From assembly GCF_000002985.6 (NCBI RefSeq), contig NC_003283.11:8556001-8620000 (forward strand): 64,000 bases of DNA. Direction: 5' to 3'. Every line of letters starts with the position of its first letter. Position 1 is the stretch's first letter. A program made the position numbers and the translations under genes. Positions 1-64,000 of the stretch are shown here, piece by piece. Under the pieces are notes generated by a model. It was not told the DNA's origin, searched no databases, and saw only the letters and a program-made list of their open reading frames with translations. This stretch comes from Caenorhabditis elegans (Eukaryota > Nematoda > Chromadorea > Rhabditida > Rhabditidae).

Positions 1-3000
1 AGCCTGGGACCGATTGGTACACCTCCCTGCTGAATAACTTCAATCGGTTTCGATAACAAATCGGTGTACGCCCTGGGATCCTAATTGAAAAAGGATGTAG
101 TCAATCTTTCAACAGCTTCTGGTTTTCATTGGATTGGTGCTCGTTGCTCGGCTCGTCGACTTCTGGATTTCATTTTTTCTCAATTTTCATCGCTTCATCA
201 TCCGGTTTGAATGAAGCATATGAAGTCGAAGAGTAATGGATTTTATGGTCAGTTTTACGGCCATGGAGTTCGCATTAAAAACACGAGGACAACAGAAAGT
301 GGGGGAGGAGCCAGGAACAATGATGATGACAGGGAGAATGGAATCATTGAATGTGACCGCATTCTTCAAAAGTTCCACTTTTTTGAAATAAAACTACGAA
401 AAATAGTGTAAACAATCTCAGAAATTAGAAATGAGCAGAAATCTTCAGTGTGTACTTTGAAGCTTTAAAAGTTGTGCAACGTTTTAGACGTTTTAGACGT
501 ACCCATTAAACTTTCTGATGGCCCAGTTGCACTTCTAAAATATCTCAAGTTGAAAGTAATGTTACCGTAACCCAAAAACATATATTTTGCACTTAGTTCT
601 GTGAGCATTTCATTAGATAGATCATGACATAATTATATTGCTCAAAGAGCATGAAATCGGAATATGTGAGTGAACCTATATTATTCATGTCAGAGCAATA
701 TCTAGGTCTAGCATAGATCAGATCAACAAAGCTTGCAATAATTCAACTTTTATTGTTGGAATTACGTCTGAATTTTGAAGTTGGAGCATCCAATTGCCAA
801 ATATTTTGGAGATTGAAAACTTTTCAGTTTTACTTCAGGTTCGGAACCTAACAATATTGCACTTGTAGAAAAATTATTTTTCGTCGTCTTCTAAAATTGT
901 TATAGGTTTACATTTTTTACTGTGATTTCATTTTTTGTGAAGCTTTACTAAATATATGGTCGAAATGTTTGAAACTAAACTATTCTAAACCTTTGAAAAA
1001 ATTTTAATTTCAAGTGTCTAAATTATGAAAATCTGAAAAATTAAGACAGTAAACTACTTTCTCTCCAGCTACGTGATTTTAGTAAACTAAATGTATTGAT
1101 TGAATCTTGGAATTTCGTTTCTTGTGAGAATTCCTATATTTCAAATCTGTACCGACGGTTCTATAGAGCCATTTAACCCGTATCTAACCAATTTTCACCC
1201 CATTTTTCTCCGCCCCCGTCTTCGAATCCAAATTCGAACTACTAACCCAAATCTTTTCTTTCGTCAGTTCCCCTTTTTGCTTCTCCTTTTTTCTCTCTTA
1301 TTGCTGTCTTTGAGCTCGTCCAATCCGTTTTCTGCTTGTTTTTCCCACCGTCAATGTTTCGGACTCCAACAGAAGAAGAAGAAGAAGGACGAGTAGTGTA
1401 TGAGGAGGAGATGACAATGAAATAGAGCTGCGAAGAGGAGGGAAAGACTTCTAGTTTCCAAGTGCTTCAGTCCCTTCAGAAGTTTCTAGTTTTGTCCTCA
1501 TTTTTTTTGCTTGGTTTTGTTTTTGTAGAGGACCTCCAGGGTCGTGAGATATTGCAGCTCTGGTTTCAAGGTGTTTCTCGTTTGGGTATTTTTCAATTTG
1601 TTTCCCTTATCAGTATGTTTTATTATAAGCTTCTTCGTTTATAAACTCACCGTTTGCTTAATTTTCAATTGCTGTATTTTCTCATTATTCTATGCATTTT
1701 TATCTGCGGTTTCACCATTCACAACATATACGGTGAATATCCAACAAAACCAGACGTCTGCAGACCGATTTTCAATGGTCCGGTGTAGTATTTTTCAAGA
1801 TGTTCTTAAAGGGAGCAAATTTTTGGCTGAATTCATTAGATTTTAAATATTTTAGACAACAATATTTCAGGCTTTATCACTATTGAAAATACTGACTGCA
1901 AGGCACTTAAGAGTCGAACCGAAACGTGTGGCGAAAATTATATTTTTGTTTATTTATTGGGGAGATTGGTGAGGGTAAGATGAACCGCCTTTGACAAGAT
2001 GATATCATTCCTAAGTAATCAAAAACAGATAGATACTACAATTGACAATTCCAGCTCAACTTTTCTCCTAATTTTTCCGTGTTTCCGTCTATACCTTCTC
2101 TCAAAATATTTATAAAATCTTTTTTTGGTTTCAATCTCTTTGAACTTAACCATTCCAATGAAACATCTCAATCAAACATCTGCAACCAAAAGATTATCCA
2201 CCTTCTTTTTCCAAAAAAACAACGTCCATAAATTCCGGTATCTGACCTCCACATTTTGTCTCAAATTTCTTGTGTGTCTGTGAAGTATGGGTGGGAGGAG
2301 AATTGAAGAGAAGTGTTGTATGGGGTGAGTTATAGGACCTGTCAAAACAAAACGTCCGTTTGTTGTCACCTAATTCTCGTTTGTCAGTCAGCCCGCCGCA
2401 AAAAAGTTGAGATGATCAAAGATAAAGTGTGAAAATTCCTAGGTTGCTACGTTTCAAAGATTGATGGGTTTTTGTAGATTTTCGCTCAACTTGATCTGGT
2501 CAGCCCCTAGGTTTACAGTACTATATGTTTCAAGTAAGCTATAAAAATAGACAAAGAGCTTCCTGGCAGACGACCGAGTTGTATACCAACATCTCAAGTA
2601 TCCAAAATCTGCAACAGCCTCTTTTGAAGTTTGGGCTGCAATTCATAAATCTTTACAGGTATTTTTTATCAAAGTTTTTACAAATAATTCGAGGTTTTAA
2701 AAAACGAAGTGAAATTTTCTATGAGAAAAGAGAGAGAGAGAGAGAGAGAGTTCTGATAGTGAGACGAGTTCCAGCTTGCTTTTTTGAAGCCGATTTCGAA
2801 CTTGATTATCACAGATACACTCAAAATAATAAAACTGCGTGGCGTGTACTGCAGAAAACCTAATATTTAGGCCCCGCCTTTTTTTCGTCCACTCACGGGG
2901 AAAAGGCAAAATTCGGGGACCAACCAATATCAGGCCGCCGACATCTCATGGGTTCCGCGCGCCGCTATGTTTAACTCGCAGCGGGCGGAGACAGCTTGCC

Positions 3001-5268
3001 ACACCCACAACGAGTTAAACATAGCGGCGCGCAGAACCCATGAGATGTCGGCGGTCTGATATTGGTTGGTCCCCGAATTTTGCCTTTTCCCCGTGAGTGG
3101 ACGATAAAAAGGCGGGGCCTAATTATGAGGTTTTCTGCAGTACACTCCACGCAGTTTTATTATTTCGAGTGTAGGCACAGTTAAGTTTTCATTTTCAAAA
3201 AAAAACAAAATTATATTCCACATTTGAAGATATTCTAAAAACTCTACCCAAGAGCAGGCGTGGAGTTGTGTTCTGTAAAGTTTCGTAGCAACCTATAATT
3301 TTGGAATCTCAGAACAATTTTTGAAGAGAACGCTTCTTAAAAGTTTAGATTTAAAAAAGGAACATGAACAGAACACGCTTTCTCAGTGGTTATTTAAATT
3401 TCGGTTGGTTTCGAATATGATACAAAACTCAATAGGGTTTTATACACTCTTGTACACTTTTAACCAATAATATAATTTCGCTCTACCGTTTTTTTTTCAT
3501 TGAGCTTTCAAAACCACCATTTTTTCACCGACTTATCGCATCATCCTCATTTTACACTTTAGCCATACTTTATGACACGATGCAATAAAGAAAAAAAGAA
3601 TTGGGAGAAAATCGATGGTGGCTGTGATGGCTTCTTTATGACTACATACATTGTTTTCAGTTTGAAGAGGAAGAAGCTTGAGAGCAATGAGTCAAAAAAG
3701 GTATATGATTGCATGGAAAGTGGTGGTGAAAAGGGGACGTTTTGTTACACCGTGTCAAAAGAGATTGTGATAAATCTTTGCCTCTCGTGGGTCTCTGTGC
3801 TCTTTATTTTCTGTTGCCACCCTCGACCCGGGGGGACAGATATATCTTTTAATTTTTTGCTACTTTTGTGAGTTATATACCAATTTGTGATTCTTCTAGT
3901 CTATTACTATCTTTTGATCTTAGAAGCTTCTATATCAGAATCCTCAGTAGTTTCCTTTAAAACATATGTTCGTCTCATCTCCCCGCCAACCGCACCTGTC
4001 ACTTATCATGTCATCATGAACAAGAGAAGAAGCTTGGCGACGATTTGAGAGTGCACAATTTATGTGCATTCTTTGAGATGAGCTCTTCAAAGAATACGAG
4101 CTTCGTTTGTTTGAAAGTTTTTTATCACTTCATTGTGTTTAAATTATTTATTTTGGTTGACTTCCAAGATCTCACTTTTTCAAGGTAACTTGTAAAGGTA
4201 TTTGAGTATAATTTTATGCTACAGCTGATATGGATCATAAACTAAGCTTTCATTGAAAAAATATTTGAAGTGTTTCCAAGTAGATTCCAAAATCCTTCTT
4301 GGTATCCTAAAGTACAACTTTCCTTGAAACAAAACAAATTTAAATTAGGTCAATCAGTGAGTGCCGCCTAAATTTGTTTTGTTGTACTTCTATCATTCCG
4401 AGAACAAGTGCCTTTGGTCGATTTTCTGCAAAACTGTTGATATTGGCTCAAAATTCACGTAGTCTGTAGCCTTTTTTCACACCAAGCCGGATTACTTTCT
4501 GAGGATCCGATTTCAAAAATTCACAAGTCTGTGATGCGTATTTTTAACTTTTTCTCTCAATTTTCTGAACTCTTGGAACAATAATAGGATTTTTGTGAGA
4601 AATTTTGGATTCTTGGGGATCGTAGTTTTCAGGCGTATTTCCTAATATCAAAATGCAGAAAATTGTATTTCTTCAAGTGTTCGATATTTTTTGGAAACTA
4701 TCTTAAAACTTAGGTTAAATTTTTTAAAGAAAAGTTTTTTCGTAAACTTCGCCTCTCATATTGACAAATACTGATGATGAGAAAATTATAATATTATTTT
4801 ATAAACTGGTCCGAATACCTTAATACTGATTGATTAAATCAAGAATGAAACCCAATAGTTTTTCCCAGTAGGTAGTTGGAACTTAGACGCATCTATCTTT
4901 TTCCAGATTCCATGAAAGTGTTCACCAACATTTTTCAATTGAATTTATGCATAAATCTTGAACCCGTATTGTTTTTCAGTCATAATTCATGTCTTCATCA
5001 GTCACCGTCTTGTTCTTCTCTTCCCCTTCTTTTTTCTGTCTGAATGCCAAAAATGAATTGGTCGGTGTCACCAGCCAACTCTCCAGAGGCTTCATGCAAC
5101 CCTTTCACACATTTTTTTGTGTTCCTTTTAAACTTTGCAACACTTCTTCTGTTTACGGATGTACATTCACTTTTAAAGATTTTTTCAGTAGAAGATGTTT
5201 TAATTATTATTTCAGATAAACCTTAAATATTAAATCAATGCTTTTCTTTCCCTGATTCTCATGTCCGT
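1..5268. other. Upstream intergenic region, no supportable gene
   Basis: No open frame here shows a recognisable domain or a chain of consistent splice sites. The sequence is AT-rich with pyrimidine tracts (about 1,190-1,340), a short GA microsatellite (about 2,728-2,749), and one large palindromic element described separately. A good splice acceptor lies at about 4,980, followed by an ATG at 4,989. That could be a 5' untranslated or alternative leader exon for acr-16, but its frame does not continue into a known part of the receptor, so I do not call it. The segment probably includes the acr-16 promoter. Confidence 0.6.
2817..3172. mobile_element. Long palindromic (foldback) MITE-like element
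   Basis: The two halves are near-perfect reverse complements. The left arm runs from ACACTCAAAATAATAAAAC at 2,817 to about 2,970, and the right arm ends with GTTTTATTATTTCGAGTGT at about 3,172. The arms are roughly 155-160 bp each and are separated by a short GC-rich loop (about 2,976-3,010). The arms are much richer in G+C than the flanks. There is no coding capacity, so this is a non-autonomous foldback or MITE-type element. I did not identify its family or a clear target duplication. Confidence 0.85.
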
Positions 5269-8073
5269 ATGTCTGTCTGCACCCTTCTCATCTCGTGCGC
5301 AATTCTTGCGGCACCGACTCTCGGATCACTGCAGGAGCGCAGATTGTATGAGGATTTGATGAGAAATTATAACAATCTGGAACGTCCTGTTGCAAATCAT
5401 TCCGAGCCAGTTACAGTACATCTAAAGGTATTTTTAAATTTATTTTTGATCTAAAAATACGATGAATGTATGTTTTCGAACCATTTGAAAATTCTTCCAA
5501 AAACCAGAGTTCGTTTTTTGCTGGTAAATTTCTAGATGAATTTCATTTTTTGTCTTCTGAAGATATTCCAAATACAGTAATAAAGTTATGTCTACTAGAA
5601 CAATTTGATATTTTATTTCAAAACGGTTACTGTATCTAAATAATAGTAATTGTAATTAATTTTTTGAAAAAATTAATGTAAATTTAACTTCAGGTAGCCC
5701 TCCAACAAATAATTGACGTAGACGAGAAAAATCAAGTAGTTTATGTAAATGCATGGCTGGATTATGTAAGTTTTTGGTACTTTATTTAAAAAAAAAATTA
5801 AATTTCATGTATTCCAGACATGGAACGACTATAATTTGGTTTGGGATAAAGCTGAATACGGTAACATCACAGATGTCCGTTTTCCAGCTGGAAAGATCTG
5901 GAAACCAGATGTTCTATTATATAACAGTGTTGACACAAATTTTGATTCAACGTATCAAACCAATATGATTGTGTATTCAACTGGCTTGGTGCATTGGGTT
6001 CCACCGGGAATATTTAAGATTTCATGTAAAATTGATATTCAGTGGTTTCCATTTGACGAGCAAAAATGTTTCTTTAAAGTAAGTTTTTACTGTTTTTTTT
6101 TTAAATTTAAATGAGAAATAATTAATTTAAAAATTTTTCAGTTTGGTTCATGGACTTATGACGGTTATAAACTTGATCTTCAACCAGCAACGGGTGGATT
6201 TGATATCAGTGAATATATTTCAAACGGAGAATGGGCTTTACCTTGTAAGTTGAAAGATATTGAAAAATCAAAATGAACTCTTTCTTATTAAGTTTTTGCC
6301 CAACTTTTTACCCACTTCTGGAAAAAAAATTTCAGGAAGTTTTTCATTTTCTACCTGAAATCTAGATCTATAGCTTTTAAAGTAAACTATAAATTATTTG
6401 TTTTATTCAACGTTTTTGACACATGTGGGAAAGTTTACAGTGACAACTGTGGAGCGAAACGAAAAGTTTTATGATTGCTGTCCGGAACCTTATCCAGATG
6501 TTCATTTTTATCTTCACATGAGACGGCGAACTCTTTATTACGGTATGTTTTATTTAAATATCATTTGAAGGAGTTCAATTTTTAGGGTTCAACTTAATTA
6601 TGCCATGTATATTGACAACTCTTATGACACTTCTAGGATTCACACTTCCTCCTGATGCAGGAGAGAAAATCACTCTTCGTAAGTGAATTCTTGAATTTGA
6701 TTTTTATTAAAAACATATTAAACTTCAGAAATCACGGTCTTACTTTCAATTTGCTTCTTTTTGAGTATTGTTTCGGAGATGTCACCTCCAACATCGGAAG
6801 CTGTTCCTTTACTAGGTAATTCTGGTGAATTGAATAAATATAATGAAGTTATCAAATTGTGCAGGTATATTTTTTACGTGTTGTATGATTGTGGTTACTG
6901 CATCGACAGTCTTCACCGTCTACGTTCTCAACTTACATTACCGTACTCCGGAGACCCACGATATGGGACCATGGGTTAGTTTTTCAGAAGATTGTACCAT
7001 ATAATCTAAAGAGTGGATTACTGTCAATAAAGACCATGAGGAAGATCTGAAAATAGGATCTTTTCGTATTTCTAGATTCTTTCATATTCTAACGCGACAG
7101 ACAGTGAGTAAAACAAATTTAGACAATAATCTGAAAAGTGGCAGATCACATTCAAAATAAACTTATTCAGACACGTAACCTCCTTCTCTATTGGATTCCA
7201 TGGATTCTTCGAATGAAACGACCCGGTCACAACTTGACATATGCTTCACTTCCATCATTATTTTCCACTAAGCCAAATCGTCACTCGGAATCATTGATCC
7301 GTAACATCAAAGACAATGAACATTCACTTTCACGAGCAAACTCATTTGATGCCGATTGTCGATTGAATCAATATATTATGACACAATCTGTTAGTAATGG
7401 GTTGACAAGTCTTGGCAGTATTCCAAGTACAATGATTTCATCAAATGGTACAACTACAGACGTCTCACAACAGGCGACACTTCTGATTCTTCACAGAATA
7501 TACCATGAATTGAAGATTGTTACGAAGAGAATGATAGAAGGTGATAAGGAAGAACAGGCATGCAATAATTGGAAATTTGCGGCCATGGTACGTACATATA
7601 TTTCTCGGAAGATTGAAAATTTTTAAGACATAAGTCCTATTATTACCCAGACGTAACATTTTGCGAATTCTGCGACAAAGATACGGTAACCGGTCTCGAC
7701 ATGACAATTTTTTTGAAATATAAAAACACTGCGCGCCTTTAAATATTACTGTAATTTCAAACTTTCGTTGCTGCAAAATTTTCATCGAGTTTTCATTGTT
7801 TTCTATGAAAATTTATATTTGAAAACTAACCTTTAAAGGCGCACATCCGCTTGTATTTAATGAAAAATTTTCGCGTCGAGATCGGGAACCGTATTCTTGA
7901 CGCAAATATTGCAAAAGCTCGCACCTCAGTAATAGTGCTATTAGTTTGAAAAAATTTAAAATAAAACTAGAAACTTTTAGGTTGTGGACCGCCTTTGTTT
8001 ATACGTCTTCACAATATTCATAATTGTTTCAACGATTGGAATTTTCTGGTCAGCACCGTATCTTGTCGCCTAA
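5269..8073 (+). CDS. acr-16: Nicotinic acetylcholine receptor alpha subunit ACR-16
   Basis: Cys-loop ligand-gated cation channel subunit of 498 residues, the worm alpha7-like subunit that forms levamisole-insensitive receptors at the neuromuscular junction (family knowledge). Ten exons read in frame: 5269-5427, 5694-5765, 5818-6078, 6142-6244, 6441-6542, 6586-6678, 6729-6815, 6865-6974, 7171-7587, 7981-8073. The protein starts with a signal peptide ([20 protein letters not shown]). The ligand-binding domain carries the Cys-loop ([15 protein letters not shown]) and the vicinal CC of alpha subunits (FYDCCPEP). Three membrane helices follow, including the pore helix near GEKITLQITVLLSI. The long M3-M4 loop is in the 417-bp exon and M4 ends in SAPYLVA. 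The start is the ATG that opens the signal peptide; an upstream ATG at 5261 is out of frame. A polyadenylation signal AATAAA lies at 8327. The last intron contains a MITE. Confidence 0.97.
7660..7912. mobile_element. MITE in last intron of acr-16 (same family as 60,350-60,555)
   Basis: Inverted-repeat element. The left end reads GATACGGTAACCGGTCTCGA and the right end, reverse-complemented, reads GAATACGGTTCCCGATCTCG. Inside each end there is also an inverted GCGCCTTTAAA motif. A second copy with the same ends lies downstream of smk-1. There is no coding capacity. The arms have diverged, so this copy is old. Confidence 0.75.
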
Positions 8074-8567
8074 TGATGAAAGTTTACTTGTAATTAATAT
8101 TTAATCAACTGTTCTTCTTCTTCTTTGTTTTTTTTTCTTTGTAATATTCATTGCTTTCGAGCTTTCAAATAGTCATTTTGTTCCTTTCGTTCCATCTGAA
8201 TTGTGATTTTTGACACATCTTCTTCGCTGTCCTCCTCCTCTTTGATTAGTCTTTTCAATCTTCGCTTCTATGCCGACGTATTTATATCGTTCGAAAAGAA
8301 ACTTTTTTGATCACTGTGATTCATTCAATAAACTATTTGAATTTCTGACTGAAAAATCCGCAAAAGAGAGGAATTTGAAAATGAAATGAGGTGCAGATAA
8401 ACTTAACGAATACAATAGAAAACAAATCACAATTCAATAAATTATGTGGAAAATGGAAGGTAAAGAAGGGCTGGGAAGCAATTTTCAGGAAAATGAGGAT
8501 GAAATACAATGGAAAGCCCAGAGGACTACAACCAGTGGAATTGGATCTAGAAACAAAAAAAATGATA
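8074..8567. other. Convergent 3' intergenic region
   Basis: Short space between the 3' ends of acr-16 (+) and SRP14 (-). It holds the acr-16 untranslated region with AATAAA at 8327-8332 and TC-rich runs at 8,110-8,250. The open frames crossing it read into antisense of the SRP14 exon and show no domain. I see no further gene. Confidence 0.6.
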
Positions 8568-9171
8568 TTAGGCCTTCGTGGCACCTGTCTTCTTTTTCTC
8601 ATCGTCCGTCTTTTTCCTCTTCTCCAAGTTGACCATTTGTGCGACAATTATGGCAGAATATTGAGTGTGGAACTTGTTAACTTCTTTTGCTTTCACCTGA
8701 AAAAACGAAACTGTGGTTGATTCGCGATTTTGTTTAAAATTACTGAAAATAGGCCGTAATAAAAGAAAAAAAACTAAAAATTCTTAAATTGTTTTTTTCA
8801 AAAAGAATTAGCTCGTTTTTATTGTTGCAAATTTTTATAAATTCGTTTAGTTTTATTCGGTCTACTAACCTCTGTGGCAATCTTTTTGCTTCCCCATTTG
8901 GCTCGAAAGATACATGAAATTTCGTCACCCTCTTTGAACGTGCTTCCTTTTGGCATCGCTTTGGTTCGACCGTCATCTGAAAACGTTTCATTAAATTTTT
9001 ATAATTTTTTAAAAATTCTTTTATATTTTTTAGGAGTTATGATTTTTCGAACTTACATGGCTTCATTGTAACATATACACTTTTTGGTCCTCGAATCTTT
9101 GAATCTCTATAAAATGCCGTCAGCTTTTGCAGGAATTGGTCGTTGGGAATATGTTGTTCAACTGCCGACAT
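8568..9171 (-). CDS. SRP14: Signal recognition particle 14 kDa subunit (SRP14)
   Basis: Small basic RNA-binding protein of 116 residues that, with SRP9, forms the Alu domain of the signal recognition particle and causes elongation arrest (family knowledge). Three exons on the minus strand: 9171-9057, 8976-8870, 8696-8568. The first exon gives NDQFLQKLTAFYRDSK and KSVYVTMKPYDGRTK, matching the SRP14 fold and its conserved DGRTKxxPKG stretch. The middle exon continues GDEISCIFRAKWGSKKI. The C-terminus is lysine-rich (EKRKKTDDEKKK) as in other SRP14 proteins. A splice-acceptor-like TTTTTAG lies just upstream of the ATG, as expected for trans-splicing. The gene begins about 240 bp downstream of the FOCAD-like stop codon in the same direction, so the two may form an operon. 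Confidence 0.93.
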
Positions 9172-9408
9172 TCTTCTAAAAATACGTTTTTTGAAGGTAC
9201 AAAAAAACTAACGGTACACAAGTAGATATCGGCAGAAATACCGTTTGAAAAATCAAAATAAATAAAAATCGTGACAAAATAAATATGTATATTGCAATTG
9301 TAACCGAACAAAATAGGAGACACCAGTCGAAATACTCATATAACATTTGATAGTATTTAAAACAATAACTAATAATAAATAAGGAGATCGTTGAGAGAAA
9401 AGGAATAA

Positions 9409-12400
9409 TCATTTTCCAACATCTGCAATACCAAGAAGAGATTTCCAGAACTCATCGGTTTGAGTAAGAAGGTTCGGGAAGGTCTCATTTGGGTAGGCAG
9501 AGACAATCATGGCGAGCAAGTCTGAAAATATACATTTAAATAAATAAATTCAATTAAATATGAGTGCAGCACCTGTTGCCCCTTCTGTGTGCCAATATTC
9601 GTAATATTGTTTTTCCGGCCCATCCACATAATACGACAAAAATGACCCGAACTGAAAATATGAGTTTTGCGATACATTATAAAAATTCTATTGAAAATAA
9701 ACTCACATGGTGAGCATTGGATTTCATTTCTGGAGCTTCAACAATCCATTTGTAAAATGGTTGCTTAGCAGCGATCATCATCGCAGGAACATGTTCTTGA
9801 TTTTCAAACCAACACAATGGAATTTCGACAGTATCATTGTTGCTGACGATGATTGAAAGAAAGATGGAAAAGAATGATTGCATAGATCCGCCGAATGTTC
9901 TTGCGATGCGGCTTGCAGTAATCACGTCGAGAAGCTTTTCAAATCTCATCTTCCTTGAAAGTGTTCTTGATTCGTGAGAGATCAATGCACAAATCGCATT
10001 CTTCTTCGAATTACTCTCCTCCTTGCCAAAAATGTCACAAATTCTTCTGATGTTCATCTTTTCACCTCTGCGAGCTTCCAACCATACATCAAAGCAGTTG
10101 GAAATTTGACCTCCGAATGCGTCTGGATCTTTTATCGAGTTCAGAATTGGATCAGTAATTCCAGAAATGTCAAACAGTTTCGGAAGACATTTCATCAAAA
10201 AGTTATGAACAGTTGAATCTTTTTGTAGATCTGATAGAGCCATTGAAAGCTTTTTCGATGTTTCAACATCTTCTTTTCTCGCTTGAACGGCCATTTGAAC
10301 AAGAATCATCGTAAACTCCTTTCTAGGGAACAATTTTGAAACCGATCGTAGATTTTCAGAAAGTACCAAAAGTTCCTTCACAGTCAAAGAACTCGAAAAA
10401 TGGAAAATTACTTCTGAGATATTTTGTTCACATGCCAACGTAATCATCGCCAAACGAGCATCCGTATCAGCTTTTGTCCATTCCGATCTTTCTAAGAACT
10501 TCATCCAGTCAATTGGTGGAAGGAATCGTCCATCATTTCTTCTGTGATTAACAAGACAGCGGATGATGTTTCGAAGAGTTTCCGGTTTGACATTTATTTT
10601 CTTATCGAACAACTGAAGAATTCCTTTCAATATGCCTTCAGGTAACTTTCCAGCTGGTATGACCATTTTGCTGCGACCTGTTCCAGAGATTAGAGCTAAC
10701 TCAGCTAATCCTTCGTAGATTTTTCTCCTCACTTCATTGTTTCCATTATTCCAAAGTTTTTCAAGAACTTTCTTATTATTCTGTTCTATTTCTTTAAGAT
10801 CTTTTTTTGGAGAGGAAATCAATCCATTAAAGAACTTTTCAATACTTTCATCATCAACCAGCTCCGTTTCTTCATACTTTTCTGTCTTCTCGTCAATAAC
10901 TATATTGTACGCAACTTCAAACGCTTTCGCACTCATCTGACTAGCACCGTAAGCCTCCGCAGTCACCCACATCATTTTTCGATCAGGAATTTCCTCTTTC
11001 TTAAGCTCTTTCGTGGAATCTTGCAATAAACTGACAAGCATCCGATCATCAGTGAGTCCAACATCTTCATCATTGTAAAATGCAGCAACACTTGGGTTTA
11101 AATACAGAAGACGCAAACAGAATATGGCAGTGAGTAGGGAAGACTTATTTGAATGGGTTATCAATTGATATATTGGCTCATTTTTCGCAACTCGTTTCTC
11201 CTTCAAATTTTTCGGCAAGCGGGTAGCAACAAACTCATAAACGGATAACAACCACGGATTCTGAGCCTTGGATACTTCTTCAACTTGTTCATCATTCTCG
11301 ATGTTTCTAAGCTGTTGATCGATAGCATCTGCCAAAGCTGTGAGCATCATCATTATATTGTCAACTGACTCAGCCTTGTTCGTTAAACTTGTTCGCCCAG
11401 TATTGATGATCTGATCTCTTGCCCAGAGAATATCGTTACTTTTCGACTCAGTGAGCACGTGGAGCACTTCTCTGATACATATTCTCCATCCAGCCATCAA
11501 TCGAATCATTTCATCGTGTGAACTTGCTGGAACAACATTTTCCAAACAGGATTGAAGGAGGCGCACAGATGCTTGAGCCCGATTGGTAGGGCCTGTGAGC
11601 TGAAGAATAGATGCAGATAATGAGAGTGAAGCTGACCAGAACCATGGTTCATTCTTATTTTCAATAATCAATTTATCTTTGAAGGTATCCACTTTTGTGA
11701 GCAACGGTGAAACATTGACATCCTGAGCACTAGTATTGTATAGTGGTCGTTGGTACGATTCAACTTCTTTGTGCAAACACAGACTCAGGAAGTCGATAAA
11801 TCCATTTTGAACTTCTTTTCTTAATTTGACGAATAGAGTGGCAAATTGTGCAGGATTTATTTTCAGTCCTTTTTCGAGTTCATCCAATTCAAATGCTCCT
11901 AGCGATCTCCACGCTTCTGAAGCAACTGTGTGATTATCGTTTTGTTTGAGATTTGCTAGCTCCTCGATACAAGACATTCTCAAAATCCGAGCCTGTTCCT
12001 CGTTTTCTTCAGGGATAGTGGATGTTGATAATAACCGACAATACGTTCCTAATGATTGCTCGCAACCTCTTTGCCTGGCTCTTTTTGTAAGCATGGATCT
12101 TGCGCCTATTGTATCAAGAACTCCACACTTGATCAAATCGGTAACAGCATCCACAATGGCAGCCAACCGAGGTCCTGTACATTCTTTTAATGAATTGCTG
12201 ATCTTTGAAAGAGCTTTTTCGTTGTCTTCCCTGCAAATTCTTTAGTTGAAGTGAGAAATTTCAGGAAATGTGATTTTTGTTTATTTCAGAAATGATACAA
12301 AACTTACGTTACTTTGCAGCACTCCTTCAATAAATGAAGCTCCGCATAAAATGATTCGTCGGACCCATCATCCCTCTTCAAGGCGCAGAGACTAGTCATT

Positions 12401-13955
12401 GGTTCGAACAACTGTGTGAATTTTGGAATGATCTCTGCTAGGCATTCCAATGATCTTACACGATCACCTTCTAAACAAGCAGTGATTTTGAGGAAGCCGA
12501 AGGCAGAACTTATGACGAACTGAAAAAAAATAATTATTTTACATTTCTTGAGAACTTTTGAATTTACTCACTCGATTAACAAATAGATCCTTGATAGTTT
12601 CGAGAAGCAGGTGCCGGTGTATTGGAAAGAATGGTTTCTGGTATAATGTAATGAAATAGAGCACGAATTGATCCGCATTTTCTGGAGCTTTTTTGACGAA
12701 CAAGGCTATTAACTTGCAAATTCTTTCTTGAAGAGATGGATTCGTAGATGAATGAGTCAGAAAAACAGTAAGTGCTGGAAGAAGATGAGCTTTTTGAAGG
12801 ATTCCTAGCGATTCGTGATAGTTCTCAACGTATTTGATGAAAGACGTGACTTTTCCAGTAGCTATCGTGTGATACATGAATGTTTCAAAAGTCAGATCTT
12901 GATCGGAAAAATCGGGAGCAGCAAATGAATATGTATCCCTGCATCCACTGACTCGATTCTCCGAAGCAAGTTTATGATCGGCCATTTTTGATTGCTCAAC
13001 AAGTTTTACAATGACTTGTTTGTACTGACTGAGCATAACCGCGTAAGGTAAGTAGAGAATGTGATTTGGAAGATTTTTACTTTCGAGAACGGCCGGTCTG
13101 TCTCGCATCAGTTTATGACGTTGAAATGGATCAATATTATGTAGAGGATGACTGAGAAGATCTTCTGCGGAACATTCTGAAAATTTAATTATTTAGTTAG
13201 AAATCAAACAATTAAATATTTTTACCTCTCAAAAAAGATTCCGGGTCATGTTCACTCTCGTGCCCAGTTGGGTACAAATCTGGTTGATGTTTTAAGAACA
13301 CATTTTGGGCCAATCCACAATTTCCTACTAGCCTTTTCTGACTATCCGATAGCAATCCAGTAAACGAAAGCACTGCGATATATTGATAAAAGTTGTATCC
13401 AAACTCGCTGCTAATGCAGATTTTAGTCAAGATTTCACTGTCAATTCTTGCTGCCACGTCCAGAAATTTTCTGAAAAATATTTACCATATACAAAGGAAT
13501 ACACTTTTTGAACTCACGAAAATGACGGTTTACAATGGCTTATCATCATTCCAAAAGCTCTTTGAATTCGACGTATTCTCGGTGCACGAAGTGTAAACTC
13601 TTCCCATAGAGTCTCCGGTGAGTTTGATCCTGAAAAAGTTGCTTTAGATTGCAAAAAAAAAGTACGATTACCTCTAATAAGAAGAATTGGCAAAGTGTCA
13701 ATCAGAAATCTGAATAGTATGTCTTCCTCCACGACAAAGCAATCGAATAGCAGCTTCCGATATTTTTTCTCATCTTTCGCATCTAGTTCTTTGTTGATAA
13801 TTCGATTGGCAAGAAAACTGAACCCCTGAAAAATGTGTGAGCATTTCTAATAATAGAAGATTTTATCTTAATATTACCTTCGCCTGAACTATGTGACAGC
13901 CAGAATGTAGTTGTTCTCTAATATCGACTAAATCCGCGGGTTCCACGGGATTCAT
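9409..13955 (-). CDS. Large helical-repeat protein, focadhesin (FOCAD)-like
   Basis: Nine exons on the minus strand give a continuous 1,373-residue frame: 13955-13878, 13825-13672, 13629-13518, 13470-13226, 13176-12572, 12519-12308, 12230-9707, 9651-9573, 9521-9409. The protein is almost entirely alpha-helical, with HEAT/ARM-like Leu-rich helices, no signal peptide and no clear membrane segment. My best guess is a divergent focadhesin (FOCAD/DUF3730) homologue, based on the HEAT-like pattern (for example TVASEAWRSLGAFELDELEKG) and my recollection of this locus; the match is not decisive and the protein is shorter than the roughly 1,800-residue human one. I chose the ATG of MNPVEPADL because it is the first compact exon; an in-frame upstream ATG at 14,048 would add a less plausible Phe-rich leader. 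It shares a short divergent promoter region with symplekin and is followed by SRP14. Confidence 0.75.
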
Positions 13956-14310
13956 GTCGAAAATAGAAAAAAAAATCACTGAAATTTCAGAGAATTCGCA
14001 ATGAAAAAATGGTCTGAAATGCAGTTTTGGAGGTTCCAATTCATGCACGAGAAACGCGCCAACAAATCGCGAAGTGCGCCAGCAACTGACACTTGGCGCG
14101 CACTAAGTTTTTCAATTTCTATTTTTCGTTGAATTTTCTTAAATTTGAATAATTATATATTTCCGTCATTTACAGTTAGAAATTTCTTTAAATAACTTAT
14201 AATTACAAGGTTGTTAATTGTTATTTATGTCATTTCATACAATTATTCTTGTCTATTGCAATTGCCGGCCCTCATTTCATTTTTTCTGAAGTTACCGTTA
14301 AATATTTCAG
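13956..14310. promoter_or_regulatory. Divergent promoter region, FOCAD-like / symplekin
   Basis: About 355 bp separate the two divergent start codons. The half near the minus gene is richer in G+C, with repeated CGCGCC/GGCGCG words at about 14,055-14,102; the other half is AT-rich. A splice acceptor (AATATTTCAG) ends exactly at the symplekin ATG, so that mRNA is probably trans-spliced at the start codon or has a 5' untranslated intron. I see no TATA box. A shared housekeeping promoter is an inference from geometry. Confidence 0.5.
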
Positions 14311-17300
14311 ATGGACTACATCCAGGGATTGAACGAGGAGAATGAAACGGCGAGTGAACGAATTGGAGAGGCTTTAAAAGAAGCTCGAGATGCGGAGACT
14401 ATCGAAAAGAAACTTCTTTCTCTTTCTACAGTAAGTTTTTACAAATGGTTTTCTACCAAAATTTTAATTACTTTTTGTTGTGTTTTTGGAAATAAAAAGA
14501 ACAGTTTTTCAAAGAACTAAAACAAAAATCTACCGGGAAATGACTAGTCGATATTCAATTATTTAATTACAGGCAATGCATCTGCTCATCGACCCGAGTC
14601 TCTCAATCAGTATTCTCGACAATTTTCTAACCGAAATGCTGGAATTCGCAGAGCTGAACGACTCAAGGATTCTATGCCTTCTCGTCGATTTTCTTCTCAA
14701 AGCAAGCGCTAAAGACTTCACGTTATGTAACAAAACTGTCGAAAGATATAGTTTTTATCTTATTCCCAATAAGTCTATTAAACGATATGAAAGTGTTATA
14801 AAACGAGTTGTCGTTGCATCAACAAACTTATATCCGATCGTTCTTGAATTCGCAATCATGGATAAAAATGACAACGCGGAGAGCTGCTGGGATGCTTTTA
14901 ATTTGCTCAAGAATCGAATTTGTATGCTGGTTAGCGATGATCACGAAGGAGTCCGAACTGTTACCGTAAAGTTTCTGGAAGCTCTTATTTTGTGTCAATC
15001 TCCAAAGCCAAGAGAGTTGGCCACTGGTAGCAACATAAGCTGGGCAAGAGAGGCAAATACTAGATTCAATAGGATTTCTCTATCAGATGTTCCACGAAGT
15101 CATAGATTCCTATCCTATCATAAAACCCAGTTGGAAGCCGAGGAGAATTTCAGTGCTTTACTAAAGCAAACAACAGTCGCGGAAGCAACATCACAAAATC
15201 TTATAACAGTAATTGAATCACTCTGTATGATTACTCGTTGTCGACCTCAATGGGAGAATGCGTTGCCACGTGTCTTCGATGTTATAAAAGCTCTTCATTC
15301 AAATGTACCACCAATGCTCAGCAAGGGACAAGTCAAATTTCTGAGAAAATCATTCAAATATAATTTGCTACGTTTTTTGAAATTGCCTGCATCTGTTCCT
15401 CTCCAGCAAAAGATCACCACAATGTTAACAAACTATCTGGGAGCTTCACCCAGAGAAGTACAACAGTCGATTCCACCTGAACTGATTCAAAAAATAGCAC
15501 CGCCACGGCCACCACAGCATCCTGCAGAACCAGTTGCCAAACGTCCCAAGATTCAAAATCAAATATTCGAAGATGATGATGATGACGATGACGAAGCAGG
15601 ACCATCCACTAGCACTGTAAATGCAAAGGATGCGAGAACTGAAGCCATCGATATGACAGCCAAATTTATTATGGAATGCCTGAATCATGAAACTGTCATG
15701 AATCTTGTCAAGATCTCACTCTACACTCTACCGTCAGAAATGCCAGCTGCATTCGCATCATCATACACACCAATAGCAAACGCTGGAACAGAACCGAATC
15801 GTCAAGAATTATCAGAACTAATGGCTGTTCAAATGACGAACAAAGAAATTGGACCGGGATATGAGTGGTTGCAGCAACAAAGGAAAAAAGAATATGAAGC
15901 AAGGAATAAGGCAAGAAGTGAAGGAATGGCAATCGCCCAAACACCAATCCACGAACCGAATATGAGCAATCGCGTTCCAGCCCAGATTGTCAAACAGTCA
16001 CTTCAAGAAATTAACACTCTTCCGGTCATTCAAAAAGCGAAAAAGGCGTTCAACTTGGTAGAAGAAGCCGTTGTATTTGACGATAAAGAAGCTGCGGAGA
16101 TGTTTGAATTAGCTTATGAATCAGTTCTTCAAGCAGAACGGCGAGTTGTTGCTGGTGGAGCAAGGTTGATGTATCAGAAATTAGTTGTCCGGCTGACGAC
16201 TAGATTCTGGGAAGATTGTACTCCATTTGAAGAAAAGTTGATAGAATTCGTTTTGGCTGATCATAAAAAGAGAAATGATTTGGCGCTTCTATGGCTCTGC
16301 GAACTTTACGCACAATATCAAGGCTACTCGAACTGTGCTCTCTTCATGAAGGAAATGATCGCTGGACAAGAAGGACTTACCCAAGCACAAAGATTGGATC
16401 GATATGATCAAGCAATGTGCAAGATGCTTGACGCAATGTTGGAAAGAAATATGGAAAAAGAAGCTCTCTTTTATAAAGTTCTACTAGAAACACCACTTTT
16501 GACTCCGAATGCAATTGAAAGATTGAAGCAAGTGTGTTTGGCTAAAGAAAATGAGCATGGAATGGCGATGCTCCGTGAATTGATCATGACACGAAATCGA
16601 CAACGTCCGCAACTTTTGCAATTCCTTTTTGGCCTGTTTTTCATGGAAAGACCGGAACTTCGTAGTTCATGCCTAGAAGTTGTCAAGGAACTGTGTTATC
16701 TTCCATTTATCAGAAGCTCCTTGAGTGATCAGGCTAGAATGCAAATTCATGATTGTCTACAAGAAAGTCCTCCAATGTACATGCGAAGTTCTGAGGATTC
16801 TGATCAATGGACTGATGAAATGTACAAGAACTCGTTGGCTGTATACTCTACTCTGATGCCATCTGACCCATTACTTCTGATCCCGTTAGCTTCAGTCTAC
16901 GCACAATCTACCAATGTCTTCAAGCGAGTTGTACTCCGCTCATTGGAACCTGTATTCCGTCAATTGAGTCAAGAAATGGTAATATCATTAATAGAAGATT
17001 GTCCATATGGTGCTGAAACTCTTGTTGCTCGTTTAGTCGTTCTTCTAACTGAAAGAATCACGCCGTCAACTGATTTAATTCAAAAACTGAAAATTCTTCA
17101 CGACGAACGAAAAATGGATATTCGTGCTCTTCTACCAATCATAGGAGGACTTGAACGAGAAGAAGTTGTCAGACTTATTCCAACATTCATTTTCCGTGCT
17201 GAATATCAAAAGTCAGTGAATGTCCTATTCCGAAAGTTATATACCGTCCGTGATCCACAAACCGGAAATCTCGTGTTCGATCCAATTGAAGTTATCAAAG

Positions 17301-20300
17301 AGTATCACAAGATTGAGCCCAAAAATGATAATGAAGCTGAATTACTTGTTAACAGTAAGTTATACCATTTTAAACAGTAACCTTAAAAAATCATTTTTCA
17401 GATCTCGAGTTCCTTTTCGATCCAGCATTGTTGAAGCCAGATACCGCATCCCAAGCTATCGAAGCTGTTTTCAAATGGGAAAATGTTCCATTTCTATTTC
17501 TACACTCTCTTTATACTCTTTTTCATAAGGTGAGTATTATTTTGTTTTCGTTTGGCTATATTTCCAGTAAATCAGTATATTTTTTTCTGGAAATACGAAA
17601 AATCAAAAAGAAAATGTTCAGAAAGGTGACTTTATAATTCAGTTTTTATAAAATTTCGTTTATGCTAATGAAAAAACAAAAAGAAAAAAATGACCAATAT
17701 TTTAACCTATTTTTTCTCGAGAAAATCGGAAAAAACGAAAAAAAAAATTTTAAAGTAATAATCGAAAAACAACACCCTTGATGAATTTTTCCTATTTTCA
17801 GTTCAAAACATTCGAATCGTTCGTCGCAAATCTGTTCTACAAAGTAACTGAAAAGAAGATGTATCAACAATCGGATCGATGGAAGCAGGCATTTTTCAAA
17901 TGTATCAAAGAATTGAAAACCAAAGCGTATCCAGCGGTTATCACATTTTTGAGTTTTGAAGAATACGAAGAGCTAAAGGAAGTTTTAGGAGATGGAATTG
18001 TCGCAGAATTCAAAATAATTTATTCAACACTTGCAACACAACAGCAGAAGAATATGGAGTAAGTTTTCATGAAAATTAGATAATTCTTAATTGTAATAAT
18101 TTCAGCGAGAAAATCAAAGAGGAGTTGCATGATAAAGAACGAGAAAATCGTGAACGAGATAAGCGACTTCGAAGAGAAGAGAAAAAGGAAAAGGAAAGAG
18201 AAAAGGAACGAACTCGCGAAAGTGGAAAGGAAAGAGTAAGTTGGCCTTTAAAAACTGAAACTCCTCTTTATTTTGTCAAATTTTAAATCTCTTAAAAAAT
18301 GTTAACCTTTATTAGATTTTTTTGCTTTACTATACTCAAGATGTGCCCAAATTTTGTAATGAAACGTCCTAAAAATTTCTCAAATTTTTTTTATTTCTAA
18401 AAAAGCTAATTTTAGCTAAAAACCTCCAATTTTGTCAATTTTTCTGTTTTGAAGCGGTCGAAAACGGTGCTGAATCCAAAGTTTTTCTTCGAAACCGAAA
18501 AAATCGAAAACACAAAAAATTTTGTAATTTTATTTTCAAAAAAGATTTAAGTTTTTGTTCAAAAGTGCACCCTAGTTGTATTTTGGAGTGTATTTTTTTG
18601 GAAAACGTATGAAGTTAAAAATTATGAGTTTTAAAGTTGAATTGTCGTTTTTTTTTTCTCGCATATTTTTCGAAAAAAAAACGAAAATCAAATTTGTCGC
18701 AAAAAAACACAAAAAAAAAGGCAAATGCTCTTTTACTACCTCATCTTTTACTACGTTGCTCTTTTACTACGGTTTACTCTTTTACTACGGCCGTATTTTT
18801 TACTACGTTTTCCAATTTCGATCTTTTGCTACAATTTGTATCTTTTACTACGGCCGTATTTTTTACTACGTTTTCCAATTTCGATCTTTTACTACAATTT
18901 GTATCTTTTACTACGGCCGTATTTTTTACTACGTTTTCCAATTTCGATCTTTTACTACAATTTGTATCTTTTACTACGGCCGTATTTTTTACTACGTTTT
19001 CCAATTTCGATCTTTTACTACAATTTGTATCTTTTACTACGGCCGTATTTTTTACTACGTTTTCCAATTTCGATCTTTTACTACAATTTGTATCTTTTAC
19101 TACGGCCGTATTTTTTACTACGTTTTCCAATTTCGATCTTTTGCTACAATTTGTATCTTTTACTACGGTAACTTTTTTTACTACGTTTTCCAATTTCGAT
19201 CTTTTGCTACAGTTTGTATCTTTTACTACGATTAACGATTTTTTACGGCCTAATGAAAAAAAAAGAATATCAAAAGTTGGAATTTGAAAGTTACCTTGTA
19301 GCAGATTTCAGGTATAATTACAATTTCATTCTGAAGTCAACATGAAAGTTTCATAGCGGTGTTCTTTTCCAACTTTTGATATATACTACTGTCTGAGCGG
19401 TTTTTAACTGAATTCGACGAGATCATAAGGGGAAATTAAACTTTATGAAAAAAGCAAAAATTTGTTCGAAATTTTGTTTAATTTTCTGAAAAAAAAGTAT
19501 GGTCCCTACAACCAAGAAACTAATTACTCTACATTAGTCTAGAATATATCGTCAATCAGAGCACGCGCTCTGGGTGCGAACAGCTGGTTAAAAAATAAAA
19601 AGTCGTATTGGGTTTTTGTGAGTTGACTACTACACTACTCGTTTATCCACTGCGCCACACTGGCCCAGCTTGCTGAACCGGAGTGAGGTGGGGTGACTTT
19701 GAGACACGCCAATGACATCAGAAATGGTAGATTCGAAGATGCTTATTCTGGCATCAACTTTAGAACCGCGTAAGAATACTGAAACATGTTGTATTCCTAC
19801 TTACCTAAATCTATTCATAAATACAATTCACTATATTGCCGATGAAAATTTCAAACAGTCTTTAATTACTGAAGAACCCACTTATTTCATCAACACATCA
19901 AATGATTTTCAATTTTCGTAAAGAATATTGATATTTTCTCATCCATGTACCATTGCTTCAAACATAGATGACTTTTTTCCTCATCAAGTTTTGCAAATTC
20001 TTATTATCACTCGATCTTTTACTACGCGGATCTTTTGCTACGGCGATCTTTTACTACGATTCGCTGCGAGACCCGTGCCTTGTGGAGTACACTCGGAGGC
20101 AATTTCTTCCTTTTATTTTCGAATTTCTTCATTTATTTCCAGAATTTGTGATTTTTTTTGCCTAAAATAAATCTCTGATAAGGGAATGTTACACAAATGG
20201 CTCACTAGTGTCGACTGGGAGGAGATTATCGCCGAAAAAAGGTCAGTTGTTGTATAATTGTGCTGAAAAAATTTAGGATTTGAATCTTTTAAAGTTAATT

Positions 20301-23300
20301 TTTATTTGAATTACAGATTTACTGAAACTGACAGTGTCGATCCAGCTGTTCTTCACAACTTGTTGAATCAAAACAAGCTGATTGTGCGAATTCCATTAGA
20401 AGAAAATGGAGGATTTCCATTTGATGGCCATGTCTGGTCAAAGTGTGATCCGAAGAATCGAATCAAGCATACTGCTCGTTACGAAAAAGTTACCGTTTTC
20501 GGTGTCACTGTTAACAGCAGACAATGTATTGACTTTGATAATCGAAACTTCTCTAGACACGTAAGGAAGTTTAAACTGACTACATAACCTAAGTTTTCAT
20601 GCTTTCAGGTACTTCCTTTTAACGATTTCGTGTTTATTTATTATTGCATTCAAGACAACAGCTACCAGTTGCCTGTTGACAATGGAAAGAAAAAGAGACT
20701 AACAGGTATGAATAAAAAGAAAAAAGAAAAATAATCACTAAAATGTGCTCCAGCTAAGGAATGTGAGATACTTCGAACAATGGTGATCCCTCATCGTAAT
20801 ATCCACGGAGCAATGGAGGCAGCCAAAGCACTTGGAATCAATGTCACAGTGAGACAGGTTAGATTACTTTCATGAAAAATAAAAATAAATGTATTTTCCA
20901 GTTGCAAAACTTAAGCCGTGGCGTTCCGGATGCAATCATCGGAAATTCTGGCTCCAACGCCGCCACTACATTGGAAACAATTAAAGAACTGGAACGTCTG
21001 TATGGAACTAGAATGAATCATGCAGTTGGTGAGTGGAATTCGTATAACAATTTTGAAAAAAAAAAACAATTTCCAGATTCATACGGAGTTCTCGATGTTA
21101 CATTCTTCCAATCATTTCCAGAGGCAATTAAAATCTTTTTATGTAGTTGTCCAGATATGAATGTTGTACAAGACTGGAGGAGAAACGTCGAAAATATATG
21201 CGAAATGGACGGTGAAATGAGAAAGCGACAACTAAAGGATCTTCTTAAAACAACCCCAGACGGAGTGTTTTTCTATTCCCGCCTTCATATTGATACGACG
21301 TATAACCTTGGTGACGCATACGTCACTGTTATTCTTGGAGAAACTATGAACTTTGTGTGGGTTTTATAATATTTAAAGCGTGTCTATATTTTTGCTGTAG
21401 GACTACCAGCTCCGACAAATGCCGAGTACTGCCATTGGGATACATGGTTCACACAAACCGATTAGCTGCAACTCACGAAAAGTTTGCTGATTTTCTTTCA
21501 GAAGAATTTGCCAAAGTTGGCGGCGTTCCGAATGGTAAAATGATTCCATGTTTGCTGATGGATGGTGAATCAAGTTTGGGAGAGTATGGAAAAGTGAGTT
21601 GACTTGATTTTGATTGAAAAAACAATACGCATTATAAATTTCAGACGCTCGACGTGATGACCATTCGATGTGACTATCACATCTTTTCTTTGATGAGCCA
21701 TAAATATGGAAAACCTGTCGCCACCAAATCAAAACCTTATGTTTTTGGAACTATGGTAATTTTTCCATGGAGTTTTCATATAAAAGTATCGTAATTTCAG
21801 GAAAACGAAAAGTGGAAGACTGGACTTCTAGGTGTATTCACTGAAGATGAGTATTCTGAACGCTTCGAAGTGATGGAAAAAATTGTGGACACGAATGTTG
21901 CTCAATGGTAATACAATTTTCTGGAAAGTTTATGAAACATACTAATTAGTGAGGCAATACGTTTTTGTTTTTAGAGATACGTTTATAGATAAAAACATGG
22001 CATAGTGATTTGTCCGCTTTATCATGTTTTACCGGAATGTTTGTGTTTTAGGTTTCATCGGAAAAGGAAGATGTTCTTTGAATGTGCATCGGCAATGGCC
22101 AAGCTTCTTGGTGGACACCTAAGGCAATTTTCTACCAATAACATTTCGGAGAATTTCAATGGATACGTTAAGTGCAAACTACACAAACAAATGACCATTG
22201 ACAAGTTAATCCTGAAACTCAACGAACACTGTGAAGGTAGGAAAAATAGGAAAAAGTACAAATAAAGTTAATATTTTTCAGATGTTATTGTTCAATGCTT
22301 CTTAAGCACGATCGGTCAGTCTGCACGGGTCTCATTGAAAGAGGATCTCAGCGAGTTATCGGTTGAGCAGAGACTTCAATTCTTGAAAAATATTGGAGTC
22401 ACTGGAGAACTTCTTTCCGCTTTGAACACACATCCCGATCCAGCTGTTATCAGGTCTTACGAATTAAAAAAAATCCAATCTTAACTAATGCCCATTTATA
22501 GAAATTGAAGCCGAAAAAAGTCGCCACGAAGCTGATGCAGCCGCTAATGTGGTAATCTACCAAAGAAACGATGAAATCTTCAACTTGAGAGATGACTCTA
22601 TAAACTGTTCATCCAGGTACCCAAAAAATTAGACAAAATGTTTCTCAGGACTAGTAAAATACATTCTTTTCAGGCACGCTTCTGTCGAATATGACCAGGG
22701 ACTCCTAAAATGCTCCAAATGCAATACGGTCAAATTGGAATACACTTGCAGGCATTTGTAAGTAACGCCACCAGGAAATAGCTCGTTTCAAAAAAAACGT
22801 TTCAGTTTGCACTGCCTTTTAAAACTGCGTGACACAGATCGGGTTGTCCAATGGCATAAGATGTTGTCTAAGATCAAGAAACAGCGAATCGATTCAGTGA
22901 AACAGCCTCTCATCGATCCGAAAAGTGGTCACAAATTATCTGATAGAATCGGATGTGGCCAATCATCAAATAATCGTAAAAGAAAAGTTGCTGAATTATC
23001 AACGTAAGTTTGCCAATAATCAAATAACCAGTAAACATTACCATTGTAGCCTTACGGTCTACAAGAGCAATACCAACTCCGATGACGAAACAGGAACCGC
23101 AAATAGTAGAGAAAATCTAGATCAATCACTTCCGGATGCATCGATGAGTGACAATTTTTCGCCTATCTTCTCGTCTACGATGATCAATGGAAGCAGACGA
23201 TCAAGCAGATCGCGGTACATTGACGAAACAGTGTTCAAGTTATTATCATTTTTTCAGTAACAGCACCAAAGTCATGGATCCATCACCATCTGATACAAAC

Positions 23301-25221
23301 GAGTCTTCTCTCTACGATGATCAATTCTCGTCTACGATGATCAATGGAAGCAGACGATCAAGCAGATCACGGTACATTGACGAAACAGTGTTCAAGTTAA
23401 TATCATTTTTTCAGTAACAGCACCAAAGTCATGGATCCATCACCATCTGATACAAACGAGTCTGACGAAACCAGTGGAAATTGTGATGTGTTCGTTAATC
23501 GCACACGTCTTCTGTTTGACGATGATGGGGACGATTCAACGGTCACTCTCTTCAACAGCACAGAGAAAACTCTTCAATTCAAATGTAGAATTGATTCTGA
23601 TGAGTACTCTATGAAGCCGACTCGCGGAAGTATTAAGCCAAATATGGATAAGACGATGAGAGTTCGAGTAGGTGATACTGCTCCTGGCACTACCACTATG
23701 CACATTTTCTACACAGTGAAAGATGAGGAAGAAAAGTCATTCAAAATTCTTCTGAAATACGATCCTTGAAAACCTCATTTTCATTGAAATTTCAACTGTA
23801 ATATCCTAATTTGTTCTTCTTCTTTGTTGTTCTGTTGATTTTTTTAAATGTTGTATCCCTTTTTAGTATAATCTTGAAAGTTCCATGAAGTTGTTGTTGT
23901 TATTGTTACATCGATATTGATTCTACATTATTATTTAAAAGCCATTCCGAACACTTTTCGGAAAATTCTTTGATTAGTGAAAAAAAATCAGTAATAAAAA
24001 AATACTTTACTAAATTGGGCGAATTATCTTACTACATACTGTTTCAGTGACTGTTCACTTCTAAAATTCTAGTAAAATTCACATTAAATGGTGAAAGAAA
24101 ATTGAAAACGTTTTTGAAAGTTTTCAAAACAAAATTTCGAACAAATTTTTGTTTTTTTCATAAAGTTTAATTTCCCTTTATGATCTCGTCGGATTCAGTT
24201 AAAAACCGCTCAGACAGTAGTATATATCAAAAGTTGGAAAAGAACACCGCTATGAAACTTTCATGTTGACTTCAGAATGAAATTGTAATTATACCTGAAA
24301 TCTGCTACAAGGTAACTTTCAAATTCCAACTTTTGCATTTGCCCAAAAAAGCATTTGCCCAAAAAAAACCATAGCCCTGGTCGGATATTATCTAATTTCT
24401 GACGGCTGTGACACGGAAAAGTTGGCAAAATTTGAGATTATTGCTAAAATTACCCTTTTTCAAAATTTTGAATCGGCATAAAAATTGAAATTTTAAAAAG
24501 TGAAATTTTGGTAAGCTTCATTACAAAAGTTCTCCGTTTGGGCGCATTTTACTACTGTATGCGAACTCCTGCAACGACTGGCATTTACATTTTCATTGTG
24601 TTCATGCATATGCGCAGCGTTGTAGGGATCCGCTGGTGAGTAGTACAGCGTTAAATATCAGAAGTACTACTAGTAGCTGTGAAATACTAAGGGAGGTGCC
24701 ACCAGTTCATTCATTGAGTCAGAGAGCCGGCGAGTCCTTTTTCTAATAGACGGGCTCCGTCATCATGAGCCCCATAAATCGTTGGCGCCCCATTGACGAC
24801 GAAGAACGGCCAGCTGCTGCCAAGTAGGGTGAGCTGTTGGTTGGTAGGGAATAGAACAACGAATTCGCTGAACGGATTGAGACCTTGACAGGGATACCAA
24901 TTGTCGAGAAAGCTTTGTAAGTTTGACAGTTGGAATGCCTGGCCAGGTCGCCAGCCGTCGCGAGTTTGAATTGATAGAATGATTGGGAGAAAGGTGAAGA
25001 GCCGGCGCCTCCATTGACCAAATATGTAAAGTGTGGGAGAGTGAAGACAATGGAATGAATGGAAATTGTACAATAAAATTGGCAGTTACATTCCTTTGTG
25101 CGCATTTAATGTATTTCACATCTTTTTGGGTTACTGTAGTTGCTCTTTGGTTTGGTTTTTTATGTTGAAAATTTGAAAACTACATTACTAAATAATTTTT
25201 TTTCAGAGTTCCCGACGATAA
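14311..25221 (+). CDS. symk-1: Symplekin, mRNA 3'-end processing scaffold
   Basis: Scaffold of the cleavage and polyadenylation machinery and of histone pre-mRNA processing (family knowledge). Six exons: 14311-14430, 14573-17354, 17402-17529, 17802-18058, 18106-18235, 25207-25221, giving 1,143 residues. The N-terminal half is HEAT-repeat-like (LILCQSPKPRELATG, FLKLPASVPLQQKITTMLTN). It is followed by an acidic linker with a run of aspartates (IFEDDDDDDDEAGPSTST) and a preceding PPRPPQHPAEPVAKRPK stretch, then the symplekin C-terminal domain. The tail is a charged KE/RE-rich helix. The last exon adds only SSRR before the stop. Without it, reading through the donor at 18236 would give a short alternative tail. 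The final intron is about 7 kb because it holds a MULE transposon, a satellite and further repeats; all other introns are short. Confidence 0.92.
18770..19232. repeat. 63-bp tandem satellite, about seven copies
   Basis: The unit is 63 bp long and recurs at 18790, 18853, 18916 and so on to about 19,230. Each unit contains three spaced copies of a TTTTACTACG-like word (with CGGCCGTATTT in most units). The last unit or two are degenerate. Because 63 is divisible by three, the array is open in several frames on both strands, which produces spurious repetitive reading frames. The same word occurs again at 20,010-20,060 inside the transposon, so the array looks like an amplified subterminal repeat of the MULE and not host satellite. 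Confidence 0.95.
19271..19479 (+). repeat. MULE left terminal inverted repeat
   Basis: A 209-bp segment starting CAAAAGTTGGAATTTGAAAG. Its reverse complement occurs at 24127-24335 with three substitutions that I can see. The word CCAACTTTTGATATAT occurs again inside the repeat in inverted orientation, so each repeat could fold on itself. Confidence 0.95.
19550..19673 (-). repeat. tRNA-like segment (A box and B box), SINE-like
   Basis: On the minus strand the sequence reads TGGCGCAGTGGATAA (19656-19642), an excellent RNA polymerase III A box of the tRNA type. About 60 bases further on it reads GTTCGCACCC (about 19582-19571), a recognisable B box. A normal tRNA cloverleaf with acceptor stem does not form by eye, and the box spacing is longer than usual for an intronless tRNA gene. 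It is best described as a tRNA-derived SINE fragment or tRNA pseudogene captured inside the MULE; transcription is not implied. Confidence 0.5.
20186..23769 (+). CDS. MULE transposase fused to a C-terminal MSP domain
   Basis: A 17-exon model gives 895 residues: 20186-20241, 20317-20560, 20609-20705, 20754-20857, 20902-21028, 21077-21356, 21401-21593, 21645-21755, 21801-21907, 22052-22236, 22282-22453, 22521-22616, 22674-22757, 22806-23003, 23050-23214, 23258-23371, 23415-23769. The middle holds a Mutator-type transposase with candidate catalytic D282 (HIDTTYNLGDAYVTVIL), D357 (LLMDGESSLG) and E473 (NNISENFNGY), and a CDYHIFSLM motif. A SWIM-type zinc finger follows (CSKCNTVKLEYTCRHFLHC). The last about 100 residues match the major sperm protein fold (VTLFNSTEKTLQFKCRIDSD, YSMKPTRGSIKPNMDKTMRV). 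The frame holds only if exon 12 uses a poor acceptor (AAAAAAG at 22520); the better TTTATAG at 22501 would cause a one-base frameshift. The linker contains a tandem duplication. Confidence 0.78.
23170..23459 (+). repeat. Tandem duplication spanning exon and intron in transposase linker
   Basis: A segment of about 130 bp beginning TCTCGTCTACGATGATCAAT occurs at about 23,170 and again about 158 bp later at about 23,328. Each copy contains the end of an exon (RRSSRSR), a complete 43-nt intron starting GTACATTG and ending TTTTTTCAG, and the start of the next exon (NSTKVMDPSPSDTNES). The copies differ by only a few bases. The duplication therefore created a new exon with its own intron. Confidence 0.85.
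23770..25206. other. Right part of symk-1 last intron
   Basis: Holds the 3' region of the transposon gene, the right inverted repeat, and after 24,360 a stretch of unknown origin. The part at 24,700-25,100 is richer in G+C than the surroundings and open in all three minus-strand frames for about 120 codons. No family was recognised and there is no splice-site pattern supporting a gene, so it may be a fragment of an older element or an unrecognised exon. Confidence 0.5.
24127..24335 (-). repeat. MULE right terminal inverted repeat
   Basis: Reverse complement of the left repeat at 19271-19479 with three visible substitutions. It is followed directly by two tandem copies of GCATTTGCCCAAAAAA (24335-24366), the second of which appears to mark the outer element end. 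Confidence 0.95.
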
Positions 25222-25518
25222 TCACCGGAAAACAATTCGCCAGCATCCCGATGATCTCATTTTGGTTTAATTTATAATTTATCGAGAATTCTTGTTAATA
25301 ACGTGCTTATTTTTTTTCTTTTAATCATTTCATGGTTTTGCTCCAATTTTTTCATACAATATCAAATTGTTTCCGATTGTTTTTTTCTTTTCAGTGTAAA
25401 CTCAAAGTAGATAAATTTCATTATTTTTTGGGCTCAGTATGTCTAAGACCTGTCGAATTATATTCAGAATAATTATTGTTCGCTGGAAGAGGTTCCAAGA
25501 GAAAAAGTCAGAATTCAG

Positions 25519-27529
25519 ATGATTAAGCCTCCGTCACCAATTTTCACATTTTTTGGAATCGAAGGAGGTGCCACGTGTTCATGTCTAAACAATGGTCAAT
25601 TGCTGGTTGGAAGCCAAAATGGAATGGTTCAAGCTTTTGGATTGGAGAGCAAGATTATGGAGCACATTGTTTATGGTAAATGGGTTATATCAATTTATTT
25701 GAAATTTCGTAGTGTGACGTCATTCTACAGTTTAGAGCCAAAAAAAAATCGAATTTCAAAAATTTTGTAAAAAAATTTTTTCACATTTTTTTAATCCCTC
25801 CGGCTGAAAATTAAAATTGTTGATAAAGAGTTTTTCGGTTTTTTCTCTGAAAAAAAACGAAAAAACACCAACAAATCCATTCGCCAAAAAATAAAACTAA
25901 AACGGACATCATAATGCTACAACAATTTTTTTTGAAAAAACGAATCCTAGGCTCCGCCCGTATCTTGGTTTTTAGAATTTTTCATCGAAGTTGAAAAATA
26001 AAACGATTTTTATTTTAAAAAAGTGTTCTTAAAAATCCAAAATTCTTTCAGTTGACGAAGAAGAGCGTAGAATTCAATCAATTGAAATTTCTGGTAATGA
26101 TACGTTTGTCTATATTCGTAGTTATGCAGTACTTCAATTAAGGAAACCCGAAATGAGCAAATCCACGTGGAAAGTTATCAGAACGATCGAAGTTGATCAC
26201 GTTGGATTCTGTAATTTCTTAATTCTTCAATCTCAACTTCTTTTCGCTTCAACTGATGATAAACGATATGCAAAGTTGTGTTGGACTGAAATTAAAGATG
26301 AGAGTATTCCAACAAAATCGAATCGAATTCTGGATGAAGCGGATGTTAATCCAATGTGTATGTTAGTAGGAGAAGAAAAAGAAAATGAAGTTTTGATTGG
26401 TATGGAAGATGGAAGATTAGCTATATGTTATGGAGATAATGGGATGTTCGAATGTCAGGCAAAGGTAAGTTATGTAATTGAGTGGTTTCCTTTTTTATAT
26501 TCACCGAAACTTTTTGATATATTATTACGGAAACACTAAATTCTGAGAATGCGTATTGCTCACCATATTTGACGCGCAAAATATAGCGAAAACTACAGTA
26601 ATCCTTTAAATAACTACTGCAGCACTAGCGATATTCAATTTTCGTTACTTTTTTTGGTACTTATAGGTTTCGTTCCCCCCAAAATGATTTCCATATTTTC
26701 TAATTGAGACGTGAACTTTTTTTCATTCTCAGGCTTAGGGAAATGATTTTCTAAGCCTTGTAAAAATGAAAACAGTATTAAAATAAACATTCACGTGTGG
26801 ATTAAAATTAAAGAGGTAGTGTTAAATAATTAAAAATCATTTTGGGGGGAACGAAACCCATAAGTACCCTTTTTTGTCATTTCGGTGCTTTTTAAAATGT
26901 TTTATCTATAAATCATCAAACACAACGCAAAATCGACATTAGAGCTACAGTATACATTTAAAGAATTACTGTAGTTTTCGCTGTGAGATATTTTAACTTT
27001 TTTTTTTTAATTTTACGCGTCAGATATATTCCGCAATACGCATTCCCAAAATTCAGAGTGCCTGAGTTTGAGTATATAAATTTTAGCCATAAACTGCTAT
27101 TACAATTTTTAGCAAAAACTGGGCCGTGATCCGATCTTCTGCATCGCAAGTAGTTCAAAATGGGTGGCCGCAGGATGTGCAAGAGCTCCGATTTATTTGC
27201 TTAATAGATATGATCTGTCAAAACAAGAGATACCGTATCCCCCAGAGTAAGTCTCAATTATGCCTAAAATAACACATTGAAAATAAAATAATTTCAGTGC
27301 TGCTGGCTGCTCGGCAATCTCATTCTCCCCGAATTCGAAGCAAATTATTGCTGGATTCTGGGATGGTTCGATCCGTGTATTCTCTCGTCATCGTCTAAAT
27401 GTTCTACTTGCTCTCACAAATGCTCACTCTTCAACAATTTCTTCCATAATTTGGTTACCTCCAGAACAAGGAGAAATTGTGATTGCCACGTCATCGGATT
27501 CTACCGTTTCTTTGTGGAAATTGAAATGA
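25519..27529 (+). CDS. WD-repeat protein, GNB1L / ASTRA-associated (Asa1) type
   Basis: Four exons (25519-25675, 26052-26464, 27113-27246, 27298-27529) encode a 311-residue beta-propeller protein. Visible repeat signatures are LLVGSQNGMVQAFGLESK near the N-terminus, VLIGMEDGRLAICYGDNG in the middle, IIAGFWDGSIRVFSRHRLNV and ending TSSDSTVSLWKLK. The spacing of HVGFCNF, NPMCMLVG and the final WD blade resembles human GNB1L, a cofactor that with TTT/ASTRA matures PIKK kinases (family knowledge; assignment is by eye). The ATG directly follows an acceptor-like AATTCAG, and a stronger acceptor (TTCTTTTCAG) ends at 25395. That, plus the short distance to the symplekin stop, is consistent with a downstream operon gene. 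AATAAA lies at 27544. The second intron carries two nested MITEs. Confidence 0.85.
26535..27062. mobile_element. Inverted-repeat MITE in GNB1L-like intron (outer element)
   Basis: The left arm reads CTGAGAATGCGTATTGC then GACGCGCAAAAT and GCGAAAACTACAGTAAT. The right arm, reverse-complemented, reads GGGAATGCGTATTGC, GACGCGTAAAAT and GCGAAAACTACAGTAAT. The arms of about 90-120 bp are interrupted by a second, nested element. There is no coding capacity. Confidence 0.85.
26657..26868. mobile_element. Nested inverted-repeat MITE
   Basis: The left end is GGTACTTATAGGTTTCGTTC followed by CCCCCAAAATGATTT. The right end is its reverse complement with about one mismatch. It lies between the two arms of the outer element, so it inserted second. 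About 212 bp, non-coding, AT-rich interior. Confidence 0.85.
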
Positions 27530-27849
27530 TATACATAACATACAATAAAGTTATAAAAATAAATGTTTCATTTTCGAGTTTTCTAGACGAATTCTAGAAT
27601 ATTTTTCGAATTGAAAAATAATGACGTTGATTAAAAATATAAGCCTTGAGATCGCAAAAAAGCAGGGGAGGGTGTGGACGACAAACGGGTGTTAAAGTTT
27701 CGGATTGGGAGGGGACTTTTCAGGAAAACTTCGTTCATATTGAGTACGATATGAATTTTGAAACGAATAAGCTGAAGAAACGCGAAGTTGGCCATAATTC
27801 GATGCATAGCGAATGGTGAAAAAAGCAAAATTGACATGGTGGGCGATAT
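27530..27849. other. Convergent 3' intergenic region
   Basis: Space between the GNB1L-like gene (+) and the next minus-strand gene. It contains AATAAA at 27544-27549 for the plus gene. The minus-strand frames here are continuations past the stop of the minus gene. No separate feature seen. Confidence 0.6.
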
Positions 27850-30800
27850 TCAGTTGAAACGGCGAGCAGCAGATGTAGAACGGGTACGACGAGCCATTGA
27901 TGGAAACTGAAAATTATCAGAAATTTCAAAATTGAAAAACAAATGTTGTGCTCAATTTAAATTTCAGGCAAGGCTTTTTGAACTTGTTTTACCTCAACTC
28001 GGCTACTGGTGTTACGACTGGTCTCTGTACTGGTTGTAGTGGTTGTTACAGTCTTCTGCTTCTCATGTTTCTCTTCTACAAAGACACTATTACGCGGAGT
28101 GTCTAGAAGTTCACGTGACTCAGTGAGCTCACGGAGAGCACGTTGAATTTCCTCATCCATCCATTCAGATGTTCTGGAAATAATATACGTCAATAAGACA
28201 GTTTAGTTTTTTAGCTTTTAAAATTCTACAGTAATCCCATGACGGCCTTGTCCATGAAATACAGTACTCCAGTCATTCCTGCAGTATATAAACTCCAAAT
28301 ACTATAGGAATACTCACACATTTGCCACACTTGTCTCATGTAGAATGACATCATCAAGTTGTCTGATGCAAGATGCTTGACACAGTTCACCTGTAGCATC
28401 ATCCGTGACAACAACGACAGCATGTGCAAAACGTGGTCGATCTTCGATCAGATCAACCGATTCCTCTCCGATCTCATCGACAAACTGTTCGAGCACACTT
28501 TTGAGCACCGACGCGTCGAAACCCATCTCTCTGAAAATATCATTAGATTAGATGGGTAACATTTTTGTACCGCTGGTTGAAAAAATTGGAAAAGGTACTG
28601 TAACAAATGCTTCCATGGAATTTGAAATAAATTAACTGAATAAATAATAAATTAACTAACTTTTGAATCTAAAGTTAAACTGAAAACTCATTTCTACACT
28701 GTTCCAGGACACACAAAAAACAGGAAACTGAGACGTCTCAGTTTTCTGTACTGTATCCAAGTTTTGATATATTTTGGATATAAGAAAAGAAATGACAAGA
28801 CATGATTTCGGTTTCAGCCTACAATTGCCCAAGTTTGGGTTTATTTTCTAGAGGCTTCTGGAGAAGGTTGATGAAGGGAAATTTTTTTCACAAATATGGA
28901 TAAATGGGGTCTAATATATTTATTTATTTTGAGAAGTTGTTTTTCTGTCAAAAAAATTCATCAAATTTGGGTAAAATCAGACGCAGGTGGCGATCACGGT
29001 CACCCACCAAAATAGTCGATGAAATACCAAACTTACGAGAGAAAGACCGACAACAGGAAAGTATATAAATGGAGAGGAAAATGATGTTCTTCTCTACAGA
29101 AAAAAAACGAGCCATTGTTATGACTAGGTGATTGGATGACCTCAATAGTTTTCCTGCTTCATGCTCGTTAAAGAAAAGGGAAAAGTATGTATGTTAGTGA
29201 TACCTCCCGCTATGAATAGAATAGTGAATGAGAGGCAAACGATACGGAAGAAACTGTTGAAACGCAAAAGAAAACGCGGAAAAAGAAAAGAAACTATGAG
29301 AAATCAAATTGGAAAAGCAACACAGGAAAAATTGTGAATATCGAACAAAAAGATGACACACTGATCTATATGTTTTCCTATTGTTTTGATTTTATTCACT
29401 GATGATAAATTTGAATCATCCTATATGTTCGGAGCTTCTGGGTGCTTTTTGTAGTTTCAAAACAATAGAAACTCAAAGTGTTAAAAAATTTCAGCCAAAA
29501 CTTAAAAACCTTGCGGATTGTTAATTTGAAAATTTAAGCTCGACTCTAATTTTGGTAAAAAAAAGGTGACTGTGACCAAAAAATTGAATTAACAAGACTA
29601 AAAGAGGTTATGCTATTTTAGACAAAGACTTTTGTATTTAGTAAGCGCATCACAATTTTTTCAAAGTTTATTCAAAACTTGACATTTATGACATGACAGA
29701 CATTATTTAAAACTAGAATCAATATTCTCATAAGAAAAAACTTTAAAAAGATGGACAAAAGCGAACGAAGAAATGTACAATTTTTTTACTTTTTCAAATG
29801 TTGACCACCTCGATCTTCCGTTTTTATAATATTTCAATGGTGATCCAATACATTGTTTTGTTATATTTCGGCAATGAATCAGCCCCAGTGTTCGGAGCTT
29901 CTGTATGTTTTAGAAATAGGGAACAATTGGAAAACCGACACCTCATGCACGAGGAATGTGCCGAGGTGTGAGAGAATTAAATTCGATGGAAATATATGTG
30001 TAGACGTCACAGACAGAAACTCGAGAAATTTGAGATGATGTACTTCTTCATTAGGCTATAAAATTTAAATTCGTCGAAAAATTCTGGAGGTATTACAACG
30101 AAAATTGAGACCTAAGAAGTACTTTAAGACTTATCCAGGCAGTAGTTATAAATTTCAAAAAATTAAAGCCAATTTTTTAAGCGTGCAAATTTTTAAATCG
30201 TTAAAATGAGAGATCAACAATTGTCCTGAATCTCAGTTTTAGGTGAATTGCCAAATCTTTTTTTAAAGTTAAAAATTGCGTTAGAAGCGATTAGTTTCAT
30301 AATAATCCAACATGACCAAATAGAATTCTAAAACACTCGAAAAAAACATTGAAAATGTTTTAAAGAAAAACAATATTTTTGAGTGCAATGAACCTTTTAC
30401 AATGTTTATATGCAAATAATTGAACAGAATTTAAATTTAAAAAATCATTCAAAAAATTTTTGTTCGACTTCCAAAATTATAACTTCTAAAAATAACTTCC
30501 ATCAAGAAAAAAAAGTGCGCAAAGAAAAGTCTGAAACTGTTTAAATATAAATACTTTGAAAGGTTACAAGTGTTTTATAACTTAGAAGGTAGCGAGAAAC
30601 GATTCACCAGCGAAACCAACTTCTCTAGAATCAAAAAGACCATATTCAAAAAAAAAAGTCAGCCACCCAGTGGACGTCACCAAAAAAAAGTGAGAAATGA
30701 TAGAAATCCGATCGAATGCACTCTTCGAAAACCGAGGTGTCAAATGGAGGCATCATAACCATCAAGATATGGGATTTCAAATCAAAAGTTAATGCTTTTC

Positions 30801-32331
30801 CGCTTCTTCCAAACCGGTTACGTACAACAACTTCACCCCTTTCTATGAGATTTTTACAACTTTTTTTGATTGATATCCGCTTTTCACGCTTTTTACTCGC
30901 TTGATTTACGATGATTCGCGTGGCAAAATGGAAATGTTTAATAGAAAAATTGAAAGTCTTGAAACATGAAAATAAGAAAAAAACATTAAATGACTATCCA
31001 AAATTTTGCTAATTACATTTATCAATAAATATTATTAATCAATAAGTTTCGGTTATGTCACTCAGCCGTTCATAAAGGAGGTCTCATATGTCAACGTTAT
31101 CATAATTGAATCTGTTTGTATATGTACTAAGAGACGTAGACGAAAGACAAAACGAGGTTGATGATACAGTTTGTTGATAATAATCAAAGATGAAATGAGT
31201 GGGAAAAGAAGGACAAACTGTGTTCCAATAGTAACTGTTGAAGCATTTAGATGGAGAGTGAGGAAGCAGAAGAATTTGGAAAGAATGATTCATTCCTGTG
31301 AGTACAAAAGAAATATTTGAATTTTTTACGTTATTCTGAATAAGCCCTTTTCTCTTATTGTTCAATTTACAAGGAATTTACAAAAAAATTAAGTAACTTG
31401 TATGCTTAATTTCCATTGATCACGGAACTTTCATAATAAAACTTCTGAAAGGAAGCTATTGAAAAATAGAAAATTGTTTTGAACGTATTATGTGCCACAT
31501 TTATTGAGTTTATACTCTCCACATAAGCAAAAAATAAAGCCTATCGCGTGCCTACATTGATCTATTTTTATTTGAATTTTCAAATAACTAACTGCCCAAA
31601 AACAAGAAATCAGTAAATCTGCACTGCAGACGCCAATAAAAAAGTTTGCAACAATTTTCGGAAAATTGACAGTATTTAGGTAGGCATGATGTAGGCATGT
31701 ATGCCTGGAGATTATTTCGTATAACATGGAAGCTCTAATTAAATCGAAATTCCGAATTCGCTTGTCTTGTTTTAGGAGTTCAAACCCGCGAATGTGCTTA
31801 ATGATTTTTCCAAAAAGTCCCAACTTTTCGTAAATTTGACATTTACCAATATTTAAAAAAAAAATTAATTTTTAAACAATTTTAGAACCTTTTTTGATAG
31901 ATTTTTAATCATTCTAACTAGTAAGTGTATCTATGCAAAATCCTATCTTCGCCTTAAAATGTGCTTCCCTAAAATACAATAGTTTCAAGTATATTTCTTG
32001 GAGGCACAACAACATCTAACAATCTTAATAAATTTTTAAAAATGATCCTCAGAAACCACAAAATCCGTTTTAGAGAAAAAAACTCACTTTTTCGGTGGTT
32101 CCACTGGATAGCACATCTGTTGGTACCTGCACCAATCAGAGATGGGACGTCGGGCGTCGTCGGAATGCGCTCCTGAAACAAATGAACGTTGATCACCAGG
32201 GGGAATAGAGAAAGTAAACCTAAAAAAAAAGACAAGAAATCGTTAATTTGATTAGAAAAAGAGAGGAAACCACCGATATACTACTACACGGCATTCATAG
32301 ATGGGGTGTGACACCACGGGCACAGTGCCAT
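27850..32331 (-). CDS. Unrecognised protein, 5' end incomplete
   Basis: I do not recognise this gene. Consistent phases link five minus-strand exons: 32331-32274, 32219-32088, 28530-28318, 28173-27993 and 27906-27850, about 213 residues. The reading is PVVSHPIYECRVVVYRFTFS, GDQRSFVSGAHSDDARR, ISDWCRYQQMCYPVEPPKK, EMGFDASVLKSVLEQFVDEI, then an acidic helix (WMDEEIQRALRELTESRELL), a Thr/Ser-rich tail and a basic end (MARRTRSTSAARRFN). The third intron is about 3.5 kb. An alternative ending skips the last splice and stops at 27957 after KQVQKALPEI. The first exon listed begins in phase 1, so at least one upstream exon is missing. A candidate signal-peptide exon (MVLLILFLCQVACQ) lies near 32,640, but its donor is weak. 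No domain assigned. Confidence 0.65.
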
Positions 32332-35300
32332 CTGGAATGGTGTGGTCGAGAGAGAGGGAATGCTTATACAGACCGAAAGAGGAGGAAAAAGGTCGAATCG
32401 GAGAAGCGTTAAATTGTAGACCTTTTGGATTACAAGAACTCGTTGTTTACACGAGTTCTTCGCCTGTTATTTTAGGACACATCGGTGGTAAGTTTTTGGG
32501 CGCTCGTGGGGGTCTTCCTTCGAATTATTGCATTTGGGTTTGGAACGACACGAGAAAAAATGGGAAGAAGTGAAGAAAATGGGTAATGAAATGAAAGGTT
32601 TTGGCATGCAACTTGACACAAAAAGAGAATGAGCAGCACCATGAGTTCCGATGAGGAAATGGAAAAACAATGTTTCGGGGCGAGAATTGGATTAATTAAA
32701 AAGGGAAGGCACACGGACACAGAGAATGAAATAAGAGGGACATCCAGGTTTTTAGATTTTTTCAACAAAGATAATAAATGTTGAACATTTTCTGAACGCT
32801 AAAAAACACTTCCGGAAATAGCTCCTATTTTAAAAAAATTTGAGCTTTTTTGCTGATTCTGTGTGTTGTGTTTAAATATAAATTCGAACTTTTATTCATA
32901 TTTTTGTAAATTCTTATTGTTTAACGTTTGACAACAAAGTAAAATAAAATTTAAATTTTTGATGTTCTTCTAGCAAAAACGAACGATGTGTCTTGTATCT
33001 ATAGTAAATAAACTAAAAATGCTCAGAAAGCTTAGAACTTTGATCTAATTCGGACAGTAAACCTAATAGTTTGTTGAGGTTTCGTACTTGTCAACTTTAC
33101 CACTCGTGACTGATAAACTGTTACTGTACTCGGTGGTCGTTTAAAAAGATTATAGCTATTTGGAAAACTAAAGGTTTCAAAGATTCCACAAACAAAACGA
33201 ACGCGTAATGAGAGAAAATGTGAAGAAATGGTCACCGGGGGATACTGAATTGTACTTGAAAATACATAAATCAAGGTATTTATGTGTTCCACTATGTTCA
33301 AGCAAGCTGGAAAATATATAGTGGAATATTCGAAAACTACGGTTAATTGGGAAGTTTTCGTGCATTATTGAGATTGTGAAGAGTGTCCATGAAATCGAAT
33401 CTGACAATGATGAATTAATTATTCATTACTCTAACAAAAAGCAAAATATCAAATGCGACATCATAGCACAAAAAAATGAATCAATTGGAAAATGCCTCTC
33501 AGTAATAAGTTAAGCCGTATAGGTATTCCTTAAAATATTTAATTTTATTTACAAATCTCGTAGAAAACAGTTTTTAAAGTTAAATAAAAGTTTTTTACAA
33601 GGTTCAACTAAAAATAATTTAAATCATAAAATTCGTAAAAAACTTATATTGGTTTCCTTTCAAAATTATGGTAGTTGAAAACTGATAGTGAGTAATTATC
33701 ATTTCCTGACTGTAATTTGAAATTTTTGAATTTTTTCTATTTCTATAACATTTGGTAATTTTTTACCTTTAAATATGTTTTTTCTGATAGACCAAACTTT
33801 GGAATACATAAAACAAATAGTAAACTCATAAAATTCAAAAACAGGATTCAAAATAAGTATATTTTTATGAGAAAGTGAAGATTGGGAAACCTCTTCGAAT
33901 ATTTTAACGATGTTGTTATTATTAGAAAAATTTAAAATATATTATTTTACTCTGAAAGTTACGGAAAACTGTCTAAAACTGATTGTGAGTTAATTTGAAA
34001 TTTTTCACTAAATAATGAAACCCTAAAAAGGAAAAGGTTTTGCAGATAGTGAATAACTTAAATATAAAAAAGTGAATTTGATCAATATAGTGAGAATTAA
34101 ATGACCTTCAGATACCTTTAAGCTTTCATAAAACTCAACAAATCCGGGTAATTTGATATCTTGATTCTTCCAAGAAAAAATTAATTTGAAAAGAGCGTAA
34201 AATCTTAGGTTTCATGGAGCATATCAAGAACAAAAAGTCTCGGGGAGCTCTCAATAAAAGTGGAATGAAAGTGGTAACAGAGACACTTATGACAAGTATG
34301 TCAACCTGAACTTGAGGGATTATTCTTAAGTGACTCATACAATTGTATTAATCGGGTGAGGTTTCTCTCACTTTGCTTTTTCACTTTTTCAAATGCTTAT
34401 GAATAAAAAATACGGGTCAAAAAGAAAGTGCACATGTCCAAAAGATTGAGAATCGGAAATGGAAATGAACGAAAGAACGAAGAATAGGAAGAAGTTGGTC
34501 ACTCGGTGGTCGTAATTGCAGAAAAAAAAACGAAAGAGAAAAGAAGAAGAAGTAGACCCAATACAACCAGTTTGTTTCACATTTCACTTTATACCGCTGT
34601 CAATTGTTCCAGACCAAGGCTACTGTGAAATACAATTGGCTCCGACACATTTTGAGACTTGCTCCTTTGCTCCAGGTGTGCTCTTTTCTCGAAATAGAAT
34701 CGAGGGCCACTGTGCAAACTGTGCATTTGCAAGCTAACTGTTTGTGTTTGTTTAGGTAGCATCTTTGAAGTTAACTCATGGAACACAAGGAACACTATGT
34801 CTAGGAGCAAAAATTGGAAATGGAAGAGGGGAAAATGAGGGATATAGATATTTTTCTCATGAATAATTCATTATATATTTGAAGAAATAATGACTGATTC
34901 CTGTTTTGAATTTCCTTTTTCAAATGTCCAGTGAGAGATAGTTAATAGTTTCCTGGTTGGCAAGTGTCGGCTTTGGAAATTTTAAACAGTTGAAATTATA
35001 CAAAATTTATGAATTTGGGAACTTTATTTCCAAAATTTCTACAAGGAAATTATGTCAGTTCATCCGCGAATAAAAATGAAATTTATTTGAAAGCTTTTTG
35101 AGTTTTTACAAAATTTAACCCCCTGAAAAAAAGAAAGCCTAACTGTCAAACATTCTGAATACTTTCAAACATTCTGAATATCTTTGTTTTTTGAAGTTTT
35201 TTCTTTCATACTCCAAAAAACCTTCTAGTTTGTCTGCGTACTCTTGAACACTCCTAAATTCCTCAAAATTCTGGGAAACGGCGTAAATGGAGGAATGGTA

Positions 35301-38300
35301 AATGATCTGGAAATTGATGCAATAATACTTTATTCAAAACATAACAAGGCTCTGATTGAAAGTTGACGTTGAATTCTAAAGTATCATTCATAATTCTGCC
35401 ACACCAACCATATTTTTTGTTTAATTAATGCGAGAACTTTTCCGGTCAAATTTGAATATTTCTTTATAATGGTAGAATAAAAATTTCTAATATATTTATT
35501 ATCCACCGTGTCGCATAAAAACAAACCGCAGAGAAGTGAAGAAAACCTAAATCGAGTAGTGTTTACCAACTTTTTCAGCAATTCATGCCTTCATTCTGAA
35601 CAAGAATTTCATAAAATTGAGAATAATTTTTACTCGATTTCAAAACAATCCACTTTTGCTTCAACGTCGTCTTTTTTTCTCAAAACTAAAAGTTTAAATT
35701 GTGCGTGCACTTTGGAGCTCGTAATATATTACGACTGGCTCACATTTATTATCTGAAGGCATGTGCAAAAAGTCATTCTTTTTTCTGTTTGTTCTTTAGT
35801 TGAATTAAAGTTTTTTAGTAGTTTAAAAGTTTAGTAACGAAAAATACTGAAAAAAATAATAATTCAAAAAATTAATTCATGTGAAAAATAACCATTAAAA
35901 ATTCTTGCGAATTCACGTGATGGATTCAGATTTAAAAAATGCAGTAAGTGGGAGATAATATAATATGTTATTATCAACAAATACCACTACCATTTCCATG
36001 GCAACTAAAACTCGCATTAATTTTCAGATATTTTTTTTGTTGGGAATTTTCTGAATTTATGGGTGGATCGTTCTTACGATCAATTTTCCAATGAAATTTG
36101 TACGGAACCGTATTCTTTTTCCGGTGACTCAATACTATTCCTCATTTAATTTTTGTGTTTTGCTATCTTATGTCAGCAACCAGTTAAGATTGTATTTTTA
36201 TTCCCTCCCATTCCTTATTGTTTCTCTCTCCGCCTACCTTTTATTGTATTAAAGCTGCTTCCTCTGAGGAAATGGTATATCTCTTGAACCGAATATTAAC
36301 TCAGCCAGCCTCCAGATCAATTCAACACTGACTTCTTCCAGAAATTATAATTTTTTAATTTTTTAATCGGCTACATCTAAATTAAAATTTTTTGACGGTC
36401 AATTTTCAAACAAAATATCTTCTTAAAAATCTAAATTTAAATTCGGCCCGATTTAAGTCGAAAACTCTTATAATTGAAAAATTTTCACATCAATAATTTA
36501 AAGATTTTTAGCATCTTTTGTTTGTTTTTTAATTACTTCATATTAATTTTTGCATTTTTTAATTGATATGTTGAAGTTGTTGCAATAATTGACTTGTGAG
36601 TTTCAAAACTAAAAATAATTGATAGATGCACAAAGGTATACGGTAGTAATAACAGTTCATGAATTGAATTCCTACAGTCCATCTCCATTAAAATATGCAT
36701 TCATTTTCTTCTTTTTCCTTACCAATAAATTGTCGCCAACAGAATCGTTAATCCTCTTTCTTTATTTCACATTCATCTCTCACCCGTGTCGTTCGAAACC
36801 ATCAAGGCCATCCATTCATTCGGTGGCACTCACCTATCCGACCCGTCTGCCACTCAAGTGTCTCTTTTTCGAGCCACCACTTTTCTAATTACTTTACTCG
36901 TTTCCTTTATTTTTGCTCTCTATATCTCTCTTTCTTGATACTCGTCCCAAAAATGTACCCGTTATCTGTTCGTCTAATCCAAGAATCATCATCTGTCAAC
37001 GAATTCTCACGGGACACTGAAGACGATGGGACTTATTTGTTTCATTCTGTGTACTTGTGCTCTTTGTGTCTTTCGTGTGTTGCTCTCCGCCTGAGTCGAT
37101 ACAAATTCAATAATTCAGTTTCTATTCTTCTCACACATCTATCTATACATCTAGCCAGCAAATGCCAGAGAAATTCTTCCTTATTTTTTGGTTGCTGGAA
37201 GAAAGTTGTTGGGAGCATAAAGAAATAAAATGAGTGTTTACGTTCGATTCACCTCTCTTTTTCTTGTTGTTTTTCCATTTCTCCTTCATTTTCACGACAA
37301 ATCACCCTCAATCTCATTTTCTATCATATCACATGAGAATATGAAATACTTGGTGTCCGAAAACTGGAAAATGTAGTTAACACATAGCGCCTCGGAGCTA
37401 CAAATCATGAGGAATTTGTTGTGTGGTGTTTAATTTAAAACATTGATTTTTTGTTTTCTTTATATTCTTGTTTTTCTTTATGTCGATATTTTCAACATAT
37501 TTTCTGATCGTTGGCGTATGATTCATCTGAAATTAATTTTTTTAAATTTTTTCCAATAAAAAGTTATCGAAATTTCTCGACCTTCTGAAATTCACAATTA
37601 TAAGCGTAACAATTATTCACATTAGTCAGAAAATACTACAACTCTTTGTGATCTATTCAGAGTTTTTTCATTCTGTTTTTTCTGATAAAATTTTAATTTT
37701 ATTCCATATTTTGTAAAATTTTGAATGGACTTCAGATATTTTAGAGAAACTAGGATGCAAACTAAAATTGAATTCAAAATCAAAACGTTCACGACAAGCG
37801 ATTTTTGTTGCAAAAGTACGATACAGAATAATTTTCTTATTTTCACATTATGAAACCATTTCTGATCAATATAATCGTATGAATAAAAGTGAGTTTCTAA
37901 ATTTTGGAAACAAATATTTAAACCCCATAAAAATCGTCTGCAAACCCATCAATGTCCTCTATTATCTTGAAATAGATAAAACATTCTTATATAAAAAGGA
38001 TGTGAGAACGTGGGCTAGGAAATGGAGCGCTGGAATGTAGTTTCTTGAACGAATTTCCATCTGTAGGTCAAATGCCTAAAATGCTTTTTAAACTCTCACC
38101 GGTGAGGTTCATATAAATGCACAAATTCCTAGATTCAAAGTTGGCAAAACTATATATTCCACTCTACAATATTGTAGTTAGAAAATTGTCTTCCATTCTC
38201 ATTCTCACTTTCTTCCCGACTTTCTCGATACTTCGGTTTAGTGCACTTTCCTAATAGAATTAGAGTGTCCGCGTACTTCTCCTTCCCCGCTCGAATCGAA

Positions 38301-38918
38301 ATTTCAAACCACTACAACTAGAGCCAACAACAAATTGATGTGTCTCCCACCCTACTCAGAAATTCAATTGAGCCGCCCGGTCGCCGCCCTTTTGCACGTC
38401 GTCTTGTGCCCTTCTCGTCTTCCAAAAAACTCCTTCAGAAAAGGTGTAACCCTACCCTCCCGATGGCCTGCGTCTCTTTTCCCTTTTGACTCATCATGTT
38501 TTTGCCGGTTTTTTCTTGTGCCTGTTAACTGCTGCTGCGTCTCTATTTATCTCTTTTATTCTTAATGCCGGGTCATACGGTCACTCGCAACCCCTTGGGA
38601 GACACCACAACTGGGCAGCTGTTCGGTGGTACCATATGACCCACAACTGGCCTCATTCCCATCATCAACCCCCAACCACATCTATCTTTTATCAAATGAC
38701 ACCTTAGAACACCAGCTCTTGGATCTTCTTGATTTTTTAATTATCAAAAAAACATAAAATTCGTGTTAAAATTGCTCAGGTGGCTCAAAATCTTGGTTTG
38801 AAGCATTTACTATTTTTTTTTATTATTGTATCAATCTCACTGTATCTTGTCAACTTCTTCCTACTAAACTTCTTTCTGATTTTCTCTGTCTTATCACATG
38901 ATCTTATTTTCAGCCAAA
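32332..38918. other. Gene-poor AT-rich interval
   Basis: About 6.6 kb in which no open frame shows a domain or chain of good splice sites. It may hold upstream exons or promoter of the minus-strand gene at 27.9-32.3 kb and the promoter of the cathepsin F gene. Small features are a perfect short hairpin GAACTCGTTGTTTACACGAGTTC at 32,438-32,460 (approximate) and a C-rich stretch at 38,280-38,700. Plus-strand frames near 34,520-34,740 and 38,480-38,710 contain Cys or His but lack supporting structure. Confidence 0.5.
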
Positions 38919-41350
38919 ATGGGTAAACCTATAGTTTGCCTAATTTTGTTACTTGCATCTCTCCACACAGTTGTCTCAAAAGTGTTGCCGATAAATGAAG
39001 AAGACCAACTTCTGTACGAGGTAATCTATTTCAATCATTTTATATTCCTTATCAAACCAGTTGTCATCCTATCCATCCATCACCTTGTCAAATTATTTTT
39101 GTTGTAGAAATTCGCGCGACATGGTGTTGAAAAATTCAATCAGCAATCGAATGATGCCTACAAATGGGAACTCGATAGAACATGGGAGGTTGAAAGAAAA
39201 CTGTCCGGTGGAATACATTATTCAATTTTTGTCACATTGGTCAAAACCGATTGTAAGAAGGGTCAGACGGACGTTGAGGGGAAGAAGTGTCGGAAGACGG
39301 ATACACTCAAGGTGAGAAAACAAAAACCAAAAATAGTTGATCAAAAAATGAATAGGAAGAGGAAATATAATTTTAGAATTCTTTGAATACATTCAAGATT
39401 TTTTTGACTGGACACTCGATGGGGCTCCATCACACCTAACCCGGGTGGAATGTTTACTTGAAAAAAGTATTATGCGTTTATAAAGTTTACAAATCTTTTC
39501 TGAAACTAGTCACATTTTGTGCTAAGTGGACCCCAACGACCTATTCTAAAAGTCTTGTATAGTTTCCGATTATCCCGTGTAAAAAACAGAACAATCAGAT
39601 TTATAGTTTTTAACAAATCTAAAAAGTTTCAAAATTAAATGAAATACGAATTGAAACAGTTTAAAGTAAAATAATTGTCTTACAAGACAAAATATTATTT
39701 TTATGATTTTATTGATTTTAATGATTTATGTCTTAATTGCAGAAGTGTCAAGTTGAAATCAGTCGCCGTGTAAAAAGACATGGTTATGGTCTGAAAGACA
39801 TCGTGCACATCAGAAATTGTGAGGAAGAGTTTACAAGGAACATTGATAAGTTCGAGTAAGTAAAGACGATAAAAATTTTTCCGATAAAAATAATCACACT
39901 ATAACAAAAAATGTTTCATAATACTTGTGGTCTTTGGGATATTTTTTATTTTTATATTTTTACTGACAAGATTAACTAGTAAGTGAAACTTGTTATGTCT
40001 TATGTTTTAACATAGAAATTTGTTAATATTTTCAGTCACCGCAAAATCCAACTGACTCACGACGACTCCATCACTGTTCAGGAACTCCGAAAGGCAAAGA
40101 TCATCCGTCCAAGAGACTATGTCATTTGGAATTCTTTTCTTGATTTTGTTGATAGGTATTGTTTGTTTCGTTATTTTCTCAATTTACCTAATTATTTCCA
40201 GACACGAGAAGAAGTACACTAACAAAAGAGAAGTTCTAAAAAGATTCCGAGTTTTCAAGAAAAACGCAAAAGTTATCAGAGAACTTCAGAAAAATGAGCA
40301 AGGAACCGCTGTCTATGGATTCACAAAGTTTTCTGACATGACAACAATGGAATTCAAGAAAATAATGCTTCCATATCAATGGGAACAACCAGTATATCCA
40401 ATGGAACAAGCCAATTTCGAGAAACATGATGTCACAATTAATGAAGAAGATCTTCCAGAATCATTTGATTGGAGAGAAAAAGGAGCAGTTACTCAAGTAA
40501 AGAATCAAGGAAACTGTGGAAGTTGTTGGGCATTCTCAACGACAGGAAATGTGGAAGGAGCATGGTTCATTGCCAAGAACAAGCTTGTATCACTTTCAGA
40601 ACAAGAACTTGTGGATTGTGATAGTATGGATCAGGGATGTAATGGAGGATTGCCAAGTAATGCATACAAGTATGTTTCAATTTCTCCGTTTTCTTTTGGG
40701 AAAAACTGAATACTGAAATAATTAATGCGACATGTGTCTCATATTTTCAGAATTGGAAAGTTTGTCGTATCAGATAATTACTGTTTTTTAGTTTTTTATC
40801 ATAAAACCACAAAGTACTTCTAGTTTAAAAAGTTAATTCTGATTGTTCCTGAAAAATGCTTTTTTGTTTTCAGAGAGATCATCCGTATGGGTGGCTTGGA
40901 GCCAGAAGATGCATATCCATATGATGGAAGAGGTGAAACATGTCATTTGGTGAGAAAGGACATTGCTGTGTATATCAACGGATCAGTTGAGCTGCCACAC
41001 GATGAAGTTGAAATGCAAAAGTGGCTTGTCACCAAGGGACCAATTTCTATCGGTAAGTCAATTGCCAAATTCGATATTAAATTCAAAATTGCTCGATTTC
41101 AGGTCTCAACGCAAACACTCTCCAATTCTACCGTCACGGTGTTGTCCATCCATTCAAAATCTTCTGCGAGCCATTTATGCTTAACCATGGTGTTTTGATT
41201 GTTGGATACGGAAAAGATGGTCGCAAGCCATATTGGATTGTCAAGAACTCTTGGGGACCAAATTGGGGAGAAGCCGGATACTTCAAATTGTACAGAGGAA
41301 AGAATGTGTGTGGAGTGCAGGAAATGGCCACGTCTGCACTTGTTAACTGA
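38919..41350 (+). CDS. tag-196: Cathepsin F-like cysteine protease with cystatin-like propeptide
   Basis: Secreted/lysosomal papain-family endopeptidase of 477 residues. Seven exons: 38919-39020, 39108-39311, 39743-39855, 40036-40155, 40202-40669, 40874-41052, 41103-41350. An N-terminal signal peptide ([16 protein letters not shown]) is followed by a cystatin-like region (about residues 35-140, Cys pairs, [12 protein letters not shown]). Next comes the I29 inhibitor prodomain with an ERFNAQ-like helix ([18 protein letters not shown]). The mature enzyme begins near [20 protein letters not shown]. Catalytic Cys is in CGSCWAF, His in [12 protein letters not shown], Asn in [14 protein letters not shown]. 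The cystatin-plus-I29 arrangement is the hallmark of cathepsin F. AATAAA lies at 41448-41453. The start is the ATG of MGKPIVCLI; an upstream in-frame ATG at 38898 would add MILFSAK. Confidence 0.95.
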
Positions 41351-41974
41351 TTAAATAATCATATTCGAAATTGTCTTGTTTGTCAAACGTGTGTTCTTTT
41401 CATGTACTTAATTGTTTAATTTTCCGATTTGTTTTCAAATTGTCTTTAATAAAGTTTGTATGTACTTAGTTTCAAAGTAGCTTTAATTGAGCAATCATTA
41501 AAATCCACGTAAAACATTTCATTTAGAAAGCAGCAATACAGTAGATAAAAGTCCCAGTAAAAAATTCTTAATACTTCACCAAATTATACAAAAAGTCGTA
41601 ATTCACGGGGGATTTCGAGTAAAAACAGAAAACACTTGAGTAAGATCAACACGAAAAAATGAGAGATGATATAGTTTTGAGAACAAATAGTAATGATAAA
41701 GAGGGTAAATTTTCGGATATTTGCACGTGTTCTGAGCAAATCTGTCATGATTTTGTTCTCTGACGTGAGAGAATTGGGTGAATAGAAGTGACTGAAGAAG
41801 TTTGATAAAAATGTAAAAGAAATATACAGAAAATTTTTGACACTTTGAAATTAAAATATTTTTGTATCTAACGATTGAAGCATTCTGGATACATCGGATC
41901 TTCGAACAATTGCTCGTTTTCCAGGTCTCTTTTTTAATTGAAGCGGACTACGATAGAAAGATGATTGGAAGCAT
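41351..41974. other. Convergent 3' intergenic region
   Basis: Holds the cathepsin F 3' untranslated region (AATAAA at 41448) and the 3' flank of the following minus-strand gene. Nothing else seen. Confidence 0.6.
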
Positions 41975-43253
41975 CTATAATGATACAAATTTAAGTGCAC
42001 GAAAAAACTCCACATACTGATTTGGAAGCTCATCGGGAAATAGTTCATGGGCAGGTTTAACGAGGAAATCCACAGCAGCTTGCTGAAATTCCACCGCCGC
42101 CCATTGCATTAATCGAGCAATCCCACAGAGAATAACGACAATGAATGATTCTGAAAATATACATTTTTGAAAATTTCCTTATGAAAATAAATTGACTCAC
42201 GCTCCCTCCGTTTCGCTCCAGGAGCATAATGTTTCCTTCCGTATGACGTTGGTACATTATACTGTAAGCACAGTGGTTTTTTGTTCAAGTATCTGAAATT
42301 CAAAATTTATTTCAATGAGCTCAAAATACAAAAAATGGCTACCGTAGTTTTGTCATTGCCTCCATACCACTTTCCCGTCTTCCAATAGATTTTCCAACAG
42401 CTGCGTTGCCAGATGAACCATTTTTACCTTTTCTATGGTGCATTCTAGATGGTCTCGATGATCGCTCTCTGAAAAATTTGCAAAATTTACGAGCCACGAG
42501 GTTTACGTAGAAAACTGGTAAGGTATTTAATATTTTTGTTGTTAATTTGTTTGGAAACATATTTAATATTTTTGAAATCTCTAATCTTTGGAACTCTGCA
42601 TAACTGACTTTATATTTCTCTAAAAAAACTCAAAAATCATAAAATAACTATTCGTGAAAAAATGTTTCAATCTAAAAATATTGAGAAATATATAGACCCG
42701 TTGAGCTGCCCACCCGCGCAATGATAAATCCAATCTCAAAACGACAGGCAAAGAGCAAACCGAAATGACATGATCCCGATGGAGTTTCGAGTCCGACACG
42801 TCTGATTTGATAGATAGTATTGTATTTGAAGAGGCAAAGACACTGATATCTTTTGTGTACTTTTCAAATGACGACCGTATTCTTTTCATTTTGCTTGCAC
42901 ATGAACTTTGATTACTATTATATATATGTTTATCTCAATTTGAAATTATCACGTATCGGGATGCATATCACTAGTCTTTTTGGATTTCATGTGGACTATA
43001 AACTTTCTTCGAATTAAAATAATTCACTAAAAATAATGAAATTGTGTTGTTGAAACATTTATTTGAACATACGATCTAAAACTGTTTACGCTTAGGTACT
43101 ACGTGGCATTTAATATATTTTCGAGCTAAGCTTATGTATCATTTCACAGCACATGTCGTGATATTTTTATTAAAATGAAAAATGGAATGTAAAACTTGTA
43201 TAAATTTTGAAATAAATTACTTACCTCTGTGAGAATATTGGCATCGTATGCAT
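41975..43253 (-). CDS. Small basic protein with one hydrophobic segment, unknown function
   Basis: Not recognised. Four minus-strand exons join in frame: 43253-43225, 42468-42343, 42292-42201, 42150-41975, giving 140 residues. The N-terminal two thirds is strongly basic and rich in Ser/Gly (MHHRKGKNGSSGNAAVGKS, GRKHYAPGAKRREQ). It is followed by a single hydrophobic stretch, SFIVVILCGIARLMQWAAV, and an acidic/aromatic tail ending FFRALKFVSL. The first exon is open 5' of the ATG back to an acceptor-like CTTTAG at 43291, which could be a trans-splice site; if instead it is a cis acceptor, an upstream coding exon ending in phase 2 is missing. The layout suggests a tail-proximal membrane anchor with a cytosolic basic domain, but this is inference. 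Splice sites are good and phases agree. Confidence 0.7.
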
Positions 43254-43290
43254 GACTCTGTTATTTCGAAGTAGATTTGTTGTCGATCGT

Positions 43291-44154
43291 CTAAAGTAAA
43301 ATAATAATAACTTTAAAAAAACGAGAAATGTCAGCGACTAATAACAATAATAATTTGGCGTTTTGACGATATTTTGCAAGAGAGGTGGGCAATTATTTTG
43401 CTTTGAATTGTTTGATGAAACTATTTTTGTTGCTCTCCAAAACTTCTTTTCAAATTTTTTTCTATTTTTAAATTTTTCCAAAAATATCAACACCATGATA
43501 ATTGCCATCCCTGCATGAAACGTTACCAAAAAAGTGCATACTTTCAACATTTTGAAATTGAAAAAGAAACTAAATGAGAACACTCATCGCAACATGAGAG
43601 AGCCGCCTATCGTAGAGAATCGAACATGACAATAAATATCAGACAGAAAAATCTAAAAAAAAACAGGAGAATGTAAACGAACATTTTGAGTGGGTTGAAG
43701 TAGAAAATCATATAGCAAAATCTATCGGAAAATGTATGAAACATCGTGGGAAATTATGGAGAAAATAAAAGAATGAATCTAGTTTGAGTTTTGAAGAGCT
43801 GCCAATTTCTCACCACAAATCGCAATATCGAGATGATTTTAGTAGAAGTTGTTTGAAATTTTAAAGCTTTGAACATTTCTGGAAAATTGCTGGAAAATGA
43901 TTAAAAGTTTGAAGAGAGTTTTTAAAAAATTACTTTTGAAAAAACATTAAACTAGAATTATTTTATCAAATTACAGATTTAGAACATAATATTTTGCATT
44001 TGCTCTGCAGTCATTTTTAATAAATAATTCTTGGGAGCCCTGTTTGTAGAAAGAAAAAATATCTGCCGCAACCTTCAATGAAAATTAAATTCAAAAGTTC
44101 GATTAAATTTCGATAGCAACATTCCGCACTTTTCAACATCTGATTCTGGTCATC
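43291..44154. other. AT-rich spacer
   Basis: No feature with support. The minus-strand frame around 43,340-43,580 (hydrophobic, Phe/Lys-rich) has no splice or domain evidence. Confidence 0.5.
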
Positions 44155-44211
44155 TCAGTGGGCAGATTGATGAGTTCCACGTGTTGTAAGGTTCATTCAA
44201 TCGCTCATCAC
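44155..44211 (-). pseudogene. Relic copy of the last exon of the Tyr-rich peptide gene
   Basis: On the minus strand an acceptor-like CTTGTAG is followed by GTGATGAGCGAT, then a stop, then TTRGTHQSAH and a final stop. This aligns codon for codon with the last exon of the gene at 46,185-46,736 (VMNEQVKRMTRGTYQRSN and stop). Both are 57 bp, both start GTGATG and both carry ACACGTGGAACT-like sequence near the end. The relic has an in-frame stop and I find no matching upstream exons nearby, so it is a decayed duplicate. Confidence 0.65.
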
Positions 44212-44567
44212 CTACAAGAAATCATACAGATGTCTCAAATGGGTGTTCGGCTTAACATCTGGCTTGTTTAATCTTCTCTCAATAGGATGTAGCTCACGTA
44301 GTTGAATCACGTCAAACTTATCAAAGTACAGTTTTCTTATAGACAATTCGAAATTATTGTTGCACAATAAAAGACATCAATAAATTAAAGTTCTGTGGTA
44401 TAACACGTTGATTCTTTTCAAAAGTAAGTATTGAACAAGTTTACCATAATTATTCATGAGTCAAACCACACATTTCTTCTAATTTAAAAACAATTAATCC
44501 AGTTTGTACTTTGAAGAAACAGTAATCAAGATTACATACATAATTTATTTGGAAATATGTAAACAAA

Positions 44568-45412
44568 TTATCCTCCCACAATAGGTCGACAAACTAGAGA
44601 ACTTAATTCTGCAGACAGTGGAGGAATTCCTGTGTTCCAGGTTCCAGCACCAGCACCAGATTGTCTGCACCACGCAATAATCGGTGACGGTCCAGGCAGT
44701 TCCGTACCGAGAACATTGTAAAATACTGTTGTTCCTAATGGACAAACAACTGTTGTTCTAAATATTTCGAATAATTAAGATTTCTCGAACTTTGCTATTT
44801 TCTTACGAGCAAGTATCGGCTGGAAGCAAGGGCAGTATGGAGAGTAGACCAACAACGTAAGTGACTCCAACTTCTGCAGCAGTAGGACACCAATTAATTA
44901 AATTTGGAATCCCAAATCCTTGGCAATTCATGTCATATGTTTTTGGACAAACTGTGCAAGCTGAAATTATAAAACTTGTGTATTCAAAAGAGAAGTTTTA
45001 CTCACGGAATGGAGCTTCGGTAACTGTAGTCGTTGTAGTGGCAACAGTTGTAGTTGTTGTAGTTGTTGTGGTTGCTGCTGTAGTTGTTGTCGATGCTGAT
45101 TCAATGATTGGTTTTTTTTTTGCTATTCAGTATTAAAATATCACTTTTTGGTGTCTTCATGGACATGTGTCTATCAATTATTGCTCATTTTCTAATTTTT
45201 GTTAAAACTTTAAGAACGTCAATGTCATAAAATTTTTTGAGTATGGAAAATATTTCTAACTGGGTTTCCTTGTCATTTTTCACACCAAATTAGAATCACA
45301 CACAAAGATTAAAATAGTCTTCGTAAAACTTACAGTCAACTTGTTGTGTCGGAAGACACGTTCGTCTGCATTTTAGAAAAATTATAACTAAAAATGTAGG
45401 TCTCAGAATCAT
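44568..45412 (-). CDS. Thr-rich secreted or surface protein with Cys-containing domain
   Basis: Four exons on the minus strand (45412-45334, 45122-45006, 44960-44807, 44757-44568) give 179 residues. The N-terminus is hydrophobic (MILRPTFLVIIFLKC), a probable signal peptide or anchor. It is followed by a linker made almost only of Thr with some Ala/Val, of the kind that is heavily O-glycosylated. The C-terminal domain has about eight cysteines (CTVCPKTYDMNCQG, WCPTAAEVG, DTCSTTVVCPLG, AWCRQSG, LVCRPIVGG). The arrangement resembles the many nematode secreted proteins that pair a Thr-rich linker with a DUF281-type Cys domain; I am not certain of that family. The second exon uses a modest acceptor (TGAATAG). 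AATAAA on the minus strand lies at 44549-44544. Confidence 0.75.
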
Positions 45413-46184
45413 TATGGAAGTTCAATAAAGTTAAACAGAACGAAAAAATAAAGGAAACTTGCCCTTTATCACATTATATATAAAACGGAACACACAGGTC
45501 AACCGGGATTGATGATAAACTGCGATCTCGGATGAAAATTCTTGGTTAAAACGGACAAAGTGTTTTTTATGTTACAATTAATGGAAAAAGAAAGTGCATT
45601 GTATTTGAACATGAATGAAAACTTAATTAATCAAAGCTTTTCATTCTCAATTTACAGATATTAATGTAAATGCTTTTTTTCCTGAAATCATTGAAACAAA
45701 TTAATTGACCTCCTTATTTTCCGAAACAGGGAATTCGGAAAGATTTATCAAGTCCAAAAGTTGAAAATAAAGATGACGTTAAAATATCACTTCCAAGAAA
45801 GACTTTTCTATAGTTTCATATAGCTTTAAGGAAATTGTTCATCTATGCAGCTAAACTATGAAAAACCCTTTATTTAAGAAAAAAGTGAATTTCATAAAAT
45901 TGTACCTAGTACAAAAATTTGGAAAATTCAATGTACTTTTGAGCACTAAAAATTCCTTTTCATGGCATGACGTAGAAGTTTGGAAGTTGATGATTTTTAA
46001 TACTAGTTCAGTTTAGACTTTCCTGAATATTTCTTCTGCTAAACAATACAACTCGAAAGAGAAAAATGTTAGAAAACCGAATTAAAAAGCAGCGTATATT
46101 ATATTTATTCTTTCAAAAAACCAAAAAAAAATTAAATTGTTAAACTTATACAGTATGCAAAAATTTTGATCGGATTCCGTAGGT
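45413..46184. other. Spacer between two small minus-strand genes
   Basis: Probable promoter of the Thr-rich gene (a TATATATAAAA-like word at about 45,475-45,485, some 65 bp upstream of its ATG) and 3' flank of the Tyr-rich peptide gene (minus-strand AATAAA at 46109-46104). No other feature seen. Confidence 0.5.
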
Positions 46185-46736
46185 TCAGTTAGATCGTTGA
46201 TAAGTTCCACGTGTCATTCGTTTAACCTGCTCGTTCATCACCTGAAATTTTCTACTACAAATATTAGGTAAAAAACAGAAATTGATACAAAACGGAGTTA
46301 TTTGCTTACCTGTTTGTGTTCGACTCCATCAGTGGAACGTTTTCCAAGAACATAATATGATGGGTAATAATAGTAATAAGAGTACGGGTAATACGAGTAG
46401 TATGGATACTGAAAATGTGAGAGTTACGGGGGCTTTTTTATATTATGGCGAATTTTCCATTAAATTGTATTAACTAAAAAGTAGGCAGTGCACGATTTGA
46501 GGTTTCTAGGAAAATATTCTATCAATCGAATCGATAGCGAAATTTTTAAAGATACTCCTAAAAGCTTTTTCAGTGACATTTTCTAAATAACTCACATAAA
46601 GATTATAATACTGTGCCTCGGCTTTCGGAATAACAGTGCATGCAAGCACAGTTAACAAAATCAACCTAGAATTTTTCATCGTTTCGTTCAATCTCACGTA
46701 AGCTCTCAAAATAACTCACCCGAATGTTTGATTCAT
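46185..46736 (-). CDS. Tyr-rich secreted peptide precursor with Gly-Lys-Arg processing site
   Basis: Four small minus-strand exons (46736-46720, 46665-46596, 46408-46310, 46241-46185) give 80 residues. It opens with a clear signal peptide (LILLTVLACTVIPKAEA). A tyrosine/proline-rich stretch follows (YNLYYPYYSYYPYS), then YVLGKRSTDG, and a short C-terminal tail ending TRGTYQRSN. Gly-Lys-Arg is the classical signal for dibasic cleavage and C-terminal amidation, so the product could be a Tyr-rich amidated peptide. YGGW/YGGY-type antimicrobial or neuropeptide-like families are distant comparisons only. Alternatively it could be a structural cuticle-type or mucosal protein. Each intron has good consensus sites and phases agree. 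A relic of the last exon lies at 44,155-44,211. Confidence 0.72.
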
Positions 46737-47594
46737 CTTCGATCGGCTTGTCCTTCAACTTTGTATCTTATCTCTTATATACTGATATTTTGGAATGCTC
46801 CGGGTTGGAAAACTTTTCTGCAAACAAAGCATAGTTTGGGGAAAACAGTTGAGAAGTTGAGAAAATCTCCAAAAATTGGCCGTTCCGTTTTATTTTTCTT
46901 TCTTTTCTATTTACCAAAACTTTCTTTTAAACCATTTCTTTGAAACTTCGGCCCTCCTTTTTCTTTCATTTCCAGGAATTCAATCGTTCAAAAATCAGTT
47001 TTAAACCGAGAATGTTGGGGAAAAAGAGCTGATATACGGAATCTTTCAATTTTTTGGGGAACCACTAGATTTGCTATGTTTGTGTGATCAGTTGTACTTT
47101 CACTTTGATATTTGTTAAGTGTCTATGTTTGCTTGTCTTTTAATGAAGTGGGTAGAACTGACTTTTAATGAAACAAATTGTTTTTGCAAGAAAATTAAAA
47201 GTTCAAAGAGGCTGGTTAGTCTCTTACTTTTCAAAAGTGGACTTTTTGACACATTGTGCCATATGGATTTGTTGAAATGATAAGAAGTATGTTACAAAAA
47301 CTGTTTTTAGTGGAACAATTTGAGAATTAAAATGTTTTTAATGGTAATAGTCGAATTGCATGAAAACCTTTTTTTCAAAGTTTTCAACCAATCCCACGTG
47401 GCTTCATTATAAGATCACTGAAACCAATGTTGTTATCTTTATGAAGTTGCGTATGTCCTTCTCGGTCTGTTCTCTTTTCAATACAACAACAATCTCTGAT
47501 TGATAAGAACCTACCTATCTGTTCTCTGTTGTCCATATAAACTCGTATAAAATCACGTTTTTTATACTTTTTAATTCAAACTCTCTACTGTAAA
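46737..47594. promoter_or_regulatory. Divergent upstream region, Tyr-rich peptide gene and hydroxyacid oxidase
   Basis: About 860 bp between divergent start codons. Near the oxidase gene there is a GATA-factor site ATTGATAAGA at about 47,499-47,508, and a TATA-like TATAAAAT at 47,546-47,553, about 45 bp before the ATG. GATA sites of this form commonly mark intestinal genes in worms (ELT-2), which would suit a metabolic enzyme; this is inference. The plus frames here are not supported as genes. Confidence 0.5.
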
Positions 47595-49080
47595 ATGACT
47601 CCGCCGGCTTTATTAACTCTCGATGATTATCGAAAATTTTCCGAAAAAAATCTAGTCAAATTGGCACGAGACTACTATGAGAGTGGAGCTGAACAAGAGG
47701 AATCTCTGAGAAGAAATATTTCAGCATTCAATAAGTAAGTGATTTTCTGATTAAATTATCGGCGATCTTATAGGGGAATTATGAACTTAATTTAACAGCT
47801 TTTAATCAAATATTTGAGAGCTTTCAGTAATCAAGCTTTCTTGAAACGACTACACAAGCACTACAAAAATTCGAATTACTGTATTTATCAATCCGTATGT
47901 AATTTTCAGTCTACTAATCCGCCCAAGATGTCTTCGTTCTGTTGAGAACATCGATACATCAATCGATTGGTTAAACGGAAAGAAATCTGTATTTCCAGTT
48001 GGAATTGCTCCGACGGCTTTCCAGAAAATGGCAACACTGGATGGAGAATTGAGCACTGTACGCGGAGCAGCTGCAAGTAATTCAATAATGATTTGTAGTT
48101 CGTGGTCTACAACTTCAGTTGAGGATATTGGAAAAGAAGCGAAAATTGTTGGAGCGACTATTTGGTTTCAGGTTTTTCAATGTTTGATTTGAATTGCAGA
48201 TTTATCAAGAATTTTCAGCTCTACGTATATAAAGATCGAGCCATCACTGAATCTTTGATTCATCGTGCAGAAGCTGCTGGAGTCGAAGCTCTTGTTCTCA
48301 CAGTTGATACTCCTGTTTTGGGACGACGTCTAAAGGATACCTACAATAAGTTTTCGCTCCCAAAACATCTCAAATTCGCGAATTTCGAGTCGAATACGCA
48401 GGCTGAGATGCCAAAGGGACATGTTGGCGAATCTGGATTCATGCAATACGTCAGCTCTCAAATCGATCCATCACTTGATTGGAATACTTTGAAATGGATC
48501 AGAACGTGAGGAAGGATCTTTGTTGATTTTTAAATAAATTTAACCTAATTTCTAGCAAAACTAATCTGCCAGTTATAGTAAAAGGTGTTATGAGAGGAGA
48601 TGATGCTCTCTTAGCACTTGAAGCAGGAGTTGATGGAATAATTGTTTCGAATCATGGTGGACGTCAGATGGATTGTACAGTGGCTACAGTATTTATTACC
48701 TGTGATAAAATGCAAATTTCATATGATTTGTTCTTCAGATTGAATCTCTACCAGAAGTTCTCCGAGCAGTTGACAATCGAATTCCTGTTTGGATGGATGG
48801 TGGCGTACGAAATGGACGAGATATTCTGAAAGCTGTGGCTCTCGGAGCACGAGGTGTTTTCGTGGGACGTCCTGTCCTCTGGGGACTTGCCACATCGGTA
48901 TTTTCTTTCTTCCCAGTAAGCGTCCAATAATCTGTGTCTATTAAGGGTTCCGCTGGTGTGTCAGCTGTTCTTGGACTACTTCAGTCTGAATTCTACCACG
49001 CGCTGCAACTTTCGGGATTCAGATCAATTAAAGAGCTCCAAAATGACAAGCATGCTATCGTACATTGTTCCAAGTTGTGA
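47595..49080 (+). CDS. FMN-dependent 2-hydroxyacid (glycolate) oxidase, HAO type
   Basis: Oxidises 2-hydroxyacids such as glycolate to 2-oxoacids with FMN, producing hydrogen peroxide. Six exons (47595-47734, 47910-48171, 48219-48505, 48556-48688, 48739-48897, 48946-49080) give 371 residues, the usual family length. Family marks in order: [24 protein letters not shown], the FMN-site block [45 protein letters not shown], the active-site SNHGGRQMD with catalytic His and Arg, then [15 protein letters not shown] and [16 protein letters not shown]. The C-terminus (CSKL) is a peroxisomal PTS1-type signal, fitting the known location of HAO1. The last intron is only 48 nt and uses a weak acceptor, ATTAAG. 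It converges on vps-60 with 175 bp between stops. Confidence 0.93.
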
Positions 49081-49255
49081 ACCTTCTCAATATCACAAGC
49101 ATTTATGTATAATTATAATGTACAGAAAAATATTCAACCGGATTTTGAAGTTTTTAAAGTTAAATTGCCATATAAACATTTCTTAGAGACGTAATTGGAT
49201 GTCAATGGTGCGAATTTAGTGAGCGATTGATTAAATTTACACGGAGGAAAGGGTG

Positions 49256-50125
49256 TTATGCTGGTAATTTCGGCAGTCCAAACTCGTCAACTTCTAGGCC
49301 TTCAGCAACTCGTGTCTTGGGTTTGTCGCTTGGGACTGTAGGTGCAGCGAGAGCCTCATCCAAGTAATTTGTATCCGACTCTCCGATATCCAACTCATCT
49401 CCGAGCATCGCCAATTCCGCTTCCAAATCAGCTTCGTCAATCTGAAATATTATCGTTATTCCAGTCATCGTGTAATGAAAAATTTTCAGAAAATTGTTAA
49501 CTTGTTATTTACAACTAGCTACGCTGAATACAGTTTTCACAGAAATATGAATTATAACTCACATCAGGAGTATCGTACTGCCTGCTCATTGCTTCTTGAA
49601 TTTCATTGTTCATATCCAACATATCTTCCATTTGGTCTTGAAGATCTTCGATTTGATCAATGTTCATTTTCTTGTATTCCTTTTGCATTGTCTTCAATCC
49701 ATCCTTCATTGCAGCAACGGTAACTTGGTTATCTTTCATGCCTTGGATAGCGAAATTGCTCTGATCCATGTTGAAGGCTTGTTGATCCAATTGACCTTTC
49801 TGGTTCTCGTACATTCGTTTTTGTTTCAGTACGCTGAAAAGAAATTTTGTATGGAATAAATGGGAAAGCCCTCTGCCTTTCACCCGGTAAATACCTCAGA
49901 AAAAGTGAGAAAAAAAAAATTAACTCACCGCAATGCTTTTTGCTTGATCAAGTTCTTGCTTGGACCTTCACGCATTTTTGACATTTGATCACGAAGTTTC
50001 ATAAGATCCTGATCGAGCTTCTGAATTTTCTTATCAATGCTATCACTTCTTGATTCGACATTTGAAATTGCATTGTTGAGATCTGGTGGTGGAACTTTCT
50101 TTCCTGTTCCAAAAATCCGATTCAT
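49256..50125 (-). CDS. vps-60: ESCRT-III subunit VPS-60 / CHMP5
   Basis: Snf7-family protein of 217 residues that works with LIP5/VTA1 to regulate VPS4 and multivesicular body sorting (family knowledge). Three minus-strand exons: 50125-49929, 49833-49563, 49441-49256. It starts [20 protein letters not shown], identical in pattern to CHMP5 proteins, followed by the basic helical core ([27 protein letters not shown] split over exon 1, [20 protein letters not shown] in exon 2). The acidic C-terminal half ([20 protein letters not shown]) contains the microtubule-interacting-motif region. The tail ends [14 protein letters not shown]. Length and order match the family. It is divergent to smk-1 across a 1.7-kb region containing CRE-like sites. 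Confidence 0.96.
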
Positions 50126-50444
50126 TCTGGAAAAAAGTAATAATGAATGAAAAATTGCAAGGAAGAGAGTTAAACGATAAGGTTAAATAAGCAATATGAG
50201 AGGCGGAGAAAAACATTTTTTTATTGCGAAATATATTTTTGAAGAAAATGATTTTCTCTGATGGAAATAATTAAACTGGAAGGATTTTTTTAAACGTAGA
50301 GCCAGCCATATATTTATTTTTAAGTAAATTAACGGTGGAATTTTAAAAAGACTCTCAAAGCCGAAGAAACATAAAAACTCGAAGGAATAAAATTAAACCA
50401 ATGACTCATTGAAATGTGTGTCTGCGTCTCGTTTATTTCTTCCC

Positions 50445-50452
50445 TGACGTCA
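50445..50452 (+). promoter_or_regulatory. CRE site TGACGTCA
   Basis: Perfect 8-bp palindromic CREB/ATF site about 320 bp upstream of the vps-60 start. A variant bZIP site TGACGTAA lies at 50607-50614. Occupancy is not shown by sequence alone. Confidence 0.45.
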
Positions 50453-51067
50453 CAATCGCTTCGAGACTCAGGGGGCAGTGCTGTTCGGTGCGTCGCGGTT
50501 CGCGCGCGTCTCCCGTTTTTCGCTTTTTTTTTCTCTTTTTTCTCTCCTCTCTCTCACCCATTTTTTTATCAAATGGCGAGCCTCTTCCCTTCTATTCGCA
50601 GTGAAGTGACGTAATCGATTTTGGGCTGCCTGCCAATTTGTTTTCAAAACCCCATACAGCCGTTCCTTTTTTAAATGTTTATTTTTTCGGCTCATTGCGT
50701 TTAAATATCATAAGCAAAATCCAACTAAATTGTACCAACTGGTGATTTTTCCCATCTAAAATGGCGTACGCGCGCGAAATTGTAAAATAATTGGGATTAA
50801 TAGTTTCTTAGTGTTTATAGATTGAATGTTCAGTAAAATACATGTTAACCAAGCATAAAATAAATTTTTGTTCAAGTTTTTCATATCAGCTCATACGAGG
50901 AAAATCTGTAAATCTGGCAGACATGCCGGTGGAGTTTTTGTTTGTTGTATTCCACAGTTGCAGTGAAGAATGAGGATTTAATTATTTAATTTGCGAATAA
51001 AAAATCTGTGAGAAATATAAATCATAAAGTTAAAGCGCTTTTTTGAAAATTAGACGCCGTCCACTTT

Positions 51068-51175
51068 TAGTATTCCACCAGAAATTAGACTAGCGGGCCC
51101 TATGGGGCCCGCTAGTAGAGGTGGGGTTGGGGCAAGTCCGCTAGCTGGCGCGGTAGTATTCCACCAGAAATTAGA
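51068..51175. repeat. Direct repeats flanking a GC-rich perfect hairpin
   Basis: A 22-bp word (TAGTATTCCACCAGAAATTA at its core) occurs at 51068-51089 and again at 51154-51175. Between them is a 28-bp perfect palindrome ACTAGCGGGCCC-TATG-GGGCCCGCTAGT (51089-51116). The GC content is far above the surroundings. This could be a remnant of a transposable element; terminal hairpins near a CTAGT end are known in Helitrons, but I cannot confirm that family. Confidence 0.75.
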
Positions 51176-51801
51176 AATATTCCTCAACTCGAGAGGATCA
51201 TGAATAAAAAGCAGAACTGCGTGAAAATCGTGATTTTTTTGCAGGACCAATTTTTAAAGCATAATTGCTTAAACTTGGAAAGACTGTTCGCATGTTTTGA
51301 ACTATAAATAAATATTCATTTTAAATTTGATTAAAATTCCCTACTTTCTACACATGAAAATCCTAAAATATACGCCAAATAGTTATTCCCACGCCGACCA
51401 ACGTTCAATTCTAAAAAAAAAATCGAGCGCACATACGCACCTTCCGACCAAATCTATTTATTTTTAAAAAATGAGATGAGTTAGCAACTGACGATCAAGC
51501 GTCTACTCTCTATCTCTCACTTCCTGCGCCTCTCTGTACTTCGATCGACATTCATTTTTCTGCCTTTTTCGGTGACCTTGAACCAAGTGTTATGACGAAC
51601 TGAAGTTGATAATGGGGTCACATTTCATACTTTCTTCGCGGGTCTATGAAAATGTTACGCGTGTTGTGATTAGTATCAGAATTTTATTTTTTTTAATAAT
51701 TCAGGATAACTCCTCTTTAATTTTTATGCTCAGACATCACTCTTCCGATTTGGAATTGTAGTTACATTTTCGGAATTTATTAATTATCTCTAATTTAAGG
51801 A

Positions 51802-54800
51802 ATGTCGGACACAAAAGAGGTATCTGATGATCCGATGGAGCTTGGAACGAGTTCAACAGTTATCGCTAAGGAGGAAAATGACAAGGTGAGGAAAGGTTGT
51901 TATTGTTGACTCTGCACGTTTAGTTTTCTAACTCACAATTTCTCGACCACCTTGTTTGTACGGATATTTTCCGTAGTCTGACAGAGTGCGAGAGAGTTCG
52001 AGAGTAAGAAGATTTCATTATGAATTGGTGAGGTCATAAAGACGATTTCGCCGAGAAATCCCCGATATCCTCACAGGAATTAGCTAAATATATCAAAGTT
52101 TTTTATTTTCAGGAAAGCCTGAAAAGAATGGAAGTAGACGATGAGAAAGAACCTGAAGAAGAAATCGTTGAGAAAACTGAAGAGAAACAGGAAGAAGAAG
52201 ACGTGACAGTAAAGCTAGAAGATGAAACAGAAACTGAGGTGGAAAGTGTGGATGGTGGTCAAGAAGAAAAAGAAGTTGTTGATGAAAAACAGGTGGATGC
52301 AGAGCGAGTAAATACCAAAACAGAAGAGTTATCACCGAAAAAAGAAGTTAAAGCGGAGGAAGATCCTGAAACTGAAACAAAGAAGAAGGATCCTTCTGAG
52401 CAAACGAATGGTCAGGTCAAAAAGAAAAGTGATAAGCAGAGTCCAAAAAAGAAAGAGAAATCTGAGGGAAAAGAAAATAGTCCCGGCTCAAAGCTCACCA
52501 ACAGAGATCATATTCTTGACCATCTTGATATAAAACGAGTAAGTAAAATGAAAAATTGAATTAAAAAGATATAATATGGTTTCAGGACGCAACCAACCGT
52601 GTGAAGCTTTACGTTCTCTGCGATCAACGAATCTGGGAGGACCGAGGTACTGGTCATGTCGTCACTCATCAGTTATCAGCTGAAGATGGAGCTCCGTCGA
52701 ATGCTGGAAATACAATGGTCCTCGTCCGACTTGAGGGGCAAAGTGAGTTTATTCGAGAAAAAAACGACTAAAATTGAACAACCGAAAATGATCAATTGCA
52801 ATGTTTTTTGTTTTCTAGATAAAAACATGCTCGAGTCACGGATTCAGATGGACACAGTCTACCAAAAACAACAGGTGAGAATTTCAATATTAAATGACTC
52901 TAAACGTAGGTGGTGGTGAGGTAATACATACACAGTGGTGCTCACAATTTTATAGCTTTCTTTTTATAACCTTCTTGAACAGATATGAAAATTCCAATGG
53001 TGTGATTGTGCAGCAATTTTTTGAACTGATATACAATTTTTTAAAAATTAACGAACGTCCTAACTAATCTAATTTCTTGCATCATTTTTCAAGAGAAAAG
53101 TTAAAAATATTTAGTTTAGATTTTATGTTTCGAAAATAGATTTTCATGATTAATCATTTGAAAAAACCCATAATAATCGTGAGCCGACTTTTAAATTTCT
53201 TTTAAAACTAAAATTGAGCTCAATCAACCCCCCTCTTTTAAAAATTTAATGTTTTTCGAAATTATTTGTGTCCAGTTTCCAGTTAATAGTTTTGCTTGTT
53301 TCCTAGAATTTTCTTTGCTCTTCTCCGTCTCTTTTCTGTTGTTCCGACCCGTAAAGTGACACAATATGGTCAGTCTGTGCTATTCCTTTCTTCGTTCCTA
53401 ATACATTTCTCCCCTTGCATTTTTCTCGTTCCCGAGAGTTTCGTAAGAGATTTATTTCGCTTTTAAAATATTTTTTAATATTCAGGAAGAACGATCTACT
53501 TATTTTGTTGCTAAGCTATGATAGTATAGTCGGTCGCCGCTACAAAAATTTTAAATTTAGTTTCTTCTCTTTACATTTTTTAGTTGCTCATTTACACAGT
53601 AAAGTTTTGCTAGAGGATTGCCTATAGCTAATGATCGTCGACTATCTATGAAATGAACGAAAATATTATTTTCTAAACATAAGCCGAACAGAATTCCCAC
53701 ACGGATTATTAATTTGTTGTGATTGAAATAGAGAAAAAAACGTTCAGCGCTTTGTTGTGAGCTTTAAAAATTGCTTGAGTAGTGTATCATTTCTATACTT
53801 TTTTCCCATTTTCGATGGGCTTCTCAATTGAAATGATTGTTATGAGATATCGACGAGCGGTGTGTGAGTCTTGTGGCAAAGAAATAGCAGAAGCGCATGT
53901 GACGCCGCGCTAGCACGCAGAAAGATATGCCGAAAAAAGCGACGAATATTGGGCAGCAACACCAGTGGCTTGAGTCACAGTAGAAGAAACGCGTCTGTTA
54001 TGGAGTGTGTTTTAGAAAGAGCGTACGTAAATAGGAGCGTGTTCACATGCCTTCATCCTCTATCCGTCCTGGGGTGCCTACCATCCATGAGAAGCGACAA
54101 AGAGAGGGCAGCCCTTCCGAATAGAAAACGGAGAAGAGGCAATGTCATCGTGGTCGTCGTCTTCGTTTTTCGGATGCTGTCCGTCCGGGCTTCTTACTGC
54201 AGAAGCAGTAGCAGCAGACATATTCGTTCTCTTCAAGTGATCCGCCCATGTTTTCTTCGTATCTGAACACTTTGAATTGTACTACTCTTCCTTGTTTTGT
54301 TGTTCGAAGAAGAAAATAGAGCTTACACAATCTCAAAATACTCTTACTTGCTTTTAAAGAAAATCTAGAAGTTCACAATTGGAACGGTGCTTTTTCAATG
54401 TAAAAAAAGAAGAGATTTTATGATTCATCGAGGTGTTGTTCGTCGTGTTTACAATTCACACTTGCATCATTTCATTTCCATTCGTCACTCTGATTTGTTC
54501 AGTAGAACATCTTTCGTACAGTTCTTACAATCAAAAATACCGTTTTGCATTCATTTGTTCATTTTTATCCTGATGAGATTTTCCCACTAGAAACATTGTC
54601 TTTAGCACGAAATTGATTTTGATGAAAAAGGTTTTGTTGCATGTGAGCATTTTTGTGTGCGCAGTGTCGACGACTCCAGACGACTTGCCACCTCCTTTCG
54701 ATGTCTTATCTGGTTGTTCTCTTCTCCTTTTACCCAAGCCCGCCACCAGCATTGCAGTTTCGTCGTTTTCCTCCTTCTATTCTTTCCATTTTGCTGCCCT

Positions 54801-57800
54801 CCCGGCATCTCTATCTCACGTGTTTTTGAACACGACGCGTCTCCTCGCACCCATTCAACAAACTCACTTTCACTTTTGTCTCTTCTCCTCCATCTTCATG
54901 CATTTTATCCTTTGCTTCAACCACAATTGACAAAGTTTAACTTGTTTTTTATCGACAGTGTCTGAAATATGTCGGAACCTTCTTCCTCAACCTGCTCTTC
55001 TCCGTCAACATCGTCATTTTTCGATTTTCCAACATCTTCATCAACATCCTCACCGACTACAAGTGAGAACAATGGCGGTTCTCGTCCTGTCTTCTCATAT
55101 GGCAATTTCTGTCATATTAACATGTTCGAAAATAATGTTAGTGATTCCAGTTTCAAAAAATTTACAGAGCACCTTGTGCGATAAGAAAAGAGTGAAATGT
55201 ATATTAAAATGTAAATAAACGTCATAGCAGCAAACAAAAAATGAGCGGTTAGTGTAGGGAGGGTGCATTGTGGTGTAACCTTGATTGCTCTATGAGTGAG
55301 AGAGAGGTTAGTGCGACTACATACAACCCGTGATCAACTCATCCAATCAATTTGCAATTTTTATATATTGTTTTTTTTTAGGAAACTCTAATTGTTTGGT
55401 CCGAAACCGATGTGATGGATTTGGCATTATCATTCCAAGAAAAGTCGGGATGCGAAGAATTATGGCAAAAAATCTGCGAAGTACAAGGGAGAGATCCTGG
55501 AGATCCTGATGCCACTTTCGATGACGGAGACGACAGTGATGTTGGAGAAATGCCATCATCTGCTAGTCGCCTACAACTTCCGCCAATTGAAATTGGGAGG
55601 CTGGGTGAGCTTGATGCGCTTCTTCATATGCATCTTACGACAAACAGTGCCAGGGAAAAAATGACTCTTGCTATAGAAAACGATAAGTAAGTTTTTTAAT
55701 TGATAAATAGTAATTTTCAAAGATATTCTCTCACTTGTGGGAATTTTGCTTTATAATATTTCAATTGAGCGATTTATAACAAAAAACCGTTTTTCCTCTA
55801 TCGCAGAAAAAGAAAATACGGTAGTTTAGGTTTGAGAAATGTTTGTAAAATATTGAATAGATCCGACAATGCGGCCGGATTATTTTTTCTTCATAAAAAA
55901 TATACCTTTCGAATCATTCTGATAATTTTGATTGGATCAAATTTATTTTATTTTGGCCTACATATGTTTAATACTTGGTAAAAATTTATTCACGGAAAAG
56001 AATAGTTGAGAAATGTTCGGGAATGTAAATTTCAGACTTAATCCTGCCCAATTTTCGGTGTTTTTTCCAACATTTTAAATACTCTTTCTCATTATAAGGA
56101 ATCATAAAATCATAATAAAGCAACATTCCCACATTTGACAGCCAGCTTCAAAAATACACTCAAACTTTTTATTTACAGTGTCGTTACAAAACTTTGTGAA
56201 GTTTTCCGGATGTGCGAAGATATTGAACATACAGAAGGACTACGAACTTTTTATTCAATCGTGAAGAACCTGTTCATGCTCAACCGAAACACTGTTATCG
56301 AAATGCTTCTCGACGATAATAATATCAAAGACGTAATAGGGATGTTTGAGTTCGATCCGGCTTACAAACATCCAAGGAAGCACCGTGATTTTGTCTATAA
56401 AAAGGCCAAATTTCGCGAGGTTTTGAACATTTCATGTGACGAACTTCGCGACAAGATTCATCGGCTCTACCGTGCTCAATACATTCAGGATGCGTGTCTT
56501 CCCAGTTTGGGACTTTTCGAAGAAAATCTTCTCTCCACACTTAGTAGTCATGTATTTTTCTGCCGTGTCGACATTGTAACGCTACTTCAAAAAGACAAAA
56601 AAGCAATGTCTGAGCTTTTTGGGCAACTGATCAGTGAAGAAACAGATGTTATTCGTCGGCGAGATCTGGCACTTTTCCTAAAAGAGATGATTAGCCTAAG
56701 TACCAGCATCCCATCAAACGGACCAGCCGCGACAAAGGAAACCTTTTTCAAAGTAGTGTGATAGTGATTTTCGACTTATCTATAATGTAAATTTGTAGTT
56801 ACAGCTCCAGAACATGTTCAACTCTGAGATTTTGGATTCGCTGGAGCCTTGTTTCAAATCACCTGATCATGAAACAAGAGCAGTAATGGTGGATGTACTT
56901 CGAACAATGGTCGATGCGAATGCTCAAATGATCCGTGACTTTCTGCTCAAGCAATCCAAAACGAAAGACAAAAATGAGGATGTGCTGCTGAATATGATGA
57001 TCAGACATTTGTTAACTGATATTGATGTTCATTTGACGTCTGGATCAGAGATTGTTTTGGTATGTTGAAACAAAAAATTTTAAAAATAAATTCGGGAATT
57101 TCAGATTATGAAAACTCTGCTAGATCCCGAAAATATGACAACAGTGAAATCAGAAAGAAGCGATTTCTTGCAGCTATTCTACAATCGTTGCTACGAAAGT
57201 CTTCTAAAGCCAATTCTTGAGAATGTCAGCGGAGGAAATATCAAAAAGGATGATTACATGATTGCCAATCGTCAATCGGTTATTCTTCGACTTTTAACAT
57301 TCTGCGTAGAACATCACTCATTTTCAATGCGACAACGATGTGTATCAAATGATTTGATGAATAAGGTTCTTGTATTGCTCAAGTCGAAGCATTCATTCCT
57401 TGTCTTGTCTGCACTGAAGCTTCTTCAACGTGTGGTTACTGTCAAAGATGATAAATACATTCGGTACATTGTGAAGGAGAAGGTTCTGGACCCAGTCATG
57501 GAATGTTTCCGTAAAAATGGCAACCGCTATAACATTATCAACTCTTCTGTCTTGCATTTGTTCGAGTTTGTGAGAAGCGAAGATGTTCGTCCACTCATAA
57601 AATATGTTGTCGAAAATCATATGGAAGTCGTTGATTCTGTAAACTATGTAAAAACATTCAAAGAGATCAAGATTCGATACGACCAACATCGTGATCGTGA
57701 AGAAACGATGAGCGTTCGTTCTGAGGACAACTCATTGGCAAGTCCACGAAGTTTCCGCAAGGATCGTAATGAAGATCAATGGTTTGATGAGGATGAAGAC

Positions 57801-59079
57801 CTGGAAGTTGGAACAATGCTTGAATCAATCGAAAAGGACTCAGTCGCAGTGTCTCCCAAAAAAGAAGAGGCTGGACAGAGGAAGACTGGTATGGAGCCCA
57901 TGTTTCCATCATTACTGAAGCGCAAAAATGCATTTGATGACGACGAAGCTCCAGTATTCGGTGGAGGATCTGCTGCTGTTATTAATAATACCGAAAAGAA
58001 AATTGTTATAAAGGTAGGTGTGAAGATGATGATCAGGGAACAATCTCATTAAAGCCTTTCAGGTTAACAGCGATCGTTCTCCGTCTCGTACACCGTCTCC
58101 TGCATCGTCGCCCCGAGCAAGTTCCTCACCAGGACCATCCAGAGACGATGAAGTAACTTCATCTCAAAACAACAAAGAAAGCAGTCCGACTCCTACGGTC
58201 AAGGTATGGATTTAAATTAATTTAATTACCGAAAAATTAGAAAACCGAACAATGAAAATTTCCGTTTCTTCGGAAAAGCGCTGGTGCCAATATCATTTTG
58301 AAACTTTTCATAAAAATTTATTGACAGTCAAAAGTGGAAAAAGGAGAATTAATAATAAGCAAAAGCTCAATAAATCAAAAAAAAAAGTAAAAAGTAAAAA
58401 ATGAAAAAAGGTTATAGTCACTGTCACATGTTGAAATCCCTTCACTGTTTCAATATTAAAATTGGAAAAATAAGCAGATCAAAAAATTCGAAGGAAATTT
58501 TTCAATCAATGGCTTCCAAAAAAAAGTGGTAAAAGCAGAGATTTTATCAACTTTATAAACTTTTTGAATTTTTTTCTATGATATTTGGCCATATTGGTAC
58601 CCTAGACGTGTTTTAAGGCGACTTTCCCTCTAGAATCACTTCATCTTCAAGATACAAATTTATCTCAAACTAATAATGTCTCTTTTGGGGGTATTAATCA
58701 GAATTTATTTTATATTAAACAAAGAATATTTCAGTCGCTGGTCGATTACGACGAATCGGATGATTCTGATGATGATCCACCATCTCCTGACGCAGTTCCC
58801 TCATCTTCAACTGGAAGTCCTGAAAAAGAAGGAGACTCCGCTGATGGAAAGAAAGGAGATTCGCCAGAATATAACGATGTATCGTCAACTAGCAACGAAG
58901 AGAAGTTCGACTCACGAAACGGAGCGCCAGTCACTAATGAAAACGGAGGAGTAGAAGCTGCGGCACCAACAGTTGAAATCAGCCGTAAACGCACTAGTGA
59001 CGGTATTGATCCTGATGCAAAGAGAATTCGAACTGAAGAGACTGCACCAGCGGCAACTGCCACAGTTTCGCAGGCCTAA
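51802..59079 (+). CDS. smk-1: PP4 regulatory subunit 3 (SMEK/PP4R3), SMK-1
   Basis: Targeting subunit of protein phosphatase 4; in worms it acts with DAF-16/FOXO in longevity and stress responses (family knowledge). Ten exons: 51802-51885, 52113-52538, 52586-52742, 52819-52874, 55382-55686, 56179-56755, 56805-57059, 57105-58013, 58063-58203, 58735-59079; 1,084 residues. An acidic Lys/Glu-rich N-terminal extension (about residues 30-170) precedes the EVH1/PH-like domain (RVKLYVLCDQRIWEDRGTGH). The conserved SMK-1 (DUF625) region follows (CEVFRMCEDIEHTEGLRTFY, MFEFDPAYKHPRKHRDFVY), then ARM-like repeats. The C-terminal tail is disordered and acidic, with a probable bipartite nuclear signal (SRKRTSDG...DAKRIR). 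Introns 4 and 9 are long; intron 4 (2.5 kb) contains a candidate alternative first exon. Confidence 0.96.
54969..55136 (+). CDS. Candidate alternative first exon of smk-1
   Basis: Within the 2.5-kb intron 4 an ATG opens a frame, MSEPSSSTCSSPSTSSFF, that runs 56 codons to a usable donor (AAT|GTTAGT at 55137). The donor phase is 0, exactly what is needed to join exon 5 at 55382 (ETLIVWSETDVMD). The product would lack the acidic extension and most of the EVH1/PH-like domain. The Ser-rich composition is like other disordered leaders. Upstream sequence at 53,850-54,900 is richer in G+C and could be an internal promoter. No transcript evidence is available here. Confidence 0.45.
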
Positions 59080-60349
59080 ATAATGTTCTTTCTTTCCCGT
59101 CTACCTCTATCTCAACTTTATCATTTTAATATTAGGTGCCTTCCATTGGCTTTCCTTCTTTTGTCTTGTTTTTCCTCCATTTTCGGAGTTCTCGTGTGCA
59201 TTTTCGAGCTTTAAATCTGCTCAATTTGCTTCTATCTTCATTAATTCAATTCATTCCACTTCGGGTAAAATTCAAAGTCCCCTATTCTCCCTTTTCATCT
59301 TTCGACAAATCTTTTTAAGTTAACTCATCGCAACTGTATCATACATTTCTTTTCCATTTTCCACAAAGCTACCTTGGATATTACTATGTTTATCAACCGG
59401 TCGCTGTACTCTCCACCAACGACTGTAATTATCTCATTCCCCCACCCCCTTCCCAAAAAACTGAGCTTTTCCGTAATCCAAGTTGAGTTTTGTACTCGAG
59501 TCTTCTCCCGGCGATCACCGACTGACTGACGAGCTGGACTCGATCACTATTGCTCTCCACTCATTATTATCTCCATCTTTCGATTATTTCTTCCAAGCAA
59601 TCTCCTCAACCAATACGTTTTGTTTTCTTGCGTTTGTAACTTATCAGTGTTGATAAATAATATTGTAAAATATTAGTGTACACACTGATTTCCCCCCTTT
59701 ATTATTCATCTCCATCCATCTATTCCATGTTCTCCTTTTCCTCGTGTTGTGTTCTTTCTTTCCCTGTTACCCACCCTTCTTTTATCACCTTCTTATAGTC
59801 ACATTTCCACCCTTTTTTTGAGTATAAAATGTGAGTATCTTAATTTTCTTCGTTTATACCGTTTTTTCGTTGCAACTGACATTTTACACACGAAGAACAC
59901 GTACGTGTTCCATACAGACAGACCAGAAGTTCAAAGCACACTGGAACGCCTGGGACGATCAGGGGGAAGCAAATCACATTGTTAGGAGGAAACAGAAGCT
60001 ACAAATTAGCAGATCTTTTTGATGAGAAGTCGAGTTCCCTCCTTATAGTTTATTGGTTGAGACTTGTGTCCTTCAGAATTTAACGGGCGTCACAGAATTG
60101 AATGAGTGTAAACCCTAATTCGTGATAGAAAAAAGAGGGAAGAAGCCGAGGAGAAAAACTTGCCAAGCAGAGAGAAAAAGAACTGTGTGAAGTAAACCGA
60201 AATGAAAGCTAATAAAAGTATAAAACATTATCTCAATACTCTTAAAAAGTTACACTTCATTTGTTTCTTTGTTTCTTAGACGCGTTTACCTCAAAATGTG
60301 TGTCTGGATCTATTCAATGTTCGTTTGTTGCTTATAAATATTACAAAAA

Positions 60350-60555
60350 TGTGATTTTTGCCGAAAGGATACGGTAACGGGTCTCGACACGACAAAAATG
60401 TTTTAATTGGAAAGAGCGTGCCCCTTTAATAAGTAAATTAGTTTCCACTTGGAATATCTCGCAAAAACCAAGTTAGATACTACAGTACTCTTGAAGGCGC
60501 ACTCTACGAAAATGTGTCGTGTCGAGACCGGATCTCGTATTTTTAGGTAAAATCG
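60350..60555. mobile_element. MITE, second copy of the acr-16 intron family
   Basis: Left end GGATACGGTAACGGGTCTCG ACACGAC, right end the reverse complement ACGAGATCCGGTCTCGACAC. Both contain the inverted GCGCC/GTGCCCCTTTAA motif seen in the copy at 7,660-7,912. Arms about 50 bp. Non-coding. Confidence 0.8.
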
Positions 60556-63002
60556 CAAATTTCAGATTTGCATAATTCAACTTTTTCAATAAATTAGTTT
60601 TTATTTAGCAAATATGTAATCTAGTGAATTTTAGTAATTATGTTTCAGCAATGAATTCACTAACATATTCGAATTGAAACAAATACGAATTTAACTGTAT
60701 TTTAAATTGCAATATATTGCAGTTTCGTGTTCCTAGAAACTGTTTCCACATGCAATCTGATAGATTGTAGATAACCACAAAGACTTAATAGTTCGAAAAT
60801 GTCGTGAATTATCTTCTAAAAATCCTTGAAATCAATATTTGTCAGTGACATACTAATAGGAAAGATACGGTATCTATTTTCAGAATACGTTATCATTTTT
60901 AAAAAATTAAAAAAGCAATTATGATTCACTTTGCTTGCAATTCATATATTTAAGTCTATGAGGATTTCTGATTTGGTTTATATACCTTATTTCTTTTAGC
61001 AGGTTTTTTCGAAGACCTCCAAGACAGAACAATTATTTTTCAGACTTTTATGTTGTAGTTTCAGTCTGCTAGTTCTATTTTACAAGTTCTTGAATGTGTA
61101 GTTAATTTTTACCTAAATTGTGCTTAACAAATCAATTCTAACATTTTTGTAAGTTTGAAATAATGCTATACAAGTAGAAGAAATACTGTGTGCTATTCGT
61201 TGATTTACAGAAGAAATTAATGTTTGCAATGGCAAATCATATTTGTTAAACTTTAAAGATACTTGTCAACATTTATAGAAACAGAAAACGGTTTTGAAGT
61301 ATCAAACTAGGTAGGCGCATCTTCAGACGATAGTCTGCCTATGTGTGAGACAGGAAGGCGGATGCATTTGTGCCTAACGCCTAACTGTTACTAGTCCCAC
61401 TATATTGTATGCGAGCGCAAAGCTCTCCAAAACGTTGTACTTTTGAAAATTCTCCGTATACTTTTTAGCAAAAATTTCCAAAATAGAATTATGTTAAATT
61501 CGTTTTTGGTTGGTGTTTCAAACTTATTATAAGTTACATCCTAGAAAGCAAATTCAAATCAACTTTTCCACTGACAGTACTTTATCTTTTGCAACTTTGA
61601 ATAAACGACTCACTTGAACTTTCTCAAAAATTGAAACTTCTCAAAGCTAATAGAAACTACTAGGGGCTTACCCTTCTTTAGATGTTCCCTTTCTCTCCCG
61701 CTAATTGATTCGGGCACACTTTTTTTGGATGGTAAATCAACATGCTTCGTTCCCGATCAGTTTCTCATTGTCTCCTTCTCTTTTCTAAAAGAGTGTATCC
61801 CATCCCATAAGCTTCTCATTCCGATCCCCCCACATCAAACAGGTACTTTTAATCCTCTCGCCATTATCAAATCAACCTTTTTGCTGCCAACCTCCAAATC
61901 TCATTGATCCAGAAACCATTCGAGACTTCTAAAGAAACGGCAATATATGTCGATAAAGAAACAGAAGCCGTTCAATTTGCCAGTCAAGCGGAAGAACCGA
62001 ACAACTCAACCCTCCCACCCCATATGGCTCCGCCCTCTTTCTACTCCTTAGCTTCATCGCCTACATCGGCACTTAGTACGTGTCTCCACCACTCTCTCAG
62101 ACTGTCCGATTCCAGTTTATCTTTCTCTCGGAGGCTTCTGCTTCTTTTCTTTCTTCATTTTTCCTTAGCCTTCTTAGCCATCTTCGGCAGTTTTCGAAAA
62201 CAATCGTGAGGCACCGAAAGAGAGATAATTGTTGCTGTAATCCTACTGCATTTCAATCACATTTAAATTCGTTCACTTTTCATTTTTAGACTTTTTACTT
62301 TACTTTTTCCTTGTGTTCTTCTCTTACCCGGATCGTAAAGCTATAATTTCAGGAATATCATGTTTAAATTTGCATACATGCAGAAATACTTTTTCTGAAA
62401 TTTCATTAAACAAGCTTACGGAACGTAGATAATGTTCAACCCAATCATACACACAATTGGAAACGAGCAAAAATCAAAAATCTGAATGTTTTTTAAAAAT
62501 GATTCCTGAAATGTTTTGAAAAAAAAAATTTGACATCCAATTTTCAACATAAAAGTCTTTCAAGAAGGTACGCAAGCCTGCCTGCCTGCACGCCTTCAAG
62601 GCAACCTACGACTGACTTGTGCCTTCTGTACTAGAATACGTTAATTTATTTTCATCTTCCAAAGTTAATTTCTAAAAAAAAAACTAAAAAAATCTGTGGT
62701 AAATTTGTAACTGCCCTACCTACCAAGACTTCATTATGTAGCAGTATAAAGTTTAATACTCTTAAAATTTTCTAAATTAAGGTTTCGAAGCTTGTTTTTT
62801 GAGAGTTTATGTCTTCTGTTCATTTTTCTTCTCAAACTTCTAACCTTGAGCCTTTTACCTATCGACGCCGTCAATCTCGAACCTCAGAATTGCACCGCTG
62901 CAACCAGTGTCTATAAAAGATAACAATCTTGTATGTTGACTGTAACTGACTGTCAACATTGAATACCATAACCAATACCTATCTTACTTTAACATCTTTC
63001 CA

Positions 63003-63010
63003 TATATAAA
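63003..63010 (+). promoter_or_regulatory. TATA box of ground-like gene
   Basis: TATATAAA lies about 40 bp upstream of the start codon at 63050, a normal distance for a TATA-driven short-leader worm gene. A GATA-type AGATAAC is about 90 bp further upstream. Confidence 0.55.
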
Positions 63011-63049
63011 GCACCTCGCATTGTCAACCTCCTTGCAGACTCCTCAGAA

Positions 63050-63673
63050 ATGCGTTCACTCATCGTGCTCGCCGCTTTGGCTGTTACTGTCTGCTTTGCA
63101 CAGGACAATTGCTACATCAATGACAGCGGTAAGCTTTTGGGTGTGAGAACAATTCTATTGCATCTCGTTTTTGAAAGAGAGAGAGAAGAGAAGAAAAACG
63201 TCGAATTACAATTAGCTTGCTATCACATCCAATCTCATTAGGAAATGAGAATCAGGCGCTAGCTAGCGATCAAATAGAAAGGAAAATATAAAATTTTTAT
63301 CCGAAGATGACGCGAAATGAATTGATCGATGTAGTAAGAAAATGTTCACAAAATAATCAGGCTATATAGAGAAAATATAGAAAAATGATACGGGCTTGCA
63401 AAATTAAATATAATTTTGGTTACATAAAAAATAAAGTTTTCAGGTTTCACTTGCTGTAACAAGGAGCTCGAGTCAGCCATGAAAGGAGCCATGGGAGGAG
63501 ATGACTTGCTCGGATCAGCCGATTCCATTCAAAAGGGAGCCGAAGGATCTCTCGGAGGAAAATTCGAGACTGTCGTCGCTCTCGATGACTTTGCCTACAA
63601 ATCTCATTTCAAGGAGGGAAAATCTTGCAAGATCGAGAAGAACGGACAATACGCTCTTGCATGGCAGCCATAA
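63050..63673 (+). CDS. Small secreted ground-like domain protein
   Basis: Two exons (63050-63128 and 63444-63673) give 102 residues. The signal peptide is MRSLIVLAALAVTVCFAQ. The mature part contains a double-cysteine motif, FTCCNKELESAMKGAM, and ends FETVVALDDFAYKSHFKEGK, CKIEKNGQYALAWQP. This pattern (CCN..LE, F..VVA.DDF.YKS, C.., Y.LAWQP) matches the nematode ground-like (grl) domain related to hedgehog-like warthog/groundhog proteins; recognition is by eye. The protein is unusually short for a grl protein because it lacks the usual proline-rich N-terminal region. The intron is 315 bp. Confidence 0.75.
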
Positions 63674-64000
63674 GCAGTTGGCTTATATCCTTTCGTTTTC
63701 TTTACTGGTTCCAGCGACTTTCATTTTCTGTACATTTCTCATTTTGAAATTCCCCAACTGATGACGATCCCCAACTCCCCCATTCCTTGCTTATCTCATA
63801 TTGCTTTTCAGTTATTTTTCAAGTTCCACACGGCACATTTTTTGTATAAATGAAAATTTTCATTGAAAATATTCGTTTTGCATTCTTCAAGTTTGGAGTG
63901 ATATTTGACAGATTTCGATTAGTTAATTTAGGAAATTGTTTATTTCAATGAATTAACAAATACTTAAAATTACAATTAACTAGCAATATGGCAAATGTAC
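63674..64000. other. 3' flank to window end
   Basis: Pyrimidine-rich 3' untranslated region of the ground-like gene, then AT-rich sequence to the end of the window. Nothing else seen. Confidence 0.5.

Follow-up and report, generated by a model that had tools for sequence, protein, structure and literature searches.

Does this locus encode a transposase that ends in a domain of the nematode sperm-protein kind? A sequence-only reading had proposed this, joining a MULE transposase and a SWIM finger to a C-terminal major sperm protein (MSP) fold within one transposon. The proposal was followed up in the window, by which we mean the whole stretch of 64,000 nucleotides that was analysed (C5:8556001-8620000, in a genome of 100,286,401 bases on 7 contigs). 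Read from its sequence, the locus has about an even chance of being what we propose here, namely a MULE-like transposase with a C-terminal contact domain of the MSP/ASH type, encoded by one spliced gene in a DNA transposon.

The gene model on which this reading is built comprises the following parts:

20186..23769, plus strand: 17-exon gene, 895 amino acids, one stop at the end
20186-20241, 20317-20560, 20609-20705, 20754-20857, 20902-21028, 21077-21356, plus strand: exons 1 to 6
21401-21593, 21645-21755, 21801-21907, 22052-22236, 22282-22453, 22521-22616, plus strand: exons 7 to 12
22674-22757, 22806-23003, 23050-23214, 23258-23371, 23415-23769, plus strand: exons 13 to 17
23168..23463, plus strand: 157-bp tandem duplication, 1.9 copies, which yielded exon 16 (38 codons)

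All 16 introns show GT-AG borders, 15 of them being 43-75 nt long and one 144 nt. When GT or GC donors and AG acceptors were enumerated, 31 splice choices stayed in frame, and the longest product, with 895 residues, was the model of the sequence-only reading. Codon usage was then scored with the neighbouring symplekin ORF (14570-17377) as training set, exon 12 being scored from 22502 in the same frame. The assigned frame ranked top of three in 17 of 17 exons, with slightly negative scores in 5 of them, a result that partly restates openness, because unseen stop codons depress the other frames. In the case of exon 17, mononucleotide shuffles were open in any of the three frames in 8 of 5000 cases. 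The continuous 17-exon frame claimed beforehand is thus borne out by its 895 residues, by 16 of 16 GT-AG introns and by the codon ranking.

Two details of the model deserve description. The 157-bp duplication took in the last part of exon 15, the intron and the first part of the final exon. Exon 16 is its product, the reading frame was preserved, and 2 of 139 positions differ between the copies. In intron 11 (22454-22520), the in-frame acceptor reads AAAAAAG before TCG, lacks a pyrimidine tract and lets exon 12 start at 22521. This weak acceptor is required, as the stronger-looking TTTATAG that precedes 22502 does not maintain the frame; an exon 12 starting at 22502 was therefore rejected. Skipping exon 12 altogether (22453 joined to 22674) keeps the frame and gives 863 residues.

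Around the gene, the following features of the element were located:

19271..19479, plus strand: left inverted arm, 209 nt
24127..24335, minus strand: right inverted arm, 209 nt
18720..24359, no strand: candidate full extent of the element, with ends GGCAAATGC and GCATTTGCC
18760..19230, plus strand: tandem array of a 63-bp unit in 7.5 copies, outside the left arm

With 3 differences in 209 positions, the two arms point to a fairly recent insertion. Long terminal inverted repeats are expected of a MULE and are seen here as the 209-nt arms, which we regard as candidates for the true ends. Further outwards, GGCAAATGC (from 18720) and GCATTTGCC (up to 24359) form an inverted match in 13 of 14 positions. 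The flanks of these candidate ends, AAAAAAAAA and CAAAAAAAA, agree in 8 of 9 positions, which is weak as a target duplication because the stretch is a homopolymer; no non-homopolymer target duplication of 8-10 bp, the length expected of a MULE, was found with at most one mismatch allowed. Both inverted arms flank the gene together with its last exon, and the tail therefore lies inside the element and does not belong to a flanking host gene. The earlier statement that the frame sits within one transposon is upheld, the arms lying outside 20186-23769.

Several repeats accompany these ends. The 63-bp array is built on TCTTTTACTACG, and a short related stretch lies at 20012-20058, upstream of exon 1. 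Folded as RNA, the array surpasses all of 100 shuffled versions (z -4.35). Bordering the right arm on its outer side, at 24335-24366, GCATTTGCCCAAAAAA stands twice in tandem.

Regarding the enzymatic part, two regions could be delimited by motifs:

21077..22236, plus strand: presumed DDE core, exons 6-10, with D282, D357, C376xxH379 and E473
22674..23003, plus strand: zinc-like motif C604xxC607...C616xH618 with basic KRKV at 677, exons 13-14

The core motifs were read by eye from a single sequence and consist of HIDTTYN with D282, LLMDGES with D357, CDYH at 376-379 and SENFN with E473. The core of MULE transposases is D-D-E with a CxxH between the second D and the E, and we take the order D282/D357/CxxH/E473 to be the same arrangement. 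In Pfam, exons 1-11 gave no family at E <= 10, the MULE profile included. When four fragments were searched, nothing was obtained for the two core fragments (E <= 10), and each non-core fragment gave a single weak match to an unrelated family (E 0.084 and 0.019). In NCBIfam, a family described as ICE transposase-like matched the core weakly, at 16 bits (E 0.0055) where the cut-off is 162. The SWIM pattern is CxCx(n)CxH; here CxxC stands in place of CxC, and no Pfam SWIM match was seen. The MULE and SWIM assignments made beforehand are therefore only partly retained: the motifs can be read, but CxxC departs from SWIM and Pfam recognises neither domain.

The tail is the part on which the question turns, and its match to the MSP family was located as follows:

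23503..23670, plus strand: MSP-profile match in exon 17 (exon residues 30-85)

Exon 17 alone (117 residues) scored 24.6 bits against PF00635 (MSP; E 2.5e-5, profile positions 8-68 of 109), which does not reach the curated cut-off of 25.9 bits. The profile PF24507 (Ig_CFAP65_4th) equals MSP on this exon with 24.9 bits (E 2.6e-5, cut-off 27), and Cep192_D6 follows with 22.3 bits (E 1.5e-4). With exons 12-17 taken together, CFAP65 (5.3e-5) ranks over MSP (2.2e-4) in Pfam. A genome scan with PF00635 at E <= 0.001 returned 125 matches, exon 17 not being among them; at 24.6 bits it would just miss such a scan, because the weakest match there had 25.4 bits (E 8.7e-4).

Worm MSP profiles were also used, made from six worm MSP-family loci; two further loci in the set repeat L006 and were left out. 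Exon 17 scored 17.6 bits against 8.5 for the best of 2000 shuffles and stood above 2000 of 2000 shuffles in five of five profiles, a similarity above chance in a test that does not distinguish between MSP and further beta-sandwich families. The hhalign comparison of the tail gave P 0.008 and a probability of 4.9%. Identity to six worm MSP-family sequences was 13-18%, with the P-x-x-G columns kept. MSP domains form an Ig-like sandwich of seven strands; a single-sequence AlphaFold2 model of the tail was all-beta and of low confidence (mean pLDDT 63.0, pTM 0.50). Searched with this model, Foldseek gave nothing at E <= 0.001 and no MSP or VAP protein among the 50 matches listed, and VIA-align likewise none among its 50 matches listed.

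Altogether, the tail is best described as Ig-like and of MSP/ASH type, with MSP itself somewhat more probable than not. The proposed MSP fold can thus be kept as MSP-like, with scores above those of shuffles, but it stays under the Pfam cut-off and is tied by CFAP65. The fusion as a whole fares similarly: within a single element, a transposase-like frame does continue into a domain resembling MSP, but the names MULE, SWIM and MSP are softer than had been claimed. Neither capture of the domain from a sperm gene nor direction of the transposase to germline structures, both suggested beforehand, follows from a match that lies under the Pfam cut-off and that other Ig-like families of the MSP/ASH type equal more or less.

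Taken as a whole, the interpretation as a MULE-like transposase with an MSP/ASH-type tail is favoured by the frame, the inverted arms, the MSP shuffle results and the P-x-x-G columns, as well as by the all-beta model, the DDE/CxxH order and the weak NCBIfam match. It is weakened by the MSP score under the cut-off, the CFAP65 tie, the absence from the PF00635 scan, the hhalign probability, the 13-18% identity and fold searches without MSP or VAP. Further points that weaken it are the lack of Pfam MULE and SWIM matches, of a clear target duplication and of a strong exon-12 acceptor.

The same observations can be arranged differently. The tail could be an Ig-like sandwich of another lineage, either of ASH, CFAP65 or Cep192 type or an old part of the transposase family, that only resembles MSP and involves no capture from the sperm family. 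The CFAP65 and Cep192_D6 scores beside that of MSP, the first rank of CFAP65 on exons 12-17, the low hhalign probability and a shuffle test blind to MSP versus other beta sandwiches all speak for this; against it, the tail scores above every shuffle with all five worm MSP profiles and keeps the MSP P-x-x-G columns, and we consider this lineage rather unlikely. A comparably doubtful alternative concerns the state of the copy, which might be a decaying relic with a near-intact frame, a damaged exon-12 splice site and a tail that is not produced any more. The better-looking acceptor out of frame beside the in-frame AAAAAAG, the tandem duplication in the linker and the 63-bp array present at one end only would fit such decay. 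However, 895 codons are free of stops with the top codon frame in all 17 exons, the arms are nearly identical, and the junctions 22453/22521 and 22453/22674 are both in frame.

It is also conceivable, but improbable, that two products are made, a transposase that stops short of exon 17 and a separate MSP-like protein that starts at the ATG of exon 17 (MDPSPSD...). An in-frame ATG indeed lies near the start of exon 17, the exon has about the length of a single-MSP-domain protein, and some MULE groups possess two ORFs, as described in the available part of PMC6446971. On the other hand, exon 17 is preceded by an in-phase TTTTTTCAG acceptor, the frame continues through the duplicated exon 16, and the sequence runs from the zinc-like motif to the tail without a stop. 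Domestication, by which a former transposase would now serve as a host gene and be mobile no longer, draws on the single locus seen and on the kept DDE motifs, but the near-identical arms point to a fairly recent insertion, and this reading appears very improbable.

Returning to the MULE-like transposase with an MSP/ASH-type tail, the predicted protein would run from an unassigned N-terminal part through a DDE (RNase H-like) core, a zinc-finger-like CxxC...CxH and a basic stretch to a linker rich in serine and acidic residues, followed by the Ig-like tail. The DDE core would cut and join the ends of the element, and the zinc-like motif and basic stretch may serve DNA contact and nuclear entry. 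MSP-type domains act as contact modules, also outside sperm, as in VAP proteins, and commonly dimerise or bind short peptides. The tail was probably borrowed as a module for protein binding, which would provide contact either between transposases or as a tether to a host protein. Its source was probably a host MSP-family gene, taken up long ago, and its sequence has moved far from that origin.

Germline targeting by the tail is possible. A bolder version, in which a worm transposon lineage fused an MSP-family domain to its transposase that guides this enzyme, or assembles it, in sperm or germ cells and thereby ties the success of Mutator elements to the mating system, seems improbable to us. 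Mutator content is about twofold higher in outcrossing than in self-fertile Caenorhabditis, and Mutator is the one TE class there that was best modelled by mating system, according to the part of PMC10015627 available to us. If the tail proves common to the copies of the element, it would offer a testable case of a transposon that exploits a module of reproductive tissue.

Several known systems can be set beside this element. CEMUDR1 and CEMUDR2 are autonomous MuDR elements of C. elegans in Repbase (PMC2725143, in part). They share the host and, by description and not by sequence, the MULE-like plan with its long inverted arms, and the accounts of them at hand, including the available portion of PMC2725143, make no mention of an MSP domain. 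Silencing of CEMUDR1 is lost in hrde-1 or prg-1 worms (PMC7917558, in part). In root-knot nematodes, Tm1 is a MULE of the Phantom subclass with 496 aa, and it too has long, repeat-rich inverted ends; it carries FLYWCH and Pfam MULE domains, whereas the protein of the window shows neither in Pfam (PMC3169594, in part). Compared with nematode MSP/SSP and VAP proteins (PF00635), the tail shares the P-x-x-G columns and the all-beta pattern, but differs by its low identity, its score under the Pfam cut-off and its attachment to a transposase-like protein.

Extra domains are familiar in MULEs: OTU, SET, FAR1 and PMD are among those carried, as are inserts termed ‘potentially host derived’, and MULEs take up pieces of host genes (PMC6446971, in part). 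These elements likewise combine a transposase with a further domain or insert, and no MSP is mentioned in the portion of that source available; the words ‘sperm’, ‘caenorhabditis’ and ‘elegans’ are absent from its text. On the best reading, a transposase with an MSP/ASH tail is a further variant of this MULE habit. In the open-licence literature searched, to which the annotation of WormBase, Repbase and InterPro does not belong, an MSP domain together with a transposase was not found, and none of the titles and abstract openings listed dealt with such a fusion. The literature searched thus showed no animal MULE-like transposase that carries, in frame, a contact domain resembling nematode sperm protein.

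Finally, Rfam places mir-358 and mir-357 at 24562-24965 on the minus strand. The right end of the element lies about 200 bp from the start of this mir-357/mir-358 pair, and the insertion site is just downstream of mir-357.
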